Source of the DNA: Deltaproteobacteria bacterium
GTDB taxonomy: Bacteria > Desulfobacterota > Desulfarculia > Adiutricales > Adiutricaceae
NCBI GenBank assembly: GCA_031278635.1
Contig: JAITKA010000001.1
Location: 1-44,836 of the forward strand
Direction: 5' to 3'
DNA: 44,836 nucleotides
In this document: one piece after another, positions 1 through 44,836 of the stretch
How positions within the stretch are numbered: position 1 is the stretch's first letter
Layout of the letters: each line of letters opens with the position of its first letter
Program-made: the position numbers and the translations under genes
Notes under the pieces: generated by a model
The model's database searches: none
Told to the model about the DNA's origin: nothing
The model's input: the letters and a program-made list of their open reading frames with translations, nothing else

Positions 1-770
1 TTAGGACGCGGTTGGGCTAAACACGATTTAATTGGCTGGAAATGATCGGCCACGTAGTCACAGGGAAGGCTCGTTTGGCCGTCTGGGCCACCCACCGTTA
101 GCCCCCCGCCCAAACGCCAGCGATATGGCCCAATCCCATAGCATCCGTTATCTCCGAGGGTCATGCGGGCTAACTGTGACGAAATTAGGACGCGGTTGGG
201 CTAAACGCGATTTAATTGGTTGGAAATGATTGGCCACGTAGCCACAGGGAAGGCGCGATTGGCCATAATCCGCCCGCATGATGCGTCCAGCCCGCCCGAA
301 ATTAGCGCCCAATCCCATAGCATCCGTTATCACCGTGAATCAGGCCGCCCGAAATTAGCGGCCAATCCCTTCACATCCGTTATCACCGTGAATCAGGCCG
401 CCTAATTGTGACGAAATTAGGACGCGGTTGGGCTAAAGGCGAATTAATTGGCTGGAAATGATTGGCCGCGTAGTCACAGGGAAGGTTCGATTGGCCATAA
501 TCCGCCTGCATGATGCGTCCAGGCCGCCCGAAATTAGCGCACAATCCCATAGCATCCGTTATCACCGTGAATCAGGCCGCCCGAAATTAGCGGCCAATCC
601 CGCCACATCCGTTATCACCGGGGGTCATGCGGCCTAAATGAGACGAAATTAGGCGGCGGATGGGCTAAAGGCGAATTAACTCGCCGGTAATAAGGCGCCG
701 CTTATGGTCAGGGATTGGCCGATGGCCTAAAATTCCGCTAGCTTATCTGGCAAATGAATGGGGCTCGGTG
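1..770. repeat. Tandem array, ~232-bp units (family A)
   Basis: Units begin with TTAGGACGCGGTTGGGCTAA or a close variant at 1, 185, 417 and 649, so the spacings are 184, 232 and 232 bp. The first unit is 48 bp shorter because it lacks one copy of an internal ~48-bp subrepeat (ending CATCCGTTATCACCGTGAATC) that is tandemly doubled in the later units. The fourth unit is strongly diverged. No open frame is conserved between units, so I read this as non-coding. The left edge of the window cuts the array. Confidence 0.9.
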
Positions 771-1480
771 TCAGGGGCGCTAAAAATCGTTGACATTGAC
801 TGGCGTGTCTGACTTATAATGGATCATGGTTTGGCCTTATCCAACGGTATGTGGTTTGACCTCGCTTGAATTCGTAAAACTCGCGCCAGATTTGACTGAT
901 CCAAACGAACTCCGCCGAAGTTAGTTAAAGCTATAAGTCTTGCGGGAGCGCTTTGCGCGAAAGAGGGTTTGCCTTAGTTGGCATTGTTTCCGGCTTGATG
1001 GCCAGGGCCACAAAAACCGCTGCCATAGACCGCCGTGTCTGAGTTAATATGGATCATGTTTCGGCTATATCCAACGGTATGTGGTTTGAGCTAACGCGAT
1101 TTCGTGAAATTCGCGCCAGATTTGACTGATCCAAACGAACTCCGCCGAAGTTATCGGTAGATGGCTGTCTCGTCAAGTAGCCTTTAACGAAAGTCGAATG
1201 TCATACCTAGCAATGGTTCCGGCTTGGAAACTTGGGCCCCACATCTATCCATACAGGCTCCCGTGTCCGTTGCTTATCGTTATGGACTATTCACACTGGC
1301 CGCGCCAAGTCTCAAATCTATTCTGGACTGATCGAAATTAGCGAGCTCTTGCGTTTTCGTGATCGTATCTGGCTTATGTATTGTCAGTCTAGCCACGATT
1401 AGCTTTGCTCAGACTGATTGTGGTAAAGGCAAACAGCAATGCTTACTCAATTAGAGCTGCAGGCATATCAGAAGGGCCCC
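770..1480. repeat. Tandem array, ~230-bp units (family B)
   Basis: Three units are anchored on a CGTGTCTG-like motif at 803, 1033 and 1261 (spacings 230 and 228). The first two share long blocks including CCAACGGTATGTGGTTTGA (841 and 1071) and GACTGATCCAAACGAACTCC. The third is highly degenerate. The sequence is unlike family A but the period is nearly the same and it follows directly. The first unit contains TTGACA (790-795) and TATAAT (815-820), but the 19-bp gap is long and the second unit does not keep them. Confidence 0.8.
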
Positions 1481-1615
1481 AAGATGCGAAATTAGGGTCA
1501 AGTAAAAAAAATTTTTTAGCCCCTGCCGCCCACAATATTTTGTATTTTTTTTTGGGTAGGCAACCTACATGATGTGTAACTTAAGTTCAATTGGATATTA
1601 ATGTATAGAAAATGC

Positions 1616-1645
1616 TTGACAACTTCGATAAGATCGGTGTAAATA
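1616..1645 (+). promoter_or_regulatory. Putative sigma70 promoter of the first XRE gene
   Basis: TTGACA at 1616-1621 is followed after 17-18 bp by GTAAAT/TAAATA (1639-1645). It lies about 70 bp ahead of the TTG start of the XRE gene, in an AT-rich stretch just after the repeat array. Confidence 0.55.
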
Positions 1646-1716
1646 GAACCAAGATTACAGTAGCGGGAGGTGACTCCCTTTTCTGACAACATCACTTTTC
1701 GAAATGAGGTGCAATT

Positions 1717-1920
1717 TTGGCTAAGAACACTCTTAAGAACATCAGAGAGCAGATGCTCCTGAGTAAGGCGGAGCTGGCCCGCAAGGCCGGCGTTTCCCCG
1801 ATGACCATCGACCGCATCGAAAACGGCGAGAAGGCTCGGATGGAGACGATGAGGAAGATCATTTTGGCCCTGGGCTTTTCATTGGACGAGAAAGACAAAA
1901 TCTTTGCGGACCTGCTGTGA
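1717..1920 (+). CDS. Small XRE-family helix-turn-helix regulator (67 aa)
   Basis: This single-domain DNA-binding protein has the HTH_3 pattern: recognition-helix region ELARKAGVSPMTIDRIENG (about residues 19-37) and C-terminal helices ending in SLDEKDKIF. The start is TTG, chosen because GAGGTG (1706-1711) lies 5 nt upstream and no in-frame ATG is better placed. It stands alone between a promoter-like element and an intrinsic terminator. Two relatives of almost the same length (20065-20274 and 30789-31004) lie in the window; the last shares the C-terminal pattern of the type DxKDxxF. The target is unknown. Such proteins can be autoregulators or antitoxins, but no toxin-like partner gene is adjacent. 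Confidence 0.8.
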   Translation: MAKNTLKNIREQMLLSKAELARKAGVSPMTIDRIENGEKARMETMRKIILALGFSLDEKDKIFADLL

Positions 1921-1927
1921 AAGGTAT

Positions 1928-1967
1928 GGGGTCGAGCCCGCCGGCCTTTTGGAACTCGACCCCTTTT
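1928..1967 (+). terminator. Intrinsic terminator after XRE gene
   Basis: Arms GGGGTCGAG (1928-1936) and CTCGACCCC (1955-1963) are perfectly complementary and are followed by TTTT. It begins 8 bp after the stop codon. Confidence 0.8.
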
Positions 1968-2564
1968 AACCCATTGCCAGATGTTTGTTAGGAACCTTTC
2001 TAAGTATTTTAAAAATTTAAATTCTATGCCTATATAGTTTAATCTATATCTTGTCTTAGCTAGGATTTTTGTAAATTTTTATATCTTAATTAATCCAGTA
2101 AAAATATTATAGGTCTTTTTATTTTTATATGCATGACAGGATTTTTGTGCCTTTTTTTCGTAACCCCATAAGTTATGGTATAAATTAGATTATTTCAAAT
2201 ATTCGAATGTAACAATAAAATTTGAGGGAAAATTTGGTTAGATTTAAATTTGGTTAGATTTTTTTAGTATTTTAACAAGTAAAGTCTAGATTAAGGTTGA
2301 AAACTTCTAAAGGATCCAGGGAGCGGAGCTTAAAGATTATTGGCGGTTTACGCGCCAAGGTTAGACGAACCCCGAAAGAGGGCAAAACGACGCCAGGCCC
2401 CAAAATGACTGGACTTTTGGCCCGAGGCTTTTTTCCCTAGGATTTTTGAATTATTATGGTGATACCTTTCACCATGGGACCCGGCCGAGGCCAGGGGCCG
2501 CCAGGGCCTGGGATAAACCCCGGCCGCTTTACCTGGGTATGACCTCTTAAAAGGTGGAGTAATA
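1968..2564. other. AT-rich spacer before the pil operon
   Basis: I see no gene here. Positions 1980-2300 are very AT-rich and include a short tandem duplication of AATTTGGTTAGATTT (2231 and 2247). TTGGCG/CGCCAA arms at 2340-2358 form a small inverted repeat. The last 150 bp are GC-rich and lead into the pilM ribosome-binding site. No recognisable c-di-GMP riboswitch motif was found by eye. Confidence 0.6.
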
Positions 2565-3623
2565 ATGTCCATTATCGGTTTCGATATAGGAACTTTCGCC
2601 GCGAAAGCTACCTTTTTGACGACCAAAGGCAAGGGAAAGAACCAGCAGGTCGTCCTGGACGGCCTGGGCATGAGCCAGATGCCCAAGGGGGTCATGGAAC
2701 AGTGGGAGGATCAGCCCATACCCGCCAGGACGGCCATGAGCGCGGCCATGCGGTCCCTGGTCAAGCTGTGCAAGCTCTCCAAGGGCCGGTACGCCGCCCT
2801 CTCCCTGAGCGGCGACACGATGATCATCAAAAAGATCTCGATGCCGGTGACCACCCAGAAAGAGCTCAAGCAGTCGCTGGCCATGGAAGCCGAGCAGTAC
2901 ATCCCTTACCCCATCAACGACGTGAACCTGGACGGCCATATCCTTTCCACCGATGACCGCTACGGCCAGATGTCCGTCCTTCTGGTCGCCGCCCGCAAGG
3001 AAGTGGTCAACAACTACATCCAGGCCGTGACCCTGACCAAGATCCTGAAGCCCGCGGTCATAGACGTGGACGCCCTGGCCCTTTACAACGCCTTCGATTA
3101 CGTCTACCCCAACTCGAAGGAAAACGTGATCCTGGTGGACATAGGGGCCGCTTTCATCCACATCACCGTCCTCCACGAGGGGCTGCCCCACACGATCAAA
3201 GAGGAAAGCATCGGCGGCCAGCGCATGACCGACGAGATCGAGGACGTCTTCGGGGTCCAGACGGATCAGGCCGAGGCCATTAAGCTGGGCTCGGTCGGCT
3301 CGCCCGATCCCCGCGAGCTGGCCGAGATTTACGAGCGCATAGCCAGCAACTGGCAGGCGGCCATAGAGCGGGCCATCGACTCGGTCAAATCCGAGGTCCA
3401 GGACTACAGCCCCAGCCGTATCCTGCTGGCCGGCGGCTGCGCCAACATCATGGGGCTGGCCGATCAGTTCCAGAACTATTTCAGCCTGCGGACCGAGCTC
3501 TTCAACCCCCTGAAGTACGTTAAGATTAATCACAAGAAGTATGATCCGGCTTACATAGACTATATCGGGCCGCAGATGGCCGTGAGTTTCGGCTTGGCTC
3601 TACGAAAACAAGAGCTAAAGTAA
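2565..3623 (+). CDS. pilM: Type IV pilus assembly protein PilM
   Basis: PilM is the cytoplasmic actin-like protein that binds the N-terminal tail of PilN and links the pilus motor to the PilNOP alignment complex. The 352-aa length is typical. Actin/FtsA-fold motifs are visible: phosphate-1 loop GFDIGTFAAKA (5-15), VDIG (191-194, phosphate 2) and ILLAGG (286-291, adenosine motif). AGGTGGAG lies just upstream of ATG. It is the first gene of a pilM-N-O-P-(P-like)-Q series, all on the plus strand. No pilB, pilC, pilT or pilin gene is in the window, so the motor and fibre genes must be elsewhere. Confidence 0.95.
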   Translation: MSIIGFDIGTFAAKATFLTTKGKGKNQQVVLDGLGMSQMPKGVMEQWEDQPIPARTAMSAAMRSLVKLCKLSKGRYAALSLSGDTMIIKKISMPVTTQKELKQSLAMEAEQYIPYPINDVNLDGHILSTDDRYGQMSVLLVAARKEVVNNYIQAVTLTKILKPAVIDVDALALYNAFDYVYPNSKENVILVDIGAAFIHITVLHEGLPHTIKEESIGGQRMTDEIEDVFGVQTDQAEAIKLGSVGSPDPRELAEIYERIASNWQAAIERAIDSVKSEVQDYSPSRILLAGGCANIMGLADQFQNYFSLRTELFNPLKYVKINHKKYDPAYIDYIGPQMAVSFGLALRKQELK

Positions 3624-3754
3624 CCTTTTCGCTTGAGCGAATTGCTTGGGATGCGGTTTTCCGGCTTTTGGCCATTGATTCGATGTATCCTTCCGTGTTT
3701 TGTTAAACGCTAATTTCGTCCGGCGATAAGCCGGCCGTATATTGGGTTACCGAG

Positions 3755-4438
3755 ATGATCAAAATAAATTTGTTGCCCTTGGAATCTTTCCGTCAGAACG
3801 CCAGCGGGCAAATGTCGGTCAGCATATTCGCCGTTTGCGTCTTGCTGGTCGCCGGAGGCCTGTACGCCTATAATTTTCTGTACATGGCCCCTAAAAGGGA
3901 CTCTTTGCGGTCCACGAAGAACACGATCACGGAAAGGGTCGCGGCCGTGCAGGCGCAATCGGCGAAAGCCATGGCCCAGACGACCAGCTTCATCGAGGAA
4001 ATGGTCCAGGTCGGGGCCATCCTGTACCTGGAGGAAAGGCGCCGCGACCAGGCCAGGCTATTCATGGCCCTGGCCAACGAGATCAATAACCAGACCTCCT
4101 GGCTGGTGAACCTGGCCCACTCCAAGAACGTCTTGACCATCAAAGGCATGGCCATCGATAACCCCACCGTGAGCGTGCTCTTTAGCCGTCTGCTTGGCCA
4201 GCCGCTCCTGGAGAACGTTAAGCTCCAGCAGATAATAGGGGCCAACGTCAACGGGCTGCCCCTGGTCTCGTTCGACTTTACCGCCGACACGGTTTTTCAG
4301 CCCATAACCCTCCTTAACCAGGGATTGCCGGAAGTCCAGTTGCCCGACGCCGAGCAGGTCAAGAAAGTCATCTCGGCCATTTCCCCAGATCTGGCCACCG
4401 CCCTGGACCGACAGGAACAGCAGGCCAAACCCCTTTAA
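3755..4438 (+). CDS. pilN: Type IV pilus inner-membrane protein PilN
   Basis: PilN is a bitopic inner-membrane protein of the pilus alignment subcomplex. The N-terminus MIKINLLPLE carries the conserved PilM-binding INLLP motif at residues 4-8. One transmembrane helix spans about residues 22-44, followed by a helical/coiled-coil segment and a periplasmic ferredoxin-like domain. The length of 227 aa is slightly above the usual ~180-210, with a polar, Gln-rich C-terminus. The gap from pilM is 131 bp and the ribosome-binding site is weak, so a promoter of its own is possible but not seen. Confidence 0.93.
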   Translation: MIKINLLPLESFRQNASGQMSVSIFAVCVLLVAGGLYAYNFLYMAPKRDSLRSTKNTITERVAAVQAQSAKAMAQTTSFIEEMVQVGAILYLEERRRDQARLFMALANEINNQTSWLVNLAHSKNVLTIKGMAIDNPTVSVLFSRLLGQPLLENVKLQQIIGANVNGLPLVSFDFTADTVFQPITLLNQGLPEVQLPDAEQVKKVISAISPDLATALDRQEQQAKPL

Positions 4439-4448
4439 GGCCCCTTAA

Positions 4449-4511
4449 GGCCCTTAAAGGGCCGTAAGGGACCCCAAGATTTTTGATTATAATCTAACTA
4501 CCTTAGTTAGT
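4449..4511 (+). other. Hairpin-rich pilN-pilO spacer
   Basis: GGCCCTT-A-AAGGGCC (4449-4463) is a near-perfect palindrome right after pilN, inside a run of related CCCTTAAGG-type segments. CTAACT/AGTTAG arms at 4495-4511 form a second small inverted repeat, and TATAAT occurs between them. This could be an attenuator or processing site inside the operon; neither hairpin has a proper T-tract. Confidence 0.4.
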
Positions 4512-4550
4512 TAAAAGTGAATACGTAGGTAACCATAAGAGAGGCCAAGC

Positions 4551-5192
4551 ATGGCTAAAGCCCAAGCTCAAAAAAAGAAACAGTCTGATTTCTTTGTCAA
4601 AGTAGCAAAGCTTAGTAAAGGCGCAAAAGTTGCCATACTTTTATGTGCTATAGCCGCAATAATAGTAGCGTTTTATATGTTATACTATTCGCCTTGGAAG
4701 GCCGAGGTTGCCTCATTGGAGAGCGAGGTAGAGACGTTAAACCAAACCCTATCCACGGAGCAGGCCAATCTCAACAAACACAAGGCGATCGAGGAGTTCG
4801 TTCCCCCCGTTAAAGTTTCTTACGATTACCTCAGCCATCTCTTCACCAACACGGATGAGATCGATGGCTTGGTCAATATCATCTCGGAATTGGGGGCGCA
4901 GGCCGGCGTAAACACAAATTCATCCAACTATATTTTTAGAACGAAGACGGTTTTGACCCCATTATTTGCCGAGATTCAATTCACTATCGACCTTGAAGCC
5001 CCGTTTTTAAATTTCTTAAAATTTTTATACAATTTAAGTAATTATAGCCGCTTAATTAACATAACCTCAGTTTCCATGGGCACTCCGAACATAGTCGATA
5101 GCCGTCAAGTTTTGCTTAAAATCAGGTGCGAAGGAAGCGCGTACAGAAAACTTACCCCTGACGAAGTGAAATTGGCGCCACCGGCCAAATAA
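4551..5192 (+). CDS. pilO: Type IV pilus inner-membrane protein PilO
   Basis: PilO pairs with PilN in the periplasm to form the alignment complex. A Lys-rich cytoplasmic N-terminus is followed by one transmembrane helix (about 27-46), a coiled coil with spaced Leu/Glu residues (50-78) and a ferredoxin-like periplasmic domain. The length of 213 aa is normal for the family. GAGAGG precedes ATG by 8 nt. Compared with pilM and pilN the gene uses many A/T-ending codons, especially in the first 120 bp and around 5000-5080, so its base composition differs from its operon partners. Assignment rests on position, topology and length more than on a single motif. Confidence 0.9.
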   Translation: MAKAQAQKKKQSDFFVKVAKLSKGAKVAILLCAIAAIIVAFYMLYYSPWKAEVASLESEVETLNQTLSTEQANLNKHKAIEEFVPPVKVSYDYLSHLFTNTDEIDGLVNIISELGAQAGVNTNSSNYIFRTKTVLTPLFAEIQFTIDLEAPFLNFLKFLYNLSNYSRLINITSVSMGTPNIVDSRQVLLKIRCEGSAYRKLTPDEVKLAPPAK

Positions 5193-5294
5193 AGCTTGCG
5201 TATTCTAGTTAATAAGAATAACGAGCTTTAAATTCGATGTTTTGCATATAATTATTTTATATTTATCGTTTCGGGTTAACTTAGAGAGACTCGT

Positions 5295-6251
5295 ATGATG
5301 CCTGAAAATAAGTTAAATTCTCGTCTAACCAATCTGGTTTTTTTGGGCCTGTTGGTCTTGACCCTAGCTTTGGCAAACCCGGCCCAAGGCCAGCAAGAGG
5401 GCGAGGTTAACCTGTCCGTCGACGTTTCTTCCTCCGGGAACGCCCCGGCGGGGGAACCGGGCGTGCCCCTGGCCCCGGCCCAGCCGAGCAGCCTGCCGAT
5501 GTTTGACCCGCAAAACCCGGCCGCCATGCAGCCGGCCGCCCCCGAGGCGGCGCAGGCCCAGGAGGGGCAATATCCCCCGGTACCGGACTCCGGCCCCCTG
5601 GACTTCAACCGGTTGGGCCCCCCGGCGACCGCCCCCGCGGTGCCCGAGTCCAACTATGATTTAGGCGGGGCCTCGCCTTATTCCCCGCAAACGCCCTCGT
5701 CGTTGCCGGCGCCCTCCAGCGGCTCCCCCCTCGTGCAGCTCCCGCCCGACGCGGGCGACGGGGCCGCCGGGGATGAGGCGACCCCGGAAGGGGACGCGGC
5801 CAGCCCGGAGCTCCAGGAAAAGGTTCATGCCGAGCTGGAGAAGTGGCACTCGGAGGTCATGGCCACATACGTCTTCAACCCCTCCCTTTTGCGCGATCCC
5901 TTTTTGCCCATAGAGTCGGCCCTGCCGGTGTCGGCCAACCCCCAAAGGGACGTAATCGACAAGAACAAGCCGCCCATCCAAAAATTGGCCCTGAGCCAGT
6001 TTACCCTTAGCGCCATAATCGTCGCCGCCGATCCCAGCGACAACTCGGCCAACGTCGATAGCGGCGGCAGGGGCTTTATCATAAAGAAGGGTACCCTGAT
6101 TGGGCCGAACGAGGGCTACGTTAAGGAGATAACCGAGAACTCCGTGGTGATAGAGGAGCCCGAGATCAACCTAAGGGGCGAGACCTCGTACAAGGAAACG
6201 GTCCTGAGGCTGAACGTGCTTGAGACCGAGGGTCTGGAGTTTGATGAATAA
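5295..6251 (+). CDS. pilP: Type IV pilus lipoprotein-like PilP, long form
   Basis: PilP connects the inner-membrane PilN/O complex with the secretin PilQ. An N-terminal hydrophobic signal segment (about 11-30) lacks a clear lipobox cysteine. Residues 35-170 are a Pro/Ala/Gly/Ser-rich low-complexity linker, much longer than in most PilP proteins. The FNPSLLRDPF motif typical of PilP follows at 194-203, then the beta-rich PilP core (about 225-307: KPPIQKLAL, GYVKEIT, VVIEE). Two adjacent ATGs (5295, 5298) are possible; GAGAGA lies upstream. The next gene repeats the core domain without the linker. Confidence 0.88.
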   Translation: MMPENKLNSRLTNLVFLGLLVLTLALANPAQGQQEGEVNLSVDVSSSGNAPAGEPGVPLAPAQPSSLPMFDPQNPAAMQPAAPEAAQAQEGQYPPVPDSGPLDFNRLGPPATAPAVPESNYDLGGASPYSPQTPSSLPAPSSGSPLVQLPPDAGDGAAGDEATPEGDAASPELQEKVHAELEKWHSEVMATYVFNPSLLRDPFLPIESALPVSANPQRDVIDKNKPPIQKLALSQFTLSAIIVAADPSDNSANVDSGGRGFIIKKGTLIGPNEGYVKEITENSVVIEEPEINLRGETSYKETVLRLNVLETEGLEFDE

Positions 6252-6422
6252 GGCCATAAAAACGCCCTAAAAGCGCAAACGTTAATGATATGGTTTAAAA
6301 AAACCAGACGAAGGCATGGATTTTTAGTGATAGTCACAAACGGTTAACGATTCATAGGCCCGGTTTGACATTATTGACTTTTTTAAAGTTTTTGGGAGAA
6401 CTTTTATAACTATCTCCCTCCC

Positions 6423-6944
6423 ATGGAGCACCCCTTGAGAGCGATACCCGTCATTAGGCAAATGGTTTGGGTGGCCCTGGTGGCCACTTTGTTGACTTTG
6501 GTTTCGGCCGGCCTCCAGGCCCAGGAAGGCGCCGACCAGGGGCCGGAGGTTTTAAAGATCTGGCTTGAGCCGAGCGACCAGGGCCAGGCCGGCCCGGCGG
6601 CCAAGCCCGATGGCGAGGTTTTCAGCGCATCCGACGAGTTCGAGCCGGTCACCGTCGACCGAAACCAAGAGGGCCAGGCCAAGCCGCCCATCCAGACCAT
6701 AGCCAGCGATCGGCTGACCCTGGTGGCCACCATCGTCCCCGTCGACCAAAGGGACGCCAAGGATAGGCTGGCCATGGTCGGTTACGACGGCCATGATTAC
6801 GAGCTTAAGGAAGGCTCCAAGGTCGGTTCCAACAACGGCTTCGTCAAGGAGATAACCGAGACCTACGTGATCATCGAGGAAGAGGTCGAAAATGACCTTG
6901 GCGAGAAGGTCACCAAGGAGGTCTTGCTGAGGCTCCCCAATTGA
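6423..6944 (+). CDS. Second, short PilP-like protein
   Basis: This 173-aa secreted protein duplicates the PilP core. Its residues 87-171 (KPPIQTIA, NGFVKEITETYVIIEE, VLLRL) line up closely with residues 225-307 of the preceding PilP. It has a hydrophobic signal segment (about 14-33) and a short linker, but lacks the FNPSLLRDPF-type motif. A second PilQ-docking or stabilising factor is a fair guess; no function is shown. No Shine-Dalgarno sequence precedes the first ATG, so the start may be the ATG at 6462 (TTAGG 4-5 nt upstream), which also gives a cleaner signal peptide. It lies between pilP and pilQ. Confidence 0.85.
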   Translation: MEHPLRAIPVIRQMVWVALVATLLTLVSAGLQAQEGADQGPEVLKIWLEPSDQGQAGPAAKPDGEVFSASDEFEPVTVDRNQEGQAKPPIQTIASDRLTLVATIVPVDQRDAKDRLAMVGYDGHDYELKEGSKVGSNNGFVKEITETYVIIEEEVENDLGEKVTKEVLLRLPN

Positions 6945-7364
6945 CCGGGGCGCCCTAAGCCTTTTGGGTCCACAAAGGGCTTAGGGGACAAGGCTAAGGT
7001 TCTGGGATAATTGGCGAAAGTTTCCGCCGATCCGCCGGTTCCGGGGGGTTTTTTGGAAAGGCGTTTAACTTTCTTGAAAAAATTTTCACGATTCTTTTAG
7101 TAGGCGAATTCACTGGTTTTTTTAACCAAATTATTACCGTAAATCAACCAATTTTGGTCGTTTATGATTAAAGCCTTTGGTCTAAAATGCCGATTATATA
7201 GTTGGGATCGCAAAAAACCCGTATAGTTTTTTGGACTTTAACCCAAAAAATCGCGTGGGATAGGTGAGCCGGCTCAAGCGTTTGATCCCCAAGGCACCTT
7301 TCCGCGAAATGATTCGCGGCCCTGCGAGGGGATTTAGCTTCTTCCCGCAAGCGAGGAGAACACC
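6945..7364. other. pilQ upstream spacer with hairpins
   Basis: No gene is seen in these 420 bp. A CCCTAAGCC...GGGCTTAGGG hairpin lies at about 6950-6986, right after the PilP-like gene. A G-run followed by TTTTTT is at about 7040-7055. A perfect CCGCGAA-ATGA-TTCGCGG hairpin (7302-7319) sits about 45 bp before the pilQ start. These could separate pilQ expression from the upstream genes. Confidence 0.45.
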
Positions 7365-8777
7365 ATGAGATCGTTGTTTGTCATAAAGCCAGCGCTTTGG
7401 CTAGGTTTAATAACCGTGGCTTTGGCTTTGTTTTCCCTCCCGGCGATGGCCCAGGTCAACTTCGCCCCGACCGGGGACAGTACGCAGGCCGCCTCCCCGG
7501 ACGCGGCCCAGCCGGTGAACCCCACGGGCGAGTCCGGCATGATGATTACCGACCCTTACAGCATGATGGCCAACAAGGCCTATACCGGTAAGCTTATCTC
7601 GCTTGATTTCCAGAACGCCGACATACACAACATCCTCAGGCTGATCGGCGAGGTTTCCGGGAAAAACGTGGTCGTCTCGGACCAGGTCAGCGGCAAGGTC
7701 ACCCTTAAGCTGAACAAGGTGCCATGGGATCAGGCCCTCGATACCGTTTTGGCCTCGAAAAACCTCGGGGTGATGGAAAACGGGAACATCCTTCGGATCG
7801 ATACCATTGAGGCCATCAGGCGGGCCACCCCGGACGTCAACGACCCGGCCACCAGGGTGCCCATGGTCAAGAAGATATTCACGCCCAAGTACGCCTCCGT
7901 GGCCGTCCTGGCGGGGGAGCTTGAGAAGGGCAAGAGCATGCGCGGTAACGTGCGGGTGATCGGCAACGACATCTACGTCGAGGACGATATCTCGACCATG
8001 CAGGCCATCAGCGAGATCTTCAGGCGCAACGACCGCGAGTCCAAGCAGATTTTGATCGAGGCCCGCATCGTGGAGGCCTCGGCGGCTTTCGTCCAGGAAT
8101 ACGGGGTCAGCTGGGGCACCGGTTACGACAACAGGGGTAACAGCTCAAACCCCAACTATAGCGGGCCGACCCTCTCCCCCGGGGAGGTTTACGGGGCCGC
8201 CGAGCTCGTCTCCGGCACCCAGGCCCTCCAGATCTCCGGCGGTTACCTGAACAAGGTCGGGACCCTGGCCCTGAACGCCCAGCTGAACCTGTCCGAGTCC
8301 CTGGGCCACACGAAAAACATCTCCTCCCCCCGCATCATGGCCTCCAACGACCAGGAAGTCTACATAAAGCAGGGCCTCGAGATTCCCTATACCTCCGGCT
8401 CCACGGCCAACGTGGCGGGCACGACCGAGTTCAAGGAAGCCGTCATGGAGCTCCGGGTCACCCCCCACATCGAGGAAAACGGCCAGATCATAACCCTTGA
8501 CGTCACCCTGACCAAGGACTCCGTGGGCGACCAGGTCGGCGACGACATGTCCATCAGGACCAACGAGGCCAGGACCAAGCTCATGGTCAAGGACGGCGAG
8601 ACCGTGGTCATCGGCGGCATCGTCACCGACGACCAGTTCAACTCCAGCCAGAGGGTGCCGGGCCTCCATAACATCCCCCTACTGGGCTGGTTCTTCCAGA
8701 ACAGGCATATCCAGAACAACAAAAACGAGATGTTGATCTTCCTTACGGCCAACATCATACCCATCACCGTCAACTAG
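7365..8777 (+). CDS. pilQ: Type IV pilus secretin PilQ, short form
   Basis: PilQ forms the outer-membrane pore through which the pilus exits. It has a signal peptide (1-29, ending PAMA-Q), a short disordered region, an STN-like N0 domain (about 76-146), one secretin N1-type domain (about 165-220), and the C-terminal secretin barrel domain (about 229-468) with VPGLHNIPLLGWFF and the closing NEMLIFLTANIIP. At 470 aa it is shorter than many PilQ proteins because no AMIN repeats are present. GAGGAG precedes ATG by 7-8 nt. It ends the pil series, and a strong hairpin follows. Confidence 0.95.
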   Translation: MRSLFVIKPALWLGLITVALALFSLPAMAQVNFAPTGDSTQAASPDAAQPVNPTGESGMMITDPYSMMANKAYTGKLISLDFQNADIHNILRLIGEVSGKNVVVSDQVSGKVTLKLNKVPWDQALDTVLASKNLGVMENGNILRIDTIEAIRRATPDVNDPATRVPMVKKIFTPKYASVAVLAGELEKGKSMRGNVRVIGNDIYVEDDISTMQAISEIFRRNDRESKQILIEARIVEASAAFVQEYGVSWGTGYDNRGNSSNPNYSGPTLSPGEVYGAAELVSGTQALQISGGYLNKVGTLALNAQLNLSESLGHTKNISSPRIMASNDQEVYIKQGLEIPYTSGSTANVAGTTEFKEAVMELRVTPHIEENGQIITLDVTLTKDSVGDQVGDDMSIRTNEARTKLMVKDGETVVIGGIVTDDQFNSSQRVPGLHNIPLLGWFFQNRHIQNNKNEMLIFLTANIIPITVN

Positions 8778-8804
8778 ATTTTGGGCGAGGTTTAGCTTGA
8801 AACC

Positions 8805-8839
8805 TACCTCAGAGGGGAATGTGTTTTCCCTCTGAGGTA
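8805..8839 (+). terminator. Strong hairpin downstream of pilQ
   Basis: TACCTCAGAGGG (8805-8816) and CCCTCTGAGGTA (8828-8839) are perfect 12-bp arms, extendable by three more pairs. No T-tract follows, so it may act as an mRNA 3'-end stabiliser or Rho-assisted terminator instead of a classical intrinsic terminator. Confidence 0.6.
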
Positions 8840-8983
8840 AGTTAGTCTATCGGGCTTTAAATCGCAACTTTTAGGCCCACGCTTATGGGAAAACATTACC
8901 GTCGAAAATAAAATAATTTTTTAGGCTTACGTCGCTAGGTCAAAGCCAGCGAAAAGAGTCTTTAGAGCCACCGAAATTTAGCC

Positions 8984-9012
8984 TTGACAAGCAAGCCATC
9001 ATACAGCATAAT
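8984..9012 (+). promoter_or_regulatory. sigma70 promoter of tRNA-Val
   Basis: TTGACA (8984-8989), 17 bp, CATAAT (9007-9012). The tRNA begins 35 bp after the -10 box. Confidence 0.85.
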
Positions 9013-9046
9013 AAAAAAAGTCGCTTTATTCGGCTGACGACATCGT

Positions 9047-9121
9047 AGGCGTGTAGCTCAGGGGGAGAGCACTACCCTGACACGGTAGTGGTCAAGAGTT
9101 CAAATCTCTTCACGCCTACCA
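9047..9121 (+). tRNA. tRNA-Val (anticodon GAC)
   Basis: Cloverleaf by eye: acceptor stem AGGCGTG/CACGCCT, D-arm GCTC/GAGC, anticodon stem CTACC/GGTAG with loop CTGACAC (anticodon GAC), a 5-nt variable loop, and T-arm AAGAG-TTCAAAT-CTCTT. The 3' CCA is encoded. It has its own promoter and terminator and is monocistronic. I saw no integrase or direct repeat suggesting use as an attachment site. Confidence 0.95.
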
Positions 9122-9146
9122 CAAATTTCCCCGGGTTTTTTCCGGT

Positions 9147-9190
9147 AAAGTCCGAAAGCTAGGTAAACCCTAGGCTTTCGGACTTTTTCT
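9147..9190 (+). terminator. Intrinsic terminator of tRNA-Val
   Basis: AAAGTCCGAAAGC... pairs with GCTTTCGGACTTT with one bulged G near the loop, followed by TTTTTCTTT. It starts 26 bp after the tRNA. Confidence 0.85.
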
Positions 9191-9640
9191 TTGCCTGGGA
9201 AAGCCGGTTTCGCGGGCGCGCGCATGGCCATCGCGTCCCTTGGGCGGCGAAATTTTGGCAGGCCCCGTCTTTCCTTCTTTCCATCTTTCGATGGCGCTTG
9301 CGAAATTATGACTTAAGCTATACAATAAGCGAAGCCAGTTTAGCCAAAATCCCATAGGAGTAGGTTTAGGGCTATCTATAACGGATAAACGGTCACGGCC
9401 CTAAAAGCGCGGCCCACAAATGCGGCTTTTTTGTTCGGTCCCAACGGACCCCTCGGCGGTCATCATGCGGTCACCATGGCGATCGCCGACGGGGGCCGCG
9501 CCTTTGGGCCGGCTCAATCGTTTTGTTTAAACCCTATAGTCATATATAATATGGGCTTGAGGAAAGCCTTGGATCTTCGAAAAGCTCCAACCATAGTTTA
9601 GGGACTATTTTCTTTCACCGTAAAACTGAGAGGTGCCAAC
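9191..9640. other. Leader region of infC
   Basis: No gene is supported here. In many genomes thrS precedes infC; it is absent. A bulged hairpin followed by TTTTTT (about 9402-9437, AAAAGCGC...GCGGCTTTTTT) resembles a terminator or attenuator. TTGTTT (9523-9528), 16 bp and TATAAT (9545-9550) form a plausible infC promoter about 90 bp before the start codon. Confidence 0.45.
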
Positions 9641-10174
9641 ATTAGTATCAAGAAGAAAGAATCGGATAACAAGCGGGTCAACGTCAACAATTCCATCAGG
9701 AGCCCGCATGTCCGCGTGATCAACGACGAAGGAGAACAATTGGGCATTATGGCCCTGGCGGCGGCCCTGGATGCGGCCAAAACGGCTGGCTTGGACTTGG
9801 TTGAGGTGGCGGCGGACGCCGAGCCCCCCGTTTGCCGGATAATGGACTTTGGGCGTTACAAGTACCAGCAGAGCAAGAAGCTCTCCGAGTCCCGCAAGAA
9901 AGCGAGCGTCATCGAGGTCAAGGAAGTAAAATTTCGGCCGATCACCGACGAACACGACTACCAGTTCAAGCTTAGGAACATCCTTAAGTTCCTGGCCGAG
10001 AAAAACAAGATAAAGGTTACGGTTAACTTCAAGGGTCGCGAGATAGCCCACGCCCACCTTGGCCATCAGTTCGTCGAGAGGCTGATCAAAGACGTGTCCG
10101 AGGCCGGCCAGCCGGACTCGATACCCAAGCTCGAGGGCCGATCGATCATCATGATCCTCTCGCCAAAACCTTGA
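9641..10174 (+). CDS. infC: Translation initiation factor IF-3, ATT start
   Basis: IF-3 binds the 30S subunit and proofreads initiator tRNA and start codon choice. The frame reads back from VRVINDEGEQLGIM through NNSIRSPHVRV to an ATT at 9641, with GAGAGGTG (9628-9635) 5 nt upstream. This gives 177 aa, the usual IF-3 length; starting at the first ATG-type codon would cut conserved N-terminal residues. ATT/AUU is the known unusual start of infC in enterobacteria, where IF-3 represses its own translation by rejecting it. Conserved IF-3 blocks RIMDFGRYKYQ and GREIAH are present. It is separated from rpmI/rplT, which are on the other strand 8 kb away. Confidence 0.93.
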   Translation: MSIKKKESDNKRVNVNNSIRSPHVRVINDEGEQLGIMALAAALDAAKTAGLDLVEVAADAEPPVCRIMDFGRYKYQQSKKLSESRKKASVIEVKEVKFRPITDEHDYQFKLRNILKFLAEKNKIKVTVNFKGREIAHAHLGHQFVERLIKDVSEAGQPDSIPKLEGRSIIMILSPKP

Positions 10175-10346
10175 CCGGTATGGGGCCGGGTGAAAACAAA
10201 AGGGCCGGGTGAAAACAAAAGGGATCGACCAAAAATTAAAGCGATTTTAAAAAACGGTTTCCCCCCGGGGAAACCCTGAACCATGCCCCCGGGGCCGCCC
10301 GTCGGTTTTTTGGCGCGAAAAACGCCATGCCCCGCCCATAATTGAT

Positions 10347-10390
10347 AAGCCAAGTGACTTCGCCCGAAGCCATTTGGCTTTTTCGTTTTT
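10347..10390 (+). terminator. Intrinsic terminator of infC
   Basis: AAGCCAAGTGACTTC (10347-10361) pairs with GAAGCCATTTGGCTT (10366-10380) with one mismatch and a GCCC loop, followed by TTTCGTTTTT. It lies about 170 bp after the infC stop. The rest of 10175-10482 is GC-rich and has no gene. Confidence 0.8.
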
Positions 10391-10408
10391 ACCGCCGCCA
10401 AAAACGCG

Positions 10409-10446
10409 AAAAACCAAAGCCCCCGGGTAAGGGGGCTTTGGTTTTT
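10409..10446. terminator. Bidirectional terminator between infC and fmdB-like gene
   Basis: Perfect 16-bp arms AAAAACCAAAGCCCCC and GGGGGCTTTGGTTTTT enclose GGGTAA. An A-run on the left and a T-run on the right let it serve both strands. It lies between two convergent genes. Confidence 0.85.
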
Positions 10447-10482
10447 AAGGATATCGCTTGGCCAAGTGGTGGCCGTCCTGGG

Positions 10483-10776
10483 TTAGGCCTCTTTGGTGGC
10501 CGGCTTGTCCTTGGCCGGGCTGGCGGCCGCGGCGCCGTCCGCGGCGGCCGGGGCCGCCTTGTCGGCCGGCTTGGCCGGGGAGGCGGGATTCTCGGTCTTC
10601 TTGGCGTAATCGGTGGCGTACCAGCCGCCGCCTTTCAGTTGAAAGCTGTTCATGCTCATGAGCTTGGACAGACCGCCGCCGCAACGGGGGCATACGGCCA
10701 GGGGCGGATCGGAAAATTTCAGCAACGCCTCCGTGACTTGATGGCACTTGGAGCATTCAAATTCATAGATGGGCAT
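10483..10776 (-). CDS. FmdB-family zinc-ribbon protein (97 aa)
   Basis: A small FmdB/YfcA-type regulatory zinc-ribbon: MPIYEFECSKC (1-11) with CSKC (8-11) and CPRCGG (28-33) forming two CxxC zinc knuckles, then a KLMS segment and an Ala/Pro/Lys-rich tail. The family is named after a putative regulator of formamidase and amide genes, but members are widespread and mostly uncharacterised. I chose the ATG at 10776 because MPIYEF is the conserved N-terminus and AGGAG is about 10 nt upstream; a longer frame exists but is unsupported. It ends at the bidirectional terminator and has its own promoter. Confidence 0.88.
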   Translation of the reverse strand: MPIYEFECSKCHQVTEALLKFSDPPLAVCPRCGGGLSKLMSMNSFQLKGGGWYATDYAKKTENPASPAKPADKAAPAAADGAAAASPAKDKPATKEA

Positions 10777-10935
10777 GGTGACTGGCACTCCTAATTCACG
10801 GTCAATTATCATGATCGATCGGCAACTAAAGGTCACCGAGTGAAATTCGTAAATTTTTTTGGTTGCCATGGGCCGGCAACCGGCCAAGCGGTAAGCCCTA
10901 AGAACGTCTCAAAGTTGCGCGCCTGACCGTAAAAA

Positions 10936-10964
10936 ACAATAAGCATGTTTGCCCGTTTTGTCAA
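10936..10964 (-). promoter_or_regulatory. Putative promoter of the fmdB-like gene
   Basis: On the minus strand TTGACA (10964-10959), 17 bp, TATTGT (10941-10936). It gives a leader of roughly 150 nt to the start at 10776. Confidence 0.6.
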
Positions 10965-11016
10965 GGCCGATTTCGGCCCCGGCCGAAAAATTTTTTCGCC
11001 AAGGCCCCGGCCCGGC

Positions 11017-12066
11017 TCAGATGGGCCTGGGTTTGGCCAGGGCCAGAAGTTCCCGCCCGGTTCCGTAGACCTGGTCCACCCCTATCATGTCCATGCAGAT
11101 GAACGATTTGGGGCATTTTCGCTTGAAGCAGGGCGAGCAGGGGGCGGGCGAGGATATGTTCCGGGAGAGGGGGCCGTAGGTCCCCGTCCGGTTGCCGTCG
11201 TTGGGCCCGAAGAGGGAGACGGTGGGCGTGCCGGTGGCCGTGGCCATGTGAAGGGGGCCGCTGTCCGAGCCAAGGGCCAGCGAGGCGAGGCTGACCAGGG
11301 CCATGAGGTCGGTAAGGCCCGTCTTGCCGGTCAGATCGGTCAGCCCCACCGGCCGGCTGAGGGCGATGACCTCCTGGGCCAGGGCCGAGTCCCCCGGGCC
11401 GCCGCCTACGGCCACCGTGAGCCCGTCCGCGGCCAGTTTTTTCGAGAGGGCGGCGTATTTCCCCGGCGGCCAGCGTTTGGTCTCCCAGCTGGCCCCGGGG
11501 AAGATCAGGGCCAGGGGGCCTTCGATGCCAAGGCCCCTGAGGTTTTGGGCCATCTTTTCCCTGGGGCCGGTGAAGTCCGGGAGCGGGTAGCGCACCTGGG
11601 CCGTGGTCGGCCCCAGGTAGCGGATGACGTCGAGGTAGCGCTCTATTATGTGGCCCTTGGCGTTGGGGCCTTTGATCGCCTTGGTTACGAGCGAGCTCCC
11701 CTCCCGCAGCTCCCAGTAGCCGATGCGGCGGCGGCAGCCGCTCAGGACGCTTATGAGAGCGCTCTTCATTAGGCCCTGGAGGTCTATGACCAGGTCGAAT
11801 TCGCGGGCGTGAAGCTCTTTCCTTAGCTGCCAGAGATATTTTATTTTATCCCCGAGGGATTTTTTCTTTAAATCGTTTTTGTAAAATATCACCAAATCAT
11901 CGACGTAGGGCGGTCCCGGCAGCAAATCGGCGAATTGCGGCTCCACCAGCCAGCTTATCCTGGACTCAGGGAAGATCTCCCTTAGGGCGGCCAGGGACGG
12001 CAGGGCGTGGATTATGTCGCCCATGGCGCTCATCTTTATGACCAGTATGCGTTTATGGTCGCTCAT
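11017..12066 (-). CDS. waaC: LPS heptosyltransferase I (WaaC-like, GT9)
   Basis: It transfers the first L-glycero-D-manno-heptose to Kdo of the LPS inner core. This GT9 protein of 349 aa has N-terminal ILVIKMSAMGDIIHALP (with the conserved Asp), FPGASWETKRWP (nucleotide-sugar region) and GSDSGPLHMATATGTPTVSLFGP (acceptor/donor motif). A Cys-rich CSPCFKRKCP near the end is common in GT9. I chose ATG 12066 because it restores this N-terminus and lies one base after the stop of the upstream heptosyltransferase (TGA-G-ATG), indicating translational coupling; upstream sequence in frame is low-complexity shadow of that gene. WaaC versus WaaF versus WaaQ cannot be settled by eye. Confidence 0.85.
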   Translation of the reverse strand: MSDHKRILVIKMSAMGDIIHALPSLAALREIFPESRISWLVEPQFADLLPGPPYVDDLVIFYKNDLKKKSLGDKIKYLWQLRKELHAREFDLVIDLQGLMKSALISVLSGCRRRIGYWELREGSSLVTKAIKGPNAKGHIIERYLDVIRYLGPTTAQVRYPLPDFTGPREKMAQNLRGLGIEGPLALIFPGASWETKRWPPGKYAALSKKLAADGLTVAVGGGPGDSALAQEVIALSRPVGLTDLTGKTGLTDLMALVSLASLALGSDSGPLHMATATGTPTVSLFGPNDGNRTGTYGPLSRNISSPAPCSPCFKRKCPKSFICMDMIGVDQVYGTGRELLALAKPRPI

Positions 12067-12067
12067 C

Positions 12068-13489
12068 TCAAAAGGACTCGATCCATTCCAGGGCCCTGGC
12101 CCAGTCGGGGGCGGCCATGGTCGGGAGGACGCCGTTGGCCAGTAAATCCGGGATGATGGCCTGGGCCCTCGCGGTCGTGAGCAAAACCGAGCGGCCGCCC
12201 ACGGCCTGGGAGAGGGCGATCGAGCGCTCGTTGTCGCCCACCCAGTAGGTTGACAGGGGATCGAGCTTGCGCTCGTGGATAAGGCCCCACCAATCGTTGG
12301 CCGTCTCAAGCGGGCGCCAGATTATTTTGATCCAGGGCGGGGCCGAGGACGGCTGGCCCCCGGCCTTGGCTATTTCCGTGGCCGAGGCGAAAAGGTTCAT
12401 GCCCTGGACCCTACCGGTCGGCCAGACACGCTCGCCGGTGGGGCTCCAGACGATGGTCTTTTGGCTCTTCCGGACGGGGTTTAAGAGCTTGGTGGCCGCG
12501 TCGGCCACTATTTCCGGGGTCAGGCCGTCGAAACAGATCCTCTCGGGCTTGGGGCAAACGCGGTGGCGGCAGGGCGAGCAGGGGGCGGGGAACCGCAAAA
12601 CGGCCCGGCGCCTCGCCAGGGGGGAGGTTTTTATGGGGTTGGTGGGGCCGAAGGCGGCCACGACCGGGACGTCCAGGGCCCCGGAGAGGTGCATGAGGCC
12701 CGAGTCGTTGGACAGGGTCAGATGGCAGCGGGCCAGGACCGCGACGGCGTCCCTCAGGGCGGTCTTCCCGGCCAGGTTCAGGACCCTCGGGCCCTTGGCC
12801 AGCTTTGCCTCCACGGCCTGGGCGGCCTCGACCTCGTTGGGCCCGCCCAGTATGATCGCGGCCCCCTCGCGGCCCTCAAGGATAAGCTTGGCCGCCGTGG
12901 CGAAATGGGCCGCGTCCCAGCGTTTGGCGCTCCCGTAGGCGGCCCCCGGGGCTATGGCCAGCCGAAAGCCCTCCGGGAGGGCCATGTCCCCCGGGAGGGG
13001 CGGGGCCGGGATGGCGGGCCTGGAAAAAGGGGCCCGCAGCCCCAGCTCCTGGACCAGGCGCAGAAACTTGAAGCTCTCGTGGGCCGCCTCCTCCTGGGGG
13101 GTGAATTTCACGGGGTTGGTGAGGAACACGGAGCGGAGGTTTTTGGCGCTGCCGACCCTGACCGGGGCCCCGGTGACCCTGGCCATGAAGGCCGTGGAAA
13201 ACGAGTTGGTCAGGACCAGGGCCCCGGCCGGGGAGAGGCCCCTGATTTCCCTGGCCAGCCTGAGGCGGTCGGCGAGGGGGCGCTTCTCGACCAAAACGGG
13301 GGACATGACGTCCAGGCACTCGTAAACCCCGGCCGTGGCCGATCTGGCCACGCCCACGAGTTGGCGGCTCGGGTGGCTTCGCTTTATGGCGCTGATGGCC
13401 GGAAAACTCATGACCGCGTCCCCGAGCCAGTTAAGGCCCCTGATCACAAGCGGTCCGGGATTTTCCAGTAGGGGCTTTATAACGTTCAT
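12068..13489 (-). CDS. waaF: LPS heptosyltransferase II fused to a degenerate HAD domain
   Basis: Residues 1 to about 340 are a GT9 heptosyltransferase: PLVIRGLNWLGDAVMSFPAI (13-32), PGAAYGSAKRW (181-191), LSNDSGLMHLSGA (259-271), FGPTNP (280-285) and CSPCRHRVCP. This fits WaaF, which adds the second core heptose. Residues about 345-473 resemble a HAD phosphatase of the GmhB/HisB type: TIVW followed by SPTGE where DxDGT is expected, and WVGDNERS near the end where the acidic GDxxxD motif is expected. The nucleophile Asp is missing, so this domain is probably not a phosphatase. Start ATG at 13489; the stop is one base before waaC. Confidence 0.85.
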   Translation of the reverse strand: MNVIKPLLENPGPLVIRGLNWLGDAVMSFPAISAIKRSHPSRQLVGVARSATAGVYECLDVMSPVLVEKRPLADRLRLAREIRGLSPAGALVLTNSFSTAFMARVTGAPVRVGSAKNLRSVFLTNPVKFTPQEEAAHESFKFLRLVQELGLRAPFSRPAIPAPPLPGDMALPEGFRLAIAPGAAYGSAKRWDAAHFATAAKLILEGREGAAIILGGPNEVEAAQAVEAKLAKGPRVLNLAGKTALRDAVAVLARCHLTLSNDSGLMHLSGALDVPVVAAFGPTNPIKTSPLARRRAVLRFPAPCSPCRHRVCPKPERICFDGLTPEIVADAATKLLNPVRKSQKTIVWSPTGERVWPTGRVQGMNLFASATEIAKAGGQPSSAPPWIKIIWRPLETANDWWGLIHERKLDPLSTYWVGDNERSIALSQAVGGRSVLLTTARAQAIIPDLLANGVLPTMAAPDWARALEWIESF

Positions 13490-13507
13490 TGGGGATAGCG
13501 CGGGGGT

Positions 13508-14569
13508 TTAGCTTAATCGGCTCAGGGTTTCGGCCAAAAACGCGTTTGGCCTGTCAAGGGTTAAATCCGATTCCAGGGTGATTATCGGAAGGGGCAAAGA
13601 CCGGGGCAGCTTAACGGCGTCCTTGGCGGAGGTCAGTAGATGGTCGAGTCGGTTTAGGTCCTTGAATTTGCCCAGACGGTTTATGGTACCGGGGTCGTAT
13701 TTGACGTGATCCGGCAGACATAAATGGGCGCTCACCATTACGCCCATGTCGTGGAGGCTTTTAAAGAAAGAGGTCGGCCTGGCCAGCCCGCAGAAGGCCC
13801 CCAGGCGTTTGCCCTTAAGCCCTTCCGGGGACACCGCCCCCCGGTCGGCGAGGCCCGTCAGGCCGGAGGGTACCATTTTGGCCAAAAAAATTGGCCTGCC
13901 GTTGGCCAGACGCAGCAAATATTCGTTTAAAACATCCCCGATGGCAACCAAGATATCGGCCCTTAAGTGGGCCGAGGCCCTCTCCCTTAGGTAGCCGGCC
14001 GGTATGATCAGCCCATCGTCCAGCCTTTGGTCGGCCCGGAGCATCAAAATGTCCAGGTCCCTTTTGAGGGCCAGGTGCTGGAAGCCGTCGTCCAGGATCA
14101 GGACGTCGGCCCCCTCCTTTATGGCCAGGCTGGCGGCCAGGGCCCTTTTCCTCGCCAGGGCGACTATGGAGCCGGTCTTCAGGGCCATCAGGAACGGCTC
14201 GTCGCCGCTCTCGGCGGCCGGAATCATCGGGCCCTCCCCCCTGGAGACCAAAATGGGCTCGGGGTGGCCCCTGACGGCCCCGCGGCCGTAGCCCCGGGAC
14301 AGGATGGCCGGCCTCAGGCCCTTTTCCGCCAGGGCCTTGGCCAGGAAGACGCACATCGGGGTCTTGCCGTTCCCGCCCAGGGTGACGTTGCCGACCGAGA
14401 CGACGGGTTTCTCGAACCCCGCCGAGGAAAAAAAACCGGACTCGTAACCTTTCCGGCGCAGTTCCATCAGCCAGCCCCAAAACGAGCCCAGGGGCCTTAG
14501 GAGCGGGATCGGGGACGAAAAGGCGCGTTCGAAAATAAAGCTCATACGCTCTCGGGCCGCCCAAACCAT
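13508..14569 (-). CDS. lpxK: Tetraacyldisaccharide 4'-kinase LpxK
   Basis: LpxK phosphorylates the lipid A disaccharide precursor at the inner membrane. A P-loop variant, VGNVTLGGNGKTP (about 59-71), is diagnostic, followed by LSRGYGRG and the DVLILDDGFQH motif (about 154-164), both conserved in LpxK. The length of 353 aa is normal. Two starts are possible: ATG 14569 without a clear ribosome-binding site, or ATG 14545 (MSFIFERAF) preceded by CGAGAG, which may be the true start. It sits between kdtA (32 bp upstream) and waaF (18 bp downstream), so the four envelope genes look cotranscribed. Confidence 0.93.
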   Translation of the reverse strand: MVWAARERMSFIFERAFSSPIPLLRPLGSFWGWLMELRRKGYESGFFSSAGFEKPVVSVGNVTLGGNGKTPMCVFLAKALAEKGLRPAILSRGYGRGAVRGHPEPILVSRGEGPMIPAAESGDEPFLMALKTGSIVALARKRALAASLAIKEGADVLILDDGFQHLALKRDLDILMLRADQRLDDGLIIPAGYLRERASAHLRADILVAIGDVLNEYLLRLANGRPIFLAKMVPSGLTGLADRGAVSPEGLKGKRLGAFCGLARPTSFFKSLHDMGVMVSAHLCLPDHVKYDPGTINRLGKFKDLNRLDHLLTSAKDAVKLPRSLPLPIITLESDLTLDRPNAFLAETLSRLS

Positions 14570-14601
14570 TGGGCGCCCGGCCCAAGGGTTTGGCCTAAGG
14601 C

Positions 14602-16023
14602 TCAGTCGCCGCCGGGCGGGGTGGGCCCGGTCGCGGGGTCGGCTTGGGGCGGCGGGGGATCCAGGGCTGATTCGGGGCTGGGGGCGGGGGGATCGAGGGC
14701 CAGGACGCCCGGGGGGAAGCCCTCGATGGGGGGCTTTAGGGACTTGAGGGTCTCGACGGCCGCCCCGCGGTGGGTCTCCACGAACCTCTGGCCGTTCAGG
14801 CCCATGGTCTCGGCGAGGCCCGGGGTGGACAGAAGCTCGTCCAGGGCGATGGGCAGCTGCTGTTTATCGACCACCCTGGCGGCGTCCGCGGCCACCAGGG
14901 CGTTGTACATCCACTTGAAGTTGTTTATCCTGGGCCCGGACAGGACGGCCTTGGCCCTGGCCGCCGGCTCCAGGGGGTTGTGGCCGCCCCCGTCGTGGGA
15001 ACCAGGCCAGCTCTTGCCGATCAGGGCCACCTCGGCCAGGGCGTAAAAGCGATCCAGCTCGCCCAGGGTATCCAGGAGAAAGACCCTGGCCCCGGAATCG
15101 GCCGGGCCGGGCTTGCTTCGCCTGGCCGAGTCGTGGGGGTAGAGCTCGTGGATGATCCTCCAGACGAGCCCGAATTTATGGCGGTCCCTGGGGGCGATCA
15201 AAAGCCTAAGGTTCTTGTGCTTGGCCATCATGGCGGAAAAGACCCCCAGTATCAGGGTTTCCTCGCCCATGTGGGTGCTCCCGGCCACTATCCAGCGGCC
15301 GTCGGGCCAGCCGGTCTCGTTAAGGACGGAGAGCTTGTCCTCGGGCGAGACCTCGACGCGCGGCTGATCGAACTTAAGGTTGCCGCCCACCGAGACCTTG
15401 TCGGGATCGGCGCCCAGGGCCAGGAATTTATCCCTGTCCTCGGGGGTCTGGGCCGAGATGGAATCGAAGAGCCTCAGGACCCTGCCCCAAAAAAAGGAGA
15501 TGCGCTTGTAGTTCTTGAAGGATCTGGGGGAGAGGCGGCCGGAGACGAGGTGCTTGGGGATGCCGCGGCCCCGGAGGGCCATCAGGATACCCGGCCAGAT
15601 GTCCGTCTCCACCAAAATCAGGCGGTCGGGCTCGACCAGGTCCAAAAACCGCCTGGTGGAGAGGGCGAAGTCCAGGGGGGAGGGGAAGATGGCCAACGTG
15701 GGCCAGATGCTCCTGGCCTGGGCCAGCCCCGAAAGGGTGGTGGCGGTCACGACCACGTCGTAACCCTCCTCGATAAGCCTCTGGACCAGTTCCCTGGCCG
15801 AGAGGACCTCGCCCAGGCTAAGGGCCCAGACCCAGATCCTGGGCTTGTCGCCCAGTTTCGGCAGGACCTTGCCCGGCCCTATGAAACGGGCTTTCAGGGT
15901 CCTCAGATAGGCGTTGTTTATGAGGCCCCGGATCAACCAGTAGGGGGTGGCCAGGCAAAAAGCCACGGTGTAGATAATGGCGTATATCGTGCGCATAAAA
16001 CGGGTACCATCCATTTTGTCCAT
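14602..16023 (-). CDS. waaA: Kdo transferase (KdtA/WaaA)
   Basis: It attaches Kdo to lipid A precursor. An N-terminal membrane anchor (about residues 10-30, IYAIIYTVAFCLATPYWLI) precedes a GT30 domain with LGEVLSA (carrying the conserved catalytic Glu), TATTLSGL, VETDIWPG and the C-terminal HNPLEPA sequence of the CMP-Kdo site. The last ~35 residues are a Pro/Ala-rich tail not usual for the family. The first ATG lacks a strong ribosome-binding site; ATG at residue 10 (MRTIYAI) is also possible. It is first of kdtA-lpxK-waaF-waaC. A TATAAT -10 (16144-16139, minus) lies about 115 bp upstream without a good -35. Confidence 0.93.
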   Translation of the reverse strand: MDKMDGTRFMRTIYAIIYTVAFCLATPYWLIRGLINNAYLRTLKARFIGPGKVLPKLGDKPRIWVWALSLGEVLSARELVQRLIEEGYDVVVTATTLSGLAQARSIWPTLAIFPSPLDFALSTRRFLDLVEPDRLILVETDIWPGILMALRGRGIPKHLVSGRLSPRSFKNYKRISFFWGRVLRLFDSISAQTPEDRDKFLALGADPDKVSVGGNLKFDQPRVEVSPEDKLSVLNETGWPDGRWIVAGSTHMGEETLILGVFSAMMAKHKNLRLLIAPRDRHKFGLVWRIIHELYPHDSARRSKPGPADSGARVFLLDTLGELDRFYALAEVALIGKSWPGSHDGGGHNPLEPAARAKAVLSGPRINNFKWMYNALVAADAARVVDKQQLPIALDELLSTPGLAETMGLNGQRFVETHRGAAVETLKSLKPPIEGFPPGVLALDPPAPSPESALDPPPPQADPATGPTPPGGD

Positions 16024-16400
16024 GAGACCCGCGACTTGGCCGCGGGCTCGCGGAGAGGCGACCCTCGGCGCTGGCGCGTCATTGGCGCGTCATTGGCGCG
16101 GCGCTTGGGGCTGGCCCTGCTTTGACAAGGTCAAATATATTATAACCTAAAGACGAAGGAAAAAAACATTGGGTCTTTTGAGCTGGGAATTTATTTAATA
16201 ATTGACTGATACGTTATTGGTTATGGCTATTTTAAAAACCCGACCGTAGTAAAATAAAATTCTTTGGTTACTTTTTATGTTGCAAAATTTTCTTGCGAAT
16301 ACTTTACCCCCAGCAAGGGAAAAATTTATCCCAAATATTTCCCTTATGACCATATCCCTTAGGCCACGAACGACCGCCCGCGCCCTTACGGCCGCGCGGC
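16024..16400. other. Spacer between pheS and kdtA (pheT missing)
   Basis: pheT normally follows pheS; here these 377 bp hold no gene. They contain 2.6 copies of an 11-bp tandem repeat TGGCGCGTCAT (16072-16100), the AT-rich kdtA promoter area (16125-16150) and an AT-rich stretch at 16180-16350 with no clear intrinsic terminator for pheS. Confidence 0.6.
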
Positions 16401-17414
16401 TCAGAACTGCCTTGAAAACCGCAGATCGCCCTCGTAGAGGTGGCGGATGTTGGAGAGGCCGTACTTGAGCATGGCCGCCCTGTCCACCCCCATGCCGAAG
16501 GCGAAGCCGCTGACCTTTTCCGGGTCGTAGCCCACGAAACCGTACAACGCCGGATCGACCATGCCGCTGCCCAAAAGCTCCAGCCAGCCGGAGCCCTTGC
16601 AGAGCCGGCAGCCATGGCCGCCGCACAGGACGCAGGCGATGTCGACCTCCGCCGAGGGCTCGGTGAAGGGGAAAAAGCTCGGCCTGAGGCGAATTTTCGT
16701 GTCGGGCGAGAAAAAGGCCGAGGCGAAGGCCGTCAGGACGCCCTTCAGATCGGCCATGGTGATGCCCTCATCGACCACCAGGCCCTCGATTTGGTTGAAC
16801 ATGGGCGAGTGGGTGATGTCGTCGTCCCGGCGATAGGTCTTCCCTGGCACCACGATCCAGACCGGGGGCTTGGTCTTTTCCATGGTCCGGATCTGGACCG
16901 GGGAGGTATGGGTCCTCAAAAGCAGCTTGTCGCCCACGAACAGGGTTTCCTGCATGTCCCGGGAGGGGTGATCGTGGGGGAAGTTCAGGGCCTCGAAATT
17001 ATAGTAGTCGGTCTCGACCTCGGGGCCCTCGACGATCGACAAGCCCAGCTTGGCGAAGATCCCGCAAATCTCGTCCATGGTCTTGGGGATCAAATGGCGG
17101 TGGCCCAAAGCCGGCCTCCGGCCGGGCATGGTGACGTCCAGGGCCGGGGCGGAAACCTTGGCGGCGTTTAAGGCCTCCAGGGCCTCCTTGTGGGCCTGGG
17201 TAATCTCGACCTTGGCCTTGTTGGCCGCCTGCCCGGCGGCCGGCCGCTCTTCCTTTGGCAGCGCCCCCAACGAGCGCGTCAATTCGGTCACCCGGCCTTT
17301 GGTGCCCAGATACTCGACCCTGATCCTCTCCAGGGCCTCGGCCCCGGTGACGTTTTCGATGGCCTTGAGGGCCTCGGACCGGATTTGTTCTATATTCTTA
17401 AGAACGTCATTCAT
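16401..17414 (-). CDS. pheS: Phenylalanyl-tRNA synthetase alpha subunit
   Basis: PheS carries the class II catalytic core of the (alpha-beta)2 enzyme. An N-terminal coiled-coil helix pair (1-85) is followed by GRRPALGHRHLIPKTMD, motif 2 region RTHTSPVQIR and YRRDDDITHSPMFNQIEG, and motif 3 GMGVDRAAMLKYG (about 311-323). The length of 337 aa is standard. CxxC pairs (CVLCGGHGCRLC) form an insertion seen in many bacterial PheS. The ribosome-binding site is weak. It is separated from rplT by a terminator and 464 bp, and the beta-subunit gene pheT is not downstream as is usual. Confidence 0.96.
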   Translation of the reverse strand: MNDVLKNIEQIRSEALKAIENVTGAEALERIRVEYLGTKGRVTELTRSLGALPKEERPAAGQAANKAKVEITQAHKEALEALNAAKVSAPALDVTMPGRRPALGHRHLIPKTMDEICGIFAKLGLSIVEGPEVETDYYNFEALNFPHDHPSRDMQETLFVGDKLLLRTHTSPVQIRTMEKTKPPVWIVVPGKTYRRDDDITHSPMFNQIEGLVVDEGITMADLKGVLTAFASAFFSPDTKIRLRPSFFPFTEPSAEVDIACVLCGGHGCRLCKGSGWLELLGSGMVDPALYGFVGYDPEKVSGFAFGMGVDRAAMLKYGLSNIRHLYEGDLRFSRQF

Positions 17415-17878
17415 GGATTCGTTGTCCCAAAAACATAACCGTTTGCGATTACCGGCAAAAGATTAATCGTTATCGAACTAAACATCGGCGCTTTTCCATG
17501 GCCCGAACCCCACGACGGATCACGTTGGCGCCCATTGAAGCCCCCTTCATGGAAAATTCCCGCCTTGGGGCCAATCGCCACCAAGCCCTTCCAGGCTTGC
17601 CTGGTCATGGGAAACGGTCGGAAGCGTCATTAATTTTCAATACGAACGAAACCATGGACGCGACATAGAAGTATTAGGGGCCAAGTTAAGATATTGGAGG
17701 GAACTTGCGTTTTTTCTTACTTTACTAACGATATTTACTACAATTTTGACGGGAATTCAAGCGCCATGGCGACTTGCCGCATCCGGGCGGCGTCCCCGGT
17801 AAAAAGAAAGACCGCCAGGCTCTAGACAGGGCGGTCTTTCGGGAATGGGGGCGCGGGCTATACGGGCGGCTGGCGCCA
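17415..17878. other. Spacer between rplT and pheS
   Basis: No convincing gene. A 65-aa frame at 17411-17608 lacks family features and is rejected. Besides the rplT terminator (17801-17839), the region 17640-17760 is AT-rich and probably holds the pheS promoter on the minus strand, but I could not assign clear boxes. Confidence 0.5.
17801..17839 (-). terminator. Intrinsic terminator of rpmI-rplT
   Basis: Perfect arms AAAGACCGCC and GGCGGTCTTT (17807-17816/17830-17839); reading on the minus strand they are followed by CTTTTTA. It lies 40 bp after rplT. Confidence 0.85.
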
Positions 17879-18226
17879 TTAGGCGACCGTGGTCGATTCA
17901 ACCAAGCTGGCGAAGGCCTTCGGGTCGGAGGAGGCCAACTCCGAAAGCATCTTGCGATCGATCTCGACGTTGGACTTTTTCAGGGCATCGATGAGCCTCG
18001 AGTAGGACGTGCCCAAACCCTTGGCCGCCGCGCTTATGCGGACGATCCAAAGCGAACGCATCTCCCTCTTGCGGGCCTTACGGTCGCGATAGGCGAAGCA
18101 CAAGGCGCGCTCGACGCCCTCGCGGGCGCTGCGATACAGGGTACGTCGCCCGGCCCGGTAACCCTTGGCCATGGCCAAATATTTCTTGTGACGTTTCTTC
18201 GTTTGCAATGCACCCTTGACGCGCAT
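17879..18226 (-). CDS. rplT: Ribosomal protein bL20
   Basis: bL20 is an early 50S assembly protein and in some bacteria a translational repressor of its own operon. The 115-aa basic protein has the family pattern: [25 protein letters not shown] (about 10-34), [19 protein letters not shown] and the C-terminal globular part. AAAGGAG lies 6 nt before the ATG. It follows rpmI by 112 bp on the minus strand. Confidence 0.97.
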
Positions 18227-18338
18227 GGCTAGACTCCTTTGAACCTTTTCGCCCCAACCGACTGGGGCCAGACCTTAAAACGTTATCGCCTGAAAACGGC
18301 CACCGGCCCCAACCAAGGGCCGGCGATGGGTCGCCCTA

Positions 18339-18542
18339 TCAGAGACCCAGATACGGCAGAAGCTTCTTAATCGACTTCACGTTGGTGGCATCCACCGTCG
18401 CCGGGGAGCGCAGGCCGCGCTTCTGCTTGGTGGTCTTCGTGGTAAGTATATGCCTGGCGTAAGCCTTGTTGCGCTTAATCTTACCGTTGCCCGTGGCCTT
18501 AAAGCGTTTGGCCGCGGCACGGTTAGTCTTCATCTTTGGCAT
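18339..18542 (-). CDS. rpmI: Ribosomal protein bL35
   Basis: bL35, 67 aa: [20 protein letters not shown] at the N-terminus is diagnostic, followed by a Lys/Arg-rich middle and a C-terminal KLLPYLGL. I used ATG 18542 because it gives the conserved N-terminus and has AGGAG 8 nt upstream; a longer frame to 18626 is not supported. rpmI-rplT is normally preceded by infC, which here is 8 kb away on the opposite strand. Confidence 0.97.
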
Positions 18543-18646
18543 CGGGAACTCCTGATGTTGGGCCAGCTTCCGGCCCTGGGCCTTTCGTTGACTGGCTTGG
18601 ATAGCCTGAGCCCAGAGCCTAATCACTTGGGCGGCTTAACCTTGAG

Positions 18647-18675
18647 AGTTTAACCAAAGACGATAAATATGTCAA
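18647..18675 (-). promoter_or_regulatory. Promoter of rpmI-rplT
   Basis: On the minus strand TTGACA (18675-18670), 17 bp, TAAACT (18652-18647), about 105 bp before the rpmI start. An own promoter fits the loss of the upstream infC linkage. Confidence 0.7.
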
Positions 18676-19051
18676 GGATTACTTTTTCGCGATTCAGGGC
18701 AAAAGCGTCAAAAAAATTTTTAAAATGGCGCCAGACCTTGACATTTTGGCATCATATTTGCTCCGCACCCTTGACCCATCCCTTTGCGCCACAGAGAGGG
18801 CGGCATGACATCCTTGGGTTTTTTTGTCAGGACCTCCATGAGATAAGCTGTTGACCCGTTAAGCGAATCAATGATTGTCCTGGGCCATTTTGGGGCATTT
18901 CGGGACTTTTGGTTTTAGAGAGGCTATCAATACAGTTAAAAATTATTAAATATATTTCAAAATGTAGCAATTTTTGACTTATAAGTAACCAAATATTTTG
19001 TATGAAAGAGAATAATTTCCAAATAAATTTTCGGGGTTAGATTTTGCGCAG

Positions 19052-19360
19052 AAAATTTATAACGATTTATTAATAATTTTATAAAGCAGCCAAGATACAG
19101 TTTTAATCATTTTAATTATAAAATAATTTTTTTTAAATTTTTCGATAACTTTTAACGTAACTTTTAAACTTCTATTTGCTGATAAAGAGGTATATCATAG
19201 TCATAAAATTTTTAACGATTTATTAATAATTTTATAAGGCGGCCAAGATACAGTTTTAATAATTTTAATTATAAAATAATTTTTTTTAAATTTTTCGATA
19301 TCTTTTAACGTAACTTTTAAACGTCTATTTGCTGATAAAGAGGTATATCATAGTCATAAA
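19052..19360. repeat. 153-bp AT-rich direct tandem repeat, two copies
   Basis: Copy 1 is at 19052-19204 and copy 2 at 19205-19357. They differ at only a few positions. Shared blocks include AACGATTTATTAATAATTTT (19061, 19214) and GCTGATAAAGAGGTATATCA. The near identity suggests a recent duplication. No coding frame. Confidence 0.95.
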
Positions 19361-19620
19361 TCCAAAGCGCATTCGCAAATTAACCGTGGCAAAGTTGCGA
19401 CCGGCATTAAACCGGTCCCGGTATGGGCTTCCGCCAACCGGCGGGGATTAAGCCAAGCGGGGCCATTGGGCAAATTGGCCGGCGGTTCGCCAGGGCTTTG
19501 GCTTGGGGCCATATGGGATGGCGAAAGCGTTACATTTTTTTTAGCCTGGATGGTTTGCGTGGGGCGGCTCTTTTGGGCCGTTTTTTCGTTCGGGTGGGCG
19601 GATCGGGGGTAATATTTGGC

Positions 19621-19671
19621 CGATAAAACCATCAAAGCCAAAAGCCCCGGGAGACTTTTGGCTTTGATGGT
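19621..19671 (-). terminator. Perfect 17-bp hairpin, minus-strand terminator-like
   Basis: Arms ACCATCAAAGCCAAAAG (19628-19644) and CTTTTGGCTTTGATGGT (19655-19671) with a 10-nt loop. Read on the minus strand the hairpin is followed by TTTATC, fitting a terminator. The nearest minus-strand gene ends at 20065, some 400 bp away. Confidence 0.65.
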
Positions 19672-20064
19672 GATGGGCGTGGCGATAGAGGGGAAAAAAA
19701 TAGAGGCCGGCGGTGAGGCCTTGGGCGACCAAGGGTCGTGACGGGGGTCGCCCCGTGGGTTTGGCGGGGCGTCCCCCGTGACGGGAGAAAAGATGTTAGT
19801 CTGTACAGAACGGTGGATACTTTTTAGGGCAAAATGGTCCCCTTGGTGTGAATAGCGAGATCATGGACAGCTTATTCCATTATTTGGGATAATTTTAGTT
19901 AGATCTAGGCTTTGAGTCGCAAACAAGGGAGACTTGGCAACCTATGATAGGAGATCTAATAATAAATGCTGACCAAAGATCAAGCTAATAGTGGAATAAA
20001 GTTTGAAAAATGCAAACTTTGTTGGGCTCAGGGGACTCGCCAGGGGGGAAGCCCCGGATGGCCG

Positions 20065-20274
20065 TCACTCTTCCAGCATTTTATTCTGGTAAGCTTCCTG
20101 GACGGTTAGGTCCAGGGCGGCCAGCACCTTACGGATGGACTCCAACCGCGGCGAGCCGCCTTGCTCGATTGACTTAATAATGCTGGGCGAGATGCCCGCA
20201 AGCTTGGCGAGGTTGTAAGGGCCCAGAAGGCGATTCTCCCTCATTTTCTTAAACGCCGCACCATTGACCTTCAT
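20065..20274 (-). CDS. Small XRE-family helix-turn-helix regulator (69 aa)
   Basis: HTH_3 protein: NLAKLAGISPSIIKSIEQGG (about 21-40) is the helix-turn-helix, followed by LESIRKVLAALDLTVQEAY. I chose ATG 20274 because AGGAG lies about 8 nt upstream and it gives the same short domain-only length as the paralogues at 1717 and 30789; the frame continues upstream without support. No partner gene is adjacent. It is probably a DNA-binding repressor or orphan antitoxin-like regulator; target unknown. Confidence 0.78.
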   Translation of the reverse strand: MKVNGAAFKKMRENRLLGPYNLAKLAGISPSIIKSIEQGGSPRLESIRKVLAALDLTVQEAYQNKMLEE

Positions 20275-20619
20275 CGTGAGACTCCTATGGCTGTTCGAGG
20301 TAATGCCGCGGGGCGAAAGCCCCGGCGATGGGGTTGACACTGGGCGGCCACCGAAAGGAAAAGCCGCATGGGAATCGGCCAAACCAAGTGATTACGTTGG
20401 TTTGGGCCAAAATGCTCGACAATGGAAATCCAGAGGGCCGCCCGTCGTTGGAAGCGAGCGGGCGGTCTCCGCGAAAGGCGTCGGGATCGTGGCGCTGTGT
20501 CCCGTGGCCCCCGAAAACGGTCCGTCGGGGCTTACCGGGAAAATGAAAGGGACTACGCGGCTGGCCTCAAGGGGTTCGTAGCCCACGGAATTTTGGTTGA
20601 AGGGCCCCTGAGGCCGGGC
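20275..20619. other. Spacer with hairpins
   Basis: No gene supported. A GCCGCCCG...CGGGCGGT hairpin lies at about 20433-20468. A perfect GCCCCTGAG/CTCAGGGGC stem (20604-20627) straddles the thioesterase stop codon and may mark the mRNA 3' end, without a T-tract. Confidence 0.5.
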
Positions 20620-21051
20620 TCAGGGGCGGAAGACGTCCCGGAGCCAGTCGGGGATCTTGACCACCTTGAGATCCTCGGTAACGGTGGCGTGTATGGTATA
20701 GCCAGAGACCTTGACGTTAGTGGAATCGTCCAGGTAGAGCAAGTACTCGAAGCGGAAACTGGCTCTTTTTATTTGGGATACCCAACACTCGATCCGAATA
20801 AGATCGTCATAGTGGAAGGGGGCGTAAAAATGGGCCCCGGTTTCTGTCAAAGGGGTTCGGAGTCCCCTTCTTTCTATCTCGGCATATGTAAGTTTTAATT
20901 GTCGCAAATGTTCATTTCTGGCCTGTTCAAAAAACCTGAAGTAATGGCCGTTATTGACTATTTGCATGTTATCCGTATCGACATATAAAACCCGATACCA
21001 AGACGTGGAAACGATTATATCGTCCAAGGGTGTATTTAGCGCTTTAAACAT
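20620..21051 (-). CDS. Hotdog-fold acyl-CoA thioesterase (YbgC/4HBT family)
   Basis: A 143-aa single hotdog domain. The segment VDTDNMQIVNNGHYFRFFEQ (about 24-43) matches the 4HBT/YbgC active-site helix, with Asp27 as the likely catalytic residue. It would hydrolyse an acyl- or aryl-CoA thioester in the cytoplasm; the substrate cannot be told. It follows the ApgM-family gene by 27 bp and may be cotranscribed. Its ribosome-binding site is poor and its codons are more A/T-rich than those of its neighbours. The stop codon lies inside a perfect 9-bp stem. Confidence 0.82.
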   Translation of the reverse strand: MFKALNTPLDDIIVSTSWYRVLYVDTDNMQIVNNGHYFRFFEQARNEHLRQLKLTYAEIERRGLRTPLTETGAHFYAPFHYDDLIRIECWVSQIKRASFRFEYLLYLDDSTNVKVSGYTIHATVTEDLKVVKIPDWLRDVFRP

Positions 21052-21078
21052 ATCTATATCAAAATTAGATCGTTAAAT

Positions 21079-22296
21079 CTAATGGCTTTTTTCGGGCCCG
21101 AAGAAGGCCCTGCCCAGGGTGGGGCCGTCCGGGACGTAATAACCGGTTTTGGCGGCCTCGGTCTCCGAGTAGCCGGCGGCCCGGGGGCCTTGCGGCTCCA
21201 GGCCCCGGCTGTCGTAGAGTATGAACGGCACGGGGTCGATGGAGTGGGTTTTTATCTCGATCGGCGTGTAGTGGTCGCACGCGAGGATCAGGCGATAATC
21301 GAGTCCGGCCCGGTGGAGGCCTTCCAGTATGGGCCCGACGATGAGGCGATCGAAGCTCTCGATGGCCTGGATTTTTTGGCCCAGCTCGCCCTGGTGGGAG
21401 GTCTCGTCGGGGGCCTCGTAGTGGACCAGGGCCAAATCGTCGTCGGCGAGGGCGGAAAGGGCCGCCCCCACCTTCCCGGCGTAGTTGGTGTCCAGGCCGC
21501 CGGTCAGGCCCTCCACGGCCATGGGCTTAAGGCCGGTGGCGAGACCGAGGCCCTTGATGATATCGACCGCCGAGACGGTGACCCCGGTCAGGCCCCAGCG
21601 CTCGAGGTAGGTCTTGACGTTGGGCTTGTAGCCCTGCCCCCACAGCCAGATGGAATTGCCCGGGTGGAGGTTGGCCTTGATCCGCCTTTGGTTGACCGGG
21701 TGGTCGGCCAGGATGGGCCATGAGGCCCTGACGAGGTCGGCTATGGGCCGGTAGCCGGGATCGTTCAGGGCGTGGTCTATGGACCGGTCCCGCATGTCGT
21801 GGGGCGGGATGTCGTCAAGGCCGTCCGGGGCGTCCGGCCAGACGAAAACGTTTCTGTAGGAAAACCCCTGGTGGATGGACTGGCCAGGGGTCAAGGGCAT
21901 TCGCCCCTTGAGCGCCTCCAGAAGCTCCCTGGCCTCCCCGAAACCAATGTCGCCGGCCGCGTGGTCCCGGATGATGGTTTGGGGCCCGATCTCCATGGTG
22001 ATCAGGTTCAGGCGGAAGGCCAGGTCGTTCGCGTTCAGGGGGACGCCCAGGGCCAGGGCCTCCAGGGGGCCCCGGCCGGTCAGGGCGCCCTGGGGATCGA
22101 AGCCCATGAGCGACATGATGCACACGTCGGAGCCGGGTTTCATGCCCTCCGGGGCGGTCCGGGCCAGGCCCAGTTGGCCCTCCCGGGCCAATCGGTCCAT
22201 GTTGGGTGTTTTGGCGTATGCCAATGGCGTGAGGCCTCCCAGGGAATCGATGGGTCGGTCTCCCATACCGTCGCCGATAAGAATCAGGTATTTCAT
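21079..22296 (-). CDS. apgM: Cofactor-independent phosphoglycerate mutase, ApgM family
   Basis: A 405-aa alkaline-phosphatase-superfamily protein. MKYLILIGDGMGDRPI starts with the metal-binding Asp, followed by AKTPNMDRLA, PGSDVCIMSLMGFDP (metal/Ser region), FRLNLIT and the C-terminal HYEAPDETSHQG and ACDHYTP metal ligands. ApgM interconverts 3- and 2-phosphoglycerate. A closely related subgroup in Deltaproteobacteria and Clostridia has been proposed to act as homoserine kinase, which I cannot exclude. The start at 22296 restores the canonical N-terminus; an upstream in-frame stretch to 22425 is Pro/Arg-rich and rejected. Confidence 0.88.
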   Translation of the reverse strand: MKYLILIGDGMGDRPIDSLGGLTPLAYAKTPNMDRLAREGQLGLARTAPEGMKPGSDVCIMSLMGFDPQGALTGRGPLEALALGVPLNANDLAFRLNLITMEIGPQTIIRDHAAGDIGFGEARELLEALKGRMPLTPGQSIHQGFSYRNVFVWPDAPDGLDDIPPHDMRDRSIDHALNDPGYRPIADLVRASWPILADHPVNQRRIKANLHPGNSIWLWGQGYKPNVKTYLERWGLTGVTVSAVDIIKGLGLATGLKPMAVEGLTGGLDTNYAGKVGAALSALADDDLALVHYEAPDETSHQGELGQKIQAIESFDRLIVGPILEGLHRAGLDYRLILACDHYTPIEIKTHSIDPVPFILYDSRGLEPQGPRAAGYSETEAAKTGYYVPDGPTLGRAFFGPEKSH

Positions 22297-22415
22297 ATTT
22301 TTTCGGGCGCATATTCTAAACCGGTCCCTTTTTTCGGGTGCCGGTGTCGTCGGTCGCCGCTGAGGCGAAATAGTCGGCATCGCTGCCGGGACGGAAAAGA
22401 CACTAAAGCCGAAAT

Positions 22416-22444
22416 AAAATACCACTTTTGAGGGTCAGTGGCAA
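22416..22444 (-). promoter_or_regulatory. Putative promoter of apgM
   Basis: Minus strand TTGCCA (22444-22439), 17 bp, TATTTT (22421-22416), about 120 bp before the start. Confidence 0.45.
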
Positions 22445-23209
22445 GATATAAGTGGCTTTGCCAAAAACGTGGCCAGCGCGGTTGTATGCGCATTTGAGTT
22501 AACCACGGATTCCGGCGTCCATCCCGTTTCGCCTCGCCCCCCGGCCCGTATGGGCCATCGGCCTTCGGGGGCGTGGGGGGGTTAAGCCTGGGGGGGCCGA
22601 AAAACGCCCCGGGAGGGGGTTTTTTTTGCCCGGTCAGGCCCAGCGTGACGGCTTGTCCTTCCTTACCCCGAAGGCTGGGGATTCCCTGGGAGGCATCGCT
22701 CCCAAAACCGTTCCGGTTTACTTCCTTTCGCGTGACGCGTCGGTCGGGTAAAAGGCTCCAGGTTTTCGCCCAGGCAAACTTGGGCAAACCTTGGTCCGGG
22801 GCGGCCAAAGGCGCGTCAATGGGCACTATCCGGGGTCTGAGCCGGGGACCAAAGAGCCCATAAAGGCCCCCGGTCGGAGTCTTGAAAAGCTATTGTTACC
22901 ATAGTTAGCTTGAATATGCAAGTTCGTAAGCACTTTCTTATCGGTTGATCATTATACTGTTACAATAAATCAAGTTAGGTACCTATAGATTTTAACTAGA
23001 CATGTAAGAGTAGTAGTTATTTAAAAAGCCTAGGTAAGAAAGTTATACGTAGTAGATTAAACATAGAATTGGCTAGTAATTAATTGTAAAAAATTATTTT
23101 TGAAGCTATTAGCGTCGTAAAGCCGGGGGGTTTTAGGTTGGAAAATTCGGAAATTAAAACCAGAGGAGGGACGGGGGCGGGAAGGCGGAACGGGGGTGAA
23201 AAAGTCGGG
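22445..23209. other. Spacer between apgM and the Rnf-like operon
   Basis: No gene is supported. 22500-22860 is GC-rich, with CCCC-GGGA-GGGG followed by T8 at about 22600-22628 that could terminate plus-strand transcription. 22880-23120 is AT-rich and featureless. The stop of the RnfD/B-like gene lies at 23210; no clear terminator was found for it. Confidence 0.5.
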
Positions 23210-24526
23210 TTAAAAGCGCCCCGTGGCCGGGCCCGGGAGGCCCCTGGGGCAGGCCGGGCGGCAGGCGAGGCCGCAGCCGGGCCGGGAGTTTTGGCAGGTT
23301 TCGTCGGAGACGGCCGGGGGGGCGAGGAGGCCCAGGCGGGCTATGGCCCCGGCGGGGCAGGCCTTGCGGCAGCGGCCGCATTTGAGGCAGCCGGCCGGGC
23401 AGAGGGCGTCCATGTCCTTTAGCTTGGCCGAGCCGCGGCAGGCCACGACGAAGGAGGCGTCCCTGGGGCGGAGGGTCATCAGGCCCTTGGGGCAGGCGGT
23501 GAGGCAGGCCCCGCAGCCGCGGCACCTGGCCTTGTCGATTTTTGGCGGGAGGCCCGGGCCCGCGGGTTTTATGGCCCCGTTGGGGCAGCCGGCGGCGCAG
23601 TCGCCTAAGGTGAGGCAGCCCTCGGGGCAGTCCTCCGGGCCCCCGTCCAGGGCGGCGGCCAGGCGGCAGCCGGGCGGGCCCTGGTAGGCGACGGCCCGGG
23701 AGGGGCCCTCCCGGCCGCAGAGCCTTATGGCCACGAGGTCCGGGTCACCGTCCGGGGGGGGCCCGGCCGGGGCCAGGGCCGCGGCCTTCCTGGCCCGGGC
23801 GCGGCTTTTGAGGCTGAGGGTGGCCTCGATCAGGGACAGGGCGGCGAGGCCCGGGAGCATGGACCATGGGGCCAGCCCGGCCAGGGTCACCAGGGCGGCC
23901 CCGGGCCAGGCCTTTCTGGAGGGCCAGAACTCGCGGCCCAGGTGGAAGGGCAGGGTCAGCCAGACGAGGCCCCAGGACCAGTCAGGCCGGGCGAGGCCGA
24001 GGGCCGGGGCCAGGGCGGCCCAGGGGGCCCAGGCCAGGATGGGGATGAGGGCGCCGAGGGGCCTCTGGCGGCCGGTCAGGAGGGCGGCCAGGGCCGCCGG
24101 GAGGAGGGCCAGGAGCCAGGGCCAGGGCAAAGGGCCCAGGGCCGGGGTCCGGGGGAGCCCGGCCAAAAGGCCTATCAGGGCCGCCGGGAGGAAGGGGTGG
24201 CGAAAGAGCCGCGTTTTGGCCGTGAGGGCGGCGACGGCGAGGCCCGCCGCGGCCAGGGGCAGGGGGCCGGCCCAGGGGCCCAGGAGGACCGCGGCCAGGA
24301 GGGCGTTCAGGGCGGTCCCGGCCCAGGGCCGCCGGGAGGAAGGGGCCGGTTTGGCCAGGGCCAGCGAGGCCAGGGCCGCAAGGGGGCAGGCGAGGGGCCA
24401 GAAGACGCCGCCCGCGGCCAGGGCGGCCAGCCAGGGGGTCAGGGCCAGGGCCGTCCAGGCTTCCGGGCCGGGCGGCCGGGAACCGGGGAACGGCCCCGGT
24501 CTTAGCCTTAGCGGGGCATTGGCCAT
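23210..24526 (-). CDS. RnfD-like membrane domain fused to RnfB-like ferredoxin domain
   Basis: The N-terminal ~240 residues are hydrophobic with about seven helices (25-58, 72-102, 112-125, 135-150, 157-178, 183-196, 206-236). Their order and the TALNALLAAVLLGPW / HPFLPAALIGLLAGLP segments recall RnfD/NqrB, but no S/T-GAT flavin-attachment motif is seen. Residues 262-395 match the C-terminal half of RnfB: CRLAAALDGGPEDCPEGC, CAAGCPNGAI, CRGCGACLTACPKG (335-348) and CLKCGRCRKACPAGAI (380-395), giving several [4Fe-4S] sites. The RnfB N-terminal helix and its first Fe-S domain are absent. GAGGT precedes the start. It is third in an operon with the MFS and RnfC-like genes. Role is inferred: membrane-linked electron transfer with ferredoxin. 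Confidence 0.75.
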   Translation of the reverse strand: MANAPLRLRPGPFPGSRPPGPEAWTALALTPWLAALAAGGVFWPLACPLAALASLALAKPAPSSRRPWAGTALNALLAAVLLGPWAGPLPLAAAGLAVAALTAKTRLFRHPFLPAALIGLLAGLPRTPALGPLPWPWLLALLPAALAALLTGRQRPLGALIPILAWAPWAALAPALGLARPDWSWGLVWLTLPFHLGREFWPSRKAWPGAALVTLAGLAPWSMLPGLAALSLIEATLSLKSRARARKAAALAPAGPPPDGDPDLVAIRLCGREGPSRAVAYQGPPGCRLAAALDGGPEDCPEGCLTLGDCAAGCPNGAIKPAGPGLPPKIDKARCRGCGACLTACPKGLMTLRPRDASFVVACRGSAKLKDMDALCPAGCLKCGRCRKACPAGAIARLGLLAPPAVSDETCQNSRPGCGLACRPACPRGLPGPATGRF

Positions 24527-24539
24527 GGAAACCTCGATC

Positions 24540-25685
24540 TCACTCGCCCAAGGGCGGGGGGTCGTTCCCGGCCCGGCCGTAGGGGTCCCCGGCCCCGGCC
24601 GCCACGGCCAGGAGCAGAATGGGCCTTCGGCTGGGGCAGGCGAGGCCGCAGGCCCCGCAGCCGCCGCAGCCGGCCAGGGCCTCCCTGGCGGCCCGGTGGA
24701 GGCCGGGCCATTCGGCCAGCGGGGCCTGGGCCAGCGCGTCCACGGGCAGGCCCAGGGGGCAGGCCAGGCGGCACAGCGAGCAGAGGCGGCAAGGGGCTGG
24801 GGGCGCGGGCAGGCGGCCGGACCTGATGAGCCGCAGGGCGAGGTCGGGGGCCTTAAGGCCCCGGCCCAGCCTGACCGTGGGCCTGCCGGTCACGAGGCCA
24901 CCCAGGAGGGCCACGTCGCCGGCCATGGGCTTTAGGTTGACGGCGGAAAGGGCGTCGGAGATCCTGACGCCGGACGGGGCCAGGTAGTGGAAGCCCTGGA
25001 CGGTCATGGGGATGAGGGTCAGCGGGAGGCCCGAGCGGGCCACGGCGCCCATGGCCCACAGGGTCTCGGGCCCCACGACCCCGGTGGCCCGGGGGGCCGG
25101 GAGGCCCAGGACCTTGCGGCGCAGGAAAGAGGGGAGGGTCAGGGGGAAGGGATCCCTGAAGACCACCGGTTTCGAGGAGCCCAGGGGGGCGAAGCGCGGG
25201 GGCAGGATCTCGGTAATCCCGGTCCCCGGCCAGAGGCGGGCCAGGAGCCCCAGGCCCCGCTGGAGGGTCGGTTTCTGGTCAAGCCACAGGGCCGCGGGCA
25301 GATCGAGGCCAGGCTCGGGGGAGAGGGCCGAGACCAGGGCGGGCTCGCCCGCCGGGGGCCTTCCCGGCCTTGCCACGCCGAGGGATTTGAGGGCGGCGGC
25401 GAGGGCCTCGCCCTCAAGGGACTTAAGGTCGAGGGGTTCGGGGACCTGGCCGGAGAGGCCCTGGCCGTAGGCGAGGTCGATACGGCCCGGCGAGAGGCCG
25501 ACCACCGTGGCGCTGAAGGGGGCCCTCAGATCCCCGGCCAGGGGGTCCCTGGAGATGGCCAGGAGCTGGCCCATCGAGACCGGCCGCCCCGGCTTGAGGC
25601 CGGGGGCCGGGCGGCCCTCGAAGGCGAGGCTGGCCGCCCCGGGCGTGGGCCAGGCCTTCAGGACCGTGTGGCCTGGGGAGCCCAT
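24540..25685 (-). CDS. RnfC-like iron-sulfur protein, shortened
   Basis: A 381-aa RnfC relative. The N-terminus resembles the RnfC biotin-carboxyl-carrier-like barrel (KPGRPVSMGQLLA ... LRAPFSATVVGL). Residues 245-280 resemble the SLBB region, and two [4Fe-4S] ferredoxin motifs close the protein: CRLCSLCRLACP (299-310) and CGGCGACGLACP (340-351). In canonical RnfC a GGAGFPT nucleotide loop and a NGAECEP-like flavin/NADH region lie in the centre; the matching region (about 103-135) shows neither. It therefore probably does not oxidise NADH like standard RnfC. Its ATG overlaps the stop of the MFS gene (TGATG), and it is followed 13 bp later by the RnfD/B-like gene. Confidence 0.75.
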   Translation of the reverse strand: MGSPGHTVLKAWPTPGAASLAFEGRPAPGLKPGRPVSMGQLLAISRDPLAGDLRAPFSATVVGLSPGRIDLAYGQGLSGQVPEPLDLKSLEGEALAAALKSLGVARPGRPPAGEPALVSALSPEPGLDLPAALWLDQKPTLQRGLGLLARLWPGTGITEILPPRFAPLGSSKPVVFRDPFPLTLPSFLRRKVLGLPAPRATGVVGPETLWAMGAVARSGLPLTLIPMTVQGFHYLAPSGVRISDALSAVNLKPMAGDVALLGGLVTGRPTVRLGRGLKAPDLALRLIRSGRLPAPPAPCRLCSLCRLACPLGLPVDALAQAPLAEWPGLHRAAREALAGCGGCGACGLACPSRRPILLLAVAAGAGDPYGRAGNDPPPLGE

Positions 25686-26914
25686 CAGGATTTGCCCGCC
25701 AGGTGGGGCGGGCTTGGTTTCCCGTGGCCGAAAAGGGCGAAAAATAGGATGATCATGAAAACCAAAAAGATCGGGGAGGCGACGTAGACCACGGAGTAGG
25801 TGCCGAAATAGCCGGCCAGGAGGCCCAGGAACAGCACCCCCAGGCCAATGCCCAGGTCAAAGCAGATGAAGAAGACGGCCGAGGCCGCGGTCCGGCGCTC
25901 CGAGGGGACGGAGGAGAGGGTCAGGGCCTGGATGGCCGGGAAGATGGTGCCAAGGCCCAGGCCGTAAAAGATCGAGGCTATGGTCATGGGGACGGGGCGG
26001 GGGAACATGACCAAAACCAGTATGGCCATGAGCAAAACCGCGGCGCCCGGCGGGATGACGGCGACGGGGCCGTAGCGGTCGTATATCCGGCCCGTGGTGG
26101 TCCGGGCCAGGACGGTCCCGATGGTCGAGACGACGAAAAAGGTGGCGGCGTTGGTCAGGCCGAGCTCCTGGCAGTATATGGCAAGGTAAGAGGTGATGGC
26201 GCAGCAGGAGGCCCCGACTATGAAGATCAGCGAGGCAGGCCCCAGGGCCCTGGTCTCGATGAAAGACGCGAGGCCCGGGGGATCGGGGGCCAGATCCGAG
26301 GAGAGGCGTATGAGCGGGAGCCTCAGGCTGATTATGGCGGCCAAGAGCGAGCAGGCGGCGACCGAGGAGAACATGACCTTGTAGCCGAAGTCGTTGTAGA
26401 GGTCAATCCCCACCAGCGGGCCCGCGGCCAGGGCCACCGTGGCCCCCAGGCCCAGGTAGCCCAGCCCCTCGCCCAGCCTTTGCGGCGGGATGACCTGGGC
26501 GGCCATGGAGACCATCAGGGTGGAGGTGAGGCCCACCCCGGCCCCGTGGAGGATCCTCGCCAGGGCGTAAAAAAACGGGTGGGGGATCACAAAGAACGTG
26601 AGAGACCCGACGAAGCAGATGCCGAACCCGCACCTGAGGACCCTGGTCGCCCCCAGCCAGCGGCTCAGGCGGGTGGTCATGACCCTGGTGACGACCGCCG
26701 AGGCGGCGAAGGAGCCGAAGATAAGGCCTATTTCCTCCTTTGAGCAGCCCTGGGCGTCCAAATATAGCGACAGGGTCGGCAGCAGCATGTCGAATCCAAA
26801 GAAAATGCAGAAATTTATGGCGATGAAGGTGGCGAAAGTCAGGTTCCAGAGGGGCGGCTTGGAATTGGCGGACGAGGCCTCCTGTCCGGGGGTTGGGGGG
26901 GTACCTGAAGGCAT
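25685..26914 (-). CDS. MFS transporter
   Basis: A 409-aa major facilitator with about 12 transmembrane helices; the first starts near LTFATFIAINFCIFFGFDMLLPTLSLYL. Between helices 2 and 3 the segment RVMTTRLSRWLGATRVLRCGF corresponds to the MFS motif A region, and TGRIYDRYGP is its repeat in the second half. It belongs to the drug/metabolite-type MFS; substrate unknown. ATG 26914 was chosen because GAGGT precedes it; an upstream 32-residue extension has no support. It is first in the operon and its stop overlaps the RnfC-like start, so its transport function may be linked to the electron-transfer module. Confidence 0.85.
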   Translation of the reverse strand: MPSGTPPTPGQEASSANSKPPLWNLTFATFIAINFCIFFGFDMLLPTLSLYLDAQGCSKEEIGLIFGSFAASAVVTRVMTTRLSRWLGATRVLRCGFGICFVGSLTFFVIPHPFFYALARILHGAGVGLTSTLMVSMAAQVIPPQRLGEGLGYLGLGATVALAAGPLVGIDLYNDFGYKVMFSSVAACSLLAAIISLRLPLIRLSSDLAPDPPGLASFIETRALGPASLIFIVGASCCAITSYLAIYCQELGLTNAATFFVVSTIGTVLARTTTGRIYDRYGPVAVIPPGAAVLLMAILVLVMFPRPVPMTIASIFYGLGLGTIFPAIQALTLSSVPSERRTAASAVFFICFDLGIGLGVLFLGLLAGYFGTYSVVYVASPIFLVFMIILFFALFGHGKPSPPHLAGKS

Positions 26915-28057
26915 CGTGGACCTCGTCGCCGGGGCCAAAAAACCGTGGCGGGTTTGGGCGGCCCCGCCGGGCAAACCATGGCTGGCGGATATTGGATCGG
27001 CTTCCGGCAAATGGGGGTAAACGATGCCTAATCAGGGCAAAAAAATTACCCCGTTAACTGTTCGATGTCGCAAAAAAACTATATATGTTTGTATGGGGAT
27101 CAAAATTCGTTAACGGTCCATGCCGAAAGCAAAAAAATTCTCGCGCGGGACTTGACCATACCAGCCCTTGGGGCAAACCTTTGGCCCGACGCATCCTGGC
27201 GGCGTCGTCCCTGGCCGGCGGGACACCGGGACCGCGAGGCCCGGTGGCGGCGACAGCGTAGAGAAAAAATATCATAAGGGTAGGTAAATTTCAACCTTTA
27301 GAGTTTTTAACCTAGCCAAAGTCCCGCGATAAAACGTTAACCGCCCAACCGCGGATGGCCCCCCGCCGGCCCGGCGAAGGCCCATGCCTGCCGGGCGCGT
27401 TTAAAAACCGGGGGAAGGAAACGCCGTTGGGTTATAACTTAGGGCTTATTGGTTAGTGATGGGAGGGTTATGGCAGTCACTTAATTGTCTGATATGGGTA
27501 TGATAACCATGTAGTGGTAGGCCATCTTTGAATGGCGCATGGATGGGGCGGGCCTAAGGCAAGGCTTGGGGGATGAATCGGGGTGGGTTTGGAAGTACGG
27601 GAAAACAAAAGCGAAAGTGGCGGGCGTGGGGCCGGGGCGAGGACGTTTGGTTGGTTTGGGCGCAAGTGCGGGTAAACAGAGGAAAAAATAATGGGGTTTT
27701 CGTTTCCCGTTAGACCGGGGCCGGGAATTTGGGTTAGCGTTAAGCTTAAACTTGACATATTGGCCGCGGGGGCGGTGCGGGGGCCGTTTCGGCGGGCGGG
27801 GCGGTGGGGCTGGGCTGAGGGGATTTACCAGTCGCGGGGGCATGTTATGGCGGGATTGGGGGATAGGCGGCAGGCTGGTCAAAATGCCTAGCCTACCAGT
27901 TTTTTCTGACGTTTTTTCTGACGTGGCTAGGCGAACGGGCGGATACGGGTGAGTTAACGAAGGGGTCATGGTCGATTAGTGGTTGTTTTTACTGGATAAT
28001 TCTGGCGGTGAATTAATAAACTTTATTTACCGCGGATGGAACTTATGACAAATTATA
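26915..28057. other. Spacer between divergent MFS and nfn operons
   Basis: No gene supported. About 27440-27890 shows strong strand asymmetry, with many G-runs and few C on the plus strand. A 162-aa Pro-rich frame on the minus strand (27481-27969) is a by-product of this bias. A tandem TTTTTTCTGACG pair lies at about 27900-27922. The two operons it separates are divergent, so promoters for both must lie here. Confidence 0.5.
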
Positions 28058-28086
28058 TTGACAACTTGGTTGGAACCAGGTAATAT
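28058..28086 (+). promoter_or_regulatory. sigma70 promoter of nfnAB
   Basis: TTGACA (28058-28063), 17 bp, TAATAT (28081-28086). The nfnA start is 215 bp downstream, so the mRNA would have a ~200-nt leader (about 28093-28301). That leader contains no frame I recognise and no riboswitch class I could identify. Confidence 0.75.
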
Positions 28087-28301
28087 GAAAAAAATTAAGT
28101 TCCGGAGCGCATTCGGTTCCTGGCGCCTGAATCCTTTTCAGCTAGCTACGGCAACGACTCTTTACGTTTCCAATCCGCACTAACATGATCCCATGTCAAT
28201 CGAATACATCCTTCAACCAAACTCATCCATCCGGTAAATCCTATCCTTGCGATCGGAATTATCGCTAGCGAAAAGGGGCAATCACTAAGAATGGTGTCAA
28301 C

Positions 28302-29138
28302 ATGTACAAAATAGTCAAAAGGCAAGCGCTCAACCACAAGGTTACCCTCCTTGAGGTGCGGGCCCCGTTGGTCGCCGCCAAGGCCCAGGCCGGGCAGTTT
28401 TTAATCCTGAGGGTGGACGAGCGCGGGGAGCGGATCCCGCTCACCATTTGCGGGACCAACCCCGACAATGGGACCATCACGATCATATTCCAGATCGTCG
28501 GGGCCTCCACCGAGCTTCTGAACCACGTGCCCGAGGGGGCGTCCATCCACGACGTCGTGGGGCCCCTGGGAAACCCGACGGTTTTGGAGGGGAAAAAGGT
28601 CTGCGTGATCGGCGGCGGGGTCGGCACGGCCATCTCCCTGCCCGTGGCCCAGCTGGGCAAACGCCTTGGCTTGACCGTCCACTCCATCGTGGGTTACCAA
28701 AACAAGGATTTGGTCATATTGGAGCAAGACTTCGTGAGCTGCTCCGACAAGCTCGTGATCATGACCGACGACGGCAGCTACGGCAAGAAAGGCCTGGTCA
28801 CCACGGCCTTGCAGGAGCTCATCGATGCCGGGGAGGTCTATGACGAGGTTGTCGCCATCGGCCCGCTGGTCATGATGAAGGCCGTGGTCGCCGTGACGAA
28901 GCCGCATAACATAAGGACGACCGTCTCGCTCAACTCGTTGATGCTCGACGGGACCGGCATGTGCGGTTGCTGCAGGGTCAACATCGGCGGCCAGGTAAAG
29001 TTCACCTGCGTGGACGGCCCCGATTTTAACGGTTTTGACGTCGATTTCGACGAGGCGGCCTCCCGCTCGCGTCAATATTTCGACTGGGAACGGGCCGCCC
29101 ATGAAAGGGTAATCAATTCATTCAAGGAGAAAGCTTAA
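28302..29138 (+). CDS. nfnA: NfnA/SudB-type ferredoxin-NADP+ reductase subunit
   Basis: This is the small subunit of the electron-bifurcating NADH-dependent ferredoxin:NADP+ oxidoreductase (also known as SudB, or the gltB-associated ferredoxin-NADP reductase alpha subunit). A FAD-binding beta-barrel (about 5-100, with IPLTICG) is followed by an NAD-binding domain with KKVCVIGGGVGTAI (about 98-111), and a C-terminal [2Fe-2S] site GTGMCGCCRV...FTCVDGP. The length of 278 aa is standard. The ribosome-binding site is weak. The stop overlaps the next start (TAATG), indicating coupling with nfnB. Confidence 0.93.
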   Translation: MYKIVKRQALNHKVTLLEVRAPLVAAKAQAGQFLILRVDERGERIPLTICGTNPDNGTITIIFQIVGASTELLNHVPEGASIHDVVGPLGNPTVLEGKKVCVIGGGVGTAISLPVAQLGKRLGLTVHSIVGYQNKDLVILEQDFVSCSDKLVIMTDDGSYGKKGLVTTALQELIDAGEVYDEVVAIGPLVMMKAVVAVTKPHNIRTTVSLNSLMLDGTGMCGCCRVNIGGQVKFTCVDGPDFNGFDVDFDEAASRSRQYFDWERAAHERVINSFKEKA

Positions 29139-30574
29139 TGGCTAAAGGGTCAGAGACAAAAGTCCCCATGCCGACCCAGGACCCCCTGGTCCGGGTCACG
29201 AATTTTTCGGAAGTGGCCACGGGTTATGGGGAAGCCGAGGCCAGGACAGAGGCCGAGCGCTGCCTAAGCTGCAAGAAGAAGCCCTGCGTGGACAATTGCC
29301 CGGTGGGAATCGACATCCCGGCCTTCATAGCCGAGATCAACAAGGGGGATTACGAGGCGGCATACAAGGAAATATTGAAGTACGGAAGCCTCCCGGCCGT
29401 CTGCGGCAGGGTTTGCCCCCAGGAAAGCCAGTGCGAGGCCACCTGCCTTAGGGGCCGCAAGGGCAAGGCCGAGGCCGTGGCCATAGGCCGGCTGGAGCGT
29501 TTCGCGGCCGACTGGAACCTGGCCAAGGCGGCCAAGGGCAACGGCTCGAAGGCCCCGGCGGTCAGCCTGACCGGGCCCAAGGTGGCCGTCATCGGTTCCG
29601 GGCCGGCCGGGCTCTCCTGCGCGGGCGTCCTGGCCGACAAGGGCTTCGCCGTCACGGTCTTCGAGGCCCTGCATATCCCCGGCGGCGTTTTGGTTTACGG
29701 CATCCCGGAATTCCGGTTGCCCAAGGCCATAGTGCGCCAGGAGATAGCCGCCCTCCGCGACAAGGGCGTGGACATCCAGACCAACGTCGTGGTGGGCAAG
29801 ACCGTGACCGTGGACGAGCTCTTCGAGAGGGACGGCTACAAGGCCGCCTTCATCGGCAGCGGGGCGGGCCTCCCGATCTTCATGAACATCCCCGGCGAGG
29901 CCCTGAACGGCGTCTACTCGGCCAACGAGTTTCTGACCCGCGTGAACCTCATGAAGGCCTACGAGGGCGACGCCTCGACCCCGATATTCAAGGGCAAGAG
30001 GTTCTCGGTCGTCGGCGGCGGCAACGTGGCCATGGACGCGGCCCGCTGCGCCAAGCGCCTCGGGGCGGAGGTCTACATCGTCTACCGCCGCTCGGCCAAG
30101 GAACTCCCGGCCAGGGCCGAGGAAGTCGAGCATGCCCACGAGGAAGGCATCATCTTCAAGTTCCTTTGCAGCCCCACGGAAATCCTCGGCTACCGCAACC
30201 CGGATAACCCCCGCGACCCCAAGAACGGTTGGGTGCGCGCGGTTACCTGCGTGGAGATGGAGCTCGGCGAGCCCGACGCCTCGGGCCGCAGGCGGCCGAT
30301 CCCCAAAAAGGACGGCGAGTTCACCATAGAGACGGACTCGGTGATCATGGCCCTGGGGACCTCCCCGAACCCCCTGATCGCCAGCACCACGGCCGGCCTC
30401 AAGACCCAGAAGTGGGGCGGGCTGATAGCCGACGAGTACGGCCTGACCTCCCGCGATAACGTCTGGGCCGGCGGGGACGCCGTCACCGGCGCCGCCACGG
30501 TCATCCTGGCCATGGGGGCGGGCAAGAAGGCGGGCCTGGCCATAGCCGAGGCCCTCTCTGGGGCGAAGAAGTAG
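29138..30574 (+). CDS. nfnB: NfnB/SudA-type NADPH oxidoreductase (GltD-like)
   Basis: This is the large Nfn subunit, 478 aa. N-terminal Cys-rich motifs CLSCKKKPCVDNCPVGIDIP (about 42-61) and CGRVCPQESQCEATC bind two [4Fe-4S] clusters. GSGPAGLSCAG is the FAD dinucleotide loop and VVGGGNVAMDAAR the NADPH loop, as in GltD. With NfnA it couples NADH and reduced ferredoxin oxidation to NADP+ reduction by flavin-based bifurcation. AAGGAG lies 8 nt upstream and the start overlaps the nfnA stop by one base. A stand-alone glutamate synthase small subunit is less likely because the FNR-like partner is adjacent and no gltB is present. Confidence 0.93.
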   Translation: MAKGSETKVPMPTQDPLVRVTNFSEVATGYGEAEARTEAERCLSCKKKPCVDNCPVGIDIPAFIAEINKGDYEAAYKEILKYGSLPAVCGRVCPQESQCEATCLRGRKGKAEAVAIGRLERFAADWNLAKAAKGNGSKAPAVSLTGPKVAVIGSGPAGLSCAGVLADKGFAVTVFEALHIPGGVLVYGIPEFRLPKAIVRQEIAALRDKGVDIQTNVVVGKTVTVDELFERDGYKAAFIGSGAGLPIFMNIPGEALNGVYSANEFLTRVNLMKAYEGDASTPIFKGKRFSVVGGGNVAMDAARCAKRLGAEVYIVYRRSAKELPARAEEVEHAHEEGIIFKFLCSPTEILGYRNPDNPRDPKNGWVRAVTCVEMELGEPDASGRRRPIPKKDGEFTIETDSVIMALGTSPNPLIASTTAGLKTQKWGGLIADEYGLTSRDNVWAGGDAVTGAATVILAMGAGKKAGLAIAEALSGAKK

Positions 30575-30620
30575 GCGCCTTTGGGCGCGCCCATGAAAAA
30601 GGCGGGCTTAACCGGAAGGG

Positions 30621-30652
30621 GGCAAGCGGCGGGTGAGACCCCGCCGCTTGCC
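30621..30652 (+). other. Perfect 13-bp hairpin after nfnB
   Basis: GGCAAGCGGCGGG (30621-30633) and CCCGCCGCTTGCC (30640-30652) with a 6-nt loop. No T-tract; likely an mRNA 3'-end stabiliser ahead of the true terminator. Confidence 0.6.
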
Positions 30653-30763
30653 AACGGGCGCGAAGGCATCGTCGGAACGATGAGGTAAGGTTGACGGGAA
30701 TCCTCCCAGGGTCATGTCCCCGGGGGAAGGCGAAAGGCCGGGCTTAGGGTCCGGTAAGCAAGG

Positions 30764-30790
30764 AACCGGGCCCAAAAAGCCCGGTTTTTT
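30764..30790 (+). terminator. Intrinsic terminator of nfnAB
   Basis: AACCGGGC/GCCCGGTT (30764-30771/30779-30786) followed by a T-run. The T-run touches the stop codon of the convergent XRE gene. Confidence 0.85.
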
Positions 30791-31004
30791 ACATGAAAAA
30801 GCGGTCCTTATCGTCAACGGTGTAACCGAGGGCGTTCATGACCTTCTTGATGTTCTTCAAAAGAACGGGTTTGCCGGTTTCCAGGCGGGTGATGGTGAGG
30901 GAAGAGACGCCGGCCATGCGGGCCAGGGAGTTTTTGTCCAACAGTTGGGACTTTCTGGCCGTCTCGAAGGCCTGGGGGTTGACTTTCGCTGTTTCTTGCA
31001 TCAT
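30789..31004 (-). CDS. Small XRE-family helix-turn-helix regulator (~70 aa)
   Basis: HTH_3 protein with SLARMAGVSSLTITRLETGK (about residues 26-45) as the helix-turn-helix. It resembles the regulator at 1717 in length and in its C-terminus (ALGYTVDDKDRFF versus ALGFSLDEKDKIF). Two consecutive ATGs (31004 and 31001) follow AGGAG; the second has the better spacing. It is convergent with nfnAB and overlaps that terminator, so read-through in either direction could matter. Target unknown. Confidence 0.8.
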   Translation of the reverse strand: MMQETAKVNPQAFETARKSQLLDKNSLARMAGVSSLTITRLETGKPVLLKNIKKVMNALGYTVDDKDRFFM

Positions 31005-31149
31005 TTTCTCCTTGCGACAAGAAATGTTTTTTATGAGGTTTGCCCTAAACCTCGATCCTATACCGAGTTTGGACGTTGAGGGAACAAAGTCGTAAGATAT
31101 TAGGCTCATAAAGATAACCGGTCAGCGGAGCGAACCGATTACTTCACGC

Positions 31150-31184
31150 AATAGGCTATTAAAAAAAATAATAGCCTATTTTTA
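31150..31184 (+). terminator. Orphan intrinsic terminator
   Basis: Perfect 12-bp arms AATAGGCTATTA (31150-31161) and TAATAGCCTATT (31169-31180) with an A7 loop, followed by TTTATT. No plus-strand gene is upstream apart from nfnB, which already has its terminator. Confidence 0.8.
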
Positions 31185-31939
31185 TTGGCGGGGATTCTGC
31201 CCATGCCCAATCCAGTTGGCATAATCCCTGCCGGTGGCCCAATCTCGCCGGCCAAAGCTTTGGCGGCCAAAGCCTTGGCCGGCCAAAATCATTGCCCTTA
31301 AACTAAAAATAGCTTGTATTTTAATTAACTAAAAAGTATTGTCTAATTTACGTAGGTATTTAGTTGATATTTAGCAGAAAAGTAACATAAATGATAAAAA
31401 TAGGCTAGTCATTTTTCCTTTAGACGGGTTCTAACGATACGCATTGCAAATGGTATTCTTGATTTTCCTTACAGGGCCCTTGCAAAAGAAGATTATAAGT
31501 ATCTTTTAAGATATTTTATTTTGGTAAAACAAAAGTAGAATATAGAAATTAGGCCATTGAGAATTCATCGCTTGAACTCTAGCCATGCATAATCACTACG
31601 TGAGAGGTAGTGTAACCAAAAAATCTATCCATGTCAATAAAAATTTTTTTTATTTTTTCGAAGTTGGTCTCACTTAGCCGAGCTGTGAATAATGGTTATT
31701 TTTAAGTCAAGGCTTTAGTGACATTATCCGCAGCTCAGGCCTATTGGAAATACTGAAATTACTTGAACTTCGAGTAGACACGCCTGAATTTCAGGCATGG
31801 GTTTTCAATTTCTGAGAGTTTGACTGAAAGGTAATTTACCAATTAGCAATTCTATCGCTCGATCTGAACTTGGATCACGTGTTTGCTCCATCATTGCACC
31901 TAAGCCTGCTGGCAATTATTCCGTATTATACCGGCAAAG

Positions 31940-32200
31940 ATCCTATGGCGCTATATTAGACCTCACTACCGGACAAGGCCTAATAATCGCTCAAAGCCTG
32001 CGGCTATGGCCGATTATTAGGGCTCACTAGGGGTCAGAGCCTGTTTTGATCAACCAAGACCGGGGTTATGCCGATTATTATGCCTCACTAGCGGTCAGAG
32101 CCCATTTTGATCCACAAAGCCTCGGGTAGGTCCGGGTATTGGCCCATATTGGTGGTCAGTTCGGGTCCTGGGTTCGGACAATTTTTGGATAGGGCCAATA
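31940..32200. repeat. Degenerate 61-bp tandem repeat
   Basis: Units share a CTATTAGACCTCACTA-like core, with anchors (A/G)CCTCACTA or variant at 31960, 32021 and 32082 (spacing 61), and a weaker copy at 32142. TGATC and GGTCAGAGCC are also shared. Weaker traces continue to about 32340. No coding frame is conserved. Confidence 0.75.
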
Positions 32201-32582
32201 TTTGCGGCCGATGGCCATTTTGGGATCGGCAGGATCCTGGTTGGGCCGGATATTTACGCCCAACCGGGGGTCGCGACCGATCCCGGGCCCAAAATTGGTT
32301 GCCCATGGCCCGATCGGTAAGCCCCGATATGGGCCAAAGAAACCACGCGGGCCGACCGATCCGTCTAAGGTGGGCCGAAAGGTTGGCTTTGGGCGGGGAA
32401 ACTTTAGCCGGTGAAAATTAACCATGGTGGCGGGGGCGCGCCCCGTCGTGGTATAATCTCGTCGGAAAAAGGTTTGTCAGTCGTTGGCTTAAGCGCCCGG
32501 GGGCCAGCGGTTTCTGGGTTGGGTCTAAATCGTTTGGCCGGGCGGTTAGGGGCCTTTGGCCCCGGCGTAGCGAGAGGTTCCC

Positions 32583-33389
32583 ATGGCCAGCGAACTGATG
32601 GATGAATTCATTTTCGACGCCCGCGACCACCTGACCACGGCCGGGACCCAGCTCCTGGAGCTGGAGAAACGGCCCGATTCCCTCGAGGATCTGAACGCCC
32701 TCTTGGGCACCCTCCACACGATCAAGGGCAACAGCGGTTTCGTCAATCTCAGAAACCTCTACTCCATGCTTCACGGGGCCGAGAACCTCCTCCAGACGGT
32801 CAGGGAGGCCCCTGGCCACGTCTGCCCCCCGGCCATCATCAACCAACTGTTCCAGGTCCTGGACGCCGTGGAAGCCATCCTCTCCCGGCTGGAGGCCGGC
32901 GAGGACGAGGACGTCGATTGGCTCCCCGCCCTGAACCAGGCCATCGCCGAGGCCGAGGCCTCGCTGTCGCGCCCCGATGGGGCGGAACCGCCCCAGGATC
33001 CCGGGCCGCCGGAACCCGCGGCCCCGGAACCCGGGCCCGAGCCGGAACCGGAGCCCGCGCCCCAGCCCGCCGAGGCCGCCGGGGCGGGGGGAGCCATGGT
33101 GGTGGTGCTGGGGGACGGGAAGCTGGCCGCGGAGGGGCAAGGGTATTTAAGCTATCTGGGGAGCGGGAAGGGCTACCTGGTCCTGGACGCGAACGGCCTG
33201 GGCAGCCTGGGTTTCGACGAGATTCGGCTGATCAGGGAGCTGGTCTTCATTGACGACGAGCGCTTCGCCCTGATACTGGACAGGGACAGGCAGCCGGATT
33301 TTTGGCGCGTTTTGGTCCTCTGGTCGCTGGAGAACAAGATTCGCGCCTTCCCGGACCTGGCCGGGGCCAAGGCCGGGCTGGGTTTTTAA
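32583..33389 (+). CDS. HPt domain protein with C-terminal STAS-like domain
   Basis: Residues 1-120 are a CheA-type histidine phosphotransfer domain: DEFIFDARDHL, then HTIKGNSGF with the phospho-acceptor His45, and GAENLL. A Pro/Glu-rich linker follows (about 130-168). Residues 173-265 (MVVVLGDG, YLVLDANGLGSLGF, FWRVLVLWSLENKIRAFPDLAGAKAGL) look like a STAS/anti-anti-sigma fold, but the usual phospho-Ser position is not a serine. No kinase or response regulator is near. The stop is immediately followed by the sugar dehydrogenase gene, so the protein may regulate polysaccharide synthesis; this is inference. GAGAGG precedes the start. Confidence 0.8.
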   Translation: MASELMDEFIFDARDHLTTAGTQLLELEKRPDSLEDLNALLGTLHTIKGNSGFVNLRNLYSMLHGAENLLQTVREAPGHVCPPAIINQLFQVLDAVEAILSRLEAGEDEDVDWLPALNQAIAEAEASLSRPDGAEPPQDPGPPEPAAPEPGPEPEPEPAPQPAEAAGAGGAMVVVLGDGKLAAEGQGYLSYLGSGKGYLVLDANGLGSLGFDEIRLIRELVFIDDERFALILDRDRQPDFWRVLVLWSLENKIRAFPDLAGAKAGLGF

Positions 33390-35090
33390 ATGGGGGCCGG
33401 CGGTACTGTTATGGGTCAAAGGGAAACGGGGCCGAGGGTGGCCGTTTTGGGGGCGGGCTACTGGGGCCGCAACCTGGTGAGGGATTTCGCCGGCCTGGGC
33501 GCCCTGGGGGCCGTGTGCGATCCCGATCCCGCCGTGAGGGCGGCCATGTCGGGGGCCCATCCGGGCCTGACGGTGGTTAGCTCCCCCGGGGAGGTCTTCG
33601 GGGACCCGGGCATAGCGGCCGTGGCCATAGCCACGCCGGCCCCGACCCACGCGAGGCTGGCCCTGGCGGCCATGGCGGCCGGGAAGGACGTTTTCGTGGA
33701 AAAGCCCCTGGCCCTGTCGGTCGCCGACGGGGAGGCCATGGTGGCGGCGGCGAGGGAGCGGGGCCGGATCCTCATGGTCGATCATCTGCTGAACCGCCAC
33801 CCGGCCTACGCGGAGCTGAGGAAGATGGCCCAGGCGGGGGCGTTCGGGCGGGTACTGAGGGTTTGGTCGAGGCGCCACAATTTCGGGAGGCTCCGCAAGG
33901 ACGAGAACGTCTCGTGGTCCTTCGCCCCCCACGATGTGGCCATGATTTTGGGGATAGTCGGTGAGGCCCCGACCTCCGTCGTAGCCACGGGGGCCTCGTA
34001 CCTGACCGAGGGGGTCGAGGACATTGTCGAGGCCAGCCTGGGCTTCCCGGGCGGGGTCACGGCCCATCTCTCCGTCAGCTGGCTGAGCCCAGGCAAGGAG
34101 CGGCGCCTCGCGGTCATCGGGACCGAGAGGATGGCCGTGTTCGATGACGGCGAGCCCTGGGAGGGGAAGCTGATCATATATGACCACAAGGTCAACTGGG
34201 AAAACCAGACGCCCAGGGCCATAAAGGACGAGGCCGGGCTGAGGGTGCCCTTCTCCCCGCTGGAATCCCTCAGGGAGCAGTGCCGGATATTTTTGGGCTG
34301 CGTCCGGACCCGGGAGGCCCCGCCGGACAGCGACGGCCCCGAGGCCCTCGCGGTCATGGGGGTCCTTCTGGCCCTGGACGGGGCACTCAGGGCCTCAAGG
34401 GAGGCCCACGGGCCGGGGCCCGTGGCGGCCTCGTTAGGCCGGGGCGACCGATACGATCCCGGGGAGGCCGGGCCTGGCCGGGGGCTCCCGCCGGTCCCCA
34501 GGGAGGACGGCTCGGGCCATTACGCCCATCCCACGGCCATCGTCGACGGGGGGGCGCGGATAGGCTCGGGGGCCAGGATTTGGCAGTACTCGCGGGTTTT
34601 CGCCGACACCGAGATCGGGCCGGGCACGAGCGTGGGCCAGAACTCGGCCATAGGGCCGGGGGCCAGGGTCGGGGCGGGCTGCAAGATCCAGAACAACGTG
34701 AGCGTCTACAAGGGGGTGACCCTGGAGGACCTGGTCTTTTGCGGGCCGAGCATGGTCTTTACCAACGTCCTTAACCCCAGGGCCTTCATCCCCAGGATGG
34801 GCGAGCTTAAGCCAACGGTGGTTGGGTTTGGGGCCACGATCGGGGCCAACGCCACCGTGGTTTGTGGCCACAATTTGGGCCGTTTTTGCCTGGTAGGGGC
34901 CGGGGCGGTCGTCACCGGTGACGTTCCCGATCACGCCCTGATGGTCGGCGTCCCGGCGAGGCGGGTCGGCTGGGTCTGCCGGTGCGGGGTCAGGCTGCCC
35001 AAAAGCCTGACCTGCCCGGCTTGCGGCCAGGGCTACCGGGAAATCAGGGCCGGCCTGGCCCCGCGCGACGCGGGCGACCTGGTCGACTGA
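33390..35090 (+). CDS. Fusion: UDP-sugar 3-dehydrogenase (WbpB/WlbA) + N-acetyltransferase (WbpD/WlbB)
   Basis: Residues ~14-350 are a Gfo/Idh/MocA oxidoreductase: GAGYWGRN (21-28) NAD loop and VEKPLALS (103-110) with the conserved Lys. They would oxidise UDP-GlcNAcA at C3. Residues ~380-540 are a left-handed beta-helix acyltransferase (repeats such as YAHPTAIV, ARIGSGARIW, SVGQNSAIGPGARVG, IGANATVVCGHNLG, GVPARRVGWV) matching WbpD, followed by a C-terminal zinc ribbon CRCGVRL...CPACG. In Pseudomonas and Bordetella these are two genes. The start may be ATG 33390, directly after the HPt stop, or ATG 33411. Together with the next two genes it completes a UDP-GlcNAc(3NAc)A pathway. Confidence 0.85.
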   Translation: MGAGGTVMGQRETGPRVAVLGAGYWGRNLVRDFAGLGALGAVCDPDPAVRAAMSGAHPGLTVVSSPGEVFGDPGIAAVAIATPAPTHARLALAAMAAGKDVFVEKPLALSVADGEAMVAAARERGRILMVDHLLNRHPAYAELRKMAQAGAFGRVLRVWSRRHNFGRLRKDENVSWSFAPHDVAMILGIVGEAPTSVVATGASYLTEGVEDIVEASLGFPGGVTAHLSVSWLSPGKERRLAVIGTERMAVFDDGEPWEGKLIIYDHKVNWENQTPRAIKDEAGLRVPFSPLESLREQCRIFLGCVRTREAPPDSDGPEALAVMGVLLALDGALRASREAHGPGPVAASLGRGDRYDPGEAGPGRGLPPVPREDGSGHYAHPTAIVDGGARIGSGARIWQYSRVFADTEIGPGTSVGQNSAIGPGARVGAGCKIQNNVSVYKGVTLEDLVFCGPSMVFTNVLNPRAFIPRMGELKPTVVGFGATIGANATVVCGHNLGRFCLVGAGAVVTGDVPDHALMVGVPARRVGWVCRCGVRLPKSLTCPACGQGYREIRAGLAPRDAGDLVD

Positions 35091-35156
35091 CCGCCCCCCT
35101 TATCCCGGGGGCCGCGGAAAAAAAACGAAGCGCCATCGGGGCGATTGGTGGAAGCG

Positions 35157-36311
35157 ATGGATAGCCTACCGTTCATGGATCTGCGGGCCCAGTACCTTAA
35201 GCTGGAGCCCGCCATCACCAGGGCCTTGCTCGACGCGGTGGCCTCGGCCCGGTTCATCCTGGGCCCGGAGGTGGGGGAGCTCGAGGCGGCCCTGGCCGGG
35301 TACGTCGGGACCAGGGAATGCGTCTGCTGCGCCAACGGGACCGACGCCCTGACCCTGGGCCTCCTGGCCTGGGACGTGGGCCCCGGGGAGGCCGTTTTCT
35401 GCCCGGCCTTCACCTTTTTCTCGACGGCCGAGGCCGTGGCCCTTCGGGGGGCGACGCCCGTTTTCGTCGATATCGACCCGGTCACCTACAATATCGACCC
35501 CGTGAGCCTCGGGGAGAGGATAAGGGAGGTCAAGGCCGCGGGCAAGCTCAGGCCCAGGGCCATCATCCCGGTCGATCTTTTCGGGCTCCCGTACGATTAC
35601 GGGGCCGTGGCCGCCCTCGCCGAGGAACACGGCCTGGTCATACTCGAGGACGCCGCCCAGGGCTTCGGGGGCCTTTACGGGGGCAGGAGGGCCGGTTCCC
35701 TGGGCCACGCGGGCATCACCAGTTTCTTCCCGGCCAAGCCCCTTGGCTGTTACGGGGACGGCGGGGCCGTCTTCACCGACAACGACGAGCTGGCCGATTT
35801 GATCCGCAGCGCCAGGGCCCACGGGGCCGGTGGCCACCGCTACGAGCACGTCCGATTGGGCCTGAACTCAAGGCTGGACACCATCCAGGCGGCCATATTG
35901 CTGGTCAAGCTCAAGGCCTTCCCCGGGGAGCTCGAGACGCGGCAGATCGTGGCCGGGCGTTACGACCGGGCCCTTTCCGGGAGGGTGCCCTCGGTCCCCT
36001 CCGTCCCCGGGGGCAGGCTCTCCTCCTGGGCCCAGTACACCGTACGGGTCCCAGCCGCGAGCCGGGAGGCCATCGCCCGCTCCATGGCGGCCCAGGGCGT
36101 GCCCACGGCCATTTACTACCCCAAATGCCTCCACCTCCAGCCGGCCTTCGCCGGCCTGGGCGGCTGCCCGGGCGATCTGCCCGAGGCCGAGAGGGCCTCC
36201 GGGGAGGTCCTGAGCCTCCCCATGCATCCCTACCTGACCGAGGCCGACCAGGCCCGGGTCGTCTCGGCCCTCCTGGGGGCCTTGGACGGGGCCGGGGGGG
36301 ACAGGGGCTAA
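35157..36311 (+). CDS. wbpE: DegT/DnrJ/EryC1 sugar aminotransferase (WbpE-like)
   Basis: A PLP enzyme that would aminate the 3-keto-UDP-GlcNAcA. FMDLRAQY near the N-terminus, CANGTDAL (58-65), [19 protein letters not shown] (164-172, PLP-ring Asp165) and [15 protein letters not shown] with PLP Lys194 are all typical. ATG 35157 is preceded by GGTGGA; a TTG four codons earlier is less likely. The length of 384 aa is normal. It lies 66 bp after the WbpB-D fusion and before the UDP-GlcNAc 6-dehydrogenase gene. Confidence 0.9.
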
Positions 36312-36348
36312 ACCCCGGGCGCGAGCCCGGGAATCACGCGGGTTACCC

Positions 36349-37656
36349 ATGGCGAACCACGAAGAGGAATTCCTTACGAAAATCGAGGGGCGGAAGGCCG
36401 TCGTGGCCGTCGTCGGCCTGGGCTACGTGGGTTTGCCCCTGGCCCTCTCCTTCGCGGAGGTGGGCTTCCAGGTCCTGGGCCTGGACGTGGACGAGGCCAA
36501 GGTAAAAAAAATCGGCAGGCGCGAGAGCTACATCGGCCACATATCCGAGGGGCGCCTCAGGGAGACGGCCAACCTTTTCTCGGCCTCGACCGACTTCCAC
36601 CTGGCCAGCCAGGCCGACGCCATCATCGTCTGCGTCCCCACCCCGCTGACGAGGGAGCGGGAGCCGGATCTGACCTACGTGGAGGGGACCCTCGCGGCCC
36701 TTTTGGACCACCTGCGGCCGGGACAGCTTCTGTCCCTGGAGAGCACCACCTACCCAGGCACGACCGAGGAGGTCCTGAGGCCGCCCATTGAGTCCAGGGG
36801 CCTCACCGTCGGCAAGGATTTTTTCCTTGTCTACTCCCCCGAGCGCGAGGACCCGGCCAACCCGGATTTCCAGACCCAGACCATCCCCAAGGTCCTGGGC
36901 GGCTCGACGGAGTCCTCGGCCAGGGTCGGCATGGCCCTCTACGGCCAGGTGGTGGGGCGCATGGTCCAGGTGAGTTCCACCAGGGCCGCGGAGCTGACCA
37001 AGCTTCTGGAGAACATCTACCGGGCCGTGAACATAGGCCTCGTTAACGAGCTTAAGGTCGTGGCCACACGCATGGGCCTTGACATACACGAGATAATAAA
37101 CGCCGCGGCCACAAAGCCCTTCGGCTTCACGCCCTTTTACCCGGGGCCGGGCATAGGGGGCCACTGCATCCCCATCGATCCCTTCTACCTCACCTGGAAG
37201 GCCAGGGGCTACGGTGTCCACACGCGTTTCATAGAGCTGGCCGGGGAGATAAACGCCGGGATGCCCCGCTACGTGGTCGATAAGATCTCCTTCGCCTTAA
37301 ATGAGCGCCGATTGCCCCTCAAGGGCTCGAGGGTGCTCCTGTTGGGCGTGGCCTACAAGAAAAACGTGGACGACATGCGGGAGAGCCCGTCCCTGGAGGT
37401 CCTGAGGCTTTTGGTCGAGGCCGGGTCCCAGGTCGATTACAGCGACCCCCACGTGCCCCTCATGCCCCGGACCAGGAAGGGCGATTTCGGGCTCAGGAGC
37501 GTTACGCTCACCCCCGAGTCGCTGGGCTCGTACGACGCCGTGGTGCTCCTGACCGATCACCGGGCCTTCGATAAACCTTTCATCCATGCGCACGCCAAAT
37601 TGGTCATCGATACCAGGGGGGCTTTCCCGGACTCGCCCACGGTGGTCAAGGCCTAA
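36349..37656 (+). CDS. wbpA: UDP-N-acetylglucosamine 6-dehydrogenase (WbpA-like)
   Basis: It oxidises UDP-GlcNAc to UDP-GlcNAcA, the first step of the pathway. [15 protein letters not shown] (21-35) is the NAD loop; VPTPLT, SPERE and [11 protein letters not shown] with catalytic Cys273 are hallmarks of the UDP-Glc/GlcNAc/ManNAc dehydrogenase family. The 435-aa length fits WbpA. It lies 37 bp after the aminotransferase. Substrate choice (UDP-GlcNAc) is inferred from the neighbouring genes. No WbpI epimerase is nearby, so the product is expected to keep the gluco configuration. Confidence 0.9.
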
Positions 37657-37771
37657 AAAAAAATTTACCCCCCCGAACCGAACCGCCACCGGGAAGGCCA
37701 TGTGGCCCCAAAAGGGCCCATGGCCCCCCGGCCGGCTTCCCAAACGACCCCAAAATCTCGTGGAGCGTCCC

Positions 37772-39802
37772 ATGACCCCGATAGGATCCAAAGTATTCAA
37801 CCGCAAGGACCGCGCCTGCGTGGACACCCTAAGGCTTTTGGCCGTGGACATGGTCGAGAAGGCCAAGAGCGGCCACCCCGGTTTCCCGCTGGGGGCGGCG
37901 CCCATGGCCTACGTCCTGTGGGCCAGGTTCCTGAGGCACGATCCCTCGCGCCCGGACTGGCCGGACAGGGACCGTTTCGTCCTCTCGGCGGGCCACGGCT
38001 CGGCCCTCCTGTACGCCTTCCTGCACCTCGCGGGCTACGGCCTGACCATGGACGATCTGAAGAATTTCAGGCAGTGGGGCAGCCCCACGCCCGGGCACCC
38101 GGAGCGTGGCCTGACCCCCGGGGTCGAGGCCACGACCGGCCCCTTGGGCCACGGCATGGCCATGGGCGTGGGCCTCGCCCTGGCCGAGCGGCACATGGCC
38201 GCCCGCTTCAACCGGCCGGGCTTCGCCATATTCGACCACCATACCTACGCCCTCGTCTCCGACGGGGACCTCATGGAGGGCGTGGCCTCGGAGGCGGCCT
38301 CGCTGGCCGGGAACCAGGGCCTCGGGAAGCTCATTTACCTCTACGACAGTAACGACATGACCATCGAGGGCCATGCCAGCCTGACCTTCTCCGAGGACGT
38401 CCGGGTCCGCTTCACGGCCTACAACTGGCACGTGTCCCTGGTTTCCGACGGGGAGGACCTCCAGTCGGTCAAGGTGGCCCTGGACGCGGCCAAGCAGGAG
38501 ACGGACCGGCCCACCCTGATCATCTGCCGGACCAAGCTGGGGGCCGGGAGCCCCAAGGAGGACACCCCGGGGGCCCACGGCGAGCCCCTCGGGGCCGAGG
38601 GCCTTTCGGCCACCCGGGCCCATTACGGCTACGGCGACAAGGGGCCGTTCTTCGTGGACGAGAGGGTGGCCAAACATTTCCGGGAGCAGGCCCAGGCCCG
38701 GGCCGCGGCCAGGGCCAGGTGGGAGGAGACCCTCGCCGCCTACGGGCGCGAGCACCCGGTCCTGGCGGCCGAGCTTAAGAGGCGCCTCGGCGCCCTCCTG
38801 CCGGACGGCCTGGATCAGGCCCTGGCCGCCTCGGCCAGGGCCGCCTTCCCCAAGGGCGCATCCGTAGCCACGAGGGTCGCCTCGGGCAAGGCCATAAACA
38901 TCCTGGCCAAAAGCCTGCCCGAGCTCATCGGCGGGAGCGCCGATCTGGCCCCCTCCAACAAAACCCTCATCGAGGGCGAGGATTTCGTGGGCGCCCTGCG
39001 ACCGGACGCCCGGAACTTCCATTTCGGGGTGAGGGAGCAGGGCATGGGGGCCATCCTCAACGGCCTGGCCCTCCACGGCGGCCTCATCCCCTACGGCGGC
39101 ACGTTCCTGGTCTTCTCGGATTTCCTGCGCCCCGCCGTCAGGCTCTCGGCCCTGATGGCGCAAAAGGTCGTTTACGTCCTGACCCACGACAGCGTGGGCG
39201 TGGGCGAGGACGGCCCCACCCACCAGCCGGTCGAGCACCTGGCCGCCCTCAGGGCCATACCCGATCTCGTGGTCATGAGGCCGGCCGACGCCCACGAGAC
39301 CGTGGCCGCCTGGGGCCTGGCCGTCGCGGGCCCCGGGCCCACGGCCCTGATCCTCTCAAGGCAGAACCTCCCCACCCTCCACCCCGACGAGTACCCCATG
39401 GTCACGGAGGGCGTGGCCAAAGGGGCCTACGTCCTCTCGCCCTCCGAGGGGCCCGAGCCCGGGGCCATAATCGTGGCCACCGGATCGGAGGTCCACCTGG
39501 CCCTGGCCGCCCAGGGGCTCCTCAGGGGCAAAAGGGACGTCCGGGTGGTCTCCATGCCCTCCTGGGAGCTCTTCGAGAGGCAGCCGGCCGGGTACAAGGA
39601 AACGGTCTTCCCGGCCGCCGTCACCCGCCGCCTCGCCCTCGAGGCCGGCCGCGCCATGGGCTGGGAGCGCTACGCGGGCCCAGGGGGCAAGATCCTCTCC
39701 ATCGAGACCTTCGGGCGCTCGGCCCCGGCCGGGGTGATTTTCGGGAACCTCGGCTTCACGGCCGAGAACGTGGCCCGCCTGGCCGACTCCCTTTTCGGCT
39801 GA
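37772..39802 (+). CDS. tkt: Transketolase
   Basis: A TPP-dependent enzyme of the pentose phosphate pathway, 676 aa. [13 protein letters not shown] (32-44), [35 protein letters not shown] (TPP/Mg site) and the C-terminal [17 protein letters not shown] and [24 protein letters not shown] are all canonical. ATG 37772 was chosen because GTGGAG lies 7 nt upstream and the conserved region starts shortly after; an in-frame upstream stretch to 37586 overlaps wbpA and is rejected. The gene is 115 bp after wbpA. Confidence 0.96.
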
Positions 39803-39815
39803 CCCGCGAGGCCCG

Positions 39816-40478
39816 GTGAGCGAAAAAGCCAAAGACCGGCATCCCCCCCGCCGGAAGCCGCCCGTGCCCATAGGCGAGGTCATCGCCTACTTCGACCGGG
39901 CCTACCCCGACCCCAAATGCGGCCTCGGCTTCTCCAACCCCTTCGAGCTCCTTGTGGCCACGGTCCTCTCGGCCCAGTGCACCGACAAGAGGGTCAACCT
40001 GGTCACCCCCGGGCTCTTCGGGAAATTCCCCGACCCCGCGGCCATGGCCGCGGCCGACCCCGCCCGGATCGAGGAGTCGGTCAAGACCTGCGGCCTTTAC
40101 CGGGCCAAGGCGGCCAACATCTCGCGGCTCTCGAGAATACTGGTCGAGCGCTTCGGCGGGGAGGTCCCGGCCAACCTGGACGATCTCGTGACCCTCCCCG
40201 GGGTGGGCCGCAAGACGGCCAACGTGGTCCTGGGCGACGCCTTCGGCATCCCGGGCCTGACCGTCGATACCCACCTGGGCCGGGTCAGCCGCCGCCTGGG
40301 CCTGAGCGACCAAAGCGCCGCCGACCGGGTCGAGCGGGACCTCATGGGCCTCGTCCCGAAAAAACTCTGGACCCGCTTTTCCCACCAGGCCATAAGCCAC
40401 GGCCGGGCCATCTGCCTCGCGAGGAAGCCCGCCTGCCCCGACTGCGGGCTCCTCCCTTGCCCGGCCCGGGAAGGCTAG
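39816..40478 (+). CDS. nth: Endonuclease III
   Basis: A base-excision repair glycosylase/AP lyase. LVATVLSAQCTDKRVN, helix-hairpin-helix LPGVGRKTANVVLG (127-140) with catalytic Lys133, and VDTHLGRVSRRLGL with Asp151 are diagnostic. The [4Fe-4S] cysteines are C200-x6-C207-x2-C210-x4-C215; in E. coli Nth the last gap is five residues, so it is one shorter here. Start is GTG at 39816 with GAGG upstream, 13 bp after tkt. The product is 220 aa, with a short basic N-terminal extension. Confidence 0.93.
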   Translation: MSEKAKDRHPPRRKPPVPIGEVIAYFDRAYPDPKCGLGFSNPFELLVATVLSAQCTDKRVNLVTPGLFGKFPDPAAMAAADPARIEESVKTCGLYRAKAANISRLSRILVERFGGEVPANLDDLVTLPGVGRKTANVVLGDAFGIPGLTVDTHLGRVSRRLGLSDQSAADRVERDLMGLVPKKLWTRFSHQAISHGRAICLARKPACPDCGLLPCPAREG

Positions 40479-40519
40479 CCCCCTTCCGGCCAAAAACCCT
40501 TTCCGTGAGGAACGATCCC

Positions 40520-41332
40520 ATGGGCGAGACGAAAAAACCCCCGGGCAAATGCCTTCTGGCCCTTTTCCCGCTCCTGCTCCTCGCCCTGGCCCAAACGGGC
40601 CAGGCCCAGACGGCCCCGATAGTCACAAACTCGGCCGACATGACCTTCGCCGCCGTGCCGGCCGGGCGGTTCACCATGGGCGCCGGGCCCGGCTTCAAGG
40701 GGGACGGGGAGTACGAGAGGCCGGCCCACGATGTCACCATCCCCAGGGCCTTCAGGCTGGGCCGGGCCGAGGTGACCGTGGATCAGTGGAACAGGGTCAT
40801 GGCCAACGCCGGGACGGGCGGGGACAGGTTCCGGAAAGGCAAGGGCGATCTCCCCATCGACAACGTCTCCTGGCAGGACGCCATGGACTTCGCGGCCCGG
40901 CTCAACGAGAGGGAGGGGGTAAAAAAATACCGCCTCCCCACGGAGGCGGAATGGGAATACGCGGCCAGGGCCGGGACGGCCACGGCCTATTATTTCGGGG
41001 ACGATCCCGCGGCCATGGGCGATTACGCCTGGTGCGGCGGGGGTTTCGCCAGGGGCTCGCCGAGCCCTGGCCAGGCCAAGAAACCCAACGCCCTGGGGCT
41101 TTACGACATGCTCGGCAACCTCTCCGAGTGGGTCTCGGACTGGTTCGCCCCCGATTACTACGCCCAAAGGGTCGGCCATGACCCCAAGGGGCCCCCGGGC
41201 GGCGAGGAAAAGGTCCACCGCGGCGGGGCCTTCGCCAGCGACCCCAAGTCCTGCCAGAGCGCCTGGCGTGAGAGCGATCTGCCCTCGGTCAGGAGCCTCC
41301 TCATCGGCTTCAGGCTGGCCTATGACGAGTAG
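40520..41332 (+). CDS. Secreted SUMF1/FGE-fold protein
   Basis: The 270-aa protein begins with a signal peptide (about 10-31, LLALFPLLLLALAQTGQAQ) and has one formylglycine-generating-enzyme-like domain: FTMGAGPG, HDVTIPRAFRLGRAEVTVDQW, NVSWQDAMDFAARL, YRLPTEAEWEYAARAG, LGLYDMLGNLSEWVSDW and a terminal RGGAFASDP...IGFRLAYDE. True FGEs carry a C-terminal active-site Cys pair; only one Cys (PKSCQSAWR) is present, so sulfatase activation is unlikely. Many such proteins bind ligands or act as accessory proteins in the periplasm. GAGGA precedes the ATG. It is 41 bp after nth. Confidence 0.88.
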   Translation: MGETKKPPGKCLLALFPLLLLALAQTGQAQTAPIVTNSADMTFAAVPAGRFTMGAGPGFKGDGEYERPAHDVTIPRAFRLGRAEVTVDQWNRVMANAGTGGDRFRKGKGDLPIDNVSWQDAMDFAARLNEREGVKKYRLPTEAEWEYAARAGTATAYYFGDDPAAMGDYAWCGGGFARGSPSPGQAKKPNALGLYDMLGNLSEWVSDWFAPDYYAQRVGHDPKGPPGGEEKVHRGGAFASDPKSCQSAWRESDLPSVRSLLIGFRLAYDE

Positions 41333-41354
41333 GGACCGGCCCCCTGGCCGATCC

Positions 41355-41771
41355 CTACTCGCCGATTATCTTGATCAGCACCCGCTTGTTCCTTTTGCCG
41401 TCGAATTCCCCGTAAAATATCCTCTCCCAGGGCCCGAAATCCAGCCGGCCCCCGGTCACGGCCACCACCGCCTCCCGGCCCATCACGGTCCGCTTCAGGT
41501 GGGCGTCCCCGTTGTCCTCGAAGGTGTTGTGGTCGTAGCGCTCGTAAGGCTTCTCCGGGGCCAGGCCCTCCAGCCAGCGCTCCATGTCGCGGTGGAGGCC
41601 CGGCTCGTCGTCGTTGACGAAAACGCTGGCCGTGATGTGCATGGCGTTCACGAGGCACAGGCCCTCCGTGACCCCGCTCTCGGCCAGGGCCTTCTCGACC
41701 TCGCCCGTGATGTTAACGAAGGCCCGCCTCGCGGGGACCCTGAAGGTCAGCTCTTTCCTGTAGCTTTTCAT
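41355..41771 (-). CDS. YjbQ/UPF0047 family protein
   Basis: A 138-aa protein with the family pattern: [23 protein letters not shown], the [16 protein letters not shown] block of His/Asn/Asp residues, and the C-terminal [22 protein letters not shown]. Some members have weak thiamin-phosphate-synthase-like activity; the physiological role is unsettled. ATG 41771 was chosen because [10 protein letters not shown] is the typical start and an AGGGAT element lies upstream. It is convergent with the SUMF1-like gene, 22 bp away. Confidence 0.9.
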
Positions 41772-41806
41772 GCCCATCCCTCGCGACGCGGGGCTCGCGA
41801 GCCCCG

Positions 41807-41898
41807 CGCCCATCCCCGGCTTCGCCCCGGGGTCGGTTAAACCCGGGCGAGAGGGGGCCCCCCCGCCCATCCCCGGCTTCGCCCCGGGGTCAGTTAAA
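41807..41898. repeat. Pair of ~34-bp direct repeats with hairpin core
   Basis: GCCCATCCCCGGCTTCGCCC plus GGGGTCGGTTAAAC (41808-41842) recurs at about 41864-41898 with one base changed (CAGTTAAAC). Each contains a CCCCGG...CCGGGG stem. The second copy overlaps the stop of the ManA-like gene; the two flank a C-rich segment before the yjbQ start. Confidence 0.8.
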
Positions 41899-42801
41899 CT
41901 CGAACCATAGGTAACTTATGATGGTGCTTGACTTGATCGAGTACCGGACTATGCCGGCCGGGATGAGGGTCGCCTGGCCCGGGTGGAGCCTCACCGTCTC
42001 CTTGACCCCGGAGGTCTCGACGTTGCCCCGGCCCCTGACCGGGCAGACGAGGGACATCCTCTCGCCCGAGGCGGTGAAAAAGTCGGTGTTGACCAGGGTC
42101 ACCGTGTACCTGGGGCCCTGGTAGAGGATGCGGTCCCGGCCGCTGCAGACCGTGTATAGGTAGGGCAGATCCGTGTGGACCACGGGCACCGGCCGCGGCG
42201 GCGGGGAGAAGTCCCAGGGATCGGGGGCCCGGTCCCAGTCGTAGACGGTATCGACGAAGGAGTTCGAGGGCAGGGCCTTCAGGACCGTGGCCGAGGGGCC
42301 CTGGCAATGGGCGAGCCCCTGGGGCATGAGGAAGCGATCCCCGGACTCCAGGGGGATCTTCTTGAGCCTCTTGGGCCAGGGGCCCTCCCCGGGGGAGGTG
42401 ACGGCGCCCAGCCACGAGTCCGGGCCCGCCTCCATGACGTACCAAAACTCGTCCGCCCCAAGGGCCCTGACCGGGCCCGGCTCCTCGCCCGTGCGCTCCA
42501 GGCGAAAGCTCGCCCCCAGGGCCTGCTTTTTCTTGCCCTCCGCCGGGTCCACGGGGCCGGTCAGGGCCGGTCCCCACCGGGCCTTGACCTGGGCCAGGGT
42601 CTGGCCGGCCTGGGGGCCCGAGGCGATCTTGCTCACCAGGCCGAAATCCTCCGTGGCCAGCCAGATCACGCCCCAGTGAAGCCCCTCGGCCTTGGAGGGC
42701 ACGTTGTAGGCCGAATGGCAGGCGCTGCCCCAGGGCTTGTCGGTCACGATGGGGGCCAAGGGTAACGGGGCGACATCGGTGATAATGGCTCCCTTTTTCA
42801 T
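41890..42801 (-). CDS. Mannose-6-phosphate isomerase-like protein (class I, divergent)
   Basis: A cupin-fold ManA relative, 303 aa. DKPWGS (21-26), [26 protein letters not shown] (118-132), [13 protein letters not shown] (154-166) and a second cupin domain ending in [10 protein letters not shown] follow the short bacterial ManA layout. The usual QVHP segment that supplies two zinc ligands is replaced by FRLERTG (99-105), while the Glu of the EFWY motif and a His in GLAHC are kept. Activity as a phosphomannose isomerase is therefore uncertain. GGGAG lies about 9 nt before the ATG. Confidence 0.75.
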
Positions 42802-43227
42802 ATAACGAACTCCCGAGACGCGTATTCACCCGCCCGGCTTTCCCCTCCCGGGGCGCCCACGCGCCCCCGGCCGGGAAAGCCGGGCTTTTGGCATTATACC
42901 CTGGCCCCGGCCGTCCTTACAGGCCCCAAATCGCCCCTCCCGTGAGGGCGTTTTACCGCCCTCTGGGGCTTAAGCCCACCCTAAGCCCATGGCCATGGGC
43001 GCGGCATTGGGAGCCCTTGCCGATAAACGAGCCTAAGTTCGTGGCGCCTAAACGATAGCGGACCCCAAATTTGAAAAACAGGGCACATTTTCCTAGCGAT
43101 CTAGAGTAGAAGTATAGTGCCATTATTTGGAAAATATAGTATAATCGATATCGCCTAAAGTTTTGAGCCCCCCAATTCGCCCGTCATCGCGCCCGGATCG
43201 TCGCCCTTACAAGGAGAGTCTCGCGAG
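42802..43227. other. Spacer before the DUF457 gene
   Basis: No gene seen. The GC-rich first half has G/C-run inverted segments (about 42835-42885). The AT-richer second half contains TATAAT (43140-43145) with only a poor -35, a plausible promoter for the downstream gene. Confidence 0.45.
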
Positions 43228-43842
43228 TTGCCCAATTTCGAGTACCACGTCGCCGCGGCCGGCCTGGCCTCGGCCATCGGTGTCGCCTTCGGCGGGGCCG
43301 CCTTCGGCTGGGACGCCACCGCCTCCTCCCTGGGCTTCCTGGCCGGGCTCTCCGGGGGCATGATCCCCGACCTCGACCACGACGAGTCCAAACCCCTGCG
43401 CCTGGCCGGGGCCCTGGGCGGCCTTGGCTTCTCGGCCGCCGTGGTCGGCTACGTGACCTCCCCTGGCACCTTCTTCAACCGCCCCTGGCCCGTCGGCTCG
43501 GCCGTCCTGGCCGCCGTGGGCTCCTACTTCCTCTTCAACACCATCATCGTGGAGATATTCAAACGCCGCACCAAACACCGGGGCCTCTTCCACTCCCTGG
43601 CCGTGCCCTTCCTCTACGGCGGCCTCTGGGCGGTCATGGTCGCCTCCGCCGGCGGCCAGACGGTCATGGCCGTCTGGCTCATGGCCATCCTGGGCGTCCT
43701 GACCCATCTCGTCCTGGACTCGGCCAAAAGCATGAGCTTTAACCCCCTCAAGGTCGCCACCGCCGACATCGGGGCCTCGACCAGGCTCTGGGTCCTCACG
43801 GCCCTGGTCAACTTCCTGGCCTTTACCAGACTTACCCTGTGA
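43228..43842 (+). CDS. YdjM/DUF457 membrane-bound metal-dependent hydrolase family protein
   Basis: A 204-aa inner-membrane protein with about five to six hydrophobic helices. The conserved metal-site signature is spread over the protein: N-terminal His7, MIPDLDHDES (45-54), TKHRGLFHSL (115-124) and LTHLVLDS (158-165). This matches the YdjM family, whose biochemical role is not established. Start is TTG 43228 with AAGGAGAG 9 nt upstream. The last ~30 codons (from about 43750) and the following 3' flank are repeated three times downstream, so the gene's end is the founder of a tandem array. Confidence 0.85.
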   Translation: MPNFEYHVAAAGLASAIGVAFGGAAFGWDATASSLGFLAGLSGGMIPDLDHDESKPLRLAGALGGLGFSAAVVGYVTSPGTFFNRPWPVGSAVLAAVGSYFLFNTIIVEIFKRRTKHRGLFHSLAVPFLYGGLWAVMVASAGGQTVMAVWLMAILGVLTHLVLDSAKSMSFNPLKVATADIGASTRLWVLTALVNFLAFTRLTL

Positions 43843-44836
43843 CCCAGGCACCCCAAAAATACTTTTTTACCAGCCATCCCGCACCTCTACCGGCAAACCC
43901 CCACGGCTCTTGGCCGCCACCGGGCCTTTTCTTTTGCGGGGGATATTAGGTGGATATTCCCGGCAAAGTAGGTAAAAAACCGGTTTGTATAATGGATAGT
44001 CTTGATAAAGTTTGTAACGTAGTTATAATTTTTGGCCAAAGCCAAGTTTTATCAGATTAAACAAGGGAATACGAATAGGTCGCGCCCACCGAGATCGGGG
44101 CCGCGACCAGGCTCCGGGTCCTTACGGCCCTAGCCCTGGCAACTAAAATAATTTATTTACCAGCCATCCCGCACCTCTACCGGCAAGCCGCTAGGGCTCT
44201 TGCCCGCCACCGGGCCTTTTCTTTTGTGTGGGATATTAGGTAGATATTCCCTGCAAAGAAGGTAAAAAACCGGTTTGTGTAGGGGGATAGTCTTGTCAAA
44301 GTTTGTATCGTAGTTATAATTTTTGGCCAAAGCCAAGTTTTATCAGATTTAATTAGTGAAAACAAAAAGGTAGCGACCGCCGACTTCGGGGCTCCGACAA
44401 GGCCCTGGGTCCTCACGGCCCTGGTCCCCAGAATAATTTATTTACCAGCCATCCCGCGCTTCTATCGGCAAGCCGCCAGGGATCTTGGCCGCCACCGGGC
44501 CTTTTCTTTTATGGGGGTTATTAGGTGGATATTCCCGGCAAAGAATTTAAAAAAACCAGTTTATATAAGGGATAATCTTGCTAAAATTTGTATCGTAGCT
44601 ATAATTATAAGCCAAAGCCAAGTTATATCAGATTTAATAAGGGAAAACGAAAAGGCCTCGCCCGCCGGCATCGGGGCCCAACCAAGCCCTGGGTCCTCAC
44701 GGCCCTGGTCAACTTCTTGGCCTTTACCAGGCTTACCCCGTGACCTTGGCCCTGGCATCTAAAATAAATTATTTACCAGCCATCCCGCGCCTCTACCGGC
44801 AAGCCGCCACGGATCTTGGCCGCCACCGGGCCTTTT
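43750..44836. repeat. ~290-bp tandem array made from the DUF457 gene tail
   Basis: Anchored on the ATCGGGG of the gene tail, copies lie at 43768, 44094, 44385 (TTCGGGG) and 44670 (spacings 326, 291, 285). Anchored on ACCAGCCATCCCGC, copies lie at 43869, 44159, 44444 and 44775. Each unit contains the remnant of the coding tail, then CCGCCACCGGGCCTTTTCTTTT, GGATATTAGGTGGATATTCC, and a TATAAT with a TTG-type -35 16 bp upstream (TTGATA 44002/TATAAT 44024 in the first unit). The last full unit keeps the longest tail, including CTTGGCCTTTACCAGGCTTA. The window ends inside the array. Confidence 0.92.

Follow-up and report, generated by a model that had tools for sequence, protein, structure and literature searches.

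A pair of adjacent genes in the 44,836-nucleotide stretch of deltaproteobacterial DNA analyzed here (the window, from the family Adiutricaceae) encodes an RnfC-like protein and an RnfD-RnfB fusion. The sequence anatomy and ancestry of this pair support well that it represents the remains of a DhcA-linked (Desulfovibrio-type) C-D-G-E-A-B operon. We consider it probable, at about 0.58, that the pair serves as a non-pumping, cytoplasm-facing Fe-S relay that would take electrons from ferredoxin and deliver them to an acceptor encoded elsewhere, a function that we infer from which parts of Rnf have been kept.

The pair is preceded by an MFS transporter gene whose stop codon overlaps the ATG of the RnfC-like gene as TGATG, in agreement with the operon that a sequence-only reading of this DNA had proposed from stop/start overlap. 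The fusion starts 13 nt past the RnfC-like stop, a junction that in many relatives is a 4-nt overlap, and the models of both genes are sound since the same genes with conserved motifs recur in diverged relatives. Divergent from the cassette and upstream of it, the window carries the genes for NfnA and NfnB of the electron-bifurcating transhydrogenase (28302-30574, forward strand); NfnAB was considered as a partner of the pair and dropped, as it occurs at this place in close relatives only.

Table 1. Features of the three-gene cassette, with positions in the window
Feature	Position	Strand	Basis and remarks
MFS_1 transporter gene	25685..27010	(-)	Pfam MFS_1 E 4e-42; cassette gene 1 of 3; optional partner
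RnfC-like gene, 381 aa, without FMN/NADH loop	24540..25685	(-)	ORF list and profile match
RnfC N-terminal barrel region, residues about 10-70	25476..25658	(-)	aligns with 7zc6_C from residue 42 and with 8ahx_C 30-86
SPEP, residues 122-125, remnant of RnfC ECEP	25311..25322	(-)	alignment A1, 7zc6_C alignment, motif count
RnfC C-terminal 2x[4Fe-4S] domain	24606..24797	(-)	C299, C302, C305, C309 and C340, C343, C346, C350
RnfD-RnfB fusion gene, 438 aa	23210..24526	(-)	ORF list; 3' of RnfC-like gene
RnfD-type N-terminal arm, residues 1-20, LRPGPF	24467..24526	(-)	arm motif as in RnfD
Degenerate RnfD membrane domain, about 8 hydrophobic segments, no S/T-GAT	23792..24466	(-)	hhalign to RnfD
RnfB FdII+FdIII ferredoxin domain, residues about 265-430	23237..23734	(-)	20 invariant Cys, enough for five [4Fe-4S]

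A profile of 21 RnfC-like sequences (alignment A1) matched the solved subunit 7zc6_C over nearly its full length (E 1.8e-32, profile positions 24-359), and it also matched 8ahx_C, 9eri_C and, more weakly, NqrA. By this full-length homology, which includes the C-terminal 2x[4Fe-4S] domain, the protein belongs to the RnfC subunit family, and all eight of its cluster cysteines are invariant in the 21 loci. The FMN/NADH site, sought as GGAGFPT and ECEP in the alignment to 7zc6_C, was not found in the RnfC-like family, which bears out the claim that both regions are missing. Relative to the family profile, the GMGGATFPT loop of 7zc6_C, the counterpart of the glycine-rich FMN loop in RnfC/NuoF proteins, is an insertion; of ECEP there remains xPEP, which reads SPEP in the window and DPEP in the majority of members. 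AlphaFold2 models of the RnfC-like protein and the fusion, each predicted as a single sequence, were too poor to use (pLDDT values of 36 and 46).

The C-terminal part of the fusion is clearly RnfB, with matches to 9eri_B (E 4.4e-21), 7zc6_B (4.8e-14) and the NCBIfam RnfB model (1.4e-31). Alignment of its 20 cysteines with 7zc6_B and 9eri_B identifies an FdII+FdIII domain with five clusters, and their number and layout are those of C. tetanomorphum RnfB, in which a fifth cluster, bound by four extra cysteines, is positioned next to RnfC (PMC9588780). As the sequence-only reading had noticed, the N-terminal Fe-S domain of RnfB is gone: neither the N-terminal helix nor FdI (CGxCGxxGC) is present in any of the fusion sequences.

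The N-terminal membrane part of the fusion has no match to RnfD in Pfam or NCBIfam, and its identity emerged from profile-profile comparison, where hhalign aligned it to RnfD with an E-value of 1.2e-4 (23 members) or, for six members from genus g3, of 8.7e-7 over 205 columns; the RnfE, RnfA, RnfG, MFS and reversed control profiles all gave p values of 0.13 or more. Homology to the RnfD subunit family is established in this manner for the set as a whole and is weak for the window's genus alone, which did not reach significance (p 0.07-0.3), so that in this genus the assignment depends on how its sequences align with those of relatives. Conservation peaks at the GP motif of the N-terminal arm, with P12 present in 23 of 23 fusion sequences and G11 in 96%, and this motif sits where RnfD has [S/A]P[H/F/Y]. 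In the solved C. tetanomorphum complex the RnfD arm is buried inside RnfC (PMC9588780). The S/T-GAT motif for covalent FMN, already reported missing from the RnfD part, does not occur in the fusion. Recognition of RnfC, RnfD and RnfB parts in the two genes is thereby upheld, for RnfC and RnfB by profile matches to solved subunits and for RnfD by profile-profile alignment.

Two variants of the fusion deserve mention. At locus L045 (genome G002, positions 8786-9484) the fusion is about 230 aa long and has no membrane helices while keeping the arm motif as SDGPF, a natural soluble version that is useful for structure work. In genus g4 (L049:10220-13480 and L050:2300-7268), the RnfD part is preceded by a low-complexity N-terminal extension of 500-1000 residues with repeats such as TGPAGDRDAS.

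The subunits that would make the pair part of a pump are missing from the entire family. RnfD/E (PF03116), RnfA/E (PF02508) and RnfG (PF04205) were each detected in 0 of 37 family genomes, a set that consists mostly of incomplete MAGs and includes 12 genomes of at least 90% completeness; in the same searches, PF03116 and PF04205 gave strong scores in relatives from the class, and all three did so in control genomes. Neither RnfA and RnfE nor RnfG with its covalent FMN, by which an Rnf complex is defined, is thus found in the family. The absence of rnfA, rnfE and rnfG beside the pair, as first noticed from the sequence, therefore extends to the window's whole genome, which has no complete rnfABCDEG operon, and the proposal of a reduced Rnf distinct from the canonical pump holds family-wide. 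ApbE is likewise absent from the window's genome and from most other family genomes. No DhcA gene lies beside the pair, and a DhcA query, run without a positive control, found none in the 37 genomes.

The pair itself is widespread, as the RnfC-like gene occurs in 33 of the 37 family genomes, spread over about 10 genera. The fusion lies directly 3' of it in 20 of 21 loci (the window counted), the exception being L044, which has the RnfC-like gene and lacks an intact fusion; one 93%-complete genome, G019, is without the pair. The MFS gene is 5' of the pair in 16 of 21 loci, and the closest homologues of the window's MFS protein accompany the pair; in genus g2 no MFS gene stands beside it, and only homologues of about 40-45% identity are found elsewhere. 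The order MFS-RnfC-RnfDB that was to be sought in related genomes is thus stable for RnfC and the fusion but not for the transporter. Across the loci read, the pair has no conserved partner gene at its side, which, together with the missing MFS gene in g2, leaves the earlier suggestion of a new partner unproven. In genus g4 (G021, G022 and G023), at least two tandem MFS homologues share a contig, either with the RnfC-like gene or with one another.

Conservation is distributed very unevenly over the two proteins. All 28 cysteines for seven [4Fe-4S] clusters (five of RnfB type, two of RnfC type) are kept at a mean identity of 42-47%, indicating that selection acts on the Fe-S parts. Within the window's genus, mean identity is 63% for the RnfC-like protein, 66% for the RnfB part and 71% for MFS, as against 40% for the RnfD part. 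The Fe-S parts are held while the membrane part drifts, faster than the MFS protein encoded by the same genomes, and the RnfD membrane domain is eroding, to the point of having been lost in one genome.

Adiutricaceae have been described as putative acetogens without sulfate reduction (PMC9137090), and the hosts of the pair are probably termite-gut acetogens. An acetyl-CoA synthase gene was found in 27 of the 37 family genomes, and CdhC in each of the 12 good genomes, among them the pair-less G019. Energy conservation must use another route in these bacteria, since acetyl-CoA synthase is encoded and a pumping Rnf was not detected.

The origin of the pair is most clearly seen in the RnfC tree, where the window's family joins the RnfC proteins of dhcA-rnfCDGEAB-apbE operons, separated from all other sampled RnfC by a split with 100/100 support. 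The RnfB part has a less clear position in its own tree; its last cluster motif, C-x6-C-x3-C-x3-CP, is common to the fusion and DhcA-linked RnfB. Each of the 32 DhcA-linked loci read has the full C-D-G-E-A-B operon, and 31 include DhcA. These operons are an obvious source for the reduced form, and a close RnfC is present in 68 of 149 genomes of the family that carries them. Since operons of this kind have been described in Desulfovibrio (PMC4215793, PMC4841214), the genomes in question are probably Desulfovibrionaceae. DhcA-linked rnf operons, again probably of Desulfovibrionaceae, comprise loci L114-L116 and L171-L202. The GltD-type Rnf of this class was also weighed as the ancestor, but the tree of RnfC and the RnfB tail with its four clusters favor the DhcA-linked type instead. 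In the class, most of the remaining Rnf operons encode an RnfB of about 700 aa that includes a GltD/NfnB-like part. Among L072-L082 (probable Desulfarculia) and part of L175-L202, many operons combine an RnfB of about 700 aa, fused to a GltD/NfnB-like flavoprotein, with an RnfC without FMN/NADH motifs.

This ancestry changes how the missing motifs are to be understood. DhcA-linked RnfC proteins have GGAGFP in 0 of 32 and ECEP in 0 of 32 cases, and the corresponding RnfD proteins have S/T-GAT in 0 of 32 (loci L171-L202). The window's family has therefore inherited the lack of flavin and NADH motifs, which is not, as had been thought, a peculiarity of the window's locus. New in the family is that G, E, A and the FdI domain of RnfB were lost and that D was fused to B.

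These parts suggest how the pair may work. What remains is RnfB FdII+III as the module for electron input, two RnfC clusters for output and the arm that would join them; the canonical path has lost FdI, RnfA/E, RnfG, the flavins of RnfD and the hydride-forming FMN that serves NAD. This pattern, in which the Fe-S parts survive while pump, flavins and NADH site do not, is why the pair probably moves electrons from ferredoxin to a partner. Reduced ferredoxin would donate single electrons to the RnfB clusters, the RnfD arm would hold the RnfC-like subunit against the RnfB domain, the RnfD remnant would tether both to the inner face of the membrane, and the RnfC-like clusters would pass electrons to an acceptor encoded elsewhere, at a site needing neither FMN nor NAD. 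Ion pumping by the pair is not expected, as all cofactors carrying electrons across the membrane are gone. The cytoplasmic ends of Rnf can on this evidence outlive the pump, presumably joined by the RnfD arm, and the family presents a natural experiment in which electron-handling parts have been separated from ion-pumping parts. Against the relay stands a distance: in C. tetanomorphum Rnf the nearest carriers of RnfB and RnfC are 25 Å apart (PMC9588780), which, with the geometry unaltered, would not allow direct transfer. The want of a conserved partner gene and the absence of the pair from G019 also count against it.

A different use of the same clusters, in which the pair is a redox-linked structural or regulatory module, an Fe-S scaffold or sensor whose redox state signals without metabolic current, is unlikely in our judgment. 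In E. coli, the Rsx system reduces SoxR, which offers a comparison for a sensor. Neither protein retains a terminal catalytic site, the operon has no conserved partner enzyme, and NqrA, an RnfC homologue, demonstrates that the RnfC fold can do without cofactors (PMC12174285). However, retention of every cluster cysteine goes beyond what a plain scaffold needs, and no conserved regulator adjoins the pair. Rather more improbable is a transport-linked reductase, with the pair reducing a substrate that the MFS protein imports or exports. Translational coupling in the window, adjacency in most loci and the way the closest MFS homologues travel with the pair are all in its favor, but an entire genus (g2) has the pair without an adjoining MFS gene and only distant homologues elsewhere.

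The idea of a decaying remnant without function draws on the erosion of the RnfD membrane part, the absence of the pair from G019 and the missing intact fusion at L044; we regard it as very unlikely, given cluster ligands that are invariant in all loci read, coupled ORFs that have been kept and an RnfC-like gene spread across the family. It is scarcely to be expected that the pair is still a pump, completed by strongly diverged RnfA/E and RnfG encoded elsewhere. Most of the genomes are incomplete, and RnfD itself has diverged past Pfam detection, both of which leave some room for such subunits, but PF02508 and PF04205 are missing even from the 12 most complete genomes under strong controls for both (and strong scores in relatives for PF04205), FdI, the electron carrier to RnfA/E, is gone, and L045 has lost the membrane part altogether.

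Returning to the relay, FMN-less RnfC proteins, freed here and attached to a pump in the Desulfovibrio type, might feed one common soluble acceptor that is not NAD+, a speculation to which we give rather low odds. Were it true, the pair would represent a new kind of ferredoxin-dependent reductase and offer the simplest setting for finding that acceptor. The Desulfovibrio Rnf has been treated as a ferredoxin:NADH oxidoreductase (PMC4215793, PMC4841214), and the present results draw attention to the fact that its RnfC lacks the FMN/NADH motifs despite this label.

Among known systems, an RnfC without FMN is already published in the Tol2-type Rnf of the sulfate reducers D. toluolica Tol2 and Desulfococcus multivorans, where RnfC has no NADH domain and an RnfB of about 700 aa carries an NAD-binding part (PMC5109826). 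The window's RnfC-like protein likewise has no FMN/NADH site, but the Tol2 type keeps all six subunits and a pyridine-nucleotide module on RnfB, and the pair has neither. NqrA is again an RnfC-fold protein without FMN and, unlike the pair, has no Fe-S clusters and is part of a complete pump. In the open-licence papers searched, no account of an Rnf reduced to two proteins, one of them an RnfD-RnfB fusion, turned up. The closest likeness is to the DhcA-linked Rnf, which shares with the pair an RnfC without GGAGFP/ECEP (mostly NPEPG or NPDPG), an RnfD without S/T-GAT, the same last RnfB cluster and the order C-D-...-B; the pair's locus differs in having D fused to B and in lacking DhcA, RnfG, RnfE, RnfA, ApbE and the FdI of RnfB. 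In contrast to the canonical complexes of C. tetanomorphum (7zc6), A. woodii (9eri) and A. vinelandii (8ahx), the pair has no FMN/NAD site, RnfA/E/G or FdI, and its RnfD is degenerate, while it retains in common with them the RnfC fold with two [4Fe-4S] clusters, the five-cluster FdII+III domain of RnfB and the RnfD arm.
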